Shown piece after piece: positions 1-64,000 of a stretch of 64,000 bases of DNA. The notes below the pieces were generated by a model. The model was not told the DNA's origin. It searched no databases and saw nothing but the letters and a program-made list of their open reading frames with translations. The stretch comes from Methylovorus glucosotrophus (GTDB lineage Bacteria; Pseudomonadota; Gammaproteobacteria; Burkholderiales; Methylophilaceae). Each line of letters begins with the position of its first letter. Position 1 is the first letter of the stretch. The stretch lies in NCBI RefSeq assembly GCF_009858335.1, contig NZ_VMSE01000001.1, positions 2,108,001 through 2,172,000 on the forward strand. Reading direction: 5' to 3'. The position numbers were made by a program, and so were the translations under genes.

Positions 1-1931
1 CTGTGGATGGTTTGGGCAGTGCTGCACAAGTATATTTTCCAGAGACAACTACTGGCTCAACATGGGCTACTTTGGTGAATGGCGGGTACTCATACACAGA
101 CCCCAATGATGAGTTCGTCAGACATTTTCTTGTGTTCAAGGAACCGATCAACGGCACATGCGGCACTGACAGTGTCAACTCAGCTACAGCGCAAATGAAA
201 GATGGCCAGATTCAGGTATTGGACAGCAATGGCAACACCATTCCTCGTAACGGTGCCAATGCATCCGTCACCGGCGGTCAGTCCAAAACCGGCTATGCCG
301 ATGGCACACCCACATCCGTTATTTCCAATACCGACATCAATCAATTGGTGAAAGGCGGCGCCATCCAGTTCAACTGGAACCTCGACAAACACAAATTCAT
401 GGTAGGCACCTCTCTGGACCATGCCAATAGCACCTATGCCAATAGCCAAATGCTGGGGCTGCTGGATGCCAATCGCAAGGCTTATCTGGACCCTGACAAT
501 ATCGGATCCGAATTTACCGCGGCGCGCTATCCCATCAATAACAATGACTTCACAGGCTTGAGCGATACCAAAAGCGTGTATTTCTCGGAAACCTTTTCTC
601 CGCAGAAAAACCTGCATTTCTCGTTCGCCGCCCGTTACAACTACACCAAGGTGACCACCGTGATGTCCACCCGCCGCGGCACCAGCTCCATCAGCCTGAT
701 GGACTATCAGGCCAACTACATGGATTACCTGCTCTGTACAGGCCTGGGACTGGATTCCTGCGATAGCTACCTGTTAACCAACCCACTGGAAGACACTCGT
801 GTTCTCGGCTATGACGCCTTTACCAATGGCGCTGAGCGCGAGAGCTTTAGATATCACAAGCTCAACCCATCTACCGGCGTCACCTGGTCCCCTAACGATA
901 ACCTCAACCTGTATGCCAACTGGAGCCAGGGTACCCGTACCCCATCGGCCATTGAGCTGGGCTGCGCATTTGATAGTACGCTGGTAGATGTCGACTGGCG
1001 CGGCCTGGGTATTCCTGGCGGCCCACGTCCACGCAGCCTTGTAAACGGTACATCCTGCACACTGCCTACCACGCTATCAGGCGACCCTTACCTGCCCCAG
1101 GTGGTATCTCGCACATTTGAAGTAGGTGCCAGAGGCTCCATCCCAGGCCAGCTCAATCTCAAATGGAATGCCAGCGTTTACCGCAGCAATTTGTTTGATG
1201 ACATTTATTTTGTCGGTTATACCGCCACACAAAGTTTCTTTGACACCATAGGCCGCACCCGGCGTCAGGGCCTGGAGCTTGGGTTGAGCGGCAGTTATGG
1301 CAAGGCTGACTTCAAGATTAACTATTCACTGACCGATGCTACCTTCCAGAGCCAGTTCCAGATGGCGAATCAGGACAACAGCTCGGTCAACCACATCGTT
1401 GGTTTGCCCAACTACGACATGCAGACGGTCAACCCCGGCAACCGCATGCCTGGCATACCGCTGCATAACCTCAATGCCAACTTTGGCTACCAGCTCACCA
1501 GTGACTGGCGGGTAAACCTGACCTTTATTGCTCATGGCGAATCCTTCGCGCGCGGCAATGAAAACAACGAACACACACCAACCACCATTACCTACACACG
1601 CACAGTTGATGGTCAGCAAGTCACCACGACCAAACGCTACACCCAGTCCGGCAAAACCCCGGGCTATGGCGTCTTAAATTTCAGCACCACCTACAACTTT
1701 GGCAAGGGCTGGAGCGGGACATTGCTGATCAATAACCTGCTGGATAAAGAGTACTACAGTGCATCGCGGCTTGGCATCAACCCCTTCTCGCCATCGATCA
1801 ATGGCACGGTAGGCGCCAGTGGCTGGAACTACAACTCAAACGACTGGAACTCCACCAGCTTTGTGGCACCAGGCGCACCACGGGCAGCATGGGTCAGTAT
1901 TCGCTATGACTTTGATGCGGACGGGAGATAA
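1..1931 (+). CDS. TonB-dependent outer-membrane receptor, C-terminal part (5' end outside window)
   Basis: The frame is open from the first bases, so the start lies upstream; 642 residues are visible. They consist of amphipathic beta-strands separated by long Asn/Ser/Thr-rich loops, ending in a last strand (AAWVSIRYDF) followed by a short DADGR tail, as in the 22-stranded barrel of TonB-dependent receptors. The segment near residues 430-445 (GRTRRQGLELGLSGSYG) and the NLLDKEYYSA motif near the end are typical of the family. The signal peptide, TonB box and plug are not in the window. Such receptors import scarce ligands (metal chelates, haem, vitamins, sugars) using TonB energy. The ligand cannot be read from the sequence. 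It is followed on the same strand by two exported proteins and a secretion locus, so a functional link is possible but unproven. Confidence 0.88.
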   Translation, partial: VDGLGSAAQVYFPETTTGSTWATLVNGGYSYTDPNDEFVRHFLVFKEPINGTCGTDSVNSATAQMKDGQIQVLDSNGNTIPRNGANASVTGGQSKTGYADGTPTSVISNTDINQLVKGGAIQFNWNLDKHKFMVGTSLDHANSTYANSQMLGLLDANRKAYLDPDNIGSEFTAARYPINNNDFTGLSDTKSVYFSETFSPQKNLHFSFAARYNYTKVTTVMSTRRGTSSISLMDYQANYMDYLLCTGLGLDSCDSYLLTNPLEDTRVLGYDAFTNGAERESFRYHKLNPSTGVTWSPNDNLNLYANWSQGTRTPSAIELGCAFDSTLVDVDWRGLGIPGGPRPRSLVNGTSCTLPTTLSGDPYLPQVVSRTFEVGARGSIPGQLNLKWNASVYRSNLFDDIYFVGYTATQSFFDTIGRTRRQGLELGLSGSYGKADFKINYSLTDATFQSQFQMANQDNSSVNHIVGLPNYDMQTVNPGNRMPGIPLHNLNANFGYQLTSDWRVNLTFIAHGESFARGNENNEHTPTTITYTRTVDGQQVTTTKRYTQSGKTPGYGVLNFSTTYNFGKGWSGTLLINNLLDKEYYSASRLGINPFSPSINGTVGASGWNYNSNDWNSTSFVAPGAPRAAWVSIRYDFDADGR

Positions 1932-2094
1932 CAGGGATAAGAAAAATGGCAGGCGGTGCACCATGGACTGCCTGCGCGACGAATTTGGCATCTATCAGAC
2001 CAGTTGAGCTTTGCGGGTCACTTGGGACGATAGGGTCGAATTGGTGTTACAGGCAGCCATAAGTGCCTGTTCATTATACTCAAGGAAGATAATC

Positions 2095-3066
2095 ATGAAA
2101 CAGCTTGCAATCAAAGTAGCTATTGCTGGGGCCTTTGGTTTTGTTTCGGCTCAAGCCATGGCCACAGGCCTGGTATCGATTCCCGCCACTGGTTTTACAG
2201 TCTCGGGCAATGCCACGGCTTATCGCCTTTGCAACACCACAGGCAATTTTGGTTCGGACGATACTACTCTGCCAACCTCGACTGCCAACAACGATTGCGC
2301 GGTTTTCCCTGCCAGCGCAACGACATCCCCTGTGAGTGGTTATACTTTGGCGGCCTCACGCTCGGTTGCTCTTAACCTGAACGATGCTGCACACACCAAC
2401 AATACCAATGTCCGTATTGGCACACTGCGCAACTATCTGTGGCGCAACACCACCACCAATATGTGCATTTTTGGTGCGCGTTTGTCTACCTTGACCGGGA
2501 ATGACTACGATCTGAACACCGCAGGTGTACAAAGCTTTGAGGTGAATGACGTGGCTTACGGTGGCTTTGCGGCTTACAACAGCTCCTCCGCTGTCAATGC
2601 CGGTTACTTTGTTACCAATTCCAGCGGTGACTCTGTTGCCTTCCGTATCGGCCGCACCCATACCGCCGTACAGCACCGTGCAGACCCAACAAATGATGCA
2701 TTGCCAGCCAGCGGTTATGTTGCTCAGCCACTGACAGCTTCAGCACCTGCGGCCAGCACGTCCATCAATGGTCTGACCAGCTATCCAAGCGGCACCCCAA
2801 CTGCAGCCCAGCAAGCAGCTGCACTGAGCGCCAACTGGGTAACTTTCACTACCGATGCAAATGCAATTGATGATGACGGCACTTCCACCAGCGATGGTAC
2901 GGCGTTGTACTACGTTGAGGCTTCTTGCCCCAGCAATACCTACACCACCACCCCACTGGCAGATGTCATCAAGTTCCGTCAGACCGGCCAAGAAACAGGT
3001 GACTTGATCGAGATCAAGGCATCTGGTTATGTGCCTGGTACCGGTGCTTCAGCAACAACGTACTAA
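2095..3066 (+). CDS. Exported protein of unknown function, paralogue A
   Basis: A 323-residue protein with a clear Sec signal peptide: charged N-terminus, hydrophobic core and an AMA cleavage site after residue 23. The ATG at 2095 was chosen because an AAGGAAGAT ribosome-binding site lies just upstream; a longer frame from a TTG at 2011 would bury the signal peptide. The mature protein is rich in Thr, Ser, Asn and Ala, with few Cys and no membrane segment. I do not recognise a family. It shares extended blocks with the next gene (GTLRNYLWRNTTTNMCIFG, GNDYDLNT, SINGLTSYPSGTPTAAQQ, the C-terminal VPGTG-SATTY), so the two are tandem duplicates. Lying directly upstream of type II secretion-like genes, both are good candidates for the exported substrate. 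That is inference. Confidence 0.8.
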   Translation: MKQLAIKVAIAGAFGFVSAQAMATGLVSIPATGFTVSGNATAYRLCNTTGNFGSDDTTLPTSTANNDCAVFPASATTSPVSGYTLAASRSVALNLNDAAHTNNTNVRIGTLRNYLWRNTTTNMCIFGARLSTLTGNDYDLNTAGVQSFEVNDVAYGGFAAYNSSSAVNAGYFVTNSSGDSVAFRIGRTHTAVQHRADPTNDALPASGYVAQPLTASAPAASTSINGLTSYPSGTPTAAQQAAALSANWVTFTTDANAIDDDGTSTSDGTALYYVEASCPSNTYTTTPLADVIKFRQTGQETGDLIEIKASGYVPGTGASATTY

Positions 3067-3076
3067 GCAGTAATGC

Positions 3077-3108
3077 ACGGCGGGGCCTGCCTGGCAGGCT
3101 CTTGCCGT
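3077..3108 (+). terminator. Strong hairpin after paralogue A (attenuator or mRNA stabiliser)
   Basis: Outer arms ACGGC/GCCGT enclose a perfect 7-bp stem GCCTGCC-T-GGCAGGC. No long T tract follows, so it may be a partial terminator or a 3' stabilising structure. A hairpin with the same GCCTGCCTGGCAGGC core follows paralogue B. Confidence 0.5.
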
Positions 3109-3131
3109 ACTTTCACGCAACGGAGAACATG

Positions 3132-3998
3132 ATGAAAATTCGAGCACTGAAAATAGCAATGACTAGCGTATTTGCTCTGGCTTCGGCTTACACCATGGCC
3201 GCAGGATTTGTGCCTCTTCCAACTACAGGATTTAGCGTCACGGGAGGAACCTCCGCATATAGATACTGCAGTACGTGCGATGTTTCGCCTGCATCTGCCA
3301 CCACTCCACCTATTAGTGGATATTCATTAGCTCTAGCTCGAACTTTTCAGATCAAACTGAACGATGCTACGCATACCAACAATACAGATGTCGTTATAGG
3401 CACCTTGCGCAATTATCTATGGCGCAATACCACTACCAATATGTGCATTTTTGGCGTTCGATTAACTGGATTGACAGGGAATGACTATGACCTCAATACC
3501 CCCGGAACCCAGATTTTTGAAATCAACGATATAGCTTATGGAGGATTCGCTGCGTATAACGGCACATCAGATGTCAATGTAGCCTACTACGTCACCAGTT
3601 CGAGCGGGGACTATGGCGCATTCCGTGCCGGACGCACCCATACTGCGGTGCAATATCGTTCAAGTGCTGGCTATGTTGACCTGCCACTTACGACATCCGC
3701 GCCTGCTGCGAGCACATCTATTAATGGATTGACCTCATACCCCTCCGGTACGCCCACAGCTGCGCAGCAAGCTGCTGCATTGAGCCCTAACTGGGTAACA
3801 TTTACCACCCGCCAATATGACTTAATTAGTGAAGGAACGGCACAGTATTACATAGAAGCCTCCTGCCCCAGCGCAACCTACACAACTACACAGCTGGATG
3901 ATGCCATCAAGATCCGGCAGACCCGCACAGGTGATTTGATAGAGATCAAGGTTCGAGGACTCGTTCCAGGCACCGGTTCTTCAGCTACCACTTACTAA
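3132..3998 (+). CDS. Exported protein of unknown function, paralogue B
   Basis: A 288-residue protein with a 23-residue signal peptide ending TMA, matching the length of the signal in paralogue A. Two adjacent ATGs (3129 and 3132) are possible; 3132 gives better spacing to the GGAGA ribosome-binding site and the same signal length. It is closely related to paralogue A along its whole length but is about 35 residues shorter, lacking two short loops. Codon use is noticeably more AT-rich than in paralogue A (many TTA, ATA and AGA codons), so the pair has diverged or one copy was acquired separately. No catalytic motif is recognisable. Its position immediately before gspG suggests a secreted substrate or surface component of that locus. 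Confidence 0.78.
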   Translation: MKIRALKIAMTSVFALASAYTMAAGFVPLPTTGFSVTGGTSAYRYCSTCDVSPASATTPPISGYSLALARTFQIKLNDATHTNNTDVVIGTLRNYLWRNTTTNMCIFGVRLTGLTGNDYDLNTPGTQIFEINDIAYGGFAAYNGTSDVNVAYYVTSSSGDYGAFRAGRTHTAVQYRSSAGYVDLPLTTSAPAASTSINGLTSYPSGTPTAAQQAAALSPNWVTFTTRQYDLISEGTAQYYIEASCPSATYTTTQLDDAIKIRQTRTGDLIEIKVRGLVPGTGSSATTY

Positions 3999-4009
3999 GC
4001 AATTGTTTG

Positions 4010-4034
4010 CCAGAGCCTGCCTGGCAGGCTCTGG
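4010..4034 (+). terminator. Perfect 12-bp hairpin after paralogue B
   Basis: CCAGAGCCTGCC-T-GGCAGGCTCTGG is a perfect 12-bp stem with a one-base centre, followed by AGTTTCAGTATTTT. It may partly terminate transcription, so that the exported proteins are made in larger amounts than the secretion machinery downstream. It shares its core with the hairpin at 3077-3108. Confidence 0.55.
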
Positions 4035-4073
4035 AGTTTCAGTATTTTAATTTACCCATATTCAGGAAACGTA

Positions 4074-4505
4074 ATGACCTCCAGCCTATCTTCAGCCACT
4101 CCCAAATCCCGCGGCTTCACCCTGCTCGAACTCCTCGTCGTCATGGTCATCATCGGCCTCCTGGCGGGTTATGTCGGGCCGAAATACTTTGCGCAGATTG
4201 GCAAGTCGGAAGTGAAAACGGCCAAGGCGCAGATAGATGCGCTGGGCAAGGCGCTGGATCAATACCGGCTGGATACCGGGCATTACCCGACCACAGAGCA
4301 GGGGTTGGCAGCGCTGAATAGCGCGCCGTCGGATGAGCCGAAATGGCAAGGGCCGTATCTGCAGAAAACCGTGCCGAATGACCCCTGGGGCAAGCCTTAC
4401 CAATACAAATATCCAGGCGAGCATGGGGAATTTGACCTGTGGTCGTTTGGCAAGGATGGCCAGGCTGGCGGCAATGATGAGTTTGCCGATGTGGTGAACT
4501 GGTAA
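4074..4505 (+). CDS. gspG: Major pseudopilin, GspG family
   Basis: A 143-residue type II secretion major pseudopilin. The leader ends KSRG with prepilin-peptidase cleavage before FTLLELLVVMVIIGLLAGYV, giving an N-methylated Phe+1 and the conserved Glu+5. The globular part carries family hallmarks: AQIDALGKALDQYRLDTGHYPTTEQGL, the WQGPYL motif, DPWGKPYQYKYPG and the C-terminal FDLWSFGKDGQ-GG, whose acidic residues form the calcium site in characterised GspG proteins. It polymerises into the periplasmic pseudopilus. The length is normal for the family. It opens the secretion locus after the two exported proteins; a 129-bp gap separates it from gspF. Confidence 0.95.
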   Translation: MTSSLSSATPKSRGFTLLELLVVMVIIGLLAGYVGPKYFAQIGKSEVKTAKAQIDALGKALDQYRLDTGHYPTTEQGLAALNSAPSDEPKWQGPYLQKTVPNDPWGKPYQYKYPGEHGEFDLWSFGKDGQAGGNDEFADVVNW

Positions 4506-4634
4506 CGACCAGGTGCAGGTGTGGTAAAGCGACACAGAAATGCATGTGTGCAGTTAACGCGCTGACATGGGGCGCGATTTGTGGATATGCCGTTCAAGTA
4601 TATGAAATTGAAGCGTGATGAGAGTTGAGCTGCC

Positions 4635-5822
4635 ATGAAATTTGAACTGAAAGTGGCCCGCGGGCAGCAGATTCAATCGCTGGTGCTAGATGCGGGCGAT
4701 GCGATACAAGCCCAACTGCAGGCTGAGGCGCAAGGCTATAGCGTGCTGGCGGCCAAGGCGCAGGGCAAGCTGGCGGTGGCGCGTGGGCTGGGCAAGCAGA
4801 AATTCAACCTGATGCTGTTCAGCCAGGAGTTGTTGTCGCTGCTGGATTCGGGCCTGAGCCTGGTGGAGGCGATAGAGGCACTGGCGGAAAAAGAAGCCAA
4901 TGCCGAGTCCAAAACCATCCTCACCCAGGTGATGGCGGCACTGTATGAAGGCCTGCCGCTATCGAGCGCGCTGGAGCGCTTTCCGCAGGTATTCCCCGCA
5001 CTGTATGTGGCGCTGATCCGCAGTAGCGAACGCACAGGCGACATGGTGCAGGCGCTGGGCCGCCATGTGACGTATCAGGGTCAGCTGGATGCCGTGCGCA
5101 AGAAGATTGTCACTGCCTCCATTTACCCGGTGCTGCTGATTATTGTCGGCGGGCTGGTGATGCTGTTTTTGCTGGGCTATGTGGTGCCCAAGTTCAGCAC
5201 GATTTATGAAAGCGCAGGCACTGACCTGCCATGGATGTCGCAAGTATTGCTGGCCTGGGGCCGTTTGCTGCAAGAGCACGGCCAGCAGGTGTTTCTGGGA
5301 TTTATTGCCGTGGTGAGCGTACTGGGCTATGTGCTGAGCCGCCAGACCGTGCGCGCCGCCATCATGAATCAGGTGTGGAAGATCCCCGCGCTGGGCGAAA
5401 CCATGCGCATTTATCAGCTGGCGCGTTTTTACCGCACGCTGGGCATGCTGTTGCGTGGCGGCATTCCGCTGGTCACCGCCATGCAGATGGTGTCTTCGCT
5501 GCTGCAACCGGCGCTGCGCAACAGCCTGGCCCTGGTCGAGCGCGACATCCGCGAAGGCAAGCCACTCTCCAGCGCCATGGAAGAACATGGCATGACAACG
5601 TCCATCGCCATCCGCATGCTGCGCGTGGGTGAACGCACCGGCCGCATGGGCGAGATGATGGAACGCATAGGCGTGTTTTACGACGAGGAAATCGCCCGCG
5701 CTGTGGATTGGTTCACCCGCCTGCTGGAGCCGCTCCTGATGGTGGTGATTGGTCTCGTGATCGGCGTGGTGGTGGTGCTGATGTATATGCCGATTTTTGA
5801 ACTGGCGGGGAATATTCAATGA
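4635..5822 (+). CDS. gspF: Inner-membrane platform protein, GspF/PilC family
   Basis: A 395-residue polytopic protein with two tandem GspF domains, each beginning with the FSQELLSLLDSGLSL / LARFYRTLGMLLRGGIPL type of motif, and membrane segments near residues 165-190, 215-235 and the C-terminus (LLMVVIGLVIGVVVVLMYMPIF). In type II secretion and type IV pilus systems this protein sits in the inner membrane above the GspE ATPase and passes pilin subunits into the growing fibre. Its stop overlaps the gspE start (ATGA), showing translational coupling. Confidence 0.95.
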   Translation: MKFELKVARGQQIQSLVLDAGDAIQAQLQAEAQGYSVLAAKAQGKLAVARGLGKQKFNLMLFSQELLSLLDSGLSLVEAIEALAEKEANAESKTILTQVMAALYEGLPLSSALERFPQVFPALYVALIRSSERTGDMVQALGRHVTYQGQLDAVRKKIVTASIYPVLLIIVGGLVMLFLLGYVVPKFSTIYESAGTDLPWMSQVLLAWGRLLQEHGQQVFLGFIAVVSVLGYVLSRQTVRAAIMNQVWKIPALGETMRIYQLARFYRTLGMLLRGGIPLVTAMQMVSSLLQPALRNSLALVERDIREGKPLSSAMEEHGMTTSIAIRMLRVGERTGRMGEMMERIGVFYDEEIARAVDWFTRLLEPLLMVVIGLVIGVVVVLMYMPIFELAGNIQ

Positions 5823-7585
5823 ACCAACCTCTGGACGCCATGTTATCGCCCGCGCTCGATCAGCTTGCCGCGCAAAGCACAGGCAACGACACCATGAGCC
5901 CATCTGCTCCGCTCACACTGGCCCAACTCACGCTGACTCAAGTTGAGCAGGCACGCCAGCTTGCCAGCCAAAGCCAGCGCCATGTGCTGGATGTGCTGGA
6001 AGAACTCTCGGCGCTGGATGCCGATAGCTTTGCCCAGGCACTGGGCGCCTTGCTGCATTACCCCGTATTGCCCATGGTCGAGCTGCATGCACTGACACCG
6101 GATTTTGCCCTGCTGCCGTATGCCGAAGCCAGCAAGCAGGAATGCGTTGCCTTGCGCGATGATGACGGCCAGCTGCATATGGTCTGCGCCAATCCGCTGG
6201 ACCCTTACCTGCATGGCCGCATGGAGCTGCGCCTGGCGGAGCCCGCACGCTGGGCACTGGCGCACCGCAAGGATTTTGCCGCCTACCTCGCCCGCTTTGA
6301 AGAAAGCATGCGCGCCATGGATGGCATACTGCCGGAGCATGGCGATGCCGAAAGCGGCAACAGCGGCATAGAAGATATTTCGCTACGCTCCATCTCGGAA
6401 GACACCAGCCCGGTGGTGAAGCTGGTGCGCTCGACGCTGTATGACGCGCTCAAGGCCGGTGCCAGCGATATCCACATGGAAACCGACCCGCACGGCCTCA
6501 CCATCAAATACCGCATCGACGGTGTGCTGAACATGGTGGGCAGCGTGCAGGGGATAACGCAGGCCGAGCAGGCGATTTCACGCATCAAGGTCATGTCCGA
6601 GCTGGATATTGCCGAGCGCCGCGTGCCGCAGGATGGCCGCTTCAAGGTCATGGCCATGGGGCGAGAAGTGGATTTGCGCGTCTCCATCATGCCCAGCGTG
6701 TTTGGCGAAGATGCCGTGTTGCGGATTCTGGACCGCAAGGCCGTCACCGATCAGGCCAAGGGCCTCAGCATGGAAGTGCTGGGCTTTGAAGAATCCATCA
6801 TGGCGCGCTTCCGCCTGCTGGCCGAGGAGCCCTACGGCATGCTGCTGGTCACCGGCCCCACTGGCTCGGGCAAGACCACCACGCTGTACGGCATCATCTC
6901 CGAAATCAATAACGGCCAGGACAAGATCGTCACTATTGAAGACCCGGTGGAATATCAGCTGCCTGGCGTGCTGCAGATTCCCGTCAACGAGAAAAAAGGC
7001 CTGACCTTTGCCCGCGGGCTGCGCAGCATTTTGCGGCACGACCCGGACAAGATCATGGTGGGCGAAATCCGCGACTCCGAAACTGCGCAGATTGCCGTGC
7101 AGTCTGCCCTCACCGGCCACCTGGTGCTGACCACGGTGCACGCCAACAATGTGTTTGACGTGATCGGCCGCTTTACCAATATGAACGTCGACCCCTACAG
7201 CTTTGTGTCTGCCATCAACGGCATCATGGCGCAGCGACTGGTGCGCATCATCTGCCCGCACTGCGGGGTGGATGACATGCCGGACGACGAGCTGCTGGCC
7301 AAATCCGGCGTAACTGCCGACATGCTGCCCAGCTTTCACTTCCGCAGCGGACAGGGCTGTGGCCATTGCCACGGCACCGGCTACAAGGGCCGCAAGGCGG
7401 TGGCCGAATTGCTGGTATTCAATGATTTGATCCGCGAATTGATCGTTACCCGTGAACCCGTGCGCAAGGTCAAGGAAGCCGCCCGCGCCAACGGTACCCG
7501 CACCATGCGCGAAGCTGCGCTGGATATGGTGCGGCGTGGCGAAACCACCTTACTGGAGATCAACCGTGTTACCTCGCTGGTCTAA
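5819..7585 (+). CDS. gspE: Assembly ATPase, GspE/PilB/MshE family
   Basis: A 588-residue cytoplasmic hexameric ATPase. An N-terminal regulatory domain (about residues 25-170) is followed by the ATPase core, with Walker A GPTGSGKTT near residue 346, an Asp box (IVTIEDPVEYQLPG), the Walker B region GEIRDSETAQIA near 415, a His box (GHLVLTTVHANN), and the zinc-binding tetracysteine motif CPHCG...GCGHCHGTGYKGR near 477-525. It powers pseudopilus extension. The start overlaps the end of gspF, and the end overlaps the start of the next gene. Confidence 0.95.
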   Translation: MNQPLDAMLSPALDQLAAQSTGNDTMSPSAPLTLAQLTLTQVEQARQLASQSQRHVLDVLEELSALDADSFAQALGALLHYPVLPMVELHALTPDFALLPYAEASKQECVALRDDDGQLHMVCANPLDPYLHGRMELRLAEPARWALAHRKDFAAYLARFEESMRAMDGILPEHGDAESGNSGIEDISLRSISEDTSPVVKLVRSTLYDALKAGASDIHMETDPHGLTIKYRIDGVLNMVGSVQGITQAEQAISRIKVMSELDIAERRVPQDGRFKVMAMGREVDLRVSIMPSVFGEDAVLRILDRKAVTDQAKGLSMEVLGFEESIMARFRLLAEEPYGMLLVTGPTGSGKTTTLYGIISEINNGQDKIVTIEDPVEYQLPGVLQIPVNEKKGLTFARGLRSILRHDPDKIMVGEIRDSETAQIAVQSALTGHLVLTTVHANNVFDVIGRFTNMNVDPYSFVSAINGIMAQRLVRIICPHCGVDDMPDDELLAKSGVTADMLPSFHFRSGQGCGHCHGTGYKGRKAVAELLVFNDLIRELIVTREPVRKVKEAARANGTRTMREAALDMVRRGETTLLEINRVTSLV

Positions 7586-8510
7586 CATATCTTCTGGCCT
7601 TTCCACAGGCAGCGCCTCTGGCCTGCTCTCGCGCCTGCCACTCATAGGCAAGCTGGGGCGCGACGAATTGCGCGTGCTGGTACAGCCGCACCAGCTGGTG
7701 CTGACGCGCCTGGGTGGCTGGCGCAAACAGCGCGTGATATGCGAAGACGTGATCACCATTGCCCGTCCGTCCCCTGCCATGGCCGGTGATGCCGGCATAC
7801 CCGCCCCTGCCATCTGGCAAGCCGCCCTCACCCAACTGGCCCTGGCGCTACGCGATCAGGCCTGGCAAGCCTGCGAGCCGCGTGTCGTGCTCTCCAATCA
7901 TCTGGTGCGCTATGTGCTGATTCCCTGGAACGCCAGCCTCAGCCGGCCGGAAGAAAAACACGCCTTTGTGCGCCACTGTTTTACCCAGGCTTATGGCGAG
8001 CCTGCCCGGCAATGGGATCTGCGCGTCAGCCCGGCGGGCTATGGACAGGCCGCGATCGCCAGTGGCGTCGACCCCGCCCTGCTGCAAGCCTTGCAGCACT
8101 GTTTCGCGGAAGCGGGCATGCGGCTGCAACACATACACCCATTATTAATGCAGGCCATTAACGAGACCGCTCGCCAGCGCAGCAAGCGTGCAGGCAAAGG
8201 CAAGCGCGGCAATACCAGCGCATCTGGCTTATGCCTCGCGGTGCTGGAGCAGGGGCGTATCGCCGTGCTGCTGCAACAGGACAAGCAATGGCGCAGCGTG
8301 CAGTGCCACAGCGCCCATGTTGACGCCCTGCCCGCCCTGATTCAGCGCGATGCGATATTGGCCGGGCTCGATAGCCAGCCATGGCCGGTATTAATCTACA
8401 GCGCTGAACCGGGTGCGCCGCGCGTGCATATCAGTGGCCGTGCGCTGCAGCAGTTCAGCCGTGAAATTCCTTTTGTACGCCAGCCTGGTCTGGCGGAGAC
8501 CGCATCATGA
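7566..8510 (+). CDS. PilM/GspL-like cytoplasmic assembly protein
   Basis: A 314-residue protein read from the GTG at 7566, which follows a GGAG ribosome-binding site at about 7555 and overlaps the end of gspE. A longer frame upstream would run inside gspE and is unlikely. There are no membrane segments. By position it corresponds to PilM (or the cytoplasmic half of GspL), an actin-like scaffold that recruits the ATPase, but motifs are weak: DELRVLVQPHQLVLTRLGG resembles the first strands of that fold. It overlaps the PilN-like gene by four bases. The family call rests mainly on gene order (PilM-PilN-PilO-PilP-secretin). Confidence 0.65.
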   Translation: MLPRWSNISSGLSTGSASGLLSRLPLIGKLGRDELRVLVQPHQLVLTRLGGWRKQRVICEDVITIARPSPAMAGDAGIPAPAIWQAALTQLALALRDQAWQACEPRVVLSNHLVRYVLIPWNASLSRPEEKHAFVRHCFTQAYGEPARQWDLRVSPAGYGQAAIASGVDPALLQALQHCFAEAGMRLQHIHPLLMQAINETARQRSKRAGKGKRGNTSASGLCLAVLEQGRIAVLLQQDKQWRSVQCHSAHVDALPALIQRDAILAGLDSQPWPVLIYSAEPGAPRVHISGRALQQFSREIPFVRQPGLAETAS

Positions 8511-9031
8511 AAACCCTGGTACTTGATCATGGGCGCCCTGCCCACGCGCAAACCTCGCTTGCCCGTCTGTTGTTGCTGATCGGCGGCGCGGCCGCTGTCG
8601 CCACCGGCATTGCCTGGCAACAACTCGACGAACAGCAGCGCAAGCTGGAACAGGATCTGCAGCAATGGCAGCAGCCACGCCGCAGCACCAACAGTCTCTC
8701 GCTGAGTGGCAAGGAAAACGCCGCCAAACGCGATGAGATTGCCGCGGTAAAAACCGTGATGGCCGAGTTGGCACTGCCCTGGCGGCCGCTGTTTAAAACC
8801 CTGGAAGGCCTGAATACGCCCGAGGTCAAGCTGCTGGCGATTGAGCCCAATGCCAGGCTGCGAAAAATCCGCATTACCGCCGAGGCGATGGACGTGGAAG
8901 GCATGCTGAGCTACGTGCAAAAACTGGCAGCACAACCGGTGTTGCAGGATGTGTTTTTGCTGACCCATGAACGCAGCGAAGGCAGCCCCATGCCCGTGCA
9001 TTTTGTTGTGGAGGCGGCATGGGTACAGTAA
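8507..9031 (+). CDS. PilN-like inner-membrane assembly protein
   Basis: A 174-residue bitopic protein: short cytoplasmic N-terminus, one membrane helix (residues about 18-40, LARLLLLIGGAAAVATGIAW), then a coiled-coil segment (QQLDEQQRKLEQDLQQWQQ) and a periplasmic ferredoxin-like domain. This is the layout of PilN and of the GspL periplasmic half. Its start overlaps the preceding gene and its end overlaps the next one by 13 bases. Assignment comes from topology and gene order. Confidence 0.68.
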   Translation: MKTLVLDHGRPAHAQTSLARLLLLIGGAAAVATGIAWQQLDEQQRKLEQDLQQWQQPRRSTNSLSLSGKENAAKRDEIAAVKTVMAELALPWRPLFKTLEGLNTPEVKLLAIEPNARLRKIRITAEAMDVEGMLSYVQKLAAQPVLQDVFLLTHERSEGSPMPVHFVVEAAWVQ

Positions 9032-9582
9032 ATCAGCATGCCATCATGGCCTGGCTGCAGTATCAGGCGCGTCAGCTGGGCTGGCAGGGCTTGGTCGGCT
9101 TGGTCTTGCTGGTGATCAGCGCGGCCCTGGTGCTAGGCTGGCTGGTGCCAGGCAATACGCATCTGGCACAGCGTGAGCAGGAGCTGGACGTCTTGCGTGC
9201 CACCATGCCACAACATCAGGCCCGCTTTGTGGATCGCTCCCCACAGGCCACGCTCAATACCTTTTATGGCTTTTTGCCCGCGGAAAAAGAAGCCACTCGC
9301 CTGCTGGGCGTCATACTGACCACCGCCACCGAGCATCAACTGGTGCCGGAAAAAGCCGACTACTCTCTGGCACGCAGCCCAGCCGCGGCCTTTACCCGTT
9401 ATCAGATCACCCTGCCAGTGCGTGGAAACTATGTCCAGATTCGCAGCTTTGCCAACCAGGTATTGCAGCGCATCCCCTCGGCGGCGTTGAACGAGATCAC
9501 GCTGAAACGCCAGGATATCAATACCGAAGCGCTGGAAACCCGTCTGCGCTTCACCGTATTTTTGCAGCGGGGTCAGTCATGA
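9019..9582 (+). CDS. PilO/GspM-like inner-membrane assembly protein
   Basis: A 187-residue protein with one membrane helix near residues 22-42 (GLVGLVLLVISAALVLGWLV), a short coiled coil and a periplasmic domain containing FYGFLPAEKEATRLLGVILTTATEHQLVPEKADY, the pattern seen in PilO/GspM proteins, which pair with PilN/GspL. It overlaps both neighbours, so the four assembly genes are translationally coupled. Confidence 0.68.
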   Translation: MGTVNQHAIMAWLQYQARQLGWQGLVGLVLLVISAALVLGWLVPGNTHLAQREQELDVLRATMPQHQARFVDRSPQATLNTFYGFLPAEKEATRLLGVILTTATEHQLVPEKADYSLARSPAAAFTRYQITLPVRGNYVQIRSFANQVLQRIPSAALNEITLKRQDINTEALETRLRFTVFLQRGQS

Positions 9583-10127
9583 GCGAACGCACGCCTGTTT
9601 CCCGCTATGCGATCTGGCTGGGCCTGGCGCTGACACTGGGCGCCACCGTGTGGACATCCATCAACGAACCTGAAGCGGATGTTGCCGCGGCAAGGCCTAA
9701 GGTCAGCAAACTTGGCAAGCCCGCTACCGCAATAAAACCAGAACGCCAGGTATTCGCCTCCGGCTCGCGCGGTGAGGAAGCCGCGGATAACGACGAACTG
9801 GATATCCGCAAGCTGAGCCAACGCACCAGCGATGAGCCTATTCCCAACCTGTTCAATCTGGAAATGCCAGAGCCCCCTGAGTCTGCCCAGGCGCAGGAAG
9901 CTCCACCCGTGCCGCAAACGCCGGCCTTGCCATTCATCTATGCGGGCAAGCTGGTTAACAACGGCCAGCTGACGGTGTTTCTCAGCAAGGGCGCATTGAA
10001 TTACACCGTGCGCGAAGGCGATGTCATCGGCAAATGGCAGGTAAAACGCATAGAGCCGCCGCAGATGATCATGAGCTACCGCCCATTGAATACCGAAGTT
10101 CCCATGATGATTGGAGATATCAATTGA
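9579..10127 (+). CDS. PilP/GspC-like periplasmic connector
   Basis: A 182-residue protein with an N-terminal membrane helix (about residues 9-25), a long low-complexity Pro/Ala/Glu linker and a small C-terminal beta domain (LPFIYAGKLVNNGQLTVFLS...VREGDVIGKWQVKRIEPPQMIMSY). This resembles the HR domain of GspC and the PilP fold, which contact the secretin N0 domain. It is encoded directly before the secretin, whose TTG start overlaps its stop. Confidence 0.7.
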   Translation: MSERTPVSRYAIWLGLALTLGATVWTSINEPEADVAAARPKVSKLGKPATAIKPERQVFASGSRGEEAADNDELDIRKLSQRTSDEPIPNLFNLEMPEPPESAQAQEAPPVPQTPALPFIYAGKLVNNGQLTVFLSKGALNYTVREGDVIGKWQVKRIEPPQMIMSYRPLNTEVPMMIGDIN

Positions 10128-12079
10128 AATTGCCCCGCCCTTATCGCGCTGTTGTTGTTGCATTGATGCTGGGGCTGGCCGCCTGTTCCGCGCAGGAAAA
10201 AAAGGTGCAGCAAGGCAATGCCGAATTCCAGGAAGCCCGCAAGCTGGTAAATGCCGGAGATATTGAAGGCGGCATCGCCCGCCTGCGCGAGCTGCTCCGC
10301 ACCTTTCCTGATAATCCGCAGTATCGCGCCTACCTGAAACAGCAACAGGACATGCAGCTGACCCTGCTGCTGAAAGAAGCCGACCAGAACAAGCAGCAAG
10401 GCCGGATGACAGAAGCCGAGGCAGGCTATTACCGCGTATTGGCCCTGGACAATCAGAACCAGCGTGCGCAGGAAGGCTTGCGCCAGCTCAACAATGCGGC
10501 CCGTCACGATGCCATGCTGCAGCGCGCGCAGGCTTTGCTTAAGGCAGGCGATAGCGAGGGCGCGCAGAACATCACCCGCGCCGTGCTGGCGGAAGAAAGC
10601 AACCATGTGGCGGCGCGCGCCATGTTTGAAGATATCGAACAGAAACGCATAGACAAGATTGCCAACCCGCCACTGATCAAGTCGGCGTTCAAGCAGCCCA
10701 TCACCCTGGAGTTCAAGGATGTGCCGATCAAGTCGGTGTTCGAGTTTATTTCCAAGGCGGCGGGCATCAACTTTACCTACGACCACGACATGCCGAATGA
10801 CCAGCGCACCAGCCTGTTCCTGCGCAATACGCCGATTGAAGACGCCATCGAAGTCATCCTTACCAGCAACCAGCTGGCCAAGAAGGTGCTGAATGACAAC
10901 ACGCTGATGATCTACCCCCTGAGCCGCAGCCAGGAATACCAGGAAATGTATGTGCGCAGCTTTTACCTCGGCAATACCGAGGCCAAAAAAGCCATGAACA
11001 TGATCAAGACCGTGGTGAAAAGCAAGGATGTTTACATCGATGAAAAGCTGAACACGCTGGTCATGCGCGATACGCCCGAGGCCATCCGCACCGCCGAAAA
11101 GCTGATCATGTCGCAGGACATGGCAGAGCCGGAAGTGGTGCTGGAGGTGGAAGTGCTGGAGATCAACCGCCGCAGCCTGGAAGCCATCGGCATCCGTTAT
11201 CCTAGCGCCGTGAGTGTGGGCGTGCAGGGTCGCGATACGGTGAATGGCACCACGACCTTGAGCCCAGGTGAGCTGACTGTGCGTGAGCTCAAAAACTTCA
11301 ACTCGGACCTTGGTGTATTCAGCATCAGCGACCCGGTATTGGCGCTGAATCTCTTGCAGCAGGATACCGACACCAACCTGCTGGCCAATCCGCGCATCCG
11401 TGTCAAAAATCGTGAAAAAGCCAAGATTCACGTGGGTGACCGTATCCCGGTGCTGACCAGCATCGCCAACTCCACCGGCTTTGTGTCGCAGTCGGTCAGT
11501 TATATCGAGGTGGGCATCAAGCTCGATGTGGAGCCTACCGTGCTGCTGAATGACGAAGTTTCGATCAAGGTGGGCCTCGAGGTCAGCAACCAGACCGACA
11601 AGATCACCTCCAGCTCAGGCACCGTGACCTATACCATAGGCACGCGTAACGCCAATACCATGCTTCGCCTCAAAAACGGCGAAACACAGGTATTGGCGGG
11701 CCTGCTGCGCGATGACGAACAGAAGATTTCCAACAAGGTACCGGGGCTGGCTAACCTGCCGCTGATAGGCAAGCTGTTCACCGACCGCAACACCGATCGC
11801 ACCAAAAAGGAAATCGCCCTGCTGATCACACCCCGCATCATCAGCAACATTACTCCGGCAGATGCCATGTACACCGCTTTCCCGGCGGGTGTGGACCGCG
11901 GCCTGAACAAGGCCGCAGGCCGTGCTGCGGTGCAGGAAGCGCCAGTCGCGCAACAGGCAGCCGCCGCGACACCGCAGGATGTGCAAGCAGCCCGTGCACG
12001 CGAGGACAAAGCATTTGCCGACTCGGTAATGCGGCCAGTAGACCAGATCAGCGCGCCGCAGGGCGCAACGGCGCCCTGA
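10124..12079 (+). CDS. gspD: Outer-membrane secretin, GspD/MshL type, lipoprotein with TPR-like N-terminus
   Basis: A 651-residue protein. The TTG at 10124 is preferred: GGAGAT lies six bases upstream, and it yields a lipoprotein signal with lipobox LAAC (Cys20). The mature N-terminus (about 25-190) is an alpha-helical TPR-like region, as in MshL/PilQ-like secretins of pilus-type systems and unlike classical GspD. Next come an N0/STN-like domain (ITLEFKDVPIKSVFEFISKAAGINFTYD), a secretin N repeat (LNTLVMRDTPEAIRTAEKLI) and the secretin core (LLANPRIRVKNREKAKIHVGDRIPVL ... VPGLANLPLIGKLFTDR ... KKEIALLITPRII). It forms the multimeric outer-membrane channel. The C-terminal 60 residues are low-complexity Ala/Gln. 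Confidence 0.93.
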   Translation: MKLPRPYRAVVVALMLGLAACSAQEKKVQQGNAEFQEARKLVNAGDIEGGIARLRELLRTFPDNPQYRAYLKQQQDMQLTLLLKEADQNKQQGRMTEAEAGYYRVLALDNQNQRAQEGLRQLNNAARHDAMLQRAQALLKAGDSEGAQNITRAVLAEESNHVAARAMFEDIEQKRIDKIANPPLIKSAFKQPITLEFKDVPIKSVFEFISKAAGINFTYDHDMPNDQRTSLFLRNTPIEDAIEVILTSNQLAKKVLNDNTLMIYPLSRSQEYQEMYVRSFYLGNTEAKKAMNMIKTVVKSKDVYIDEKLNTLVMRDTPEAIRTAEKLIMSQDMAEPEVVLEVEVLEINRRSLEAIGIRYPSAVSVGVQGRDTVNGTTTLSPGELTVRELKNFNSDLGVFSISDPVLALNLLQQDTDTNLLANPRIRVKNREKAKIHVGDRIPVLTSIANSTGFVSQSVSYIEVGIKLDVEPTVLLNDEVSIKVGLEVSNQTDKITSSSGTVTYTIGTRNANTMLRLKNGETQVLAGLLRDDEQKISNKVPGLANLPLIGKLFTDRNTDRTKKEIALLITPRIISNITPADAMYTAFPAGVDRGLNKAAGRAAVQEAPVAQQAAAATPQDVQAARAREDKAFADSVMRPVDQISAPQGATAP

Positions 12080-12082
12080 ACC

Positions 12083-12565
12083 ATGACATCGAGGTTTGTG
12101 ATGCGGGGATTTACCCTGATCGAACTGATGGTAGCGCTGGTCTTGCTGGCGCTGATCCTCAGTTCTGCCGCGCCCATGGTGCAGATGTCCATCAAGCGCA
12201 ACAAGGAGCAGGAGTTGCGCCGCGCCCTGTGGCAAATCCGCGATGCGCTGGATGCTTACAAAAAGGCAGGCGACGATGGCCTGGTGAAGAAAATCCCGGG
12301 GCAATCAGGCTATCCGCCCAATTTGCAGATACTGGTAAAAGGCGTGGAAAACCAGCGTGACCCCAAGAAACGCAAGATCACCTTCTTGCGCAGTATCCCG
12401 CGGGATCCGTTTGCACCGGCCAGCGAGACCAACCCGGAAGCCACCTGGGGCTTGCGCAGTTATGCCAGCTCTTTCGATGAACCGCAGCCGGGCGAGGATG
12501 TGTATGACGTTTACTCGCTGTCTCGCGAAACAGGGCTGGACAAACGTCCATACCGGGAGTGGTAA
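12083..12565 (+). CDS. Pseudopilin (GspG/GspH-like) 2
   Basis: A type IV prepilin-like protein of 160 residues with the prepilin-peptidase motif RG-FTLIELMVALVLLALILS, including Glu+5. An alternative ATG at 12101 has a better GAGG ribosome-binding site and would give a three-residue leader. The globular part (LRRALWQIRDALDAYKKAGDDG...LRSIPRDPFAP) resembles pseudopilins with the DPF/DPW turn. It is the first of three small pilin-like genes after the secretin, and its TAA overlaps the next ATG. Confidence 0.85.
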   Translation: MTSRFVMRGFTLIELMVALVLLALILSSAAPMVQMSIKRNKEQELRRALWQIRDALDAYKKAGDDGLVKKIPGQSGYPPNLQILVKGVENQRDPKKRKITFLRSIPRDPFAPASETNPEATWGLRSYASSFDEPQPGEDVYDVYSLSRETGLDKRPYREW

Positions 12566-12942
12566 TGCATAAGCGTAAAGGCTTTACCCTGATCGAAGTG
12601 CTGGTGGTGCTGGCGATCATTGCCACCCTGCTCAGCCTGGTCGCCCCTCGCTACTTTGATACCATCTCGCGTGCGCAGGAAACTTCACTCAAGCACGATC
12701 TCGCCACCATGCGCGATGCTATCGATAAATACTATGCCGATAACGCCGCCTATCCAGATACCCTGGAAGACCTGGTGCAAGGCAAATACCTGCGCAGCAT
12801 TCCGGAAGATCCCATCACCAAAAGCTCGCAAACCTGGACTTTTGTTGCGCCTGCCGACCCCGAAACCAAAGGGTCCATCTACGATATACGCAGCGGCTCA
12901 GCCGAGATCGCCGAAGATGGAACAGCCTATGCAGACTGGTAA
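12565..12942 (+). CDS. Pseudopilin 3
   Basis: A 125-residue prepilin-like protein: leader MHKRKG, cleavage before FTLIEVLVVLAIIATLLSLVAPRYF with Glu+5, then LKHDLATMRDAIDKYYADNAAYPDTLEDLVQGKYLRSIPEDPIT, a typical GspG-like core. The ATG at 12565 follows GGGAG and overlaps the previous stop. It would be a minor or alternative pseudopilus subunit processed by a prepilin peptidase, which is not encoded in this window. Confidence 0.87.
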   Translation: MHKRKGFTLIEVLVVLAIIATLLSLVAPRYFDTISRAQETSLKHDLATMRDAIDKYYADNAAYPDTLEDLVQGKYLRSIPEDPITKSSQTWTFVAPADPETKGSIYDIRSGSAEIAEDGTAYADW

Positions 12943-13441
12943 ACGAGAGATAGTCCAAAGGGAAAGTGGCCAAGGGGGTTTTGCCCTGCTGGGCATATTG
13001 CTGGTGATCATACTCGCGGGCCTGGTCCTGGCAGAGGCCGCCAACAGCTGGAGCAATATGCGTCAGCGTGAGCGCGAACAGGAACTGCTGCGTGTCGGCA
13101 GCAAAATACGGGAAGCCATCGGCAATTACTATCAGCGCTCGCCGGGGCTGGTGAAGCAGTATCCGCGCTCGCTGGAAGAACTGGTAAAAGATAACCGTTT
13201 TCCCAAACCAGAACGCTATCTCAGAACACTCTACGCCGACCCGCTGACCGGGCAAGCCAGCTGGGGCACACTGGAAGCACCCAGCGGAGGCATCATGGGG
13301 GTCTACAGCCTGGCGCAGGGTAAGCCCTTCAAACAGCGCAACTTTCCGCCTATCTATCAAAGCTTTGAAAAGCAGACCAGTTACAGCGAATGGATTTTTG
13401 CCTATCTTCCTGACACGGATGCCCTGCTAAACACGCCTTAA
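12929..13441 (+). CDS. Atypical pseudopilin lacking Glu+5
   Basis: A 170-residue protein that overlaps the end of pseudopilin 3; the ATG at 12929 is likely, with 12917 as an alternative. A 17-residue leader rich in charged residues ends QGG before FALLGILLVIILAGLVLAEAANSW, a pilin-type hydrophobic helix. Position +5 is Gly instead of the near-invariant Glu. In GspK, the tip subunit of classical pseudopili, Glu+5 is also absent, so this could be the tip or initiating subunit. The rest (REQELLRVGSKIREAIGNYYQRSPGLVKQYPRSLEELVKDNRF) is pseudopilin-like. It ends the locus. Confidence 0.78.
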   Translation: MQTGKREIVQRESGQGGFALLGILLVIILAGLVLAEAANSWSNMRQREREQELLRVGSKIREAIGNYYQRSPGLVKQYPRSLEELVKDNRFPKPERYLRTLYADPLTGQASWGTLEAPSGGIMGVYSLAQGKPFKQRNFPPIYQSFEKQTSYSEWIFAYLPDTDALLNTP

Positions 13442-13664
13442 GGCTGGTTAATTATGCCTTCACTATCCATCCACAATTTCTGTGGATAAAACTGTGAACA
13501 GCTGTGACTTAAAAATGTAACTATGGCTGCCGTAAGGGATTTTTTAAAACGCCTAAAAAATAGTCTTATAAATAACCATTTAAAAACAATGACTTATGTT
13601 ATGTCATTGGATTGTTAAGGTTTTTCGCTTCAAGTTAATGTAGCACATGAGCTCATGTGCATAA
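13442..13664. other. AT-rich gap between convergent secretion and tatD genes
   Basis: A 223-bp gap with no gene. It contains a small inverted repeat (CCACAATTTCTGTGG near 13471) and an 18-bp perfect palindrome GCACATGAGCTCATGTGC at 13643-13660, just past the tatD stop. Neither has the stem-loop plus T tract of an intrinsic terminator. Confidence 0.5.
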
Positions 13665-14432
13665 CTAGGCTATCGCAGGCAAGGCTTCCCGGGCATTTTT
13701 GCCTGTCGCAGCAATGACTTCTGCCAACGGCAGGCCACGCAAATCAGCCAGTACCCGGGCAATGGCAGGCAACTCGTGCGGGCTGTTACGGCCACGATGT
13801 CCCAGCCAATCGGGGGCAATATCGGGGGCATCGGTTTCCAGCACGATGGCTTCCAGTGGCAGTTTCCGGGCCAGCTCGCGGATATGCAGGGCGCGGTCAT
13901 AGGTCATGGCGCCGCCAAAGCCGAGCTTGAAGCCCATCTCCATAAAGCGCTCTGCCTGTTGAAAACTGCCATTGAAAGCATGGGCAATGCCGCCCTTTAC
14001 GCCGATGCGGCGCAAGTGCTTGAGGATCAGATCGCTGGATTTGCGCACATGCAGGATGACCGGCAGATCAAAGTCACGCGCCAGTTTGAGCTGCGCCACG
14101 AAAAAAGCCTGCTGGCGTTCGATATCCGGGTTGGGGATGAAGAGATCGAGGCCGATTTCGCCAATCGCCACGGGCAGGCGATGCTCCAGCTGCTGTTTCA
14201 GCGCATCGATATCCTCTTCTTTAGCACGCGCAATAAACAGTGGGTGTATGCCCAGCGCGTAGCGGCACCAGGGAAATTCGGCGGCCAATGCCTGCACGAT
14301 AGTGAAATTTGCCGCCTCTACCGCCGGCACCACGATGCGCGCAACGCCAGCCTCATGCGCACGCGCGGCAATGTCTGCCCGGTCGGCATCGAACTCTGGC
14401 GCATCAAGATGGCAATGGGTATCGACAAGCAC
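13665..14432 (-). CDS. tatD: TatD-family metal-dependent hydrolase
   Basis: A 255-residue TIM-barrel hydrolase. Metal-site motifs are visible: DTHCHLD at the N-terminus, GEIGLD near residue 95, LHVRKS near 130, HAFNGS near 155 and LETDAPDI near 200. E. coli TatD-type proteins are 3'-5' nucleases or D-aminoacyl-tRNA-related hydrolases; the exact substrate cannot be stated. It lies 48 bp after ribD on the same strand, probably in the nrdR-ribD-tatD transcript. Confidence 0.92.
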   Translation of the reverse strand: MLVDTHCHLDAPEFDADRADIAARAHEAGVARIVVPAVEAANFTIVQALAAEFPWCRYALGIHPLFIARAKEEDIDALKQQLEHRLPVAIGEIGLDLFIPNPDIERQQAFFVAQLKLARDFDLPVILHVRKSSDLILKHLRRIGVKGGIAHAFNGSFQQAERFMEMGFKLGFGGAMTYDRALHIRELARKLPLEAIVLETDAPDIAPDWLGHRGRNSPHELPAIARVLADLRGLPLAEVIAATGKNAREALPAIA

Positions 14433-14480
14433 GCGCGGCTTCTCCTGGGGTGAGGTGTCCGTGTGGCGGACCTTGGTGAT

Positions 14481-15587
14481 TCAGGGTTGTGGCGGGTGCG
14501 GCGTTGCCAGCAAACGGATGTCGCGGCCGATCTGTCGCATGTCGGTAATATCCAGATCAATGCGGGCCGCCATGCTTTGCAACATAGGCAGGGCAAACAT
14601 GCCACGGGCATCGGCGCCCAGCAGCTTGGGGGCGTAATACAGAATCAGCTGATCAATCAGTCCGCCATGCAGCAAGGCCCCATTCAGCGTGGCGCCGGCT
14701 TCCACCATCACTTCATTGATGCCACGGCTCGCCAGGAGTTCCAGCAGGCTATCGAGGCTGACGCGCGACTGATGGTCGGGCAAGTGCATCAACTCTACTC
14801 CATGCTGGCATAGGGCCGCGATACGGTCCGCGCTGGCGCTGCCGTAGACTATGAGGGCATTGCCACCTTGCAGGATGCGCGCTTGCGGCGAAATCTGCAG
14901 ATGGCTATCCACAATCACGCGTAGCGGCTGGCGGCCTTGCAACTCTCCAGCCTCATCCCGCACGCTGAGTTGCGGGTCATCGGCCAGCACGGTGCCTATG
15001 CCAGTCAGCATGACGCAGGATTGCGCGCGCCAGTGTTGCACATCCTTGCGGGCTTCAGGGCCGGTAATCCATTGGCTGATGCCATTTTGCAGAGCGGTGG
15101 CGCCATCCAGGCTGGCGGCAATCTTGCTGCGCACAAACGGACGACGGCGCGTCATGCGCGAAATGAATCCAGCATTCAGGCTGCGCGCCTGCGCTTCCAG
15201 CAAGCCGGACTGCACGGCAATGCCTTGCGCCTGTAAGCGCTGCAAACCACTTCCGGCAACCTGGGGGTTAGGGTCTTGCATGGCGGCGACCACGCGCTTC
15301 ACACCGGCCTTGATCAAGGCGTCTGCACACGGCGGTGTACGTCCATGGTGGCTGCAGGGTTCAAGCGTGACATAGGCATCGGAGCCTTGCGCCAGATTGC
15401 CCGCTTGCCGCAGGGCATGTACTTCGGCATGCGGCTCGCCAGCTTTGAGGTGCGCGCCTTCGCCGACAATCTGACCGTCCTTGACGATCACGCAGCCGAC
15501 ACGGGGATTGGGAGTGGTGGTGTAGAGGCCCTGCTCTGCCAGCCGCAGGGCTCGCGCCATCATCTGATGATCCAGCGCGCTGAACAC
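14481..15587 (-). CDS. ribD: Bifunctional riboflavin biosynthesis deaminase/reductase
   Basis: A 368-residue protein carrying out the second and third steps of riboflavin synthesis: deamination of the pyrimidine, then NADPH-dependent reduction of the ribosyl side chain. The N-terminal deaminase domain shows the zinc motifs HAEVHAL and PCSHHGRTPPC. The C-terminal reductase domain has VRSKIAASLDG and VMVEAGATLNGALL. The start is a GTG behind a GGAG ribosome-binding site, four bases after the nrdR stop, so the two are translated together. Other rib genes are not in the window. Confidence 0.95.
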   Translation of the reverse strand: MFSALDHQMMARALRLAEQGLYTTTPNPRVGCVIVKDGQIVGEGAHLKAGEPHAEVHALRQAGNLAQGSDAYVTLEPCSHHGRTPPCADALIKAGVKRVVAAMQDPNPQVAGSGLQRLQAQGIAVQSGLLEAQARSLNAGFISRMTRRRPFVRSKIAASLDGATALQNGISQWITGPEARKDVQHWRAQSCVMLTGIGTVLADDPQLSVRDEAGELQGRQPLRVIVDSHLQISPQARILQGGNALIVYGSASADRIAALCQHGVELMHLPDHQSRVSLDSLLELLASRGINEVMVEAGATLNGALLHGGLIDQLILYYAPKLLGADARGMFALPMLQSMAARIDLDITDMRQIGRDIRLLATPHPPQP

Positions 15588-15591
15588 GGGC

Positions 15592-16074
15592 TTATTCTCC
15601 GGCAGGGTCCGTCAGGCGACGGTGGGGCTTGTCCAGGTCGCGAATCACATCGCTGAAATCGTCGACATCCTGGAAGCTGCGATACACCGAAGCAAAGCGC
15701 ACATAGGCCACCTTGTCCATCAGGCGCAGCTCCTGCATCACGCTCTCGCCGAGATCGCGCGCCATGATTTCGCGCTCGCCCTTGGCCAGCAGCTTTTGCA
15801 CAATGTGCTCGATGGCGCGATCCACATATTCGGTGGGCACGGGACGCTTGTGCAAGGCACGGGTAAAAGAAAGCCGCAGCTTGTCGCGATTGAATTCCTC
15901 ACGGTTGCCATTCTGCTTGACCACTTGCGGCAGATGCAGCTCGGCGGTTTCGTAGGTGGTAAAGCGCTTGTCGCAGGCCGCACAACGGCGACGGCGACGG
16001 ATGGAGTTGCCTTCTTCATTCACCCGGGAATCAATGACCTGGGTGTCATCGGTACCGCAAAAAGGACACTTCAT
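15592..16074 (-). CDS. nrdR: Transcriptional repressor of ribonucleotide reductase genes
   Basis: A 160-residue NrdR. The N-terminal zinc ribbon is [17 protein letters not shown]...[17 protein letters not shown]. The ATP-cone domain follows ([29 protein letters not shown]). NrdR senses ATP and dATP and represses nrd operons. The family length is about 150 residues; a short Pro/Arg-rich tail accounts for the difference. In many proteobacteria nrdR lies between glyA and ribD, as here. Confidence 0.96.
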
Positions 16075-16238
16075 GAGAGTTGACCAGGCAGGTTAAACGC
16101 AACGCGTTGAAAGGGATGAAACCTAGGCAGCAGACCTTCTGCCCATGAACGAGGTTTACCCTCTTCCATGGATATGGACCCGCCAGCCTGATGTTTCACA
16201 TGTCCCCTTTCATGTGTCGCGATGGTGATGGGCGGGAA

Positions 16239-17492
16239 TTAAGCGCCGTATACCGGGAAGCGGCTGGTCAAGGCATGTACCTTGGCCTTGGTCGCAGCAA
16301 TCACGGCTTCATCGGTCGGGTTGTCCAGCACATCAGCAATCAGGTTGGCCACCAGACGGGCTTCTTCTTCCTTGAAGCCGCGGGTGGTGATGGCTGGCGA
16401 ACCGATACGTATGCCGGAGGTAACAAACGGACTTTCCGGGTCATTCGGGATCGCGTTCTTGTTCACGGTGATGTGGGCCTGGCCGAGATAAGCATCCGCC
16501 GCCTTGCCGGTGAGGTTCTTGGGACGCAGGTCCACCAGGAACACATGCGACTCGGTACGGCCGGAGATAATGCGCAGGCCGCGCTCTGCCAGGGTTTGCG
16601 CCATGATGCTGGCATTCTTGAGTACTTGCTCCTGATACGCCTTGAAATCTGGCTGCAATGCTTCGAGGAAAGCGGTGGCCTTGCCTGCGATCACGTGCAT
16701 CAGCGGGCCGCCTTGCAGGGATGGGAACACATTGGAATTCAGGGACTTTTCAAACTCAGCCTTGGCGAGAATGATGCCGCCACGTGGACCGCGCAGGGTC
16801 TTGTGGGTGGTGGAGGTCACGAAATCGGCATGGGGTACCGGGTTAGGGTAAACACCAGCGGCAATCAGGCCGGAGTAATGCGCCATGTCGACCATGAAAT
16901 AAGCGCCCACCTTTTTGGCGATCTCGGCCATGCGTGCCCAGTCAAAGCGCAAGGCATAGGCAGAAGCACCGCCAATCAGCAGCTTGGGCTTGCACTCGAT
17001 GGCAATACGCTCCATCTCGTCGTAATCGATTTCTTCCTTGTCGTTCAGGCCGTAAGGCACGATGTTGAACAGCTTGCCGGACAGGTTGGCTGGGGAACCG
17101 TGGGTCAGGTGACCACCGTGGCCAAGGTTCATGCCCATGACGGTATCGCCTGGCTTGAGAATGGAGAAATACACAGCCTGGTTGGCCTGAGAGCCGGAAT
17201 GCGGTTGCACGTTGGCATATTCAGCACCGAACAGCTTCTTCACACGGTCAATGGCCAATTGCTCAACCTGATCGACAAACTCACAGCCACCGTAAAAACG
17301 CTTGCCTGGATAACCTTCAGCATACTTGTTGGTCAGCTGAGAACCTTGCGCCTGCATGACAGCAGGGCTGGTGTAGTTTTCAGAGGCGATCAGTTCAATA
17401 TGCTCATCCTGGCGCTGACGCTCGGCTTCTATATGCTGCCAAAGTTCAGGATCTGCGACGTTCAGGGTTTTTGCCGTGCTAAACATGTTCAA
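16239..17492 (-). CDS. glyA: Serine hydroxymethyltransferase
   Basis: A 417-residue PLP enzyme interconverting serine and glycine with tetrahydrofolate, a main source of one-carbon units (and the entry point of the serine cycle where that exists). The PLP lysine lies in [15 protein letters not shown]; the N-terminal [13 protein letters not shown] and [18 protein letters not shown] motifs are diagnostic. The ATG follows a GGAA ribosome-binding site. A 164-bp gap separates it from nrdR downstream and holds only a small CACATG/CATGTG hairpin. Confidence 0.97.
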
Positions 17493-17588
17493 TTTTCCAA
17501 GGGCTTAAAAAGTAAATAGGCAGAATTTTAACATGATCAGCCACTTAAAGAATGAATACGCTTCACTCATTGCGCAGTGCATCATTGG

Positions 17589-17612
17589 TGGCTATATACA
17601 GCCATGTGGCTG
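17589..17612 (+). promoter_or_regulatory. Candidate activator-binding dyads upstream of the sigma-54 promoter
   Basis: Two overlapping dyads, TGGCT-N6-AGCCA (17589-17604) and CAGCCATGTGGCTG (17599-17612), lie 63-86 bp upstream of the -24 element, where enhancer-binding proteins usually bind. A perfect TTGATT-AAA-AATCAA dyad at 17652-17666 lies between them and the promoter, where IHF often bends the DNA. The activator is unknown. Confidence 0.35.
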
Positions 17613-17674
17613 ATTACAACCACCAGTCAACCGAGCGCTAAACTCAAGCCATTGATTAAAAATCAAAAAATATC

Positions 17675-17689
17675 TGGCACGCGCCTTGC
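17675..17689 (+). promoter_or_regulatory. Sigma-54 (RpoN) promoter
   Basis: TGGCAC-GCGCC-TTGC matches the sigma-54 consensus TGGCAC-N5-TTGC at every fixed position, with the required 10 bp between the -24 GG (17676-17677) and the -12 GC (17688-17689). Transcription should start near 17701. Confidence 0.8.
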
Positions 17690-17700
17690 GATACAGCTAA

Positions 17701-17777
17701 TGGCAGTCTCCTAACGTATATCTCATAGGTCTCTTCACCCGCTGTGCATGGCTCAGGCCGCACAGCGGTCTTTTTTT
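17701..17777 (+). ncRNA. Candidate sigma-54-dependent small RNA, about 77 nt
   Basis: The segment between the sigma-54 promoter and the intrinsic terminator at 17739-17777 has no reading frame longer than four codons. The predicted RNA has an unpaired 5' part containing CTCCT (17708-17712), an anti-Shine-Dalgarno-like sequence, and a U-rich terminator tail, as in trans-acting Hfq-binding RNAs. The next gene, a fumarase, has its own promoter after the terminator, so this unit looks independent. No known RNA family was recognised. It could instead be an attenuated leader. Confidence 0.55.
17739..17777 (+). terminator. Rho-independent terminator
   Basis: A perfect 9-bp GC-rich stem, CCGCTGTGC (17739-17747) with GCACAGCGG (17760-17768), a 12-nt loop, then TC and seven Ts. 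No protein gene precedes it on this strand, as glyA is divergent. Confidence 0.88.
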
Positions 17778-17803
17778 GTGAGGTCCTTGTTGAGCGCTAT
17801 AAT
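17776..17803 (+). promoter_or_regulatory. Sigma-70 promoter of the fumarase gene
   Basis: TTGTGA (-35), 16-bp spacer, TATAAT (-10, perfect). The -35 overlaps the T tract of the preceding terminator. Transcription would start near 17810, about 20 bases before the fumarase ATG, which argues for 17832 as its start. Confidence 0.7.
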
Positions 17804-17831
17804 GGCCGAGCATTTATCCCCGAGCGCTTCC

Positions 17832-19355
17832 ATGACCACGATTCGCCAAGACGACTTCATACAGAGCATTTACCAATCCCTGCAATACATTGCCTGCTAT
17901 CACTCACCTGATTTTTTGCAGGCGCTGCATGAGGCATGGCAACGCGAGCCCGCGCCCGCCGCGCGCGATGCCATGGGGCAAATACTCATCAACTCCTACC
18001 TGTGCGCGCAGGGGCAGCGCCCGCTGTGCCAGGATACCGGCATCGTGGTGGCCTTTGTGCAGGTTGGCATGCAGGTGCAATGGGATGCGAAGCTGAGTCT
18101 GCAAGAGATGGTCAATGAAGGCGTGCGCCTGGCGTATGGCGATCCGGATAATCGCCTGCGCGCCTCCATCGTCTCTGACCCCGCAGGCAAGCGCCTGAAC
18201 ACACGGGATAACACGCCTGCCGTGGTGCATGTGGAACTGGTGCCGGGCGACAAGGTCGAGATCAACATTTCTGCCAAGGGTGGCGGCTCGGAAAACAAGG
18301 CCAAGCTCGCCATGCTGGAGCCGTCGGACAATATCGTCGACTGGGTACTGCGCACGGTGCCGACCATGGGCGCCGGCTGGTGCCCACCGGGCGTGCTGGG
18401 CATAGGCATAGGCGGCACGGCAGAAAAAGCCGTTCTGCTGGCCAAGCAATCGCTGTTTGCGCCGATTGATATTCATGAACTGCGGGCACGCGGCCCGGCG
18501 GACCGCGCGGAAGAGCTGCGGCTGGAACTTTACGAAAAAGTGAATCGCCTAGGCATAGGCGCTCAGGGGCTGGGCGGCCTGACCACGGTACTGGATGTCA
18601 AAATCCTGCAAACCGCCACGCACGCCACCTCACTACCGGTCGCCATGATCCCCAACTGCGCGGCCACGCGTCATATTCATTTCACGCTCGATGGTAGCGG
18701 CCCGGCCATATTGCCCGTGCCGCGCCTGCAAGACTGGCCGCAGATTGCGCAGGAATCAGGCACGCCAATGCGCCAGGTGAACCTGGACAGCCTGACCAAA
18801 GCCGACATCCTGCAATGGCAACCGGGCGAACAGCTGCTGCTGAGCGGCAAATTGCTGACCGGGCGCGATGCCGCGCATAAACGCATTGTCGATCTGCTGG
18901 CCTCCGGCCATCCCTTGCCGGATGGCCTGGATTTTCATAACCGCTTCATTTATTACGTCGGCCCGGTAGACCCGGTGCGCGATGAAGTCATCGGCCCCGC
19001 AGGCCCGACCACCGCCACCCGCATGGACCGCTTCACCGACACCATGCTGGGCGAAGCCGGCTTGCTGGGCATGATAGGCAAAGCCGAACGCGGTGAAGCG
19101 ACGGTAGATGCCATACGCCGTCATCAATCGGTGTACCTGATTGCCATCGGCGGTGCTGCTTATCTGATTTCGCACGCCATCAAAGCCGCGCGCGTGGTGG
19201 CGTTTGCCGATCTGGGGATGGAAGCGGTGTATGAATTCACCGTGGAAAACATGCCGGTGACGGTAGCCGTCGATAGCCAGGGCCATTCGGTGCATGAAAC
19301 CGGCCCGGCGGAATGGCGTCCAAAGATTGCCGACATCCCCATTTTTACTGCCTAG
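17832..19355 (+). CDS. fumA: Fumarate hydratase, class I (iron-sulfur)
   Basis: A 507-residue class I fumarase converting fumarate to malate in the citric acid cycle; the oxygen-sensitive [4Fe-4S] cluster acts as a Lewis acid. Cluster-region cysteines lie in CQDTGIVVAF, GWCPPGVLGIGIGGTAEK and NCAATRHIHF. The C-terminal beta domain has NRFIYYVGPVDPVRDEVIGPAGPTTATRMD. An ATG at 17802 lies inside the -10 box and can be excluded. The next gene follows after 15 bp and is probably co-transcribed. Confidence 0.94.
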   Translation: MTTIRQDDFIQSIYQSLQYIACYHSPDFLQALHEAWQREPAPAARDAMGQILINSYLCAQGQRPLCQDTGIVVAFVQVGMQVQWDAKLSLQEMVNEGVRLAYGDPDNRLRASIVSDPAGKRLNTRDNTPAVVHVELVPGDKVEINISAKGGGSENKAKLAMLEPSDNIVDWVLRTVPTMGAGWCPPGVLGIGIGGTAEKAVLLAKQSLFAPIDIHELRARGPADRAEELRLELYEKVNRLGIGAQGLGGLTTVLDVKILQTATHATSLPVAMIPNCAATRHIHFTLDGSGPAILPVPRLQDWPQIAQESGTPMRQVNLDSLTKADILQWQPGEQLLLSGKLLTGRDAAHKRIVDLLASGHPLPDGLDFHNRFIYYVGPVDPVRDEVIGPAGPTTATRMDRFTDTMLGEAGLLGMIGKAERGEATVDAIRRHQSVYLIAIGGAAYLISHAIKAARVVAFADLGMEAVYEFTVENMPVTVAVDSQGHSVHETGPAEWRPKIADIPIFTA

Positions 19356-19370
19356 GAAGCGAGTCCCGTC

Positions 19371-20438
19371 ATGGCCCATCTTTTTACTCCCATCACGCTG
19401 CGTGAGCTGACTATCCGCAACCGCATTTTTGTATCGCCTATGTGCCAGTACTCCGCCATTGAGGGCATGCCGAATGACTGGCATCTGGTGCATCTGGGCA
19501 GCTTTGCCCGCGGTGGGGCCGGGCTGGTGATGGTGGAAGCCACCGGCGTGCTGCCGGAAGGCCGCATTACACCGCAGTGCCTGGGCTTGTGGAACGACAC
19601 CCAGCGCGATGCCTTGCATCGCATTGTGGATTTCATTCATGGACAAGGCGCCGCGGCCGCCATTCAACTGGCGCATGCCGGACGCAAGGCATCGTCGACC
19701 CGCCCCTGGGAAGGCAGCACGGGCATACCCGTCGCGCAGGCTGGCTGGGAGACCGTCGCGCCATCCGCCATACCATTCAGCCCGCAGCATGCAACGCCAC
19801 AAGCGCTGGATAAAGCAGGCATCGCCCGTATTTCGGATGCGTTTATGGTAGCGGCTGAACGGGCGCTGGCCGCGGGCTTTGACGTGATTGAACTACATTG
19901 CGCCCACGGCTATCTGCTACATGAATTTTTGTCGCCGCTTGCCAATCAGCGCGACGATGAATACGGCGGCACCCTGGAAAACCGTTGCCGCCTGCCACTG
20001 GAAATCGCGAAGCGCCTGCGCGACTTCTGGCCGCAGGATAAACCTGTGTTCGTGCGCATTTCCGCCAGCGACTGGATAGAAGGCGGCTGGGATATCGCTC
20101 AGTCCGTGCAATTCGCACGCTGGCTCAAGGAGATCGGCATTGACCTGATTGACTGCTCCAGCGGCGGCCTGATTTACGATGCCGTGATTCCCACCGGACC
20201 TGGCTATCAGACCGAATTTGCCAGCCGTATTCGCAATGAAGCCGGCATTGCCAGTGGTGCAGTGGGCATGATCACCACCTCGACCCAGGCGGAGCATATT
20301 CTCGCCACGCATCAGGCCGATGTGATTTTCATGGCGCGCACGTTGCTGAGCGACCCGCACTGGCCATTGCATGCCGCACGCGAATTACGGGCAGATCACC
20401 CCTGGCCGCTGCAGTACGAGCGTGCCAAAAGTTTTTGA
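19371..20438 (+). CDS. NADH:flavin oxidoreductase, YqjM/XenA class of the old yellow enzyme family
   Basis: A 355-residue FMN-dependent ene-reductase. Features of the YqjM-like class: MCQYSA near residue 25 with the redox-sensing Cys, QLAHAGRKAS near 100, the substrate-binding His pair region HCAHGYLLHEFLSPLANQRDDEYGG near 175, and FMN-phosphate binding in the C-terminal barrel. Such enzymes reduce activated C=C bonds in enals, quinones or xenobiotics with NAD(P)H; the physiological substrate is unknown. It lies close behind the fumarase gene. Confidence 0.92.
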   Translation: MAHLFTPITLRELTIRNRIFVSPMCQYSAIEGMPNDWHLVHLGSFARGGAGLVMVEATGVLPEGRITPQCLGLWNDTQRDALHRIVDFIHGQGAAAAIQLAHAGRKASSTRPWEGSTGIPVAQAGWETVAPSAIPFSPQHATPQALDKAGIARISDAFMVAAERALAAGFDVIELHCAHGYLLHEFLSPLANQRDDEYGGTLENRCRLPLEIAKRLRDFWPQDKPVFVRISASDWIEGGWDIAQSVQFARWLKEIGIDLIDCSSGGLIYDAVIPTGPGYQTEFASRIRNEAGIASGAVGMITTSTQAEHILATHQADVIFMARTLLSDPHWPLHAARELRADHPWPLQYERAKSF

Positions 20439-20465
20439 TATTCACTCTTACGCAAGGAAACCCGC

Positions 20466-20660
20466 ATGAAATGGACTGACAGCCTGCGCATCGCTGAAGC
20501 GCTGTATGACGCACACCCGGATATCGATCCCAAGACCATCCGTTTTACCGATTTGTATCAATGGGTGCTGAATCTGGAGGAGTTTGACGATGCGCCGGAA
20601 AAATGCGGCGAAAAGATACTGGAAGCGATCCAGTTGGCCTGGATAGAAGAGGCAGAATAA
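20466..20660 (+). CDS. iscX: Fe-S assembly accessory protein IscX
   Basis: A 64-residue acidic protein matching IscX (YfhJ) over its whole length: [54 protein letters not shown]. In E. coli IscX binds IscS and iron and tunes cluster assembly; its gene normally closes the isc operon. Here it is separate from any isc gene but downstream of the Fe-S fumarase. Confidence 0.92.
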
Positions 20661-20751
20661 GCACTAGGCTCGGGCAGCTGGGAGTAGCGGGTGACTAAGC
20701 CCCTGCTCCGGCCCAGGCTTCTTCATCTTGTTTCAGTATTAGCGCAATCCG

Positions 20752-22143
20752 TCAGATGCTATTGGAATACCGCGGCTGAAGCTGGATCGTCTGACCGCTG
20801 TTTGCTGCTTTCGGCTCCTGCCTGCCATCAAACAGCATGGCGATATTGCGCAGAAACAAGCGGCCGATCTCGGTGACGCGAAGTTCATCGCCCTGCAATA
20901 CCAGCAAACCATCCTGCTGCATCTCCTCCATCTGAGGCAAAGCCGCAGCAAAATAGTCATCAAAATCGATATTCCATGTCGCTGAAAATGCGCGTTTATC
21001 CAGGCGTAACTCACACATCACCTGGGTAATGGCCGCGCGGCGCAGCTGGTCTTCGGGGGTTACGTGCAAGCCACGTTCAATCGGCAGCCGCCCTGCCGTC
21101 ACCGTATCGCGATACTCTGACAGCACCTTGGTATTTTGCGCATAGGCGTTTTCCGTTTGCGAAATGGCTGAGGCGCCCAACGCCAGGATGTCACAATCCT
21201 TGTGCGTGGTGTAGCCCTGAAAGTTGCGATATAAGCTCCCCTGCTGCTGGGCACGTACCAGCTCATCCTCGGGTTTTGCGTAATGATCCATGCCAATGTG
21301 CACATAGCCCGCCGCCGTCAGGCGATCCAAGGTCATTCTTAGCAACTCCAGGCGCTGATCCAGCGTCGGCAATGCAGATTCAGGTATCAGGCGCTGATGC
21401 TTTTTCATCCACGGCACATGCGCGTAATTGAAGACGGCCAGTCGATCCGGCGCCATCGCGATCACCGCATCCAGCGTATGGGCAAAGCGCTCGGGAGTCT
21501 GGTGCGGCAAGCCGATGATCAGGTCAAAATTGATACTGTTGATCCCGGCATCGCGTATCCACCCGTACACCTGCTCGATCAGATCCTGCGACTGAATGCG
21601 GTTGATGGCCTCTTGCACCTGCGAATCCAGATCCTGCACGCCCAGGCTCAGGCGGTTAAACCCACAGGAAGCCAGTGCATCCACATGCGCACGCGTCAGC
21701 TCACGCGGATCCATTTCGCAGCCGATTTCGGCATCGTCCGTCATGCGGAAACGACGGGCAAATGCCTGATGCAGCTTCACCAGATCATCCGGTTTTAAAT
21801 AAGTAGGTGTGCCGCCACCCCAGTGCATCTGCCGCACCAGGCGATCAGCTGAGGCAGTGTCTGCCACCAGCGCCATCTCTTGCAGCAATACCTGCAGGTA
21901 GCGCTCGGCTTTGCTGTAATCGCGCGTGGCCACCATATTGCAGCCGCAGTAATAACAGAGCGTGTCGCAAAACGGGATATGCGCATACAGCGAGATATCG
22001 CGCCCGCTGTCACGGCTGGCTTGCAGCTCATGCTGCCAGGCTGCGGCATCAAAGCCGGTATGAAAATGCAAGGCCGTAGGATACGAGGTGTAACGCGGCG
22101 CAGCCTTGCTGTATTTGTGCACAAGTGAGGTCGGGAATTCCAT
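20752..22143 (-). CDS. hemN: Oxygen-independent coproporphyrinogen III oxidase
   Basis: A 463-residue radical-SAM enzyme of anaerobic haem synthesis, decarboxylating two propionates of coproporphyrinogen III. The CxxxCxxCxC motif (CDTLCYYCGC) binds the [4Fe-4S] cluster and is typical of true HemN. HMHWGGGTPTYL-like sequence (QMHWGGGTPTYL), EMDPRELT and GLPHQTPERF follow. The start is probably the ATG at 22143 (MEFPTSL) or 22152; neither has a Shine-Dalgarno sequence, and a perfect TATAAT overlaps the upstream ATG, so the mRNA may be almost leaderless. The longer upstream frame lacks family similarity. Confidence 0.94.
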   Translation of the reverse strand: MEFPTSLVHKYSKAAPRYTSYPTALHFHTGFDAAAWQHELQASRDSGRDISLYAHIPFCDTLCYYCGCNMVATRDYSKAERYLQVLLQEMALVADTASADRLVRQMHWGGGTPTYLKPDDLVKLHQAFARRFRMTDDAEIGCEMDPRELTRAHVDALASCGFNRLSLGVQDLDSQVQEAINRIQSQDLIEQVYGWIRDAGINSINFDLIIGLPHQTPERFAHTLDAVIAMAPDRLAVFNYAHVPWMKKHQRLIPESALPTLDQRLELLRMTLDRLTAAGYVHIGMDHYAKPEDELVRAQQQGSLYRNFQGYTTHKDCDILALGASAISQTENAYAQNTKVLSEYRDTVTAGRLPIERGLHVTPEDQLRRAAITQVMCELRLDKRAFSATWNIDFDDYFAAALPQMEEMQQDGLLVLQGDELRVTEIGRLFLRNIAMLFDGRQEPKAANSGQTIQLQPRYSNSI

Positions 22144-22288
22144 AATAACCATTATATATTTATGGTTAAAATTTTCCAGCCTTAATCCATCTGGACTATT
22201 GCCTGTGGTATTGCCCGATTTGAGCAAGCCGCGATATCGGAATCCCGTTTAGAATAGGAGTAATTCCATTCAGCAAAGGGCACGTCGC

Positions 22289-23662
22289 ATGCTTGCACCA
22301 AAAGAGATTTTCAAGGCTTACGATATCCGCGGTATTGTCGGTAAAACATTGACTCCCGAGATTGTCGAACAAATCGGCAAGGCAATCGGTAGCGAAGCTG
22401 CCAAACTGCAGCAGAAAGCCATTTGCATAGGCTACGATGGCCGCCTCTCCGGCCCCGAGCTGGCGGAAGCCCTGGCACGCGGCATTCTCAGCACCGGGGT
22501 GGATGTCATACGACTGGGCCTGGTGGCAACGCCTATGGTGTATTTTGCCGCGCATCAGCTCAAGACCGGCTGTGGCGTCATGGTGACGGGCAGCCACAAT
22601 CCGCCTGACTACAACGGCCTGAAGATGGTGATCGCCGAGGAAACCCTTTCCGGCGAGAGCATCCAGCGTTTGCGTACCCGCATTGAACAACAGGACTTTG
22701 CCAGCGGCAGTGGCAAGGCCAGCGATTACGATATTGCCGATGACTACATCAACCGCATTGCCTCTGACATCAAGCTGAGCCGCCCCATGCGCATTGCCGT
22801 CGATTGCGGCAATGGTGTGCCTGGCGCCTACGCGGGCAAGCTCTACCGCGCTCTGGGTTGCGAGGTGGAAGAGCTGTTCTGCGAGGTCGATGGCCATTTC
22901 CCCAACCATCACCCTGATCCTTCCGTGCCGGAAAACCTGCTGGATCTGATTGCCGCCCTCGGCAAAGGCAGCTCCGAAATCGGCCTGGCATTCGATGGCG
23001 ATGGGGACCGACTGGGCGTGGTCACCAAAGATGGCAAGATCATCTACCCTGATCGTCAACTGCTGCTGTTTGCAGAAGATGTCCTACAGCGCGAACCCGG
23101 CGCCACCATCATTTATGACGTGAAATCCTCACGCAACCTCGCGCCCTGGATCAAGGCACGCGGCGGCTTGCCACTGATGTGGAAAACCGGCCACTCGCTG
23201 GTGAAGGCAAAAATGAAAGAAACCGGCTCGGCCCTGGCGGGCGAAATGAGCGGGCATGTATTCTTCAAGGAACGCTGGTTCGGTTTTGATGATGGCCTTT
23301 ACAGCGGCGCGCGCCTGCTGGAAATCCTGAGCCGCTCGTCCGACCCTTCCGCGCTGCTGAATGCATTGCCAGACAGCGTCAGCACGCCTGAGCAACACAT
23401 ACACATGAATGAAGGCGAGCCGCATGCGCTGATCGCCAGCCTGCAAAAGACCGCTGAATTTGCGGGCGCCACCGAAGTCATCACCATTGATGGTCTGCGC
23501 GTGGAATACCCGGACGGCTTTGGTCTGATGCGGCCATCCAACACCACCCCGGTGATCGTGTTGCGCTTTGAAGCGGATGACGAAGCCGCACTGCGCCGTA
23601 TTCAGGAAGCCTTCCGCAGTGTGATTCTGGCGGCAGCGCCGCACGTGCATCTGCCTTTCTAA
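22289..23662 (+). CDS. Phosphomannomutase/phosphoglucomutase, AlgC/ManB type
   Basis: A 457-residue alpha-D-phosphohexomutase that interconverts 1- and 6-phosphates of mannose or glucose for nucleotide-sugar and polysaccharide synthesis. The N-terminal FKAYDIRGIVG, the catalytic phosphoserine loop VMVTGSHNPPDYNGLK near residue 105, the metal loop DGDGDRLGV near 235 and the sugar loop GEMSGHVFF near 320 are all present. The C-terminal phosphate-binding loop is RPSNTTPVIVLR. A second mutase of another subfamily is encoded at 24272-25903. Confidence 0.94.
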   Translation: MLAPKEIFKAYDIRGIVGKTLTPEIVEQIGKAIGSEAAKLQQKAICIGYDGRLSGPELAEALARGILSTGVDVIRLGLVATPMVYFAAHQLKTGCGVMVTGSHNPPDYNGLKMVIAEETLSGESIQRLRTRIEQQDFASGSGKASDYDIADDYINRIASDIKLSRPMRIAVDCGNGVPGAYAGKLYRALGCEVEELFCEVDGHFPNHHPDPSVPENLLDLIAALGKGSSEIGLAFDGDGDRLGVVTKDGKIIYPDRQLLLFAEDVLQREPGATIIYDVKSSRNLAPWIKARGGLPLMWKTGHSLVKAKMKETGSALAGEMSGHVFFKERWFGFDDGLYSGARLLEILSRSSDPSALLNALPDSVSTPEQHIHMNEGEPHALIASLQKTAEFAGATEVITIDGLRVEYPDGFGLMRPSNTTPVIVLRFEADDEAALRRIQEAFRSVILAAAPHVHLPF

Positions 23663-23674
23663 ACAGGTGATCCA

Positions 23675-24178
23675 TTGAGTAAAACGGCATGGCTGGCGGT
23701 GCTAGCCTGGTTGCTGGCGGCTGGCGGCATCTACTATGTGGTGGATGCCCGCATGAACCCCAACCGCAACCCAAGCAGCCAGGGCGGCGAAGTAACACTG
23801 CAGCGCGGCATGGATGGGCATTACCGGGCCACCGCGCTGATCAATGGCGAAAAAGTGGAAGTGCTGGTGGACACAGGCGCGACGGGAGTGGCGATCTCAA
23901 GCCAGACTGCCGAGCGTCTGGGCCTGAGTAGCCATGTGGCAGCGCGCACCAGCACGGCCAATGGGGACGCCGTGGCCTATATCACGCGCCTTCGCAGCGT
24001 CAAGATCGGTGATGTGGAAGCCCAGGATGTCGCCGCCATGATCACGCCAGGTCTGCAAGGCGAGGCCCTGCTCGGCATGTCATTTCTGGGGCGCATGGAT
24101 GTGCGGCTGTTTCGTGGCAGCATGACCATCAAACAAGGCGATGAACCGGTCCCTGCTGCTAAAGGCGGCGATTTCTGA
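23675..24178 (+). CDS. Membrane-anchored retropepsin-like aspartic protease
   Basis: A 167-residue protein with an N-terminal membrane anchor (AWLAVLAWLLAAGGIYYVV) and a single aspartic-protease lobe containing VEVLVDTGATGVAIS, the DTGA catalytic motif, and the later hydrophobic MITPGLQGEALLGMSFLGRMDV, as in clan AA retropepsin-like bacterial proteins that act as dimers. The start is TTG at 23675 behind AGGTGA. The target is unknown. It lies 12 bp after the mutase gene. Confidence 0.87.
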   Translation: MSKTAWLAVLAWLLAAGGIYYVVDARMNPNRNPSSQGGEVTLQRGMDGHYRATALINGEKVEVLVDTGATGVAISSQTAERLGLSSHVAARTSTANGDAVAYITRLRSVKIGDVEAQDVAAMITPGLQGEALLGMSFLGRMDVRLFRGSMTIKQGDEPVPAAKGGDF

Positions 24179-24221
24179 GCACTGGCATTCCTGCCAGCCC
24201 TCATTTCACCCATTCAAGGTT

Positions 24222-24265
24222 CGCGGATGTGAGCTATGCCCATACAGGCACAGGGCACATCCGCG
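24222..24265. terminator. Probable shared terminator between convergent genes
   Basis: A perfect 10-bp stem CGCGGATGTG (24222-24231) / CACATCCGCG (24256-24265) lies between the protease gene (plus) and pgm (minus). It is followed by only TTT on the plus strand, so termination strength is uncertain. Confidence 0.5.
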
Positions 24266-24271
24266 TTTGCA

Positions 24272-26069
<1,798 letters not shown>

Positions 26070-26076
26070 AAAACAA

Positions 26077-26105
26077 AGGCTTGTGCTCTGCACAGGCCTT
26101 TTTTA
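26077..26105 (+). terminator. Rho-independent terminator of tRNA-Lys
   Basis: Stem AGGCTTGTGC/GCACAGGCCT (one G-T pair), loop TCT, then a run of Ts. Confidence 0.88.
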
Positions 26106-26283
26106 TTTGCCTGGTTTGCTTCACATTCACGGGCAACTCTGCCCGGCTATCATCAGCCGTCATACCGGATTCCGGCATCTCGTTCAGCGAAAGCAAAACC
26201 TTTATCGGCAACGCCAGTCTCATATGACAACAGCATCATCAGTATAATCGGTTTTTCAGAAAATCAGGTCAGGAGCAAAGCGC

Positions 26284-26478
26284 ATGGAGACATTCAAGGT
26301 AGAAGGCATGGTATGCGGCGGCTGCGTTAATGCTGTTACCCGGGCGATTCAGAACGAGGATGCTGCAGCCAAAGTGGAAGTGGATCTTGCCAGCGGCAAG
26401 CTGAGCACTGAAAGCACACTCAGCAAGCAAGAGCTGGCCAGCATTATTGAAGAGGCAGGCTACACGGTGGTGGGATAA
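26284..26478 (+). CDS. Heavy-metal-associated domain protein, copper chaperone-like
   Basis: A 64-residue single HMA domain: METFKVEGMVCGGCVNAV carries the GMxCxxC metal-binding motif, followed by the beta-alpha-beta-beta-alpha-beta pattern ending IIEEAGYTVVG. Free-standing HMA proteins of this size (CopZ type) carry Cu(I) to P-type ATPases. No ATPase gene is nearby, so the metal and partner are not proven. It has its own terminator. Confidence 0.9.
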   Translation: METFKVEGMVCGGCVNAVTRAIQNEDAAAKVEVDLASGKLSTESTLSKQELASIIEEAGYTVVG

Positions 26479-26544
26479 GCGGCAAAACACCTGCTGGCTG
26501 ATCCTGATACATGCGATCAGCCAGTCAATTCCATTCTGCCCCAT

Positions 26545-26575
26545 AAAAAAAACCGACGTTTTCGTCGGCTTTTTT
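26545..26575. terminator. Bidirectional rho-independent terminator
   Basis: Stem CCGACG-TTTT-CGTCGG flanked by AAAAAAAA on the left and TTTTTT on the right, so it can stop both the copper-chaperone-like gene (plus) and cheZ (minus). Confidence 0.9.
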
Positions 26576-26592
26576 CATTCATACTGCGCGCT

Positions 26593-27258
26593 TCAGAACC
26601 CCAGGCTATCGAGCAGATCATCCACCTGTGCCTGACTCGCCACCACATCGACCGCATTCGGGTCGATCTGTGGCCCATTCAGCAGACCGGTATCGGCTTC
26701 TTTCTTGGGCGTATTGATATGGCCGGGCGAGAAGTCGATCAGCACTTGTACCAGCTGCTGTTCCAGATCCTGCGCCAGCGTGGTGATCTTCTTGATCACC
26801 TGACCGGTAAGATCCTGAAAATCCTGCGCCATCATGATTTCCATCAAGAGATCCTTGGTCTCAGAGGTGTTCTTCACCGTCTGGTCCAGGAAAGCCATGG
26901 TATCGGTCGCAATCGCATCGTACTGGCTCTTGAGGGCCGGGGTAGCCAGCAAGGCATCCCAACGCTTCTGCAGATCGGCAGCCTGGGTGGACAAGGCATT
27001 TTGCAGCGGTGTAGCGACATCGGTGGCATTCAGCACGCGCTCAGCCGCTTGCTCCGTCATCTTGGCCACATAATTCAGGCGTTCGCGCGCATCGGGGATT
27101 TCTGAGGCGGCTTTTTCCAGAATTTTGTCAAAGCCCAGGCCGGAGAGATTGTCGTGCAGGGCACGCGTGACATGGCCGATACGGTTGAGGATTTCGTCGT
27201 TGGTATTCACTGGAGCTGCCGACGAGCTATTGTCTTCAGAAGTAAGAGGCTCGCTCAT
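26593..27258 (-). CDS. cheZ: CheY-phosphate phosphatase CheZ
   Basis: A 221-residue helical protein read from the ATG at 27258, one base after the cheY stop. The catalytic helix carries MAQDFQDLTGQVIKK with the conserved Gln that inserts into the CheY active site. The last residues, QVDDLLDSLGF, are the CheY-binding C-terminal helix and are almost the same as in enterobacterial CheZ. It shortens the CheY-P signal. It is the last gene of the chemotaxis cluster. Confidence 0.95.
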   Translation of the reverse strand: MSEPLTSEDNSSSAAPVNTNDEILNRIGHVTRALHDNLSGLGFDKILEKAASEIPDARERLNYVAKMTEQAAERVLNATDVATPLQNALSTQAADLQKRWDALLATPALKSQYDAIATDTMAFLDQTVKNTSETKDLLMEIMMAQDFQDLTGQVIKKITTLAQDLEQQLVQVLIDFSPGHINTPKKEADTGLLNGPQIDPNAVDVVASQAQVDDLLDSLGF

Positions 27259-27259
27259 G

Positions 27260-27658
27260 TTATGCCCCTGACTTTTCCAGTTTTTCAAAGATTTTTGCGA
27301 GCTTCTCATCCAGCGTGGCAGCGGTGAAGGGCTTCACCACGTAACCATTAGCGCCAGCCTGGGCAGCGGCGATGATGTTTTCCTTCTTGGCTTCTGCGGT
27401 CACCATCAGCACGGGCAGCGATGACAAGGTGGGGTCGGCGCGGATTTCCTTCAGCATGGTCAGGCCATCCATATTTGGCATGTTCCAGTCGGACACGACA
27501 AACTCAAAATTGCCGCCACGCAGCTTGCTGAGGGCCATGACGCCATCTTCGGCTTCATCGACATTGGTATAGCCCAGCTCCTTGAGCAGGTTGCGCACAA
27601 TTCGGCGCATGGTTGAAAAGTCATCAACCACGAGAAATTTGGTATTTGGATTAGCCAT
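27260..27658 (-). CDS. cheY: Chemotaxis response regulator CheY
   Basis: A 132-residue single-domain receiver: [10 protein letters not shown] (acidic pair), [12 protein letters not shown] (phosphoacceptor Asp), MVTAEA (Thr/Ala switch) and VVKPF (Lys). Phosphorylated by CheA, it binds the flagellar motor switch. It is paired with cheZ. A second CheY-like protein is encoded beside cheA. Confidence 0.95.
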
Positions 27659-27805
27659 CTAAAACTCCATAGTTATGTGCTGCCATGATCCAATCAGGCT
27701 GATCCGTGATGTTAGCGAATTGAATCATGTTACCGAGCATTGATTAAGGTCTTACCTTGTTTATCGTCCAAAACCGGGCAAGCTTTAATCAGCATCTTAG
27801 CAAAA

Positions 27806-28882
27806 TTACACACGCAGCGACTGCGAGCTGTTGGCCATCAGGTACGCCAGCACGCGGGAAGGCATGTCGCGCAGATGCAATTCTTCATCCACACCGCCAT
27901 GCGCCACCGCTTCGCGCGGCATGCCGTAGACCACGCAGCTCTCTTCGTTCTGCGCAAAATTGTAGGCACCTGCCTCTTTCATGGCGCGCATGCCGAGGGC
28001 GCCATCCTTGCCCATGCCAGTAAGTATCACCCCAATGGCATTCTTGCCAGCCTGGGCGGCTGCCGAGTCAAACAGCACGTCTACCGATGGCTTGTGACGG
28101 CTCACCGGCGCGGCATCGCTCAATTCGGTTACATAGTTGGCGCCGCTACGTGCCAGCAGCAAGTGTTTGTCGCCCGGTGCGATAAAGGCATGCCCCGGCA
28201 GGATACGCTCGCCACCCTGCGCTTCGGCCACGGAAATCTGGCATAAGGAATCCAGGCGATTGGCGAATGAACGGGTAAAGCCAGCTGGCATGTGTTGGGT
28301 GATCAGGATACCGGGACAGTCAGGCGGCATTTCCATCAGGAAAGATTTGATCGCCTCGGTACCACCGGTCGAGGCGCCAATAATGATCAGCTTTTCACTA
28401 CTGATCAGCGGGTTGCGAAGCGAAGCATTTTGTTGAGGTGCGCCTGGAGTTGGCGCGGTGCTGCGTGGCGCCAAGGTTGAGATACGGGCTTGCTTGGCAG
28501 CGCGGATCTTGTCTGCAATGAGATCAGCGTATTCACGGATGCCGTCACTGATGGCGAGCTTGGGCTTGGTAACAAAATCAATGGCGCCAAGCTCGAGCGC
28601 GCGCATGGTGATTTCCGAGCCACGCTCGGTCAGGGTGGAGACCATGACTACCGGCATGGGGCGGAGGCGCATCAGGCGTTCCAGAAAATCCAGCCCGTCC
28701 ATCTTCGGCATTTCCACATCCAGCGTCAGCACGTCGGGATTGGTTTGCTTGATCAAATCACGCGCGATCAACGGGTCGGGCGCGGTGGCGACCACTTCCA
28801 TGTCGGGCTGACTGTTAATGATCTCCGTCAACAGGCTGCGTATCAAGGCGGAGTCATCTATCACCAATACTTTGATCTTCAT
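27806..28882 (-). CDS. cheB: Chemotaxis protein-glutamate methylesterase
   Basis: A 358-residue protein with an N-terminal receiver ([29 protein letters not shown]) and a C-terminal methylesterase with the catalytic triad regions [12 protein letters not shown] (Ser), [18 protein letters not shown] (His) and [12 protein letters not shown] (Asp). It removes methyl groups from receptors during adaptation and is activated by CheA. A 147-bp gap separates it from cheY downstream. The xWxxF tails of both receptors in this window suit CheB/CheR docking. Confidence 0.96.
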
Positions 28883-28931
28883 TCTGCTTAATCTCTTCCC
28901 TAAATTTTTTTTGTTATGTGTTGATTAATCG

Positions 28932-29537
28932 TTAAAACAGCTCAACCTCACCACCCACACTGTCCGTCTTGAGGCGGCTTGCGTATGTTTCTTCGCGCTT
29001 GATAAGAGTGTAATTGTTCAGCTGCTTGAGCTTCTTGACCAGTACTTTACCCGTTTTCGGGAAAAAGTAGACCTTGCGCGGATAGATATCATTGAGGTCT
29101 TCACCGGTGACCTTGATGTTTTCATCTTTGAGGAACTGGCGCACAAACAGCGCATTGCGTTCACCCACGTTCATGGAAGTAAAACTGCGCAGTACGTTAC
29201 CGCCGCCAAAAATCTTGGCTTCGAGGTTTTCGCGGCGCGCACCATTGCGCAACAGCTGGTTGATCAGCACTTCCATGGCATAGGCACCATAGCGCATGGA
29301 TTCAGAAGCCGGGTTGTCTTTATCGGCATTACCGCCATCGGGCAGCATGAAGTGGTTCATGCCACCTATACCGGAGACGGTATCGCGTATACAGGCTGAT
29401 ACACAGGAGCCCAGCACGGTGACAATCACCATGTCCTTGTCGGTGTAGTAATACTCGCCGGGCGATATCTTGGCGGCATCGCAATCAAAAGTGCGATCGT
29501 AGTAAAGCGAGGTCGAGATTTCTTCATTCACCAGCAT
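28932..29537 (-). CDS. cheD: Chemoreceptor glutamine deamidase CheD
   Basis: A 201-residue CheD. The catalytic Cys lies in VTVLGSCVSACIRD and the His in GGMNHFMLPDGG. CheD converts receptor Gln to Glu and in some species interacts with CheC or CheY-P. It ends with the tail GGEVELF, which resembles the SGDIELF tail of the CheZ-like protein at 40702-41250. It lies two bases downstream of cheR. Confidence 0.95.
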   Translation of the reverse strand: MLVNEEISTSLYYDRTFDCDAAKISPGEYYYTDKDMVIVTVLGSCVSACIRDTVSGIGGMNHFMLPDGGNADKDNPASESMRYGAYAMEVLINQLLRNGARRENLEAKIFGGGNVLRSFTSMNVGERNALFVRQFLKDENIKVTGEDLNDIYPRKVYFFPKTGKVLVKKLKQLNNYTLIKREETYASRLKTDSVGGEVELF

Positions 29538-29539
29538 GG

Positions 29540-30433
29540 TTAGACGGTCTCCCTTGCCAGTCGGCTCATGGCAGACTCCGTCGCCGCACCTGCAGTGGCA
29601 GGATTCAACTCGTAGACGGTTTTCCCGCGCAGCTTGATGTCGTGCGACACGTACAGGAAGTTTTCAGAATGGCCGGCAAACAGCAAGGCATGCGGCTTCA
29701 TCAATGGCACAAACTTGCTGATAATCTTGGCCTGGGTCGGCTTATCGAAGTAAATCATGACATTGCGACAGAAAATCGCATCAAACGGCTCTTTCAACGG
29801 CCATTCATCGGCCAGCAGATTCACTTGCTGAAAGGTAATCAGATCACGCAGCTCATTGCGCACGCGCACCAGCCCTTCCTGTGCGCCCTTGCCGCGCAGG
29901 AAAAACGCCTTGCAGCGCTCAGGGGACATCTTGCTGATGCGGTCTTCCGGGTACACACCACGCGCGGCTGTTGCCAGCACATTGGTATCAATATCGGAAG
30001 CAATAATGGAGACGGGCGGATGCAGGGTGCCAAACGCTTCGCAAGCGGTCATGGCTATCGAATAGGGCTCTTCGCCAGTCGAGCTGGCAGAGCACCAGAT
30101 GGTAATCGGTTTTTTGAGATTGGCCAGATGCTCGGCCAGCACGGGGAAATGGTGCTCCTCGCGAAAGAACGAGGTCAGATTGGTGGTCAGCGCGTTGGTA
30201 AAGGCTTCCCACTCATCCGGGTTGGCATTGCTTTCCAGTGCATCCAGATAATACTTGAACGAATTCATGCCGAGAGCACGCAATCGGCGGCCGATACGGC
30301 TATACACCATGTCGACTTTGGCTTCGGATAATGAGATGCCGGCACGGGCATAAATCAGCTTGCGTACCTTTTCAAAGTCCTGTTGCGTAAACTCGAACTC
30401 GCGCTCACCACCATGGCTGGATTTCGTTACCAT
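29540..30433 (-). CDS. cheR: Chemotaxis protein methyltransferase CheR
   Basis: A 297-residue SAM-dependent methyltransferase. The N-terminal helical CheR domain is followed by the SAM-binding core: WCSASSTGEEPYSIAM, ASDIDTNVLATAARGVYPEDRI and DAIFCRNVMIYFD. It methylates glutamates of receptors. It is the first gene of cheR-cheD-cheB. Confidence 0.96.
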   Translation of the reverse strand: MVTKSSHGGEREFEFTQQDFEKVRKLIYARAGISLSEAKVDMVYSRIGRRLRALGMNSFKYYLDALESNANPDEWEAFTNALTTNLTSFFREEHHFPVLAEHLANLKKPITIWCSASSTGEEPYSIAMTACEAFGTLHPPVSIIASDIDTNVLATAARGVYPEDRISKMSPERCKAFFLRGKGAQEGLVRVRNELRDLITFQQVNLLADEWPLKEPFDAIFCRNVMIYFDKPTQAKIISKFVPLMKPHALLFAGHSENFLYVSHDIKLRGKTVYELNPATAGAATESAMSRLARETV

Positions 30434-30824
30434 AATTAACCTTGTTTTCTTTTCAACCCATCAAGCGCTTGCCACCAGGTCAGCATGGTCTGATCGACCT
30501 CCAACCCGCCGGCAACTTCGCAAACAGCATCGCATGAATATGCACGACAGGAAATCAGACACTGCCGCAAATTGCGCCCCTGGGCCCCAATGGCTCATCG
30601 TGAACAGGACAGGTGAAAAATCGCACGTAGCATAGACCAGCAACGCTGCCATCGTATGGCGACCTTGCCGATTCAAGAACAGGATAATGCATGGCTTTCT
30701 CCACCTGGTACCGGGTAATGTCCTGGTTGGCATTACCTCTCGTTTATTGCACTGACAGTGCCTGACAGGCAGGCCAAGACACAAGCGCCCTGCCCCAGCC
30801 TGTCAGCGTATTGCGTTTACAGCG
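30434..30824. other. 391-bp gap between receptor 1 and cheR
   Basis: No convincing gene. The only longer frame on the minus strand (107 codons) is Cys/Arg-rich without family features. GCCTGACAGGC near 30759 and CAGCCTGTCAG near 30797 can pair into a weak stem after the receptor gene, without a T tract. The cheR promoter must lie here, but no clear sigma-28 or sigma-70 match was seen. Confidence 0.4.
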
Positions 30825-33452
30825 TTAAAACTCTTCCCACTCGTCATCCGTACCGGTTTTGGCCGGTGCTTGCAGCTTGGGTTGCGGTGCAGGCACCGGG
30901 CGACCAGACGGTGCGGAGGCAATGGCGGGCCGGCGGGTAGGCGCGGCGACGGCAGGCGCAGCCTGACCATCCAGCACGAATACACTCACCGAATTCAACA
31001 GGCCGTTGGCTTGTTCCATCAGCGATTCCGCTGCCGCAGCAGCCTCTTCCACCAGCGCGGTGTTCTGCTGCGTCACGTCGTCCATCTTGATCACGGCGTC
31101 GTTCACCTGCGCAATACCGGCGCTCTGCTCTTGCGAGGCCGCGGCAATTTCGCCAATGATGTCTGATACGCGTTTCACAGACTGCACCACTTCTTCCATG
31201 GTCTTGCCGGCGTTTTCCACCAGAGTCGTACCTTCGGTGGTCTTGCTAACCGAGTCGTTGATCAGTTCCTTGATTTCCTTGGCCGCTGCCGCAGAGCGTT
31301 GGGCCAGGTTGCGCACCTCGCCTGCCACCACGGCAAAGCCACGGCCTTGTTCACCGGCACGGGCGGCTTCTACCGCAGCGTTCAGCGCCAGGATGTTGGT
31401 CTGGAAGGCAATGCCGTCAATCACCGAGATAATGTCTTCGATCTTGCGGGCGCTGTCGTTGATGGCGCTCATGGTAGACACCACATCGGCGACCACTTCG
31501 CCGCCCTTTACAGCGACACCGGATGCCGCAGAAGCGAGCTGGTTGGCTTGCTTGGCGTTGTCGGCGTTCTGCTTCACGGTGGAGGCCAACTGCTCCATGC
31601 TGGCAGCGGTTTTTTCCAGCGACGATGCCTGGTCTTCCGTACGGCGGCTCAGGTCGGAGTTGCCCTGCGCAATTTCTTTCGCGGCGGTGTTGATCGCATC
31701 TGCGGCTTCTTTTACCGTGCTGATCGGGCCTACGATCATTTCCAGCGTTTCGTTCACGCCATCGACAATCTTGCGGAAGTCACCAGGATGGCGGCTGGCA
31801 TCGGCACGTACCGATACACGGCCTTCATTGGCGGCACGCACCAGCATCTGTACGTCTTCATTCAGTGCCTTGAGGTTTTTGCGCACTTGCTCAACAGTTT
31901 CGTTGATATACGCCTTCTTGCCTGGGAACTGCTCCAGTTCGGCATTGAAGTTACCCTCACCAAAGGCTTTGACACAGGCCATGGCTTTTTCCATCAGCTG
32001 GATATGGCCACCCACCATGATATTGACGTTCTCGGCTACCTTGCTGAAGTCACCCTTGAACAGATGCGCATGCAGCGTCATGTCGATATTGCCCTGCTCA
32101 TGCTCGTTGCTGACCCACTTGATGGAGTCAATCAGGCCTTGCAGGTTGCCACGGACTTTTTCCAGGCTCTTGTTGATGGAAGCCTTCTTGCCTGGGAATG
32201 GATCCACCTTGATGGTGAAGTCACCGTTACCAATGGCGGTCACGAAGCTCACAATCTTGTTTTTCTCTTCAATATGGTCGCCGACCATGCTGTTCACACC
32301 GGCGGCAACTTCGGCATAGGATCCGCTGTATTTGCTGATATCCATCACCACATCGTCCTCGCCCTCACGGTGCTGGTTCGACATGTAATGCATATCGGAG
32401 ATCAGGGTCTGGATATTCTGGCGCAGACCTTCCACTCCCTTGTTGATAAAGGCCAGGTCACCTGGCAGGGTTTGCAGGGTCTTGGTGAAATCGCCCTGGG
32501 AGAACGCCGTAATGCAGGACATGGATTTATTCAGCACGTCAGCATAATTGCCCACCATGTGGTTGATCTTGTCAGCCAGGGTGTTGAATTCGCCATTGAA
32601 GCGGCTGCTGACGATGGTGGCGCGCATATTGCCGGCTTCATGCTGATCGGCCAGGCTTTCCAGATCCTTGAGTAGGGTGATGATGGTGTCGGTCATCTGC
32701 TTCATGGAATACATCAGGCTGGTTTTATCATCATTGGCCAGCTTGATCGCCACATGCAAATCGCCAGCCGCAATACGCTTGGCCACCTGCGCAGCCAGGG
32801 CGGGCTCGCCACCGAGCTGACGCATGAGGGTGCGGATGATCATGAAGCCGATCACGGTGACCAGAGCCAGAGCCACGATGGCGATAATGATCATGAACTC
32901 GGTTGCACTGGCTTTGATGGCAGCCGCTTTTTCAGCGCTCTGGGAACCCAACTCAACGTTGTGCTGGCGGTGGTCAGCGATCGCCTTTTGCAACTTGAGA
33001 ATGGTGGTCTCGCCTGCCAGCAAGGCATCACGCGCTTCATCATGTTTGTTGGCGAGAGAAAGCGTCAGCACATTGCCCGCCAGGTTGTCGTAGTCCGCAA
33101 GCAACAGGCGATCCACCTGCAGCAAACGCTTGTCCTCATCATCGGAGATATGATTGTCTTCGTATTTTTTCAGGGTATCGGTCAGGCGTACGTGAGCCGC
33201 AGCAACCTTGGTCTCAATCTCAGCCTTCTTGGCATTGTCCTGGTTGGTCATGTGCTGCCATACCAGGGTATTCAGCTCTTCAAACTCACTGAGCGCTTCA
33301 TCGAGCCTGGCAATGCTGGGCATGGAATCCACATTGGAAAAGTTGGTGATGTCATAGACCCGATTAATCTGGTGATAGGCCAACCCGGCCAAGGACACCA
33401 GCCCCAGAATGGCAACCGCCATCAAAAGATACATACGCTTAGCGACAGTCAT
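30825..33452 (-). CDS. Methyl-accepting chemotaxis protein 1, four-helix-bundle sensor with HAMP-like array
   Basis: An 875-residue receptor. Membrane helices at about 8-28 and 188-210 flank a periplasmic all-helical (4HB type) ligand domain. After the second helix come a HAMP domain and at least three approximately 88-residue HAMP-like modules (MVGxHI...AFGxGxF...FPGKKAxINxxxExVRxNL). The signalling domain has the hairpin-tip sequence [35 protein letters not shown]. The protein ends DDEWEEF, an xWxxF tether for CheR/CheB. Its signalling-domain DNA is almost identical to that of receptor 2. Confidence 0.95.
31021..31727 (-). repeat. Nearly identical receptor signalling segment, copy 1
   Basis: Base-by-base comparison with 34701-35407 shows 9 differences in 707 bp (98.7% identity), including a 321-bp stretch without any difference (31382-31702 region). 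Identity drops abruptly at both edges. Confidence 0.95.
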
Positions 33453-33755
33453 TTCTTTTCTCCGACTTCATTTTTATGTTGTTTCATGCCTTGGCATTGA
33501 TCCGGTGCAGCGCTCGGCAAACCGAGCTACAAGCTTCTACATCTCTTACGTGTAAATTCCGCAGAACTTGAATCTTTAACGCATTTTTTTCAGTGCATCG
33601 CGCCTGTCCTGTGCAGGGTTTTACCCCTATGCCAGCCACTATAGCGACCAGCTGCTTCTGGTCATCGCATGAACAAACGCGTATTTACAGCTTATTTATG
33701 CCATGCAGGCCATGTGGCCACTGTCCTGTCTGGGCAATATGCTCCAGGTACTGGC
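33453..33755. other. Gap upstream of receptor 1
   Basis: About 300 bp without a gene. It holds a small GCTCGG-CAAA-CCGAGC hairpin (33512-33527), the terminator of the small exported gene at its right end, and presumably the receptor promoter, which I could not identify. Confidence 0.4.
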
Positions 33756-33785
33756 AAAAAAAAACCGCTTCAATAAGAAGCGGTT
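33756..33785 (-). terminator. Rho-independent terminator of the small exported protein gene
   Basis: On the minus strand the stem AACCGCTTC/GAAGCGGTT with loop TTATT is followed by a long T run. It lies 88 bp past the stop of the gene at 33873-34115. Confidence 0.88.
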
Positions 33786-33872
33786 AGTACATCTTTGGGA
33801 GCTATCAGTGCGAGAGCGGTGGTCGCGGAGATGAGACTTGGCTCTCGGGCACGGGCTACCCGGGGTGCTGGA

Positions 33873-34115
33873 TTACTTGGACTGCACGTCCTTGGCATCT
33901 ACCAGAACGGTTTTGCCATCCTTAGTGGTAGCAGCAAGCTTCTTGGCTTCGGCTTCGGCAACAGCGTTGCCCTTCATGTGGGCGGCGGTTTCAGCACTGT
34001 TGTCATTGGTGCAGATACGGCCCATTACGCTTACCTTGCACACTTCTTCAGCTTGCACATTGAATGCTGCCATTGCAGCCACCAGGGAAACGATTGCTAC
34101 GATCATCTTTGTCAT
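33873..34115 (-). CDS. Small exported protein, unknown function
   Basis: An 80-residue protein with a signal peptide (MTKMIVAIVSLVAAMAAFNVQA, cleavage after QA), a GGAGA ribosome-binding site and its own terminator, so it is very likely a real gene. The mature 58 residues are EEVCKVSVMGRICTNDN followed by a Lys/Ala-rich helix. The two cysteines, nine residues apart, may form a disulfide. No family was recognised. It sits between the two chemoreceptor genes as a separate transcription unit, so a role in ligand sensing is only a guess. Confidence 0.78.
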   Translation of the reverse strand: MTKMIVAIVSLVAAMAAFNVQAEEVCKVSVMGRICTNDNSAETAAHMKGNAVAEAEAKKLAATTKDGKTVLVDAKDVQSK

Positions 34116-34421
34116 TTGTCATTCTCCATGTAGGGATATATAGGTACTGCAGACTGGTGAGGCGCTCACTTCTCGATCATCACCATCTGAACCTGCTACG
34201 ACCTAACCCTCGGATTTCTTTAGGAAAATTACACATCATTAACAATAAAGTTTCCCGATATTGCCGGGAATACATGGAACAAGACAAAAAATACCCAATT
34301 AAATCAATGCATTGAAAAACTTTAGGGCTTTAATTCAAAAAACAGCTACAAAATGCATATATTCATGATTTTTTACAGTATTTACACTTGATTACAGATT
34401 GCATAGGCTGCACTCCTATGC
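34116..34421. other. AT-rich gap upstream of the small exported gene
   Basis: About 300 bp without a gene. It contains TAAAGTTT (34246-34253) followed by a TTCCCG/CGGGAA dyad (34252-34270), and AAAAACTTTAGGG (34315-34327), which resembles the -35 segments of the sigma-28 repeats upstream of flhD but lacks a matching -10 at 11 bp. The promoter was not identified. Confidence 0.35.
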
Positions 34422-34454
34422 AAAAAAAAGCCCCGGAAATCCGGGGCTTTTTTT
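34422..34454. terminator. Rho-independent terminator after receptor 2 (bidirectional)
   Basis: Stem AGCCCCGG-AAAT-CCGGGGCT flanked by AAAAAAAA and TTTTTTT; it ends the receptor 2 transcript on the minus strand. Confidence 0.92.
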
Positions 34455-34486
34455 ACTTCATTGAGATGCAAATCAGGATGTTTGCA

Positions 34487-37252
34487 TTAAAACTCTTCCC
34501 ACTCATCCTCATTCACGCTGGCCTTGGATGCGACCTTGAGCACTGGCGCAGCTGCTGCTCTGGCAGGCGCTGGACGCGGAGCCGGGTTGCTTCGTACTTC
34601 TGGCCGGGACAGCATCTTGGCAGCGGCAGGTGCGCGGACATCGCCTTCACGCAGCTTGAAGTCTGCCACGGCATCGGTCAGCGCAGTGGCCTGCTCAACC
34701 AGCGATTCCGCTGCCGCAGCAGCCTCTTCCACCAGCGCGGTGTTCTGCTGCGTCACGTCGTCCATCTTGATCACGGCGTCGTTCACCTGCGCAATACCGG
34801 CGCTCTGCTCTTGCGAGGCCGCGGCAATTTCGCCAATGATGTCTGATACGCGTTTCACAGATTGCACCACTTCTTCCATGGTCTTGCCGGCGTTTTCCAC
34901 CAGAGTCGTACCTTCGGTGGTCTTGCTAACCGAGTCGTTGATCAGTTCCTTGATTTCCTTGGCAGCTGCCGCAGAGCGTTGCGCCAGGTTGCGTACTTCG
35001 CCTGCTACCACGGCAAAGCCGCGGCCTTGTTCACCAGCACGGGCGGCTTCTACCGCAGCGTTCAGCGCCAGGATGTTGGTCTGGAAGGCAATGCCGTCAA
35101 TCACCGAGATAATGTCTTCGATCTTGCGGGCGCTGTCGTTGATGGCGCTCATGGTAGACACCACATCGGCGACCACTTCGCCGCCCTTTACAGCGACACC
35201 GGATGCCGCAGAAGCGAGCTGGTTGGCTTGCTTGGCGTTGTCGGCGTTCTGCTTCACGGTGGAGGCCAACTGCTCCATGCTGGCAGCGGTTTTTTCCAGC
35301 GACGATGCCTGGTCTTCCGTACGGCGGCTCAGGTCGGAGTTGCCCTGCGCAATTTCTTTCGCGGCGGTGTTGATCGCATCTGCCGCTTCTTTTACCGTGC
35401 TGATCGGCGCGATGATGGTATCCAGGGTCTGGTTGAGGCCTTCAGCCACCAGCTTGAAGAAGCCTTCACGCCCATCACTGCGCGCACGTTTGCTGAAGTC
35501 ACCATCCGCAGCAGCTTTCACGATCTCGCCGATTTCGTGCTCGGCATGTGCCTCGGTCGTGCGATCTATCCACTGCACGGCGGTGCCCATACGTTCTCCG
35601 CTACTACTGAAGATAGGCGCTGCATTGAGCTTGAATATCTGCTCGCCGACGGTGATTTCCGTGGCATAAGGGCTGTGCAGGCTGGCCAGCATATTGCGCT
35701 GATGGCTGGGATTCTTGTGATAAACGTCGAAGTTCTGACCAATGATATTGTTCGCCGAGAAGTTGGGCAGTTGTGTGCGCAGATTGGCTTCGGAGCGCTT
35801 CATCAGGTCTTCGGTAAACTTGTTCATGTAGATGATGATGCCATCAGGGTCGGCTACCATGACACTGACAGCGGCATTGTCCAGGCTGGTCTTGATCAGT
35901 TCGGCAAAACGGGCAGCCTCGCCAGCAGCCTTCAGCTGGCCACGGGTTTTCTCAATCGCCTCGTTGATGAAAGCCTTCTTGCCTGGCAATTGCTCGATGG
36001 TCGCGGTCAAATCACCTTCACCAAATGCACGCACCACGGCCATGGATTTCTTCTTCACATCAATATGACCGCCCACCATGGTATTCACGCCATTTGCCAT
36101 CTCGGCATAGGCACCCTGATATTTGCTCACGTCCATGCGGACATCAATATCACCCGCATCGTGCTCCTGCGACATGTGGTTCATGTCCGCAATAAAGCTC
36201 TTGATGTTGCTGCGAACTTTTTCAATGGTGTCGTTGATGAAGGCTTTCTTGCCCGGGAATTTCTCCAGCGGCGCATCAAAATTGCCGGCACCAAAGCCTT
36301 CAACCGTAGCCATGGTCTTGCGCATCATGTTCACATGGCCACCGACCATGCCATTGACGCCATTGGCAACATCACGGAACAAGCCTTCAAACAGATCGGC
36401 CTTCAAGGTCTCGTCGATATCGCCTTTTTCATGGGCGGCACTGACAAAATTGAGAGAATCGGTCAGGCCTTGCAGGGTCTTCTGCAGCCGGCGCATGGAG
36501 TACACCACGCTGGATTTATCATCTTCGGCCACCGTGATTTTCTGGGTCAGATCGCCCGCAGCAAATTTCCGGCTCATTTCAGCCAGCTCTGCTGGCTCCT
36601 GGCCCAATTGGCGCATGATGGCGCGCAGCATGAAGATACCAATCACAATCACGGCCAGGGTCACTACTACTGCAACCACAACATTAATGATGGTCGCCGT
36701 ATGACGCGTTGCCAAGGCGTCTTCCGCAGCAGCGGTACCAAAGGTCATGTTCAGTTTGAAGTGTTCTTCGATATGGGCGGTAAGATCCCGGGCAATATTA
36801 TCGGCCTGCGCTTTGAGCAGTGCGGCCGCCTGATCGCGCTCACCTGCACGTGAAAGGCTCAGCACATTCTGCAATAGCTGCTGATATTTATCCCAGTCTG
36901 CCTTGGTTTTGTCATACATCTGGCGGTCTTCATCATTGCTGATGTAATTATCGCCATAGGTTTTCAATTCATCGTCGAGCTTGCCTTTGAGTTCCAGCAA
37001 TCGCTGGTCATCCTTGACCATTTCCGCAGGCTCGGTATCCAGAATGTGGCGCAGAACCACGATGCGATAGCGCTGGAAATACTCTTGTATCAGGCCCAGA
37101 CTTGCGACACTTGGCGTGGTGTTTTCGTTGCCATAGTTGGCTTTGTCGAATACCCGCCCAGTCTGAACATGACCGATGGCTACCACGATCAGCAGACCGA
37201 TTACTGCAGCAGCAATCAACAGCTTGATACGATTTGCGACAGTCATTTTCAT
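34487..37252 (-). CDS. Methyl-accepting chemotaxis protein 2 with HAMP-like modules and PAS domain
   Basis: About 921 residues, read from the ATG at 37252 (ten bases after GAGGAG; ATGs at 37261 and 37246 are alternatives). Membrane helices near 10-30 and 195-220 flank a helical periplasmic domain. A HAMP domain, two HAMP-like modules (MVGGHV...[31 protein letters not shown]...LPGKKAFIN) and a PAS domain ([23 protein letters not shown] type, about residues 460-570) precede a further linker and the signalling domain. It ends NEDEWEEF. The PAS domain could sense an internal cue such as redox state or energy (inference). It lies directly after cheW. Confidence 0.95.
34701..35407 (-). repeat. Nearly identical receptor signalling segment, copy 2
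   Basis: Counterpart of 31021-31727 (constant offset 3680 bp, no indels). See that entry for the comparison. Confidence 0.95.
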
Positions 37253-37314
37253 GATGTGCATACTCCTCAAATTTATAGTTATGTGCCGGCGTGACGCTCG
37301 GCTAGGTGCTTCAC

Positions 37315-37812
37315 TTAATGCATGGCGACGCTATCCATCAGCTCCATGTCCGTACTGCTCATCAACTGCTCAATGTCCACCAGGATGAACATTTTCTCTT
37401 CCACCGATGCCAGCCCCACGATGTACTTGGTATCAATGCTGGCAACAATGTCGGGCACTGCACGAATCTGGTTGGGTTGCAGACTCATCACGTCGGATAC
37501 GCCATCCACCACCATGCCGACAATGCGGCCATTGAGGTTGAGGATGATGACCACGGTGAATTCGTTGTACTCCACCTTGCCCAGATTGAATTTGATGCGC
37601 AGATCCACAATCGGCACGATACGGCCGCGCAGATTGACCACGCCCTTGATGAAGTCAGGCGTATTGGCAATCTTGGTCACGGCGTCGTAACCACGGATTT
37701 CCTGCACCTTGAGAATTTCCAGGCCGTACTCTTCGTTGCCCAGTACAAAGGTCAGGAATTCCTTGGCATTGGTAACGCCGTCGTTGTTACCACTTTCCGT
37801 GATGCTGCTCAT
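37315..37812 (-). CDS. cheW: Chemotaxis coupling protein CheW
   Basis: A 165-residue SH3-like adaptor linking CheA to receptors. Visible motifs: [54 protein letters not shown] and [22 protein letters not shown]. It overlaps the cheA end by four bases, and receptor 2 follows. Confidence 0.96.
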
Positions 37813-40190
37813 TGATACACTCCTTCAGAATTATTGTTCTGGCCCATCTTGATAATGGTGGGCACATCCAGGATGAGCGCGACCGAGCCGTCGCCCATGA
37901 TGGTGGCACCTGAAATACCGGGCACTTTGCGGTAATTGGTTTCCAGACTCTTGATCACCACCTGTTGCTGGCCAACCAGGCCATCGACAAACAGGGCGGC
38001 TTTTTTGCCTTCGGCTTCAATGATCACCAGCACACCATCCACCGGGTTGGTGATCTGGGTAGGCTGATTAAACAGGGAATACAGCGGAATAATCGGCAGA
38101 TATTCGCCGCGCACATGCACCATGAAACCGGCACCGGTGACGGTCTTGATGTCCGTCGCTTGCGGCTGCATGGTTTCCACGATGAGATTGAGTGGCACCA
38201 CGTACATGTTGTCGCCCAGCGAAACCGACATGCCATCGAGAATCGCCAGCGTCAGCGGCAAGGAGATCGACATGGTAGTGCCGTAGCCCAGCGCCGAGCG
38301 GATATCAATCACGCCGCCCATGGCGCTCACATTACGCTTCACCACATCCATGCCAACGCCGCGACCGGATACATCGGTCACCTGCTCGGCCGTGGAAAAG
38401 CCCGGGGCAAAAATCAGCTGCCAGACATCGCTATCGGGCATGGTATCGCTCACGGGCAGGCCGCTCTGCTTGGCCTTGCTCAGAATGCGTTCACGGTTGA
38501 GGCCAGCGCCGTCGTCCGTTACTTCAATCACGATGTTGCCGCCGCGATTGGAAGCAGACAGGGACAAGCGGCCGGTTTCATTCTTGCCGGATTTATGACG
38601 TACGTCCGGCACTTCAATGCCATGGTCAATGCTGTTGCGCACCAGGTGGGTCAAAGGATCCACAATGCGTTCGATCAGGCCCTTGTCGAGCTCGGTGGCG
38701 GCACCACTGGTGACAAACTCCACTTTCTTGCCGAGACGTGTAGCCAGATCACGCACCATGCGGGGGAAGCGCGAGAACACATAGTCCATCGGCATCATGC
38801 GGATAGACATCACCGACTCTTGCAGATCACGCGTGTTGCGGGTGAGCTGGCCCAGGCTATTCAGCAGATCTTCATGGGTAACCGGGTCCAGCTTGCTGAT
38901 ACGTTCTTCCAGCATGGCCTGGGTAATCACCAGTTCGCCCACCAGGTTGATCAGCTGGTCGACCTTTTCTACGCCCACCCGAATCGAGGTGGTTTCGGCA
39001 GCGGCCGGTTTTTCGACTTCTTTTTTGGCGGCGGCGGGTTTTTTCTCGGCAACCGGGGCAGGTGCTGCTTCCACTGGCTTGGGAGCTTCCGCCTCGACGA
39101 CGGGTGCTGGCGCTGGTGGCGTGATCGGCTCAAAAAAGCCGAAGCCATCGCCTTCAATAAAGCCACTTGCCGCAGCTGCGACATCTGCCGCAGGTGCTTC
39201 AGCAGGGGCTGGCGCAGCCGCGGCTGGGGCATCCTTGATCACCAGCGTGTCGAGGTCCACCACAAACGAACAGATGGATTCGATGCTGTCTTTGCTATCT
39301 TCGGTGGTCAGGGCAAAGATGGTTTTACCACCCGCCTTGCTGATGCTGACGTCACCCAGCAATGCCAGCTCGGATTTCAGGTTTTCTGCATCCTTGTCGC
39401 TGAGCTCGGGCACTTCAATGTTGAAGCGGTGCTTGCCATCGGCAGGGGCAGCCGCCGCAGCCGCTGGCGCAGCAGCGCCAGACTGCAGGGTGATCTTGAT
39501 ATCTTCGGGTTCAACAATAAACGCGCAGATGGAGATGATGTCATCTTCACTGTCTTCGGTTTTCAGCGAGAAAGCCACATGCCCATTATCAAGGCGCTTG
39601 CTGCTGACTTCGCCGAGCAGACCCAGCTCGCCTTCAAGGTTGGCGGTGTCTTTTTCGCTCAAGGCTTTGACGTCGATATTGTAATGACGCATCTTGTCTG
39701 CGGGTGCAGCCGGGGCGGCAGCGGCGGGCTTGGGAGCCGCCGGGGCAGATGCCGCAGCCGGGGCGGCCGTTGCCGCCATTTCCGCAGCGGCCGATACCGG
39801 CTTGCCTTCGGACAAGGCTTTCAGCTTGCGTTTGACTTCTTCCTGCACATCGCGATCCACATCGGCACCGGAACGGTGGCCTTCCAGCTGCGAATTCAAC
39901 ACATCCTTGGCTTCGAGAAAGGTGTCCACATGCTCACCGGTCAACGCCATCTCGTTCTTGCGGATCTTGTCCAGCAGGTTTTCCAGAACGTGTGTGATTT
40001 CTGCCATGTCGGTCATGCCGAAAGTGGCGGCGCCGCCCTTGATGGAATGGGCAGCACGGAAAATGGCATTCAGGTCTTCCGAGTCGGGATTGTCCAGATC
40101 GAGGGCGAGCAACAGATGCTCCGCCTCGGCGAGCAATTCCTCGGCTTCATCAAAGAAAGCCTGATAAAACTGACTCATATCAATCGACAT
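37809..40190 (-). CDS. cheA: Chemotaxis histidine kinase CheA with two tandem repeat domains
   Basis: A 793-residue kinase. The HPt domain carries the phosphorylated His48 in [16 protein letters not shown]. In place of a normal P2 there are two about 70-residue repeats (residues 167-236 and 253-320) sharing FNI/YNIxV, LSxKDxxNLxxELxLLGxVS and TEDSxDxIxSIC, joined by Ala/Pro linkers. P3 dimerisation, the ATPase ([25 protein letters not shown]) and the CheW-like P5 domain ([14 protein letters not shown]...VVPLN) follow. It phosphorylates CheY and CheB. The repeats may be CheY/CheB docking modules (inference). Confidence 0.96.
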
Positions 40191-40263
40191 TTGCTGACTC
40201 CATTTTTGCTTGCCTGCATTGCATCATGCGGCGGGCGTATTCATTAGGTCGAAAAAAGAGGTA

Positions 40264-40629
40264 TTAACCGATTACTTTTTGTACAACATCAATCAAGCGC
40301 TTGGGATCAAACGGCTTGACCAGCCAGCCATTGGCACCGGCAGCGCGGCCTTTGGCCTTCATCTCGTCGCTGGATTCGGTGGTCAGCATCAGGATAGGCA
40401 CCTTCTGATAGCTGCTCATGCCACGCAGGGATTTGATCAGCGTCAGGCCATCCATATTGGGCATGTTCTGATCCGTCAGCACCAGGTCCACTACCTGGTC
40501 GCGCGCCTTGTTCAAGCCATCCTGGCCATCCACAGCTTGCACGACCTGATAGCCAGCCGCCGTCAGACTGAACGCCACCATCTGACGTAAAGATCCCGAA
40601 TCATCGACCGCTAAAATTGTTTTTGCCAT
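40264..40629 (-). CDS. CheY-like response regulator 2
   Basis: A 121-residue receiver: ILAVDDSGSLRQMV, LVLTDQNMPNMDG (phosphoacceptor Asp), LMLTTES and WLVKPFDP with the conserved Lys. An ATG two codons upstream (40635) is also possible. It is directly upstream of cheA and so is the likely primary CheA target or a phosphate sink beside the cheZ-linked CheY. Confidence 0.93.
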   Translation of the reverse strand: MAKTILAVDDSGSLRQMVAFSLTAAGYQVVQAVDGQDGLNKARDQVVDLVLTDQNMPNMDGLTLIKSLRGMSSYQKVPILMLTTESSDEMKAKGRAAGANGWLVKPFDPKRLIDVVQKVIG

Positions 40630-40701
40630 TTTCATACTCGCTTGTTGATTAAATTTCTACACATGAACTGCTCTATACCATGAATCTGCCGATCTCAATC
40701 C

Positions 40702-41250
40702 TCAGAACAACTCAATATCTCCACTTCCCATATGGTGCTGGTCCACGGCTTTGCGCAAACCGCCTGACAGCTCAACACTGCGGCTATTCAGGCTGCGATT
40801 CATTTCTTGCAGAAGCCGGGCGATTTCCTGGTGCTCCTGCTCGCTGTCCATGCTGTCGCCGTGCGTGGCGAGCGCGCTCAATAGCTCCTTGAGCCCGTTG
40901 ACGCGCTTGATGGTTCTGGCGATAAGTTGACTGGTTAAATCCTGGAATTGCAGCCCGGTAACGGCTGTATTGACTTCTTTGGCGATGTGCTCGCGATACT
41001 GGAGCAGCTTTTGCTGCTGCTGGTCTGGGAGTTTGGTTTGTTGCAGCAGGAGATCAAGCTCCTGCTGCTGGGCCGTGACGGCCTCGTGGACGGACATGAA
41101 ACAGGCGCCGAGTTTCTCTATCGCCTCACTCAGCAGGTAGGTGGTTTGCATCAGATCGGCCTCGACCTCAAGCAGGTGCTGTGTCCCATGGTCGGACACG
41201 CCCGCCAACAACTGTCTCAGCTCTTCTACTGGTATTGTCTCCGACTGCAT
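40702..41250 (-). CDS. CheZ-like chemotaxis protein, probable second phosphatase
   Basis: A 182-residue, almost entirely helical protein. The helix VTGLQFQDLTSQLIARTIKRV matches the catalytic helix of CheZ (QDFQDLTGQVIKK), keeping the FQDLT-Q pattern with its Gln. It lacks the CheZ C-terminal VDDLLDSLGF and instead ends GSGDIELF, resembling the CheD tail. It is placed between motB and the second cheY. I infer that it dephosphorylates that CheY, but this is not shown by motif alone. Confidence 0.72.
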   Translation of the reverse strand: MQSETIPVEELRQLLAGVSDHGTQHLLEVEADLMQTTYLLSEAIEKLGACFMSVHEAVTAQQQELDLLLQQTKLPDQQQQKLLQYREHIAKEVNTAVTGLQFQDLTSQLIARTIKRVNGLKELLSALATHGDSMDSEQEHQEIARLLQEMNRSLNSRSVELSGGLRKAVDQHHMGSGDIELF

Positions 41251-41313
41251 ATTCCCATCATCCTTCTTTTTTATTCGCCGTATTCAGTACCAGTACGGTC
41301 GTTATCTATGTCT

Positions 41314-42264
41314 TCATTGGCCAGTCGCCGCTTTCTGCACTTCAGTCGCTTTTTGGACTTCACTGGCGGCGTTATCCGACGGCACATTGACCGTCGCACC
41401 TTCATCCTTGACCGCGTCTTCCTCGGCCTTTTTGTTCATGATGATGATGCTGATCCGGCGGTTCACCGGGTTCAACGGGTTTTCCTTGTCAAACAAGGAA
41501 GCCGATGACAGCCCCACCACACGCAACAGCTTTGATTCATCCATTCCGCCCGCCACCAGCTCGCGGCGCGAGGCATTGGCCCGGTCAGAAGAAAGCTCCC
41601 AGTTGCTGTAACCTTTATCCCCGGTGGGGTAAGGCACAGCATCGGTATGTCCCGACAAGCTGATCTTGTTTGGCACATCGTTCAGCATGCTGCCTATCTC
41701 ATGCAAAATCTGCTTGGCGTAAGGCTGTAGCTCGGCTTTGGAAGAAGCAAACATAGGCCGGTTCTGCTCATCCACGATCTGGATGCGCAAGCCTTCCGAC
41801 GTAATATCAATCAGCAATTGCTTTTTGAACTTGCTCAAGGTGGCGCTGGCATCAATCGCTTCTTCAATCTTGAGTTTCAGTTCAGCCAGTTTTTCCTGTT
41901 CCGCCTTCTCCAGAGCAGTCTTCGCATCTTTTATATCGACCTCTTTTTGCTTTCCTTTAGGGCCATCGACAGGTTTTACCTGCGCCTGCTTTTTGGTGAG
42001 GTCCTTGCCGCCGCCTTTTAGCACCGAATCGCTGGCTGCAACCGAGGGCCCGCCTTGCAGCGCAACCTTGAGCGGCATTTTGAAATACTCGGAAATTCCC
42101 TCCAGCGTGGCCTTGGAGGTAGACCCCAACAGCCACATCAGCAGGAAGAACGCCATCATGGCGGTGACGAAGTCGGCGTAGGCAATCTTCCATGCCCCGC
42201 CATGGTGACCACCGGCCACCTTTTTAATGCGTTTGACAATTATCGGCTTGGTATCTTCTGCCAC
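41314..42264 (-). CDS. motB: Flagellar motor stator protein MotB
   Basis: A 316-residue stator subunit. One membrane helix (YADFVTAMMAFFLLMWLLG) contains the proton-binding Asp31. A long charged linker precedes the OmpA-like peptidoglycan-binding domain (ISLSGHTDAVPYPTGDKGYSNWELSSDRANASRREL). The last 40 residues are a charged tail. It lies 24 bp after motA. Confidence 0.96.
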   Translation of the reverse strand: MAEDTKPIIVKRIKKVAGGHHGGAWKIAYADFVTAMMAFFLLMWLLGSTSKATLEGISEYFKMPLKVALQGGPSVAASDSVLKGGGKDLTKKQAQVKPVDGPKGKQKEVDIKDAKTALEKAEQEKLAELKLKIEEAIDASATLSKFKKQLLIDITSEGLRIQIVDEQNRPMFASSKAELQPYAKQILHEIGSMLNDVPNKISLSGHTDAVPYPTGDKGYSNWELSSDRANASRRELVAGGMDESKLLRVVGLSSASLFDKENPLNPVNRRISIIIMNKKAEEDAVKDEGATVNVPSDNAASEVQKATEVQKAATGQ

Positions 42265-42288
42265 GACAGACTCCGCTACGCTATGGGC

Positions 42289-43149
42289 TTATTTGGACTT
42301 GGCTTGCTTGACGTGCTCTTCGAGCTCGGTAAAGCCAGGGCGTTCGGTGGAGTACAGTACCTTGCGGCCAAACTCGACAGCAATCGCCGGGGCGTAGCCG
42401 TTGAGGCTGGCCAGCAGCGTAGCCTTCACGGTCTGGTACATCTTGGTGGACTCATCCAGCTTTTGTTCCAGCAGGCTGGAAAGCGGGCCGATGAAACCAT
42501 AGGCAAGCAGAATACCGAGGAAGGTACCCACCAGCGCGTGGGCAATCAGAATGCCCAGTTCGGCAGGTGGCAAGGCCACGTTTTCCATGGTGTGCACCAC
42601 GCCCATCACCGCGGCCACAATACCAAAAGCAGGCAGGCCATCGCCCAGGCGGGCGATACAGTGCACCGGCACATGCCCTTCCTGGTGGTGGGTTTCGATT
42701 TCGTTATCCATGAGATTTTCCACCTGGAAGGCATCCATGTTGCCGGAAATCATCAAGCGCAGATAATCGGTGATGAATTCCATAAGGTGGTGATCTGCCT
42801 GCAAGGCAGGGTATTTGCTGAAGAGGGGGCTGCTCTCGGGATTTTCAACGTCGTTTTCAATCGACATCATGCCGTCTTTGCGGATCTTGCTGAGAATTTC
42901 GAACAGCAAGGCCAGCAAATCCATGTACAGCGCTTTGGTGAATTTGGAACCTTTGAATAGTGTTGGCAGCGCGCCCAGCGTTGCTTTCAACGCCTTGCCG
43001 TTATTGCCGACAATAAACGCCCCGATGGCACCACCAAAAATCATCAATACTTCAAGGGGTTGCCACAAGGCCCCCAAATGCCCCCCTGCCAGCGCGTATC
43101 CCCCGAACACGGCCGCCAGGACCACAACATACCCTACGATTACTAGCAC
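42289..43149 (-). CDS. motA: Flagellar motor stator protein MotA
   Basis: A 286-residue protein with four membrane helices (about 3-20, 30-50, 165-190, 200-225) and the large cytoplasmic loop carrying charged residues that contact FliG. LPAFGIVAAVMGVVHTM and ILIAHALVGTFLGILLAYGFIGPL are typical of proton-type MotA. It is the first gene of the minus-strand motility cluster. Confidence 0.96.
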   Translation of the reverse strand: MLVIVGYVVVLAAVFGGYALAGGHLGALWQPLEVLMIFGGAIGAFIVGNNGKALKATLGALPTLFKGSKFTKALYMDLLALLFEILSKIRKDGMMSIENDVENPESSPLFSKYPALQADHHLMEFITDYLRLMISGNMDAFQVENLMDNEIETHHQEGHVPVHCIARLGDGLPAFGIVAAVMGVVHTMENVALPPAELGILIAHALVGTFLGILLAYGFIGPLSSLLEQKLDESTKMYQTVKATLLASLNGYAPAIAVEFGRKVLYSTERPGFTELEEHVKQAKSK

Positions 43150-43753
43150 TTTTAAACCCCCCGATTAAAAAACAGCGTCTATCGCCTGTGATGCATGCCA
43201 CATATTAAGCCATTCCCCTAAGCTTAGCAGGGTATTGTTATCCGCCAAACGTCGATCAGCCTGTGTTTTCCATTTTATATTGCCAATCCTGTCATTCGCC
43301 AAATGCACAGGCGGATGCGGCACGATTTCAGGCTCAACATGCATTATGTCGGCATAAGTTTCGATTAATTAAGGCACGAGCGCCATGACGCAGCACATAT
43401 TGCCATCGACCATGGTCGCAAATCATACCGACCAATCCCTCTAATCCGCCACCCAGGCCTGAAATTCTGGCCATTATTCATGGAGGACCGATGCAGCCAG
43501 ACATGACTATCCAGGTATAGAGTCTTGATTCTCTGGATGTTTATCCTCCTCGCAAACCTCAGATATTTGTTCTTGCCGCACATAGGCGAATTATGCGAAG
43601 GCCTCCCACCATAACAACATGCCGGGCCCACATGCCATATCCGGTATTGCGTACGATGTTAAGCACATGAGATAATGATAACTATTCTCATATAAACCCT
43701 ATGACTGGAACCTTCATGCTGCTGGTCCCCGCCGCGCAGCATGACGCCCTCTT
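43150..43753. other. 604-bp gap between motA and the first Fec module
   Basis: No gene with supportable features; an 88-codon minus-strand frame has no family resemblance. It must contain the divergent promoters of motA and fecI1. No clear sigma-28 match was found for motA. The only convincing site is the Fur box at 43671-43689. Confidence 0.45.
43671..43689 (+). promoter_or_regulatory. Fur box of Fec module 1
   Basis: GATAATGATAACTATTCTC matches 16 of 19 positions of the consensus GATAATGATAATCATTATC and lies about 65 bp before the sigma-factor gene. Confidence 0.8.
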
Positions 43754-44260
43754 GTGAGCATGCCTGACAATTCAATTTCCCCTACGGTTGAAAGCCTGTA
43801 CAGCGACCACCATGGTTGGCTGTATGGCTGGCTCAGGCGCAAGCTGGGAGATTCGTTCGCCGCTGCAGATCTTGCGCAGGATACGTTCGTCAGTATCCTC
43901 ACCGCAAGCTCTGCCAGCCAGATTCAGGAGCCAAGGCCATTTCTCGCCACTATTGCGCGCCGCTTGATCGCCAACCGCTATCGCCGTCAGCTGCTCGAAA
44001 ATGCCTACCTTGACATGCTGGCCACTTTGCCAGAAGCGCTGATGCCATCGCCCGAGGCACAATACCTGGCATTAGAGGCTTTGCGTCAGCTCGACCAGGC
44101 GCTTAACGGCTTGCCACCGCGGGTGAAAGAAGCCTTTTTGCTTGCGCACTTTGAAGAGCTGAGTTACCTGGAGATCGCAACGCGGCTGAAGGTGTCCATC
44201 AGCTCGGTCAAGCAATACCTTACGCGTGCCAACCGGCATTGTCTGTTCGCGCTGGCCTGA
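43754..44260 (+). CDS. ECF sigma factor, FecI family (module 1)
   Basis: A 168-residue iron-starvation sigma factor. Region 2 is VESLYSDHHGWLYGWLRRKLGDSFAAADLAQDTFVSIL; region 4 is LNGLPPRVKEAFLLAHFEELSYLEIATRLKVSISSVKQYLTRA. The start is GTG 43754 or ATG 43760; the GTG matches the MS- starts of the two sister sigmas. Held by its FecR partner, it is freed when the cognate receptor is loaded and then transcribes the receptor gene. It overlaps fecR1 by one base. Confidence 0.93.
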   Translation: MSMPDNSISPTVESLYSDHHGWLYGWLRRKLGDSFAAADLAQDTFVSILTASSASQIQEPRPFLATIARRLIANRYRRQLLENAYLDMLATLPEALMPSPEAQYLALEALRQLDQALNGLPPRVKEAFLLAHFEELSYLEIATRLKVSISSVKQYLTRANRHCLFALA

Positions 44261-45306
44261 TGCAGCAAAGTACACGCAACAAGGCAATGCCTGATGCCTC
44301 CATCGCATCATCCGCCGGGCATGTGCAAGCCTTCGCCGGGGGCATTGCTGTCAGCGAAGCGGTGGCAAATCAGGCGGCAGAGTGGCTGACCCTGCTCATG
44401 TCAGGCGAGGCCAGCGAAGATGATCGCCAGCGCTGGCAGCAATGGCGGATGGAACATGCAGACCACGAACGCGCCTGGCAGCATATCGAGACCATTATTG
44501 GCCGGCTAAAAATCATGGAGCCGCATGCTGCTTACAAGACACTTTCGCCTTACACCAGGCGGGAAGGCCTGCACTCCCAGGATCGACGCAAAGCTATCGT
44601 CATGCTGCTGTGGGCGGGGGCAGCAGGCGCCTCTGGCCTGCTGGCCAGCCGCACACCGGCTTGGCAGCAAATGGTCGCTGATTACCACAGCGATACCGGC
44701 ACGCAACGCACGATCACGCTGGACGATGGCACTGTCATCACTCTCAATACCGCCAGCGCCATCAATGTACATTTCAGCCATCAGCAAAGGCTGGTTCGCC
44801 TGGTGGCAGGTGAGGTGCTGATCACCACTGGTCACGCCATCTCCGATGCGCGCCCTTTCGTGGTTGAAACAACAGAAGGCCGTATCCGTGCATTGGGCAC
44901 ACGTTTTGCGGTGCGACAGCAGCCGGATGGGAGCAGCAGGGTCGCCGTCCTCGAAAGCGCCGTTGAAATCACACTCGAGCAGGCGCCTTCGCATCGACTA
45001 TCGGCAGGACAGAGCGCAATCTTCACCCGCGACAGCCTCACCATCAACAGCCTGCGAGACAGCGATACCGCCTGGACCAAAGGACAAATCATTGCCGACC
45101 AGATGCGGCTGGGGGATTTTGCCACCGAACTGTCCCGCTATCGGCCAGGCTTGATACGCTGCAATCCGGCCGTTGCCGACCTGCGTTTCTCCGGCGTGTT
45201 CCCGCTGGAAGACACTGACCGTATCCTCGCTACACTACCAAGCGTTCTACCCGTCAGAATTCTGCTGCGAACGCGCTACTGGGTCACAATCGACACAGTC
45301 TCCTGA
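44260..45306 (+). CDS. FecR-type transmembrane anti-sigma regulator (module 1)
   Basis: A 348-residue protein: an N-terminal sigma-binding domain (AAEWLTLLMSGEASEDDRQRWQQWRMEHADHERAWQHIE), one membrane helix (about residues 108-125), and a periplasmic FecR domain (RTITLDDGTVITLNTASAINVHF...RPFVVETTEGRIRALGTRFAVR) ending in a short STN-like segment (LRFSGVFPLEDTDRILATL). It passes the signal from the receptor to the sigma factor. The TGATG junction shows translational coupling. Confidence 0.93.
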   Translation: MQQSTRNKAMPDASIASSAGHVQAFAGGIAVSEAVANQAAEWLTLLMSGEASEDDRQRWQQWRMEHADHERAWQHIETIIGRLKIMEPHAAYKTLSPYTRREGLHSQDRRKAIVMLLWAGAAGASGLLASRTPAWQQMVADYHSDTGTQRTITLDDGTVITLNTASAINVHFSHQQRLVRLVAGEVLITTGHAISDARPFVVETTEGRIRALGTRFAVRQQPDGSSRVAVLESAVEITLEQAPSHRLSAGQSAIFTRDSLTINSLRDSDTAWTKGQIIADQMRLGDFATELSRYRPGLIRCNPAVADLRFSGVFPLEDTDRILATLPSVLPVRILLRTRYWVTIDTVS

Positions 45307-45518
45307 ATTCCCAGCACTGTTTGCGATAAAAGATCAGGGAATCCGGCTTGCGTTCAGGACGCGCCATCCAGCATCGTTCCCCATAGGCACAAACCCATGC
45401 AACACATGCCATAAAAACTATGTTGAGATTTTTTTGCTTTTGGCCTGCCCGATTTTGAATCTCATGCCACCTACCCAGTAAGGACTTCATTTCAATATCA
45501 ACATCTGGGGAAACCATC

Positions 45519-48068
45519 ATGACAAACAGCGGCCTTGGCGCCCGCCCTCACAGCCTGCATATACGCAGACACCTCCATCCATCAGCACATTCACCAGGCC
45601 TGCGTCCTTTGGTCCATGCCGTCTCGCTGGCAATTTGTGGAGCGCTGCTCTCCACAACAGGCTCGGCAAGAGCAGAGGCCATCGCCAGCCCATCCATGCA
45701 AACAAGCGCCACATACACTTTCAATATCCCGGCGGGCCCGCTGGCGCCGGCGCTGCGCAGCTTCGCCAGCACAGCCAATGTGCTGCTGACCTTCACCGCA
45801 GAGCAGACCGATGGAAAAATCACGGAAGGAATCAAAGGGCCGCATACCGCTTCATCCGCGCTAAATGCATTGCTGGCTGGTACTGGTTTGCAGGCCCTAA
45901 CACTGGAGAATGGAAGCTATTTGCTCAGGCCTGCGCCTGCTGTCCAGCCACCGAAGACTAAAGAGAGTATCGCGACACTGCCCGAAGTCAGCGTGGTCGC
46001 CAGTTCTGATCGCGAGTCGCAGGCGGTGAGCGAAGGAACCGGATCCTATGCGGCGCGTGCCGTCAGCATAGGCAAAGGCGAGCAATCCCTGCGCGATATT
46101 CCTCAATCCGTCTCGGTCATGACGCGCCAGCGCATGGACGACCAAAACTTGACCTCACTGGACAGCGCACTTAGCCAGGTGACAGGGGTAACCAAGGAGT
46201 TCCGTAATTACGGCCATACTGTTTATTACTCACGCGGTTTTGCCCTGGATAACTTCATGACCGATGGTGTCCCCATGGGCTATTACGGCGGCATAGGCAT
46301 TGCCCCTGACACCGCGATCTTTGATCGTATCGAAGTGCTACGAGGAGCCCCCGGCTTGCTAATCGGCAATGGCGACCCCGGTGGCACGGTCAACATGGTA
46401 CGCAAACGGCCATTGGCCGAAAAACAGATGCAAATTACTGCTCGCGCTGGCAGCTGGGATTACTACCGCCTGGATGGCGACATCACCGGCCCGCTAAACG
46501 ATGCAGGCACCCTGCGCGGCCGCCTGCTCGCGGGCTACGAAGATAGGCATTATTTTTACGATGAAGCGCAAACCAAGCTGCCCTTGCTCTATGGCATGCT
46601 GGAAGCCGACTTGGGCGAAAAGACTGTGGCTGCCGTAGGTGCGCGCTATCAGCATTATTCACAGCAAGGCGGACGCTGGGCGTATGGATTGCCCATATCA
46701 AGCGATGGCAGTGATTTGGGCTTATCCCGCTCTACCTCTTACGGCCCTGGCTGGACCTATTTCAAGAGCACGGTGAGAGAGGTTTTTGGGGATATCACGC
46801 ACCATATCAATGATGACTGGTCAGTCAAATTAACTGGGACCGCTCAGCTAAGCGAACGGCAAGATGCTGCCATATACAACGAAAATCTTCCGCTAGACCC
46901 CAACAACCTGCAAAATTTTTATCTGCGGGGAGCCGATTTCGAAGACAACCAGTACCGCACCCGAGGAGCAGATGCCCAATTGCACGGCAAATTTGGCGCA
47001 TGGGGCCAAGAGCACCAGCTATTTCTGGGGGCTAACTGGCAGAAAGAAGAAACATTGTCTTACAAGGGCAGCAGGGTGACATATTCGTCTCCCATATTGA
47101 TAGATCCACGTTCTCCTGATTTATCAGCATTAGCTCGCCTGTACAGTGGACCCTACGGTACGCCAATCAGCGGCGAAACAACCACGCAAGGCTTTTATGG
47201 CAACCTGAAACTACAAGTATCAGCTCCGCTGAAAGTGATCTTAGGCGGACGTGTCAGCTGGTATGAAAATAGCCTGTTAGGCATTACGCAATCCAAAGAA
47301 ACACACCAGGTAACGCCCTATGTCGCCGCTATCCTGCGCCTCAATAATGAATGGTCCGCCTATGGTAGCTATACGGATGTATTCCGTCCTCAGAGCAACT
47401 CCTATACTGCCAGTGGCACCCCACTCAACCCAGCACTCGGCAGCAATTATGAGGCAGGAATCAAGGGGGAATTTGCCGGTGGCAAATTGAATACATCCTT
47501 TGCGCTATTCCGGATCAATATGGATGATTTAGCCCAGACCGACCCAAGGAATCCGACAAGCTGTCCGGGAACGCCTGCGCAAGGAGGTTGCTCTATCAAC
47601 GGTGGCAAGCTGAAAAGTGAAGGCTTTGATGCCGAGATAAATGGTGAAATTCTGCCAAGACTGCAGGTGTTCGCTGGCTACACCTACAATACTGCCAAAT
47701 ATGTACGCGATCGCGATGCCACAGGCAACCCAACCGCAAATGAGGGCGGCGCTTACCAAAGCAGTTTCATCCCGCGCCAGCTCTTGCGCAGCTGGATGAC
47801 TTACCAGCTGCCAGGTGCATGGGAGAAATTCACCGTCGGCGGCGGGGTTAATCTGCAAAGCGAAATTTATACTCAAGACGGAACGGTACGTTACACGCAG
47901 GAAGGTTATGCCGTATGGAATGCCAGTGCCAGCTATCGCGTTGACAAGCACTGGACCGCTACCATAAATATCAACAACGTGTTCGACAAGCACTATTACA
48001 CGGTGGCAGGTAACTACTGGTATGGTGAACCCCAGAGCATGATGCTGACACTGCGCGGCACTTTCTAA
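45519..48068 (+). CDS. TonB-dependent siderophore receptor with signalling domain (module 1)
   Basis: An 849-residue receptor. The long N-terminus carries a signal peptide (core SLAICGALLSTTGSARA). The STN signalling domain follows (YTFNIPAGPLAPALRSFASTANVLLTFTAEQTDGKITEGIKG), then the plug (LRDIPQSVSVMTRQRMDDQNLTSLDSAL, FDRIEVLRGAPGLLIGNGDPGGTVNMVRKRP) and the barrel, ending MMLTLRGTF. The plug resembles hydroxamate/pyoverdine-type (FpvA/FoxA/FhuE) receptors; the ligand is not known. A 212-bp gap before it should hold the ECF promoter. The barrel is more AT-rich than its neighbours. Confidence 0.94.
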   Translation: MTNSGLGARPHSLHIRRHLHPSAHSPGLRPLVHAVSLAICGALLSTTGSARAEAIASPSMQTSATYTFNIPAGPLAPALRSFASTANVLLTFTAEQTDGKITEGIKGPHTASSALNALLAGTGLQALTLENGSYLLRPAPAVQPPKTKESIATLPEVSVVASSDRESQAVSEGTGSYAARAVSIGKGEQSLRDIPQSVSVMTRQRMDDQNLTSLDSALSQVTGVTKEFRNYGHTVYYSRGFALDNFMTDGVPMGYYGGIGIAPDTAIFDRIEVLRGAPGLLIGNGDPGGTVNMVRKRPLAEKQMQITARAGSWDYYRLDGDITGPLNDAGTLRGRLLAGYEDRHYFYDEAQTKLPLLYGMLEADLGEKTVAAVGARYQHYSQQGGRWAYGLPISSDGSDLGLSRSTSYGPGWTYFKSTVREVFGDITHHINDDWSVKLTGTAQLSERQDAAIYNENLPLDPNNLQNFYLRGADFEDNQYRTRGADAQLHGKFGAWGQEHQLFLGANWQKEETLSYKGSRVTYSSPILIDPRSPDLSALARLYSGPYGTPISGETTTQGFYGNLKLQVSAPLKVILGGRVSWYENSLLGITQSKETHQVTPYVAAILRLNNEWSAYGSYTDVFRPQSNSYTASGTPLNPALGSNYEAGIKGEFAGGKLNTSFALFRINMDDLAQTDPRNPTSCPGTPAQGGCSINGGKLKSEGFDAEINGEILPRLQVFAGYTYNTAKYVRDRDATGNPTANEGGAYQSSFIPRQLLRSWMTYQLPGAWEKFTVGGGVNLQSEIYTQDGTVRYTQEGYAVWNASASYRVDKHWTATININNVFDKHYYTVAGNYWYGEPQSMMLTLRGTF

Positions 48069-48258
48069 TATCCCTCTTGAGAGCTATTCAACTGCAACTC
48101 AAATCATTGGCGTTGATTTAAGCCATGGTTTGGGTTGCTGTTGATGGCTTGCCACTTCAACATCGCATCACAGGCTGTCATCCCGCATGCGCATATCCGG
48201 GAATCTGTTTGGCCTGCAAGTCAGCGCGAACAGATTGCCTAATCTGCACCCCACACCC

Positions 48259-48277
48259 TATAATGAGAATCATTCCT
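48259..48277 (+). promoter_or_regulatory. Fur-like box of Fec module 2
   Basis: TATAATGAGAATCATTCCT matches 14 of 19 Fur consensus positions with the core AATGAGAATCATT intact. It includes a TATAAT -10-like sequence and ends 22 bp before fecI2. Confidence 0.65.
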
Positions 48278-48299
48278 ATCAAAATCAGAAAAGCGTTCC

Positions 48300-48815
48300 T
48301 TGAGTTCCGCCCCTCATCACGAAGTCCACAAGCTATACAACATTCATCACGGATGGCTGGTGGAGTGGTTGCGACGCCGGCTGGGCTGCGTTCATCATGC
48401 ACATGATCTGGCACAGGATACGTTTGTCAGGGTGCTGGACAAGCCACTGGTTATTCAGGGAGTTCACGAGCCCAGGGCGTTTCTTAGCAGAATCGCCCAT
48501 GGCTTGATGGTCGACCAGTTCAGGCGCCGGGCCATCGAGCAGGCCTATCTTGAGGCATTGCAACATCTGCCCACCCGGCACATGGAATCGGCCGAGGAAC
48601 GCATGATGAATATTGAAGCCTTGATGCGCATCGACGCGATGTTTGCCGGACTGAATCCCAATATCAGAACGGCGTTTCTGCTATCACGCCTGCACGGGAT
48701 GACGTATCCCGACATTGCCCGGGAAATGAGTGTTTCCCTGCGCTCGGTCGAGGGCTATATGGCCAAAGCCATCGGCCATCTGCTTGCCAATGCCCGACAA
48801 GATACATTAGGCTAG
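48300..48815 (+). CDS. ECF sigma factor, FecI family (module 2)
   Basis: A 171-residue ECF sigma: region 2 LYNIHHGWLVEWLRRRLGCVHHAHDLAQDTFVRVL, region 4 GLNPNIRTAFLLSRLHGMTYPDIAREMSVSLRSVEGYMAKA. The only usable start is the TTG at 48300, with no clear Shine-Dalgarno. It probably drives the receptor gene at 49951. Confidence 0.92.
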   Translation: MSSAPHHEVHKLYNIHHGWLVEWLRRRLGCVHHAHDLAQDTFVRVLDKPLVIQGVHEPRAFLSRIAHGLMVDQFRRRAIEQAYLEALQHLPTRHMESAEERMMNIEALMRIDAMFAGLNPNIRTAFLLSRLHGMTYPDIAREMSVSLRSVEGYMAKAIGHLLANARQDTLG

Positions 48816-48868
48816 CCTCCTTTTCATTTCTTGATCCGGCTTTGAAAACTCCTTCGGAAAGCAATTCC

Positions 48869-49864
48869 ATGCCGTCCAGCTCTGGCGTATTTTCTGACAT
48901 TGAGGAAGCGCTTGTTTCATGGTCGGTGAAACTTGCTTCGGGGCAAGCCACTGAGCGTGATTATGAAGATTTTCACCAGTGGCGAGCCTCAAACCCCGCT
49001 CACGAGCAGGCTTGGCAAAAGCTGCAAGCCCTGGAGGCCAATCTGGTCAACATGCCGGAAACAGCCAAAACCCTGGCCATCAACACGCTGGATGCCGCCA
49101 GCAGGCAGCACGCAGTCCATCATGGCCGTAGAAAAGCGCTTAAGCTGCTAGGCATAGGCCTGGTGCTCGTCACTTCGGGGGCCTGCTTTCTTAACGATCA
49201 TGGCCCGTGGGCGCTGGAGACCGAGTATGCAGTCCCCATTGGTAAAAAAATGCAGCTGGATCTCGCGGATGGCACCCGGCTGATGCTGAACACCAATACC
49301 CGCATCAAGGTGTATTACTCCCTGCTGAAACGCGAGATCGTGCTGACCTCGGGAGAGATTTATATCGCCACCGGCAGTGACAGCGAAGGTCCCTGGGCGC
49401 ACAGATCCTTCTGGGTGCAAACGCCAAACGCCAGCCTGGAAGCGCTCGGCACGCAATTCACGGTAGACCAGAATAAACAGCGCACGCGTCTGCATGTCAT
49501 TGAAAGCGCGGTGGCAATTCATGGCGCGCAAACCCTGAACGTGCATGCGGGCGAATCCTACGACATTTACGCTGCCAACCAGGACCCCATTAAAACGGCC
49601 GACACCCATTTTGACCCGACGGGCTGGATGGATGGCGTGCTGGTCGCCAAGGGCATGCGGCTAGACAACTTTGCCAGCGAGCTTTCACGCTATCAGGCCG
49701 TCCATATCCAAATGGATAGTGAAGTTGCCGCCATGACCGTCTCTGGGGTTTTTCAGTTGAATCAGCAATATCCGGCAGTCCACGCACTGCGGGCCGTCGC
49801 TCGCAGCCTGCCTATCAAGATTTCGCAGTTTTCTGCCACGCAACTTCAGATCGAAAAAAAATAA
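48869..49864 (+). CDS. FecR-type transmembrane anti-sigma regulator (module 2)
   Basis: A 331-residue protein from the ATG at 48869 (GGAAAG upstream); a TTG at 48842 would add nine residues. N-terminal sigma-binding domain (ALVSWSVKLASGQATERDYEDFHQWRASNPAHEQAWQKLQ), a membrane helix (ALKLLGIGLVLVTSGACFL), and the FecR domain (MQLDLADGTRLMLNTNTRIKVYY...VQTPNASLEALGTQFTVD). It couples receptor 2 to sigma 2. Confidence 0.92.
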   Translation: MPSSSGVFSDIEEALVSWSVKLASGQATERDYEDFHQWRASNPAHEQAWQKLQALEANLVNMPETAKTLAINTLDAASRQHAVHHGRRKALKLLGIGLVLVTSGACFLNDHGPWALETEYAVPIGKKMQLDLADGTRLMLNTNTRIKVYYSLLKREIVLTSGEIYIATGSDSEGPWAHRSFWVQTPNASLEALGTQFTVDQNKQRTRLHVIESAVAIHGAQTLNVHAGESYDIYAANQDPIKTADTHFDPTGWMDGVLVAKGMRLDNFASELSRYQAVHIQMDSEVAAMTVSGVFQLNQQYPAVHALRAVARSLPIKISQFSATQLQIEKK

Positions 49865-49950
49865 TCTGAAAAAAATTGCGTGGGGTATGTGGGTTTTTTA
49901 GTCTTCATTCGGCATACGGGTATCAACACACTCTTCCATGAGGATATCGT

Positions 49951-52404
49951 ATGTCAAATGCAGTAACTGCCCGCTCCTTGCCGTCGCCGCTGTCGGCCGA
50001 CGCCTGGGGCTTTAAACGTAAACTGTCCATCGCGGCGTTGTTGCCCTCGCTCTATTTGGGAAGCAGCCTGATCACGGCTTTAGTGTATTCACCCTTTTCA
50101 ATCGCGGACGAGGCAAACCAGACTTTTCAGATTCCCGCTGGCAATCTTGAAGACGCACTGAATGCCTTTGCCAAGAAAAATGGCATGACATTGAGCTTTG
50201 ATCCAGCGCTGGTGAAAGGCAAAACTTCGGCAGGGCTAAGTGGGACCTACACCCGGTATCAGGCCATCAAGCAGATGCTCAAGGATACCGACCTGGAAGC
50301 CGTCACCCACGACGGCGCCACGGTTATTCAGCGCCGGAGTCCTTCCAGTGCCGTCGAAACGCTACCGGAGGTCAGCGTGGTGTCGGGCGCCGAAAAATCA
50401 GATGCTCTGCCCCGTGCCTACGCAGGCGGCCAGGTTGCAAAAGGTGGCAGTCTTGGCCTTCTGGGCAGCAAAAGCTTCATGGATACCCCATTCAATCAGA
50501 CCAGCTACACCAGCCAGAGCGCAGAAGATGTGCAGGCACGCAGCCTGTCCGATCTGCTGATCGCGGATCCCTCAGTGCGCTTGTCCTCCGCCCGTAACAA
50601 CATCAACGAAGATTTCTCCATTCGTGGCCTGACGGTGGCGGGTCAGGATATTGCCATCAATGGCATGTATGGCCTTTCCCCGTTCTACCGCACCCCGGTG
50701 GAGTTCATCGAGCGGGTCGAAGTCCTCAAGGGCCCGAGTGCCCTGTTGAATGGCATGACGCCAGGCGGCAATGTCGGCGGCAATATCAACATTATCCCCA
50801 AACGCGCTGGCGATGATCCGCTGACGCGCGTGACCGCCTCATATTTGTCGGACGCCATATTCGGCACCCATGTGGATGTCAGCAGACGCTTTGGCGAAAA
50901 CAAGGAATTCGGCATCCGTTTCAACGGCGCCTACCGTGAAGGCGACGCCCGCATAGACCATCAGGACCTGGAAGACACCGTAGGCTCGCTAGCCCTGGAT
51001 TATCGCGGCGAAAAACTGCGTGTCACCTTTGACCATATCCAGCAGCAGCAGAACATAGATGCCGTGACGCGGCAATTTACGGTGGGCAGCCTGCTGACCG
51101 AGATGCCCAGTGCACCGGACAACAAGCTCAACTACCCGGGCTATGGCCACTCCAAAATGAAGGACAAAAGCCAGATTCTGCGTGCGGAGTATGATCTGAC
51201 AGACCAGGTGACGGTTTATGGCGGCTATGGCACCCGCAAGAGCGAAATGGACGCTATCGCCGGCAACCCTGTTTTGACCAGCAATAATGGCAATTTCACC
51301 TCCTCGCCCGCCTGGCAGCTTTTCCATATCGAATCACGCTCCATCGAAGCTGGCGTCAAGGCACGCTTCAATACCGGGAACGTTGGCCATAGCCTTTCGC
51401 TGGGTAGCACCCGCGTCGTGCAAGATCAATTCATCTTCTTCGATACGGCTTTTTCTGGCAGAAACTCCAATATTTACTCGCCCTTATATAGCGACACGCC
51501 AAGTACCGACGGCATTGACACCAATATCACGAAATATGCCAGCACTACGCTGACCAGCTACGCGCTGGCGGACACGCTGTCTTTTCTGGATGACCGCATC
51601 CAGCTAACGCTGGGGCTGCGTCATCAGAATGTTTACACTCCCAGTTACCAGTTTGGCACCGGCGCGCGCAATGGCCCTTCTTACGATGAAAGCGTGGTGA
51701 CCCCGTTGGCGGGCATCGTCATCAAACCCTGGGAAAACATTTCGCTGTATGCCAATTACATTCAGGGTCTGAGCCCAGGTCAACGCGCTCCGGTAGGCAC
51801 CAGCAATGCCGGCGAGATATTCTCGCCATACAAAACCCGTCAGAAGGAAGCGGGGGTGAAGGTCAACTGGGGCAAGATCGCCACGACGGTGAGCCTGTTC
51901 GAGATTGAAAGACCGCTGAGCTACACCTTCAACAACACGTTCAGTGTCGATGGCGAGCAGAAAAATCGTGGCCTGGAGTTCAACGTATTTGGCGAGATTG
52001 TTGACCATGTGCGCCTGCTCGGCGGCATGGCGATCACGCGCAGCCGTCTGGACAACACCGCAGGTGGCACCAATGATGGCAACGAAGCCATTGCCGTACC
52101 GCGCGTGCAAGCCAACCTCGGCGCGGACTGGGATGTGCTGGCGGTGCAAGGCCTGAGCCTCAATGCGCGTACGGTTTATACCAGCAAACAGTATGTCGAT
52201 AGCGCCAACAATCTGGATATCGATGCCTGGACCCGTTTTGATATCGGCGCCCGCTACAAGACCGTGCTTCAGGACAAACCGGTGACCCTGCGCGCCAATA
52301 TCGAAAATCTGTTCGACAAGCGCTACTGGGGCTCCTCCAACGAGGGCTACCTGTTTATCGGTGCGCCGCGCACGCTGCTGCTGTCCGCGACAGTAGACTT
52401 CTAG
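49951..52404 (+). CDS. TonB-dependent siderophore receptor with signalling domain (module 2)
   Basis: An 817-residue receptor: signal region, STN domain (QTFQIPAGNLEDALNAFAKKNGMTLSFDPALVKGKTSAGLSG), plug (MDTPFNQTSYTSQSAEDVQARSLSDLLIADPSVR, FIERVEVLKGPSALLNGMTPGGNVGGNINIIPKR) and barrel ending LLLSATVDF. It is closely related to receptor 3 (DTPFN-TSYT, EVLKGPSALLNGM) but not to receptor 1, so modules 2 and 3 derive from one duplication. A PepSY membrane protein follows 61 bp later, suggesting import of a ferric siderophore reduced in the periplasm. Confidence 0.94.
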   Translation: MSNAVTARSLPSPLSADAWGFKRKLSIAALLPSLYLGSSLITALVYSPFSIADEANQTFQIPAGNLEDALNAFAKKNGMTLSFDPALVKGKTSAGLSGTYTRYQAIKQMLKDTDLEAVTHDGATVIQRRSPSSAVETLPEVSVVSGAEKSDALPRAYAGGQVAKGGSLGLLGSKSFMDTPFNQTSYTSQSAEDVQARSLSDLLIADPSVRLSSARNNINEDFSIRGLTVAGQDIAINGMYGLSPFYRTPVEFIERVEVLKGPSALLNGMTPGGNVGGNINIIPKRAGDDPLTRVTASYLSDAIFGTHVDVSRRFGENKEFGIRFNGAYREGDARIDHQDLEDTVGSLALDYRGEKLRVTFDHIQQQQNIDAVTRQFTVGSLLTEMPSAPDNKLNYPGYGHSKMKDKSQILRAEYDLTDQVTVYGGYGTRKSEMDAIAGNPVLTSNNGNFTSSPAWQLFHIESRSIEAGVKARFNTGNVGHSLSLGSTRVVQDQFIFFDTAFSGRNSNIYSPLYSDTPSTDGIDTNITKYASTTLTSYALADTLSFLDDRIQLTLGLRHQNVYTPSYQFGTGARNGPSYDESVVTPLAGIVIKPWENISLYANYIQGLSPGQRAPVGTSNAGEIFSPYKTRQKEAGVKVNWGKIATTVSLFEIERPLSYTFNNTFSVDGEQKNRGLEFNVFGEIVDHVRLLGGMAITRSRLDNTAGGTNDGNEAIAVPRVQANLGADWDVLAVQGLSLNARTVYTSKQYVDSANNLDIDAWTRFDIGARYKTVLQDKPVTLRANIENLFDKRYWGSSNEGYLFIGAPRTLLLSATVDF

Positions 52405-52465
52405 TTCCGCATGCAGGTCATGACAGACCAAGCCCGGTCATGACCTGCGTCACGAAGGAAACCTC

Positions 52466-53620
52466 ATGAACATCCGTCTCTGGTACCTGACCCACAAGTG
52501 GACCAGCCTGCTATGTACCATTTTCCTGCTCATGCTCTGCCTGACAGGCTTGCCGCTGATTTTTCATGAAGAAATCGAGCACTTCAGCGGCGTGGTTGAA
52601 GCACCGTTGATGGCCGCCGATACACCGGATGCCAGCCTGGACGCCATCGTGACGGCAGCCAAACAAGCCCGCCCGAACGACGTCATCCAGTTCATGTTCT
52701 GGGATGCGGAGGAACACCCGCATATCACTCAGGTCTCCATGTCAGAACGCATGGATACGCCACCTGACGAATTCAAGACGGTGCTGCTCGACTCCCGCAC
52801 CGCAAACATACTGGATGTGCCACCGCCGGACAAAGGCTTCATGTACATCATGCTCAAGCTGCATACCGACATGTTTGCCGGGCTGCCCGGCACCTTGTTT
52901 TTAGGGCTGATGGGCTTGCTCTTCGTTGCAGCGGTTGTCTCCGGGATTGTGCTGTATCAGCCATTCATGAGAAAGCTGGACTTTGGTACGGTACGCAAGG
53001 AAAAATCGCAGCGTCTCAAGTGGCTAGATGTGCACAACCTGATTGGCATCGTCACCATTGTCTGGGTTCTGGTTGTCGGCATCACTGGCTCCATCAACAC
53101 GCTGAGCCAGATCATCATTGCCATCTGGCAGCAAGACCAGATGGCCGAGATGCTGCAACCCTATAAAAACCTGCCGCCACCGACAAGCACGGGATCACTG
53201 GAAAAGGCCATGCAAACTGCGCGCCAAGCCGTGCCAGACATGCATCCCAGTTTTGTGGCCTTCCCTGGCAGCATGTTCTCCAGCCCCCATCACTACACCG
53301 TCTTTATGAAAGGCAATACGCCGCTGACATCGCGCCTGCTCAAGCCCGCCCTGATTGACACGACGACCAGTGAGCTCACCGATACGCGCGATATGCCGTG
53401 GTATGTCAAAACACTGCTGTTATCCCAACCCCTGCACTTCGGCGATTACGGCGGCCTTCCCCTGAAGATGCTCTGGACCCTCTTCGATATGTTCGCCATC
53501 GTGGTCCTGGGCAGCGGTCTCTATCTTTGGTGGGGCCGACGCAAGCGTACCGACAAACGCATCAGCGAACTGGAGCAGCTGCATCTGGATTTTGCCGTGG
53601 ACCTGAAGGAGCCCAAATGA
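52466..53620 (+). CDS. PepSY-associated transmembrane protein, putative ferrisiderophore reductase
   Basis: A 384-residue protein with four membrane helices (about 12-32, 145-170, 195-220, 340-360) and periplasmic PepSY domains. Helix-associated histidines (LTHKWTSLLCT, LKLHTDMFAGLPG, WLDVHNLIGI) match the haem-binding positions proposed for the FoxB/FsrB group, which reduce iron from imported siderophores at the inner membrane. The context after a siderophore receptor supports this. Function is inferred from family and place. Confidence 0.85.
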   Translation: MNIRLWYLTHKWTSLLCTIFLLMLCLTGLPLIFHEEIEHFSGVVEAPLMAADTPDASLDAIVTAAKQARPNDVIQFMFWDAEEHPHITQVSMSERMDTPPDEFKTVLLDSRTANILDVPPPDKGFMYIMLKLHTDMFAGLPGTLFLGLMGLLFVAAVVSGIVLYQPFMRKLDFGTVRKEKSQRLKWLDVHNLIGIVTIVWVLVVGITGSINTLSQIIIAIWQQDQMAEMLQPYKNLPPPTSTGSLEKAMQTARQAVPDMHPSFVAFPGSMFSSPHHYTVFMKGNTPLTSRLLKPALIDTTTSELTDTRDMPWYVKTLLLSQPLHFGDYGGLPLKMLWTLFDMFAIVVLGSGLYLWWGRRKRTDKRISELEQLHLDFAVDLKEPK

Positions 53621-53781
53621 AAACATCCTGGCAAATCTGGCGCGCGCCATTGCTGATGGCGGTGCTGATTGCATTTGGCCTGCTGGCCGCCTTGCTGGGC
53701 ACTGGAATATGGCACTGGGCTTCCTGGCTTGCGCTGTCTGCCCCTGTGCTGATTTTCGCATACCATCTGCTGAAAAGGTAA
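53617..53781 (+). CDS. 54-residue inner-membrane protein coupled to the PepSY gene
   Basis: Starts at the ATG overlapping the PepSY stop (ATGA). The sequence MKTSWQIWRAPLLMAVLIAFGLLAALLGTGIWHWASWLALSAPVLIFAYHLLKR is split here only for naming: it begins MKTSWQIWRAPLL and ends IFAYHLLKR, with two membrane helices joined by GTGIWHW. Small proteins of this pattern commonly accompany PepSY reductase-like genes, which supports a partner role. The precise function is unknown. Confidence 0.75.
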   Translation: MKTSWQIWRAPLLMAVLIAFGLLAALLGTGIWHWASWLALSAPVLIFAYHLLKR

Positions 53782-53829
53782 TCTCCCTGTGGCCGGGAGT
53801 TGCGCATCGGCCTCTGTTCGGCAATAATT

Positions 53830-53848
53830 GATATTAATTCTCATTTGC
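53830..53848 (+). promoter_or_regulatory. Weak Fur-like box of Fec module 3
   Basis: GATATTAATTCTCATTTGC matches 13 of 19 Fur consensus positions and ends 16 bp before fecI3. It is the weakest of the three boxes. Confidence 0.5.
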
Positions 53849-53864
53849 CGTTGAGCATCCTCCA

Positions 53865-54407
53865 TTGAGCCAGCCATCTTCTATTCTTGAAAATCTTTAT
53901 GTTCATCATCATGGCTGGCTGCAGGGGTGGCTGCGCCGTCGCCTGGGCAACGGCGCCGATGCCGCCGACCTTGCACATGACACCTTTGTCAGACTGATCA
54001 GCGGTCGCACGCAACGGCGTTTTGACAGCGTGGCCGAAGCGAGAGCCTATCTGCGCACTACCGCACAGCATCTATGCATCAACTTGTGGCGTCGCCGCGA
54101 GATTGAGCAAGCCTGGCTGGAAACACTGGCAGCCATGCCTGCCACGCACCACCCTTCTGCCGAACGCCAGGCCATGGTGTTGCAGGCACTGGAAGAAGTC
54201 ACCGCCATGCTCGGCCAGCTGCCCCCCAAAGCCGCTCGCGCGTTCACGCTGGCCGTTATCTGCGACATGACCGACGACGAAGTCGGGTTAGCGCTGGGTG
54301 TGTCTGGCCGCATGGTACGAAAATACGTGGCACAGGCGATGCTGGGCTGTCTGACGCTGCGCGCGCAGCAGACCATGCGCGAGTTGACTAGCGAGCCTGC
54401 AAGCTGA
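53865..54407 (+). CDS. ECF sigma factor, FecI family (module 3)
   Basis: A 180-residue ECF sigma starting at TTG 53865: region 2 LENLYVHHHGWLQGWLRRRLGNGADAADLAHDTFVRLI, region 4 LGQLPPKAARAFTLAVICDMTDDEVGLALGVSGRMVRKYVAQA. As in modules 1 and 2, the start is xTG-AG with no clear Shine-Dalgarno. fecR3 follows after 31 bp. Confidence 0.92.
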   Translation: MSQPSSILENLYVHHHGWLQGWLRRRLGNGADAADLAHDTFVRLISGRTQRRFDSVAEARAYLRTTAQHLCINLWRRREIEQAWLETLAAMPATHHPSAERQAMVLQALEEVTAMLGQLPPKAARAFTLAVICDMTDDEVGLALGVSGRMVRKYVAQAMLGCLTLRAQQTMRELTSEPAS

Positions 54408-54438
54408 TGCGCTTGTTGTTATACGTTCATCGTTATCC

Positions 54439-55440
54439 ATGAAACCCGCCCCTACCAGCAATCTACAGCCAGCCCCCTCGCACGCCGTGCTGACCCAAGC
54501 TGCCGAATGGTATGCCCGCTTGCGCGATGGCAGCGCCAGCAGCTACGAGACCGCCCGCTGGCAAGCGTGGCTGCACGCCGCCGAAGAACATCAAGCCGCC
54601 TGGCAGTATGTGGAAGACATCAGCCGCGGACTTGACCCCTTGCGCACCACCGTTGACCCACGGCAAACCGCCCATGCGCTGACCAAGGCCCATGCACGCC
54701 TGCATGCCCGCAGGCGCGTACTGATTACCTTGGCCGCGCTCGCCAGCGGCGGCACGCTGGGCTTGCTGAGCTGGCGCCAAAGCATGTTGCCTGCAAGCAT
54801 GCTGGCGTGGACAGCCGATCATCGCACCCCCACCGGGGAGCAGCGCAGCCTCACCCTGGCCGACGGCACCCAGCTCTGGCTCAATACAGCCAGTGCCCTT
54901 AATGTTCACTTCAGTGCTAGTGAACGTCGCATAGAGCTTGTACAAGGTGAGGTGTTCATTGAAACCGCCCATGATGAAACTCGACCATTTCTGGTGGAAA
55001 CACCGCATGGCCGCATGCGGGCACTGGGCACGCGATTTAATGTGTATCTGGATGAAGCACACACTCAGCTCGACGTGTATGCGGGCGCGGTGGAAATACG
55101 CACGGCGTCAAGCGCCATCAGCCGCGTAGTAAGGGCAGGCCAGCAATCACGCTTTGATCGCGCAGACATTACCGCCATGGCAACGGCGGGTGCTGCGCGG
55201 GAAGCCTGGACGCAGGGCATTCTGGTGGCCGATAACATTCCATTGCACAACGTCGTGCAGGAACTGCGCCGCTATCGGTCAGGCCATCTTGGTGTGGCGG
55301 ATGGCGTGGCCGAACTCAAGGTCTACGGAAGCTTCCCGCTGCAAGACACAGATCGCGTATTGCGCATGCTGGCATCGGCCTTGCCCATCCGCGTCGAGCA
55401 GCCGCTGCCCTGGTGGACAACGCTGGAATCCGCGCGCTGA
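54439..55440 (+). CDS. FecR-type transmembrane anti-sigma regulator (module 3)
   Basis: A 333-residue protein: sigma-binding domain (AAEWYARLRDGSASSYETARWQAWLHAAEEHQAAWQYVEDI), membrane helix (VLITLAALASGGTLGLLSW), FecR domain (RSLTLADGTQLWLNTASALNVHF...RPFLVETPHGRMRALGTRFNVY) and a C-terminal STN-like end (LKVYGSFPLQDTDRVLRML). It is most similar to FecR1, whereas its receptor resembles receptor 2, so modules have partly exchanged parts. Confidence 0.92.
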   Translation: MKPAPTSNLQPAPSHAVLTQAAEWYARLRDGSASSYETARWQAWLHAAEEHQAAWQYVEDISRGLDPLRTTVDPRQTAHALTKAHARLHARRRVLITLAALASGGTLGLLSWRQSMLPASMLAWTADHRTPTGEQRSLTLADGTQLWLNTASALNVHFSASERRIELVQGEVFIETAHDETRPFLVETPHGRMRALGTRFNVYLDEAHTQLDVYAGAVEIRTASSAISRVVRAGQQSRFDRADITAMATAGAAREAWTQGILVADNIPLHNVVQELRRYRSGHLGVADGVAELKVYGSFPLQDTDRVLRMLASALPIRVEQPLPWWTTLESAR

Positions 55441-55642
55441 AAAAATATTTGCAAAATATAGTTCCGGGTTTTGCTTTGCCAATGGTTATACCAAGCAAGA
55501 AGACCCCTTTCATCATTGAATTCCCGCCATCCTCAAGATGACCTCCCGTGGCAATGGCCGCGATGCGTCAAGGTAGCCAAACGATCCGTGCCGTAAGGGT
55601 CTTCGCTTTTTCCAGACCCTTAACGCTGAAGGATATGCATTG

Positions 55643-58147
55643 ATGTATCACCACGACCAGACCAAGCCTGCTTCACCTGCGACTGCCGCACGCTTCCCCA
55701 AGATGCGCCCACTGGCATTCGCCATTCACCTGCTCATGCTCGAGGGCGCGCTCGCCCTTGGCGTATGGGCGCCTCCAGCCCACGCACAAACCAGCGGCGC
55801 CCAGAGCCTGCGCACGTATGACATTCCCGCCGGGCCGCTCAGCGTCGCATTGACCCGATTTTCGCGCGAATCCGGGATATACCTGGTCGGGGCTGGCGAG
55901 ATAATCGAAGGCAAGACCAGCGAGGGATTGAAGGGTAATTTTAATGTGGAGGATGGCTTGGCAAGGCTGCTGGCCGGAAGCGGGCTTGAGGCATACCGGC
56001 AGGCCGATGGCAGTTATGGCATGCGGGCGGTAGCGGTCAAAGCCGCAAGCACGCGCAAGGATGACGTGTCTACCTTACCGCTTGTGGCCGTCACAGCAAA
56101 TGCAGAACGGCCTGATGGCTTGCCCGCCGCCTATGCTGGAGACCAGGTCGCCCGTGGCAGCCGTCTGGGACTGCTGGGCAACAAGGATGTGCTGGATACG
56201 CCATTCAACACCACGAGTTACACCGCCGAACTGATGGAAAACCAGCAGGCGATCACCGCTGCGGATGTGGTGCTCAACGACCCTTCCGTGCGCACGGTGT
56301 CTTACAGCCTGACCAACGCGGCCGCTGGCGGGGATATTTTCCTGATACGCGGATTTTCGGTTCAGGATTCCGTGCTGTTTGATGGCATCAGCGGCATCGC
56401 ATCCAATCGCGCTGCCCCGGTAGAGATGGCGGAGCGCATCGAGGTGCTGAAAGGCCCGAGCGCCCTCCTGAACGGCATGGCGCCAGGCGCGGGCGGAGCT
56501 GTCGGCGGCACCATCAATATGGTACCCAAGCGGGCGGATGACAAACCCCTGACCCGACTGACGGCCACCTATATGTCCAATAGCAACTTCGGTGGTCATG
56601 TCGATATCGGGCGGCGCTTTGGCGAGGATAATGCCTGGGGCATCCGCTTCAATGGCGTATATCGCGACGGCAAAAATGCCACCGCCGGGCAATCGGTTGA
56701 ACTGGGCGCAGCCACCATCGGCATTGATTACCGCGGCAATCGTCTGCGGGCATCGCTGGATGCCGGGCATCAGACCATGAACAACGAAGCTCCTCAGGGC
56801 GCAGCTGGTTTCGGCATTGCCGACGGCATCACCATCCCCTCTCCGCCCAGCGCCAAAAAACGGATTGCCCAGGATTGGGAGTATGCCAACTCCAAAAGCA
56901 ATTATCTGCTGGCAAAAGCCGAGTATGACCTCACCCCCACCTGGACCCTCTACGGCGCAGCAGGCGGCAGCAATACCATCTCGAGTTATCTTTCCACCGA
57001 CGTCAGCGTGGCCGATGCCCAGGGCAATGCGCAAGCCACCGTGTACTACTGGCCCAACTGGACGAATTACCGCACTGCACAGGGCGGTGTGCGTGGCAAT
57101 TTCAGCACGGGCGCGGTTAGCCATCAGCTCAACATCAGCGCCAACTACCTGATGAAAGATAGCGGCTATACGGCCGACTATTATGGCTTCAGCAGTTTTG
57201 CTACCAACATCTACAACCCGCCCAGTGTTAGCCGCCCATCCACTGCCGGCATGGACTCCCACCCGGACAAGACCAACCGCCTGCAGCTGCCATCTCTGGC
57301 CGTGGCCGACACCCTGGGCTTTCTTGATGACAGACTCACCGTTACCCTGGGGGGACGTTATCAGCGCGTAGAAGTGATTGACTACAGCAGCACCGGGGAA
57401 AGCACCACCTCCTATGACAAGCATGCCGTGACTCCGGTGCTGGCTGCCGTGTGGAAACCCGGTGCAAACTGGTCCATCTACAGCAATTACATAGAAGGGC
57501 TGACGCAAGGCGACACTGCGCCTATCGGCACCACCAATGCAGGCAAGGTGTTCCCTCCGGTGAAGACCAAGCAACACGAAGTCGGGGTGAAATACGATTT
57601 TGGCCGCTTCACTACGTCGCTTAGCACCTTCCAGATTGAAAAACCAAGCGGGCTGACGGTTTCCAATGGCGATGGCACCTCGACCTACCAGGTAGGAGGA
57701 GAACAACGCAATCGCGGTATTGAGCTGAATGTGTTCGGCGAAGTTCAGGGCGTGCGCCTGCTTGGCGGGGCGACTTACATCCAGCCCAAACTCACGCATG
57801 CGAGCAGCGACGCTTATGACGGCAACACCGCGCCCAACGTCTCGCGCTGGCAGCTGAACCTGGGCAGCGAATATGATCTTTCGCTGGTGCCAGGCATGAC
57901 CCTCACCGCCCGCATGATGTCAACCAGCGCCCAGTATCTGGATGAAGCCAATACACGCAGCATTCCGGGCTGGACTCGCTGGGACGTCGGTGCTCGCTAC
58001 AAAACCACCGCGGCCGAACGGCCATTGGTCCTGAGACTGGGAATACAGAATCTGTTTGGTCGCGACTACTGGAGCAGCAGCTCCGGCAGCTGGTTATATC
58101 TTGGCCAGCCGCGCACCGTAATGCTATCGGCCACCATGGATTTTTAG
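55643..58147 (+). CDS. TonB-dependent siderophore receptor with signalling domain (module 3)
   Basis: An 834-residue receptor from the ATG at 55643 (GAAGGA upstream). Signal peptide (LLMLEGALALGVWAPPAHA), STN domain (RTYDIPAGPLSVALTRFSRESGIYLVGAGEIIEGKTSEGLKG), plug (LDTPFNTTSYTAELMENQQAITAADVVLNDPSVR, MAERIEVLKGPSALLNGMAPGAGGAVGGTINMVPKR) and barrel ending VMLSATMDF. It is a paralogue of receptor 2. This module has no PepSY gene. Ligand unknown. Confidence 0.94.
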   Translation: MYHHDQTKPASPATAARFPKMRPLAFAIHLLMLEGALALGVWAPPAHAQTSGAQSLRTYDIPAGPLSVALTRFSRESGIYLVGAGEIIEGKTSEGLKGNFNVEDGLARLLAGSGLEAYRQADGSYGMRAVAVKAASTRKDDVSTLPLVAVTANAERPDGLPAAYAGDQVARGSRLGLLGNKDVLDTPFNTTSYTAELMENQQAITAADVVLNDPSVRTVSYSLTNAAAGGDIFLIRGFSVQDSVLFDGISGIASNRAAPVEMAERIEVLKGPSALLNGMAPGAGGAVGGTINMVPKRADDKPLTRLTATYMSNSNFGGHVDIGRRFGEDNAWGIRFNGVYRDGKNATAGQSVELGAATIGIDYRGNRLRASLDAGHQTMNNEAPQGAAGFGIADGITIPSPPSAKKRIAQDWEYANSKSNYLLAKAEYDLTPTWTLYGAAGGSNTISSYLSTDVSVADAQGNAQATVYYWPNWTNYRTAQGGVRGNFSTGAVSHQLNISANYLMKDSGYTADYYGFSSFATNIYNPPSVSRPSTAGMDSHPDKTNRLQLPSLAVADTLGFLDDRLTVTLGGRYQRVEVIDYSSTGESTTSYDKHAVTPVLAAVWKPGANWSIYSNYIEGLTQGDTAPIGTTNAGKVFPPVKTKQHEVGVKYDFGRFTTSLSTFQIEKPSGLTVSNGDGTSTYQVGGEQRNRGIELNVFGEVQGVRLLGGATYIQPKLTHASSDAYDGNTAPNVSRWQLNLGSEYDLSLVPGMTLTARMMSTSAQYLDEANTRSIPGWTRWDVGARYKTTAAERPLVLRLGIQNLFGRDYWSSSSGSWLYLGQPRTVMLSATMDF

Positions 58148-58253
58148 GTTAAAGCAGGCTGGGTATCATCAAGTATGGCGCACGATGCCCAGCCTCCGGC
58201 AACCCGATTGTGATGTCTGGCAACAGGCGGCTGCTTCGCGATCAATAGTGAGC

Positions 58254-59030
58254 TCACATGCCCGGCATGATCCAGCCATAAAGCACTTTCCCCGTTTCAC
58301 CAATAGGCTGCTGCAATGCGGGCGGTAGGCCCGGTATTTCAAATTCATAGCTGATCAGCAGGCTGCCCGGCTGCATCTCGGCACTCGCCTTTTGCCACAG
58401 CGCGGGCATGGCCGCGGGTGACAGATAGGCAAACACCACATCAAATTCCCGAAAGTCCAGCTTGTGGTAATCCCCCAGCACAAAGCGGGCGGAGGATCTG
58501 CGCCAGCGTCCACGCGCATGGCTGATCAGCCATGGCAGCGGGGCCACTTCAATGCCGAGCATCTGGCAGTCGGGGCGCACCTTGGCGATGTGCATGGCCA
58601 TGTCACCGAGCCCGCTGCCTATATCAATCATGCGCAAGCCCTGCCGCGCTGGCATCCACGCCAGCACTTGCCGCCACACTGCCGGAAAGGAGGGGTAAAA
58701 CGGTACCTGTGTGCGAAATGTGGTCCAGAACAGCATCAGGCTAAACAAGAATCCAGCCAGGTACACCCAGTTGGGAAGATGCAGCTGCACCATGAGCCAG
58801 ACGACCAGCGAAAAAAAGAGATGGATGAGGCGCCACCACGAGGCCATGCCCCAGAGTCGGGCCAATACATAAGCTCCTACCGCTTGTATCAGCACCAGCA
58901 ACCAGAAGGGATATACGCGCCCGGTGAGCTGGCCAAACAGCAAGGCAATGAGTAAATTGATGCCCAGCATGCCCAGTTGTATCAGCAAGGCAAGGGTTGC
59001 GGGCAATACACGAGGAGATTCAGATGCCAT
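58254..59030 (-). CDS. Membrane-anchored class I SAM methyltransferase-like protein
   Basis: A 258-residue protein. The N-terminal 100 residues form four to five membrane helices (LALLIQLGMLGINLLIALLFG, PFWLLVLIQAVGAYVLA, LIHLFFSLVVWLMVQL, YLAGFLFSLMLFW). The C-terminal half is a Rossmann-type methyltransferase: MIDIGSGLGDMAMHIAK (motif I), MLGIEVAPLPWLI (motif II) and VVFAYLSPAAMPALW (motif IV region). The substrate is unknown; a lipid or membrane-close molecule is likely from topology. It lies downstream of flhC on the same strand but 265 bp away. Confidence 0.82.
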   Translation of the reverse strand: MASESPRVLPATLALLIQLGMLGINLLIALLFGQLTGRVYPFWLLVLIQAVGAYVLARLWGMASWWRLIHLFFSLVVWLMVQLHLPNWVYLAGFLFSLMLFWTTFRTQVPFYPSFPAVWRQVLAWMPARQGLRMIDIGSGLGDMAMHIAKVRPDCQMLGIEVAPLPWLISHARGRWRRSSARFVLGDYHKLDFREFDVVFAYLSPAAMPALWQKASAEMQPGSLLISYEFEIPGLPPALQQPIGETGKVLYGWIMPGM

Positions 59031-59295
59031 GGAGAACGCCAGGCAGGTTTAGAAAAGACGGGGTGATGAACAAGGGACAATGACTGTCAGCTGACAGAAA
59101 ATCACCCGGCCGGATGGCAGGCGCCACGACATGGCTTGAGCCTGCGCAGGCAAATACCTCTCGGGGTAATGTCGCTTGCTGTTGATGTTGCTTGTTTGCG
59201 TAATTCACCCTACCCCCGATCAAGCGCCCTGGCGCGCGGGGCGCTATTCACTGGCGGTGTGGTGATACCTCAACAGCGCGAATTTGCCCGGCGCC
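59031..59295. other. Gap between flhC and the methyltransferase gene
   Basis: 265 bp without a gene. AGCGCC (59223-59228) and GGCGCT (59240-59245) form a GC-rich hairpin past the flhC stop, without a T tract. Confidence 0.4.
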
Positions 59296-59835
59296 TCAGG
59301 CGGCAGCCATTTCCCTGGTTTTTTTGGTTTTGCCAGCACGCGATGGTACATGGCACAAGCTGCAGGCAAAGTGTTGATTCAAGTCATACACATTCACCAC
59401 AAAGTGGCCGCCGCAGCAGCTGCAGGCTTGCAGCTTGAGCATCTTGCTCTCGACAAATCTTACCAGAGTCCAGGCGCGGGTGAGCGACAGCACGGCAGTT
59501 TCGGGATCTTCGGTACCGGTTTCATCCAGATACAGCTGGTAGGCCTTGATCACGGCGGTTATGCCGTTCACATCCGTATGTTCCCGCATGAAATTGTAAA
59601 TATTCAGGAACATGGAGGAGTGAATGTTGGGCTGCCAGGTCAGGAACCAGTCGGTGGAAAACGGCAGCATGCCCTTGGGTGGCGATACGCCTTTCAGCTC
59701 CTTGTACAACTTGATCAGGCGCTCACGGGACAAGGTCGTCTGCGATTCCAGCAGTTGCAACCGTGCGCCCAGCGTGATCAGCTGTATCGCCAACTGGATT
59801 TGTTGTGCTTCGTTAACTACGCTTTTCTTTTCCAT
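59296..59835 (-). CDS. flhC: Flagellar transcriptional activator subunit FlhC
   Basis: A 179-residue FlhC read from the ATG at 59835; a TTG eight codons earlier is less likely. Helical core ([69 protein letters not shown]) and the zinc cluster [24 protein letters not shown] with four cysteines. With FlhD it forms the FlhD4C2 activator that starts the flagellar cascade. It follows flhD after 52 bp. Confidence 0.96.
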
Positions 59836-59887
59836 GATAATGCCTGCCTTCTTGATCAATTTGCCGGAGCGGCGCTTTCCAAAAACC

Positions 59888-60205
59888 TTAAGCCATTGCC
59901 TCAGGCGCCTGGCCTGCCATCAGGATGGCGGCATGCGCGCTGGCAAGGTGACGATCCTTGGTGTAGCTGGTCAGCATGTTCAGAATGGCGCAGTCGTCGA
60001 AGCGAAAGCGGGCAAGCATCATGTTGGTGCTGGAGAGTTTGAGCAATTGAGCGGTAGTCAGGCTTTCCAGAACATCCGCGATTTCTTTGCTGACGCCCAG
60101 ACGGAAGATGGCGGAAGCCTTGTCGGAGCGAATCATTTGTTGGGCGAGCATCAGGTAGCTCAGGTTGGCGTCTTTGATGTCAGACATCATGTCTTTTTCA
60201 GTCAT
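59888..60205 (-). CDS. flhD: Flagellar transcriptional activator subunit FlhD
   Basis: A 105-residue Flh[63 protein letters not shown] matches the family closely. The Shine-Dalgarno GAGGG (60213-60217) is seven bases before the ATG and directly preceded by CA repeats (60216-60237), which are complementary to GU-rich RNA that would be made from sigma-28 sites upstream. A long regulatory gap lies upstream. Confidence 0.96.
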
Positions 60206-60326
60206 TTTGGGTCCCTCGTGTGTGTGTGCGCTGTGTGTGGGGCGCGTGAGACGTACTTTGAACCTAAAGGGATGCGGGCATAACTGGAGTCTGTCGGTTT
60301 TTTGCGTAAGACGCGAAGACGCGCAA

Positions 60327-60357
60327 ATGTAGGCGTTTGTCTTACAAACGCCTACAT
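60327..60357. promoter_or_regulatory. Perfect 14-bp inverted repeat in the flhD leader
   Basis: ATGTAGGCGTTTGT-CTT-ACAAACGCCTACAT, 14 bp with a three-base loop, 122-152 bp before the flhD ATG. No T tract follows on the minus strand. It can be an RNA hairpin or a dimeric operator. Confidence 0.65.
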
Positions 60358-60493
60358 CCGGCTGGGATACTTGACTGATTTTGAGCTTAAGCCTTTTAAA
60401 ATCAAAGAGCTATAAGCTTTACTACTTTACTGCACACATCGGGTAGGCGCTAAAAGCAGCCTGACACACACACGATTTACTACACACACTTCC

Positions 60494-60520
60494 ATTACGG
60501 CACGCCTGAGAAAAACTTTA
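60494..60520 (-). promoter_or_regulatory. Sigma-28 promoter match 1 (nearest flhD)
   Basis: Minus strand TAAAGTTT-N11-GCCGTAAT; perfect -35, six of eight... positions GCCG and A fit the -10 consensus GCCGATAA imperfectly. RNA from here would run toward flhD, about 280 nt upstream of its ATG, starting with GU repeats. Confidence 0.6.
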
Positions 60521-60683
60521 GCGCTTACCTGGAATGCATCATAAACAATTTGATAAGTTGTTGTTTATAAAAACCTTAATTTTTACACAACCTTACACAA
60601 GTTTACGATTGTCAGATTTGTTAAAGCCACACACTTCAACAAACCACACCACCACACACACTACTGGACTACACACAAAGGAT

Positions 60684-60710
60684 TTATCGGCCCGGCTTTT
60701 AAAAACTTTA
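60684..60710 (-). promoter_or_regulatory. Sigma-28 promoter match 2 (perfect)
   Basis: Minus strand TAAAGTTT-N11-GCCGATAA, identical to the FliA consensus in both boxes and spacer length. Directed toward flhD. It lies exactly 190 bp from match 1. Confidence 0.78.
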
Positions 60711-60789
60711 GGGATTTTTTTAAAAAATTAGAATTAATTTGATAACTCATTGTTTCAATTAACCTAATTTTATTAAAAAATCCCTAAAG
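60706..60789. repeat. 84-bp imperfect inverted repeat
   Basis: CTTTAGGGATTTTTTTAA at the left pairs with ATTAAAAAATCCCTAAAG at the right (one bulged A), with AT-rich inner arms (AATTAGAATTAA / TTAACCTAATT) also partly paired. It begins in the -35 box of sigma-28 match 2 and ends upstream of it, in the transcribed tail of repeat unit 3. Confidence 0.7.
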
Positions 60790-60873
60790 CCAGGCTGCTG
60801 CTACACACACCAACATACGCACTACGCGCCGCCAACCCCTTGAAGACGCATTAATCCGTATCACACAAATGGT

Positions 60874-60900
60874 CTATCGGCTGGCTTCAGGAAAACTTTA
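60874..60900 (-). promoter_or_regulatory. Sigma-28 promoter match 3
   Basis: Minus strand TAAAGTTT-N11-GCCGATAG, one mismatch to consensus at the last -10 base. It lies exactly 190 bp from match 2 and shares flanking sequence with it (CACACAAA before, GGATTTTTTTAAA after, in plus-strand reading). Confidence 0.73.
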
Positions 60901-61044
60901 GGATTTTTTTAAATTATTTTTAATAAAATTAATATGTATTTGTTTTATATATATTTTTATTTTCAATTTTTTTAAAAATCTGTACTGAATCTTCTCAAGT
61001 CCACCATCGCCATTGGAATTAAGCATGGGTTTACCCCTTTTATT

Positions 61045-61060
61045 CATGGAATGCTCCATG
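61045..61060. promoter_or_regulatory. 16-bp palindrome upstream of flhB
   Basis: CATGGA-ATGC-TCCATG; half of it (TGCTCCATG) recurs at 61080-61088. It lies about 80 bp before flhB and may be an operator. No known consensus was matched. Confidence 0.35.
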
Positions 61061-61137
61061 GGGTCAGCCACTGATAATGTGCTCCATGTCAGCGGGACCG
61101 CACATCCCCATCACACACACGGCACACAGGACACGAA

Positions 61138-62292
61138 ATGGCTGAAGACAGCGATTTAGAAAAGACAGAACCGGCGACGCCCAAGCGCCTCGAAAAGGCG
61201 CGCGAGGAAGGTAATGTCCCCCGCTCACGCGAGTTCGTGACCTGTGCAATGTTATTGGCTGGCGGCATGGGCATTGCCATGATGAGTTCGCAGTTTGGTG
61301 ATGCGCTCAAGCACACCATGGGCGGCAGCCTGCATTTTGAGCGCGCCCTGGCCTATGACAGCAATCTGCTGCTCATGAAAATTTCCGACTCTATATATAG
61401 TCTGTTAATCACCTTTGCTCCGCTGGCAGGTTTGCTGTTCATCATGGCGATTGCCGCCCCTACCCTCATTGGTGGCTGGAACGTCAGCAATCAGGCCTTT
61501 GTGCCCAAATTCAACCGCCTCAACCCCGTCAGTGGTTTGGGCAATATGGTCTCCAAAAATGCCCTGGTGGAACTGCTCAAGGCCGTGGGCAAAACCATAC
61601 TGGTGGGCTCGGTGGCGTATGTCGTGGTAGCACATGATGTCGACACCATCCTCTCGCTTGCCCTGTTGCCCTTGCACACCAGCATCGCCGAAGTGGAAGA
61701 CATGCTGCTGAAAAGCTTCTTTTTCATTGTGGGCGCCCTGGTGCTGATTGCCGCGATTGATGTGCCCTACCAGCTCACTACCTATGCCAATAACCTGAAG
61801 ATGACCAAGGAAGAGGTCAAGCAGGAGTCCAAGGAATCCGAAGGCAACCCGCAGATCAAGGCACGTATCCGTCAGCAACAGCGTGAGATTGCCCGCCGCC
61901 GCATGATGTCGGAAATCCCCAAGGCGGATGTCGTCATCACCAACCCGACCCACTACGCCGTGGCTATCCAATATAAGGAGTTGGGCATGCGTGCACCGGT
62001 GGTGATTGCCAAGGGTGCCGATGCCGTGGCCCTGAAGATTCGTGAAGTGGCCGCCGAGCACAAGATCATGACGCTGGAATCCCCCAAGCTGGCACGGGCG
62101 CTTTATGCCCACACCGAGCTGGGCGATGAAATTCCTCAGGCACTGTATTCCGCCGTGGCTGAGATCATCGCTTATGTGTTCCAGATGCGCGCCTTCAACA
62201 AGCATGGCGGCTTCCGCCCTGAAACACCGACCCAACTGGATGTGCCGGATGCACTGGATCCCCATCACAAGCTGACTGAGGTAACAGCCTGA
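61138..62292 (+). CDS. flhB: Flagellar type III secretion protein FlhB
   Basis: A 384-residue export-gate protein that switches substrate class from rod/hook to filament. Basic N-terminus (EKTEPATPKRLEKAREEGNVPRSREF), four membrane helices, and a cytoplasmic domain with the autocleavage site NPTH (VVITNPTHYAVAIQY, near residue 268). Its leader carries CACACACACG (61112-61121) shortly before the AGGA ribosome-binding site. The stop overlaps the flhA start (TGATG). Confidence 0.97.
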   Translation: MAEDSDLEKTEPATPKRLEKAREEGNVPRSREFVTCAMLLAGGMGIAMMSSQFGDALKHTMGGSLHFERALAYDSNLLLMKISDSIYSLLITFAPLAGLLFIMAIAAPTLIGGWNVSNQAFVPKFNRLNPVSGLGNMVSKNALVELLKAVGKTILVGSVAYVVVAHDVDTILSLALLPLHTSIAEVEDMLLKSFFFIVGALVLIAAIDVPYQLTTYANNLKMTKEEVKQESKESEGNPQIKARIRQQQREIARRRMMSEIPKADVVITNPTHYAVAIQYKELGMRAPVVIAKGADAVALKIREVAAEHKIMTLESPKLARALYAHTELGDEIPQALYSAVAEIIAYVFQMRAFNKHGGFRPETPTQLDVPDALDPHHKLTEVTA

Positions 62293-64000
62293 TGAACAAC
62301 TTTGCCCTCAAGGATATCCTGAGTCATCTGGGCGGCCGCACCATCGCCGCCCCGCTGCTGATCGTCATGTTGCTGGCGATGATGATTCTGCCATTGCCTG
62401 CCATCGCACTGGATGTGCTGTTCAGCTTCAACATCGCCCTGTCCATCATGGTGCTGATGATAGGCCTGCAAACATCCAAGCCACTGGACTTCATCGCCTT
62501 CCCGACCGTGCTGCTGGTTAGCACCATGCTGCGCTTGTCATTGAACGTGGCTTCCACCCGCGTGGTGCTGACCGAGGGGCATGCCGGTCCGGATGCTGCA
62601 GGTAAAGTGATCGAAGCCTTCGGCCACTTCCTGATTGGCGGTAACTACACCGTGGGTATCGTGGTGTTCGTGATCCTGACCATCATCAACTTTACCGTGG
62701 TGACCAAGGGTGCTGGCCGGATTGCCGAAGTGGGCGCCCGGTTTACCCTGGACGCGATGCCCGGCAAGCAGATGGCGATTGATGCCGACCTGAATGCCGG
62801 CCTGATCGGTGAAGATGAAGCCCGCCGCCGCCGTTCCGAGATCGGTCAGGAAGCCGAGTTCTACGGCGCCATGGACGGTGCCAGCAAATATGTACGGGGC
62901 GATGCCGTCGCTGGCATCCTGGTCACGGTCATCAATATCGTCGGTGGCCTGATCGTCGGCATGGTGCAGCACGACATGGCCTTTGCCGATGCCATCAAGA
63001 ATTACACCCTGCTGGCGATTGGTGACGGTCTGGTCGCGCAGATTCCTTCGCTGGTGATTTCTGTGGCGGCCGGTGTGGTGGTATCCCGCGTCGCCAATAC
63101 GGAAGACGTCGGCACACAACTGGTGACCCAGCTGTTCTCCAACCCCAAGGTCATTTATGTCACCGCCGCCATTATCGGCAGCATGGGCGCTATTCCTGGC
63201 ATGCCACACTTTGCATTCCTCACGCTGGGTGCCCTGCTTGCCGGTCTGGCCTATTTCGTGGCCGAGAAAAAGAAGAGCGCAGAAGACCCTGTGGTGGCAC
63301 CGCCACCTGTTCCTACCGGCGAGCCTGAAGAGGCTAGCTGGAATGATGTGCTCCCGGTCGATGTCATCGGGCTGGAAGTGGGTTATCGCCTGATTCCGCT
63401 GGTCGACAAAGCCCAGGGTGGCGATCTCTTGAAACGCATCAAAGGCCTGCGCAAGAAATTCGCCCAGGAAGTCGGCTTCCTCGCTCCTACCGTGCACATA
63501 CGCGACAACCTGGAGCTGCGTCCTTCCGGCTATCGCATCACCCTGAAAGGTGTTGAGGTCGGCAGCGGCGAATCCAACCATGGTCAGTTTCTGGCGATCA
63601 ACCCTGGCATGGTCAGTGGCACCCTGCCTGGCACCGCCACCACCGACCCGGCCTTTGGCCTGCCTGCCATCTGGGTGGAATCCACAGTGCGTGATCAGGC
63701 CCAGGCCATGGGTTATACCGTAGTGGATGCCAGCACCGTGGTGGCTACCCACCTGAATCACATCATCACCACCAATGCCGCTGACTTGCTGGGCCGCCAG
63801 GAAGTCCAGCAGCTGCTGGACCATATTGGCAAGGATTCGCCAAAGCTGGTCGAAGACCTGGTGCCCAAGCAATTGCCATTGTCCGTGGTGCAGAAGGTAT
63901 TGCAGAACTTGCTGAGCGAAGGCGTGCACATCCGCGATATGCGCACCATCGTCGAAACCCTGTCCGAATACGCCTCACGCACACAAGACCCAAGCGAGCT
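62292..64000 (+). CDS. flhA: Flagellar type III secretion protein FlhA (3' end outside window)
   Basis: The first 569 residues of an expected about 690. The frame stays open to the window end. It starts at the ATG overlapping the flhB stop. About eight membrane helices (LLIVMLLAMMILPLPAIALDVLFSFNIALSIMVLMIG onward) include the family signature RIAEVGARFTLDAMPGKQMAIDADLNAGLI; the cytoplasmic domain begins near residue 335 (VLPVDVIGLEVGYRLIPLVD). It forms the nonameric export-gate ring that uses proton flow. Confidence 0.97.
   Translation, partial: MNNFALKDILSHLGGRTIAAPLLIVMLLAMMILPLPAIALDVLFSFNIALSIMVLMIGLQTSKPLDFIAFPTVLLVSTMLRLSLNVASTRVVLTEGHAGPDAAGKVIEAFGHFLIGGNYTVGIVVFVILTIINFTVVTKGAGRIAEVGARFTLDAMPGKQMAIDADLNAGLIGEDEARRRRSEIGQEAEFYGAMDGASKYVRGDAVAGILVTVINIVGGLIVGMVQHDMAFADAIKNYTLLAIGDGLVAQIPSLVISVAAGVVVSRVANTEDVGTQLVTQLFSNPKVIYVTAAIIGSMGAIPGMPHFAFLTLGALLAGLAYFVAEKKKSAEDPVVAPPPVPTGEPEEASWNDVLPVDVIGLEVGYRLIPLVDKAQGGDLLKRIKGLRKKFAQEVGFLAPTVHIRDNLELRPSGYRITLKGVEVGSGESNHGQFLAINPGMVSGTLPGTATTDPAFGLPAIWVESTVRDQAQAMGYTVVDASTVVATHLNHIITTNAADLLGRQEVQQLLDHIGKDSPKLVEDLVPKQLPLSVVQKVLQNLLSEGVHIRDMRTIVETLSEYASRTQDPSE

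What the first reader, a model, noticed from the sequence alone, without database searches (positions are those of the whole stretch)
60494..60900. Three sigma-28 promoters in exact 190-bp register, all pointing at flhDC
TAAAGTTT-N11-GCCGATAA-type sites occur on the minus strand at 60494-60520, 60684-60710 (perfect) and 60874-60900. The -35 boxes are 190 and 190 bp apart, and flanking sequence is shared, so this is a degenerate tandem duplication of a promoter unit. FliA normally acts below FlhDC. FliA promoters in front of flhDC would mean feedback onto the master regulator, or a set of repeated FliA-dependent small RNAs. I know of no described case with this layout.
Basis: partly seen in the sequence, partly recalled or inferred. 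Interest (0 to 1): 0.85.

Follow-up and report, generated by a model that had tools for sequence, protein, structure and literature searches.

The report
Late-flagellum promoters feeding back on flhDC
In a methylotrophic bacterium, three copies of a promoter type used by the late flagellum sigma factor FliA point back at the genes for the flagellum master switch, and two of the predicted RNAs begin with a stretch that can pair with the master switch's own message, which suggests an undescribed built-in feedback loop.

Summary
In detail: three sigma-28 (FliA) type sites lie on the flhDC strand at 60900-60874, 60710-60684 and 60520-60494, spaced exactly 190/190 bp. They are not chance. The same motif precedes FlgM-like (0 mismatches) and flagellin (2) ORFs in this genome. 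In the family, 59 of 63 testable flhD upstream regions carry at least one such site (<=3 mismatches) on the flhD strand, against 1.3% of shuffles; Massilia-type loci carry 2-4 tandem copies (17 of 18). The 190-bp register and the copy number are lineage-specific. The gap is a hub: flhDC leaves one side, the flhB...fliA cluster the other. In 22 of 63 loci a second FliA-type site faces the first and points at flhB. New here: in Methylovorus (units B, C) and in Methylovorus sp. MM2 (units 1, 2) the predicted transcript starts are antisense to the flhD leader (28 pairs in MM2; GU against CA repeats in the window), although the paired leader stretches differ almost entirely. A covarying hairpin lies between. 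Best reading: FliA feeds back directly on its master regulator, probably partly by RNA pairing. FliA dependence, pairing and the sign of the feedback are inferred, not shown.

The parts
60874..60900 (-). P_A, distal FliA-type promoter TAAAGTTT-N11-GCCGATAG
   Evidence: 1 mismatch; boxes invariant in three Methylovorus genomes
60684..60710 (-). P_B, middle FliA-type promoter, perfect consensus
   Evidence: 0 mismatches; one of 4 exact matches to TAAAGTTTN11GCCGATA in the genome
60494..60520 (-). P_C, proximal degenerate FliA-type promoter (-10 GCCGTAAT)
   Evidence: 3 mismatches; no variable column in boxes or spacer among three genomes
60644..60682 (-). stretch after the P_B -10 box, antisense to the flhD leader (UCCUUUGUGUGU...GUGUGUGUGG); its first few bases may lie before the transcript start
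   Evidence: (z 4.8)
60457..60475 (-). P_C transcript segment with UCGUGUGUGUGU, a perfect 12-nt complement of the flhD leader
   Evidence: (inverted pair I7)
60212..60249 (-). flhD leader with CA repeats and GAGGGA upstream of ATG; the segment that units B and C can pair with
60318..60366 (-). conserved covarying hairpin (18 modelled pairs) between P_C and flhD
60764..60789 (+). inverted -35/AT-rich arm, probable relic of a convergent FliA promoter pointing at flhB (a complete one is present in 22 of 63 family loci)
   Evidence: inverted pair I1
59888..60205 (-). flhD
   Evidence: PF05247 E 2.1e-44
59296..59859 (-). flhC
   Evidence: PF05280 E 4.6e-90
61138..62292 (+). flhB, first gene of the cluster that leaves the other side of the gap and holds a fliA-type sigma factor gene
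   Evidence: the sigma factor gene lies beyond the window end
61112..61120 (+). CA repeat in the flhB leader, also complementary to the GU-rich units

Best explanation
The three sites are FliA (sigma-28) promoters, diverged tandem copies of a promoter that is near-universal upstream of flhDC in Methylophilaceae and common in Massilia-type relatives. They give the late-stage sigma factor a direct input on the master operon. FliA polymerase starts a few bases (about 5-7, recalled) downstream of each -10 box and runs toward flhDC through the conserved hairpin; no standard terminator was recognised. In Methylovorus (units B and C) and in MM2 (units 1 and 2) the early part of these transcripts resembles an inverted copy of the flhD leader. 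I think it most likely that, once FliA is active, these RNAs pair with the flhD leader, in trans and/or within a long FliA-driven flhDC mRNA, and dampen further FlhD/FlhC synthesis: negative feedback. Shown by sequence: the sites, their conservation, the complementarity, the hairpin covariation. Inferred: FliA dependence (about 0.9), transcription reaching flhD (about 0.65), pairing as a working mechanism in these lineages (about 0.5), negative sign (about 0.5).
For: Exact sites and spacing. Own-genome controls: 0-mismatch site 77 bp before the start of a FlgM-like ORF and 2-mismatch site 106 bp before a flagellin ORF, counted from the start of the -35 box; 2 of 4 exact genome matches lie in this gap. 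Family conservation 59/63 at <=3 mismatches and 52/63 at <=2; shuffles 1.3% and 0.2% of 3150. Over 207 flhD loci, some of them the same genome fetched twice, 190 forward and 51 reverse hits. Two or more copies in 17/18 Massilia-type loci under a looser rule. Boxes 0/48 variable columns against 67/623 in the stretch, p 0.003. Antisense: in a scan of 165 loci blind to the promoters, the three best complementarities to the flhD leader are MM2 (z 8.4), window (4.8) and a congener (4.5); those of MM2 and the window begin within 6 bases of the end of a FliA -10 box. At <=2 mismatches the MM2 motif occurs in its genome only in units 1 and 2 and the flhD leader. MM2 units 1 and 2 and Methylovorus units B and C score highest with their own lineage's leader among 67. 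14 of 15 (CA)4/(GT)4 octamer hits in 64 kb lie in this gap, as GU in the units and CA in the flhD and flhB leaders. Hairpin: 123 cells changed on both sides against 33 in shuffles.
Against: Complementarity to the flhD leader is not general: 9 of 149 sites and 12 of 165 loci reach p<0.05, near chance; two unrelated loci follow at z 4.1 and 3.7. Unit A of the window and MM2 unit 3 show no preference for the own leader. In Methylovorus the match is of low complexity (unit B p 0.017, 0.010 and 0.12 in three genomes). Long-transcript folding hides the flhD ribosome-binding site no more than most shuffled upstream sequences do. The MM2 similarity extends past the leader into the presumed flhD promoter, which fits a DNA inversion-duplication as well as selected pairing. 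No standard terminator defines an sRNA (that scan sees loops of 3-8 only, so the long inverted repeat I1 before P_B was not judged). Genome-wide, the motif at <=2 mismatches is hardly above its reversed control (13 against 10), so weak sites such as P_C need conservation to count. No expression data were seen.
Confidence: 0.6

Rival explanations
1. Plain positive feedback: FliA transcribes flhDC through a long leader and boosts the master operon; the antisense stretches are incidental remnants of an inversion-duplication.
For: Sites are conserved in most of the family without antisense segments; no standard terminator in the gap; the covarying hairpin suggests that RNA is made across the leader.
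Against: Complementarity to two different leaders near the transcript starts, with the own lineage's leader preferred.
Confidence: 0.3
2. Discrete FliA-dependent small RNAs acting in trans on several flagellar mRNAs (flhD, flhB), with no read-through into flhDC.
For: GU-rich units against CA-rich flhD and flhB leaders; sigma-28 sRNAs are known in E. coli and Campylobacter.
Against: No standard terminator found, no credible Rfam match, and CA repeats before ATG are not clearly enriched genome-wide (12 hits against 9 in the reversed control).
Confidence: 0.2
3. Transcriptional interference: the FliA sites exist to collide with or occlude the vegetative flhDC promoter, or each other (convergent pair), and not to make a functional RNA.
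For: Convergent FliA-type pairs at a nearly fixed 112-121 bp in 22 of 63 family loci.
Against: In the window the convergent partner has no -10 box; the first 60 nt after the promoters are conserved too (11/180 variable columns against 56/395).
Confidence: 0.15
4. Chance matches in an AT-rich intergenic region.
For: The gap is AT-rich around the boxes; the motif at <=2 mismatches is hardly above its reversed control genome-wide.
Against: Shuffles of the same regions 1.3% against 59 of 63 observed; strand bias; present also in Massilia-type loci, in which no FlhB match was found.
Confidence: 0.02

Closest known systems
FliA (sigma-28) class 3 promoters of E. coli
   Same: Same -35/-10 boxes and 11-nt spacer; the tar site is TAAAGTTT-N11-GCCGATAA (PMC4183435 Table 2, section read).
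   Different: None of the 52 FliA ChIP sites in that E. coli table is assigned to flhD; neighbouring ones listed are inside flhC (for motAB) and in otsA.
Sigma-28-dependent sRNAs of E. coli such as UhpU, MotR and FliX (PMC10578931, passages read)
   Same: FliA-driven RNAs regulate the flagellar cascade; UhpU reaches flhDC indirectly through LrhA.
   Different: UTR-derived, not tandem promoters in the flhDC gap. A passage there lists as base-pairing regulators of flhDC: ArcZ, OmrA, OmrB, OxyS, AsflhD and McaS, none of them among the sigma-28-dependent sRNAs of that paper.
CjNC1/CjNC4 (PMC4626219, abstract and passages) and CJnc170/FlmR (PMC11187230, abstract) of Campylobacter jejuni
   Same: Sigma-28-dependent RNAs; CjNC1 and CjNC4 are paralogs predicted to target flagellar 5' UTRs.
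   Different: CjNC1 and CjNC4 are encoded at two separate places, with a predicted terminator stem-loop; their predicted targets are sigma-54-dependent genes, not flhDC.
Betaproteobacteria_toxic_sRNA (Rfam RF02278)
   Same: A beta-proteobacterial sRNA family; above cut-off in 5 of 7 relatives' genomes searched.
   Different: No match in this genome at E <= 0.001; none at gathering score in the 11 flhDC loci scanned.

Membership tests
FliA (sigma-28) dependent promoter | -35 TAAAGTTT and -10 GCCGATAA with an 11-nt spacer | tested here: met
   0, 1 and 3 mismatches
FliA (sigma-28) dependent promoter | same consensus before known class 3 genes of the same genome | tested here: met
   before FlgM-like (0 mismatches) and flagellin (2) ORFs; identity read from the protein sequence, not scanned against a family library
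FliA (sigma-28) dependent promoter | a fliA gene in the genome | tested here: met
   244-aa sigma-70 r2/r3/r4 protein after an SRP54-type GTPase and a fleN-type ATPase; the name fliA comes from gene order
FliA (sigma-28) dependent promoter | conserved boxes in relatives | tested here: met
   59 of 63; 0/48 variable box columns
FliA (sigma-28) dependent promoter | transcript lost in a fliA mutant | not testable with these tools
   needs dRNA-seq or primer extension
sigma-28-dependent flagellar sRNA | sigma-28 promoter | tested here: met
   by sequence only
sigma-28-dependent flagellar sRNA | discrete 3' end or terminator | tested here: not met
   0 terminator-like sites in 60150-61200, shuffles mean 1.0; loops over 8 nt are not seen by the scan
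sigma-28-dependent flagellar sRNA | complementarity to a flagellar mRNA 5' UTR | tested here: inconclusive
   strong in MM2, moderate in Methylovorus, absent in most others
sigma-28-dependent flagellar sRNA | regulation by pairing (compensatory mutants) | not testable with these tools
   bench work
Rfam RF02278 | covariance-model match | tested here: not met
   not among the matches of window 58000-62500 at E<=10; none in own genome at E <= 0.001 (whose control genomes did not ring; one search shows that the search works)

The most novel reading that the evidence does not exclude
A self-targeting feedback RNA born by inversion: FliA promoters upstream of flhDC drive transcripts whose early part is an inverted copy of the flhD leader, so the late sigma factor silences its master regulator by RNA pairing (in trans, or by making a long flhDC mRNA that folds on its own leader), and the antisense segment tracks the rapidly changing flhD leader between lineages.
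Probability: 0.35. Interest if true: 0.85.

Novelty: new variant of a known kind. Interest (0 to 1): 0.66.

Why it matters
In the enteric model flhDC is the sole class 1 operon and FliA acts below it. Conserved FliA promoters facing flhDC, and in a third of the family loci examined also facing the fliA operon, would close the cascade into a direct loop in several groups of beta-proteobacteria, with consequences for switch-like behaviour and shut-off of flagellum synthesis. The antisense leader copies would add a simple route by which a bacterial operon acquires its own regulatory RNA.

Tried and rejected
Rfam: nothing credible in the region or, apart from one tRNA, in 11 relatives' loci. RF02278, suspected from memory, was rejected for this locus. 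General antisense pairing with flhD leaders across the family: rejected, near chance outside Methylovorus and MM2. Self-silencing by a long leader: a first look without controls seemed to favour it, but against shuffled upstream sequence the ribosome-binding site is not clearly more hidden (shuffles at or below the real value, window: 4/25, 10/25, 5/40 from P_A, P_B, P_C; congeners 2/25, 1/25, 10/40 and 0/25, 15/25, 4/40; MM2 11/25, 34/40, 28/40). Pairing of the whole leader beat every shuffle only for MM2 units 1 and 2 (0/25, 0/40) and the window's P_A (0/25). The short mRNA start used there was my assumption. Small proteins in the units: no conserved frame by eye (sequences). A first duplex scan with unrestricted loops was too permissive and was replaced. 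In two relatives the third site of the copy count (-181) overlaps the hairpin element and is probably a false positive.

Literature: eight searches. No title or abstract start shown there reports a FliA promoter upstream of flhDC; most papers were seen only as listings. The library is open-access only.

Full report
Observation. The repeat finder sees three copies at exactly 190 and 190 bp. Shared flanks lie mainly upstream of the -35 box (53/76 and 50/78 identical for neighbours, z 2.7 and 3.9) and much less downstream. This is a degenerate tandem duplication of a promoter with its AT-rich upstream part.

Setting. flhD (60205-59888) and flhC (59859-59296) lie downstream of the sites; flhB starts at 61138 on the other strand. 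Beyond the window follow an SRP54-type GTPase (flhF position), a fleN-type ATPase, a sigma factor in the position of fliA, and a MotA/MotB-type pair; names from gene order and Pfam. The flhA assignment between them rests on position and was not scanned. The gap is thus the hub between master operon and sigma-factor operon. The nearest named relative found is Methylovorus mays (FlhC 99% identical), so I take the GTDB family of the window to be Methylophilaceae.

Are they FliA promoters? In this 2.9-Mb genome TAAAGTTT-N11-GCCGATA occurs exactly 4 times: twice here, once before an ORF that reads as FlgM, and once inside an open frame. Two-mismatch sites precede flagellin, a large PAS-repeat-like ORF and a chemoreceptor-like ORF (names read from sequence, no family scan). 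Counted over the genome at <=2 mismatches, however, the motif (13) is hardly above its reversed control (10). E. coli FliA sites have the same form (PMC4183435 Table 2).

Conservation. Of 187 genomes of the family searched, 75 have an FlhC match, 72 of them at E <= 1e-80. I obtained the flhD upstream region of 68 of the 72; 5 were dropped (flhD missing or under 420 nt upstream). Of the remaining 63, the window included, 59 have at least one flhD-strand site with <=3 mismatches within 720 bp and 52 with <=2; shuffles reach this in 1.3% and 0.2% of 3150. The four exceptions are two genomes of genus g22, one of g9, and one of g19 that has runs of N and a site farther out. Over 207 flhD loci, with some genomes counted twice, there are 190 forward and 51 reverse hits. 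With a looser rule (4 mismatches allowed if TAAAGTT is intact), 17 of 18 named Massilia-type loci have two to four sites, 28 of 37 spacings being 73-78 bp; 10 of 13 loci in unnamed family f7 and 6 of 8 in f33 have at least one; 8 of 10 Nitrosospira/Nitrosovibrio loci have one; 0 of 14 Burkholderia/Paraburkholderia and 3 of 39 other order-level loci have any; 0 of 2 genomes of other orders. In the Massilia-type loci no FlhB match was found, so there the sites go with flhDC. Three sites occur in 6 of the 59: Methylovorus (3 of 3 genomes), MM2, and two genomes where the third is doubtful.

A convergent partner. In 22 of 63 family loci a second FliA-type site (<=3 mismatches) faces the first at a nearly fixed 112-121 bp and points at flhB. 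The window keeps an inverted -35 and AT-rich arm (60764-60789, inverted pair I1) at about that distance from P_A but no -10 box.

Constraint. Among three Methylovorus genomes, 0 of 48 box columns vary against 67 of 623 in the stretch (p 0.003); the first 60 nt after the promoters vary in 11 of 180 columns against 56 of 395 in the rest (Fisher p 0.005). Unit A (1/60) and unit C (2/60) are quieter than unit B (8/60), although B has the longer antisense match.

Antisense to the flhD leader. In MM2 units 1 and 2 each can form 28 pairs, wobbles included, with the flhD leader around one bulge (z 8.2 and 5.2), and at <=2 mismatches the motif occurs in the whole MM2 genome only in these three places. 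In the window, unit B pairs over about 40 nt with gaps (UCCUUUGUGUGU with ACACACGAGGGA, the ribosome-binding stretch, and GUGUGUGUGG with the CA run) and unit C has a perfect 12-mer; the first bases of the unit B match may lie before the transcript start. Scanning the whole gap without regard to the promoters in 165 loci, the three best are MM2 (z 8.4), the window (4.8) and a congener (4.5); in MM2 and the window the match begins within 6 bases of the end of a -10 box, in the congener 14 bases later. Among 67 leaders MM2 units 1 and 2 and Methylovorus units B and C score highest with their own lineage's leader; unit A and MM2 unit 3 do not. Of 15 (CA)4/(GT)4 octamer hits in 64 kb, 14 lie in this gap, oriented as GU in the units and CA in the flhD and flhB leaders. 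Against: the rest of the family shows no such pairing (9 of 149 sites p<0.05; 12 of 165 loci), the window's match is of low complexity, CA repeats before ATG are not clearly enriched in the genome (12 against 9), and folding of long transcripts does not hide the ribosome-binding site more than shuffled controls in most cases.

A covarying hairpin. Between P_C and flhD a near-perfect stem-loop (60318-60366 as modelled) is conserved. In 51 family sequences, chosen by the core TTTGTNNGACAAA (which fixes the five innermost pairs), 92.5% of cells pair, 123 cells are changed on both sides against 33 in shuffles and 11-44 in slid versions, and the covariation score is 0.375 against 0.102; the number of pairs with a double change (11 of 18) is not beyond shuffles (mean 9.1, 59 of 500 reach it). 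A covariance model built from these finds it at flhDC in 26 of 61 family genomes, once each apart from the reverse strand; these are 26 of the 30 with a strong FlhC match, and many served to build the model; none of the other 31 has it. In the own genome it occurs only here. This suggests that RNA is made across this stretch; quasi-palindrome repair at the DNA level could also keep arms matched. The terminator scan did not flag it.

Reading. FliA very probably transcribes toward flhDC from these sites. I favour feedback that in Methylovorus and MM2 works at least partly through RNA pairing with the flhD leader. Simple positive feedback by read-through is the main rival and fits the relatives without antisense copies equally well. 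In E. coli the published FliA map assigns no site to flhD, and the sigma-28-dependent sRNAs I saw described (PMC10578931 passages, PMC4626219 abstract and passages, PMC11187230 abstract) are not tandem units in front of flhDC. A transcriptome paper that includes Methylovorus glucosotrophus reports highly transcribed flagellar genes; the terms small RNA, non-coding and intergenic do not occur in its main text (PMC3728764, passages).

Noticed in passing
window 60318-60366 (-): Hairpin of 18 modelled pairs with covariation, found only upstream of flhDC in the 61 family genomes searched; a similar core (TTTGTNNGACAAA) lies at the same place in Massilia-type loci, where the outer arms pair less well. 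No credible Rfam match.
   Followed up: partly
Methylotenera- and Methylophilus-type relatives, e.g. L025, L044, L167, about -290 to -308 from flhD: Convergent FliA-type promoter pointing at the flhB-fliA operon, 112-121 bp from the forward one; would make FliA autoregulatory.
   Followed up: partly
L052-L076 (Massilia-type loci): Arrays of 2-4 FliA-type sites upstream of flhDC, mostly 73-78 bp apart, with a recurring CAGATG(A/C)CCGGGA-like sequence after the -10 box (by eye).
   Followed up: partly
window 60212-60249 and 61112-61120: CA-repeat leaders directly upstream of the flhD and flhB start codons; the function of the CA runs themselves is unknown.
   Followed up: partly
window 60736-60753 and 60546-60563 (-): A recurring ACAAYRASTTATCAAATT-like element about 26-43 bp upstream of the FliA boxes (by eye; similar ones in relatives), possibly a regulator site.
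   Followed up: no
genomes of L058, L061, L064, L086, L091: Rfam RF02278 occurs 3-8 times per genome above the cut-off, dispersed; none in the flhDC loci L058, L086 and L091 scanned (L061 and L064 were not scanned there).
   Followed up: no
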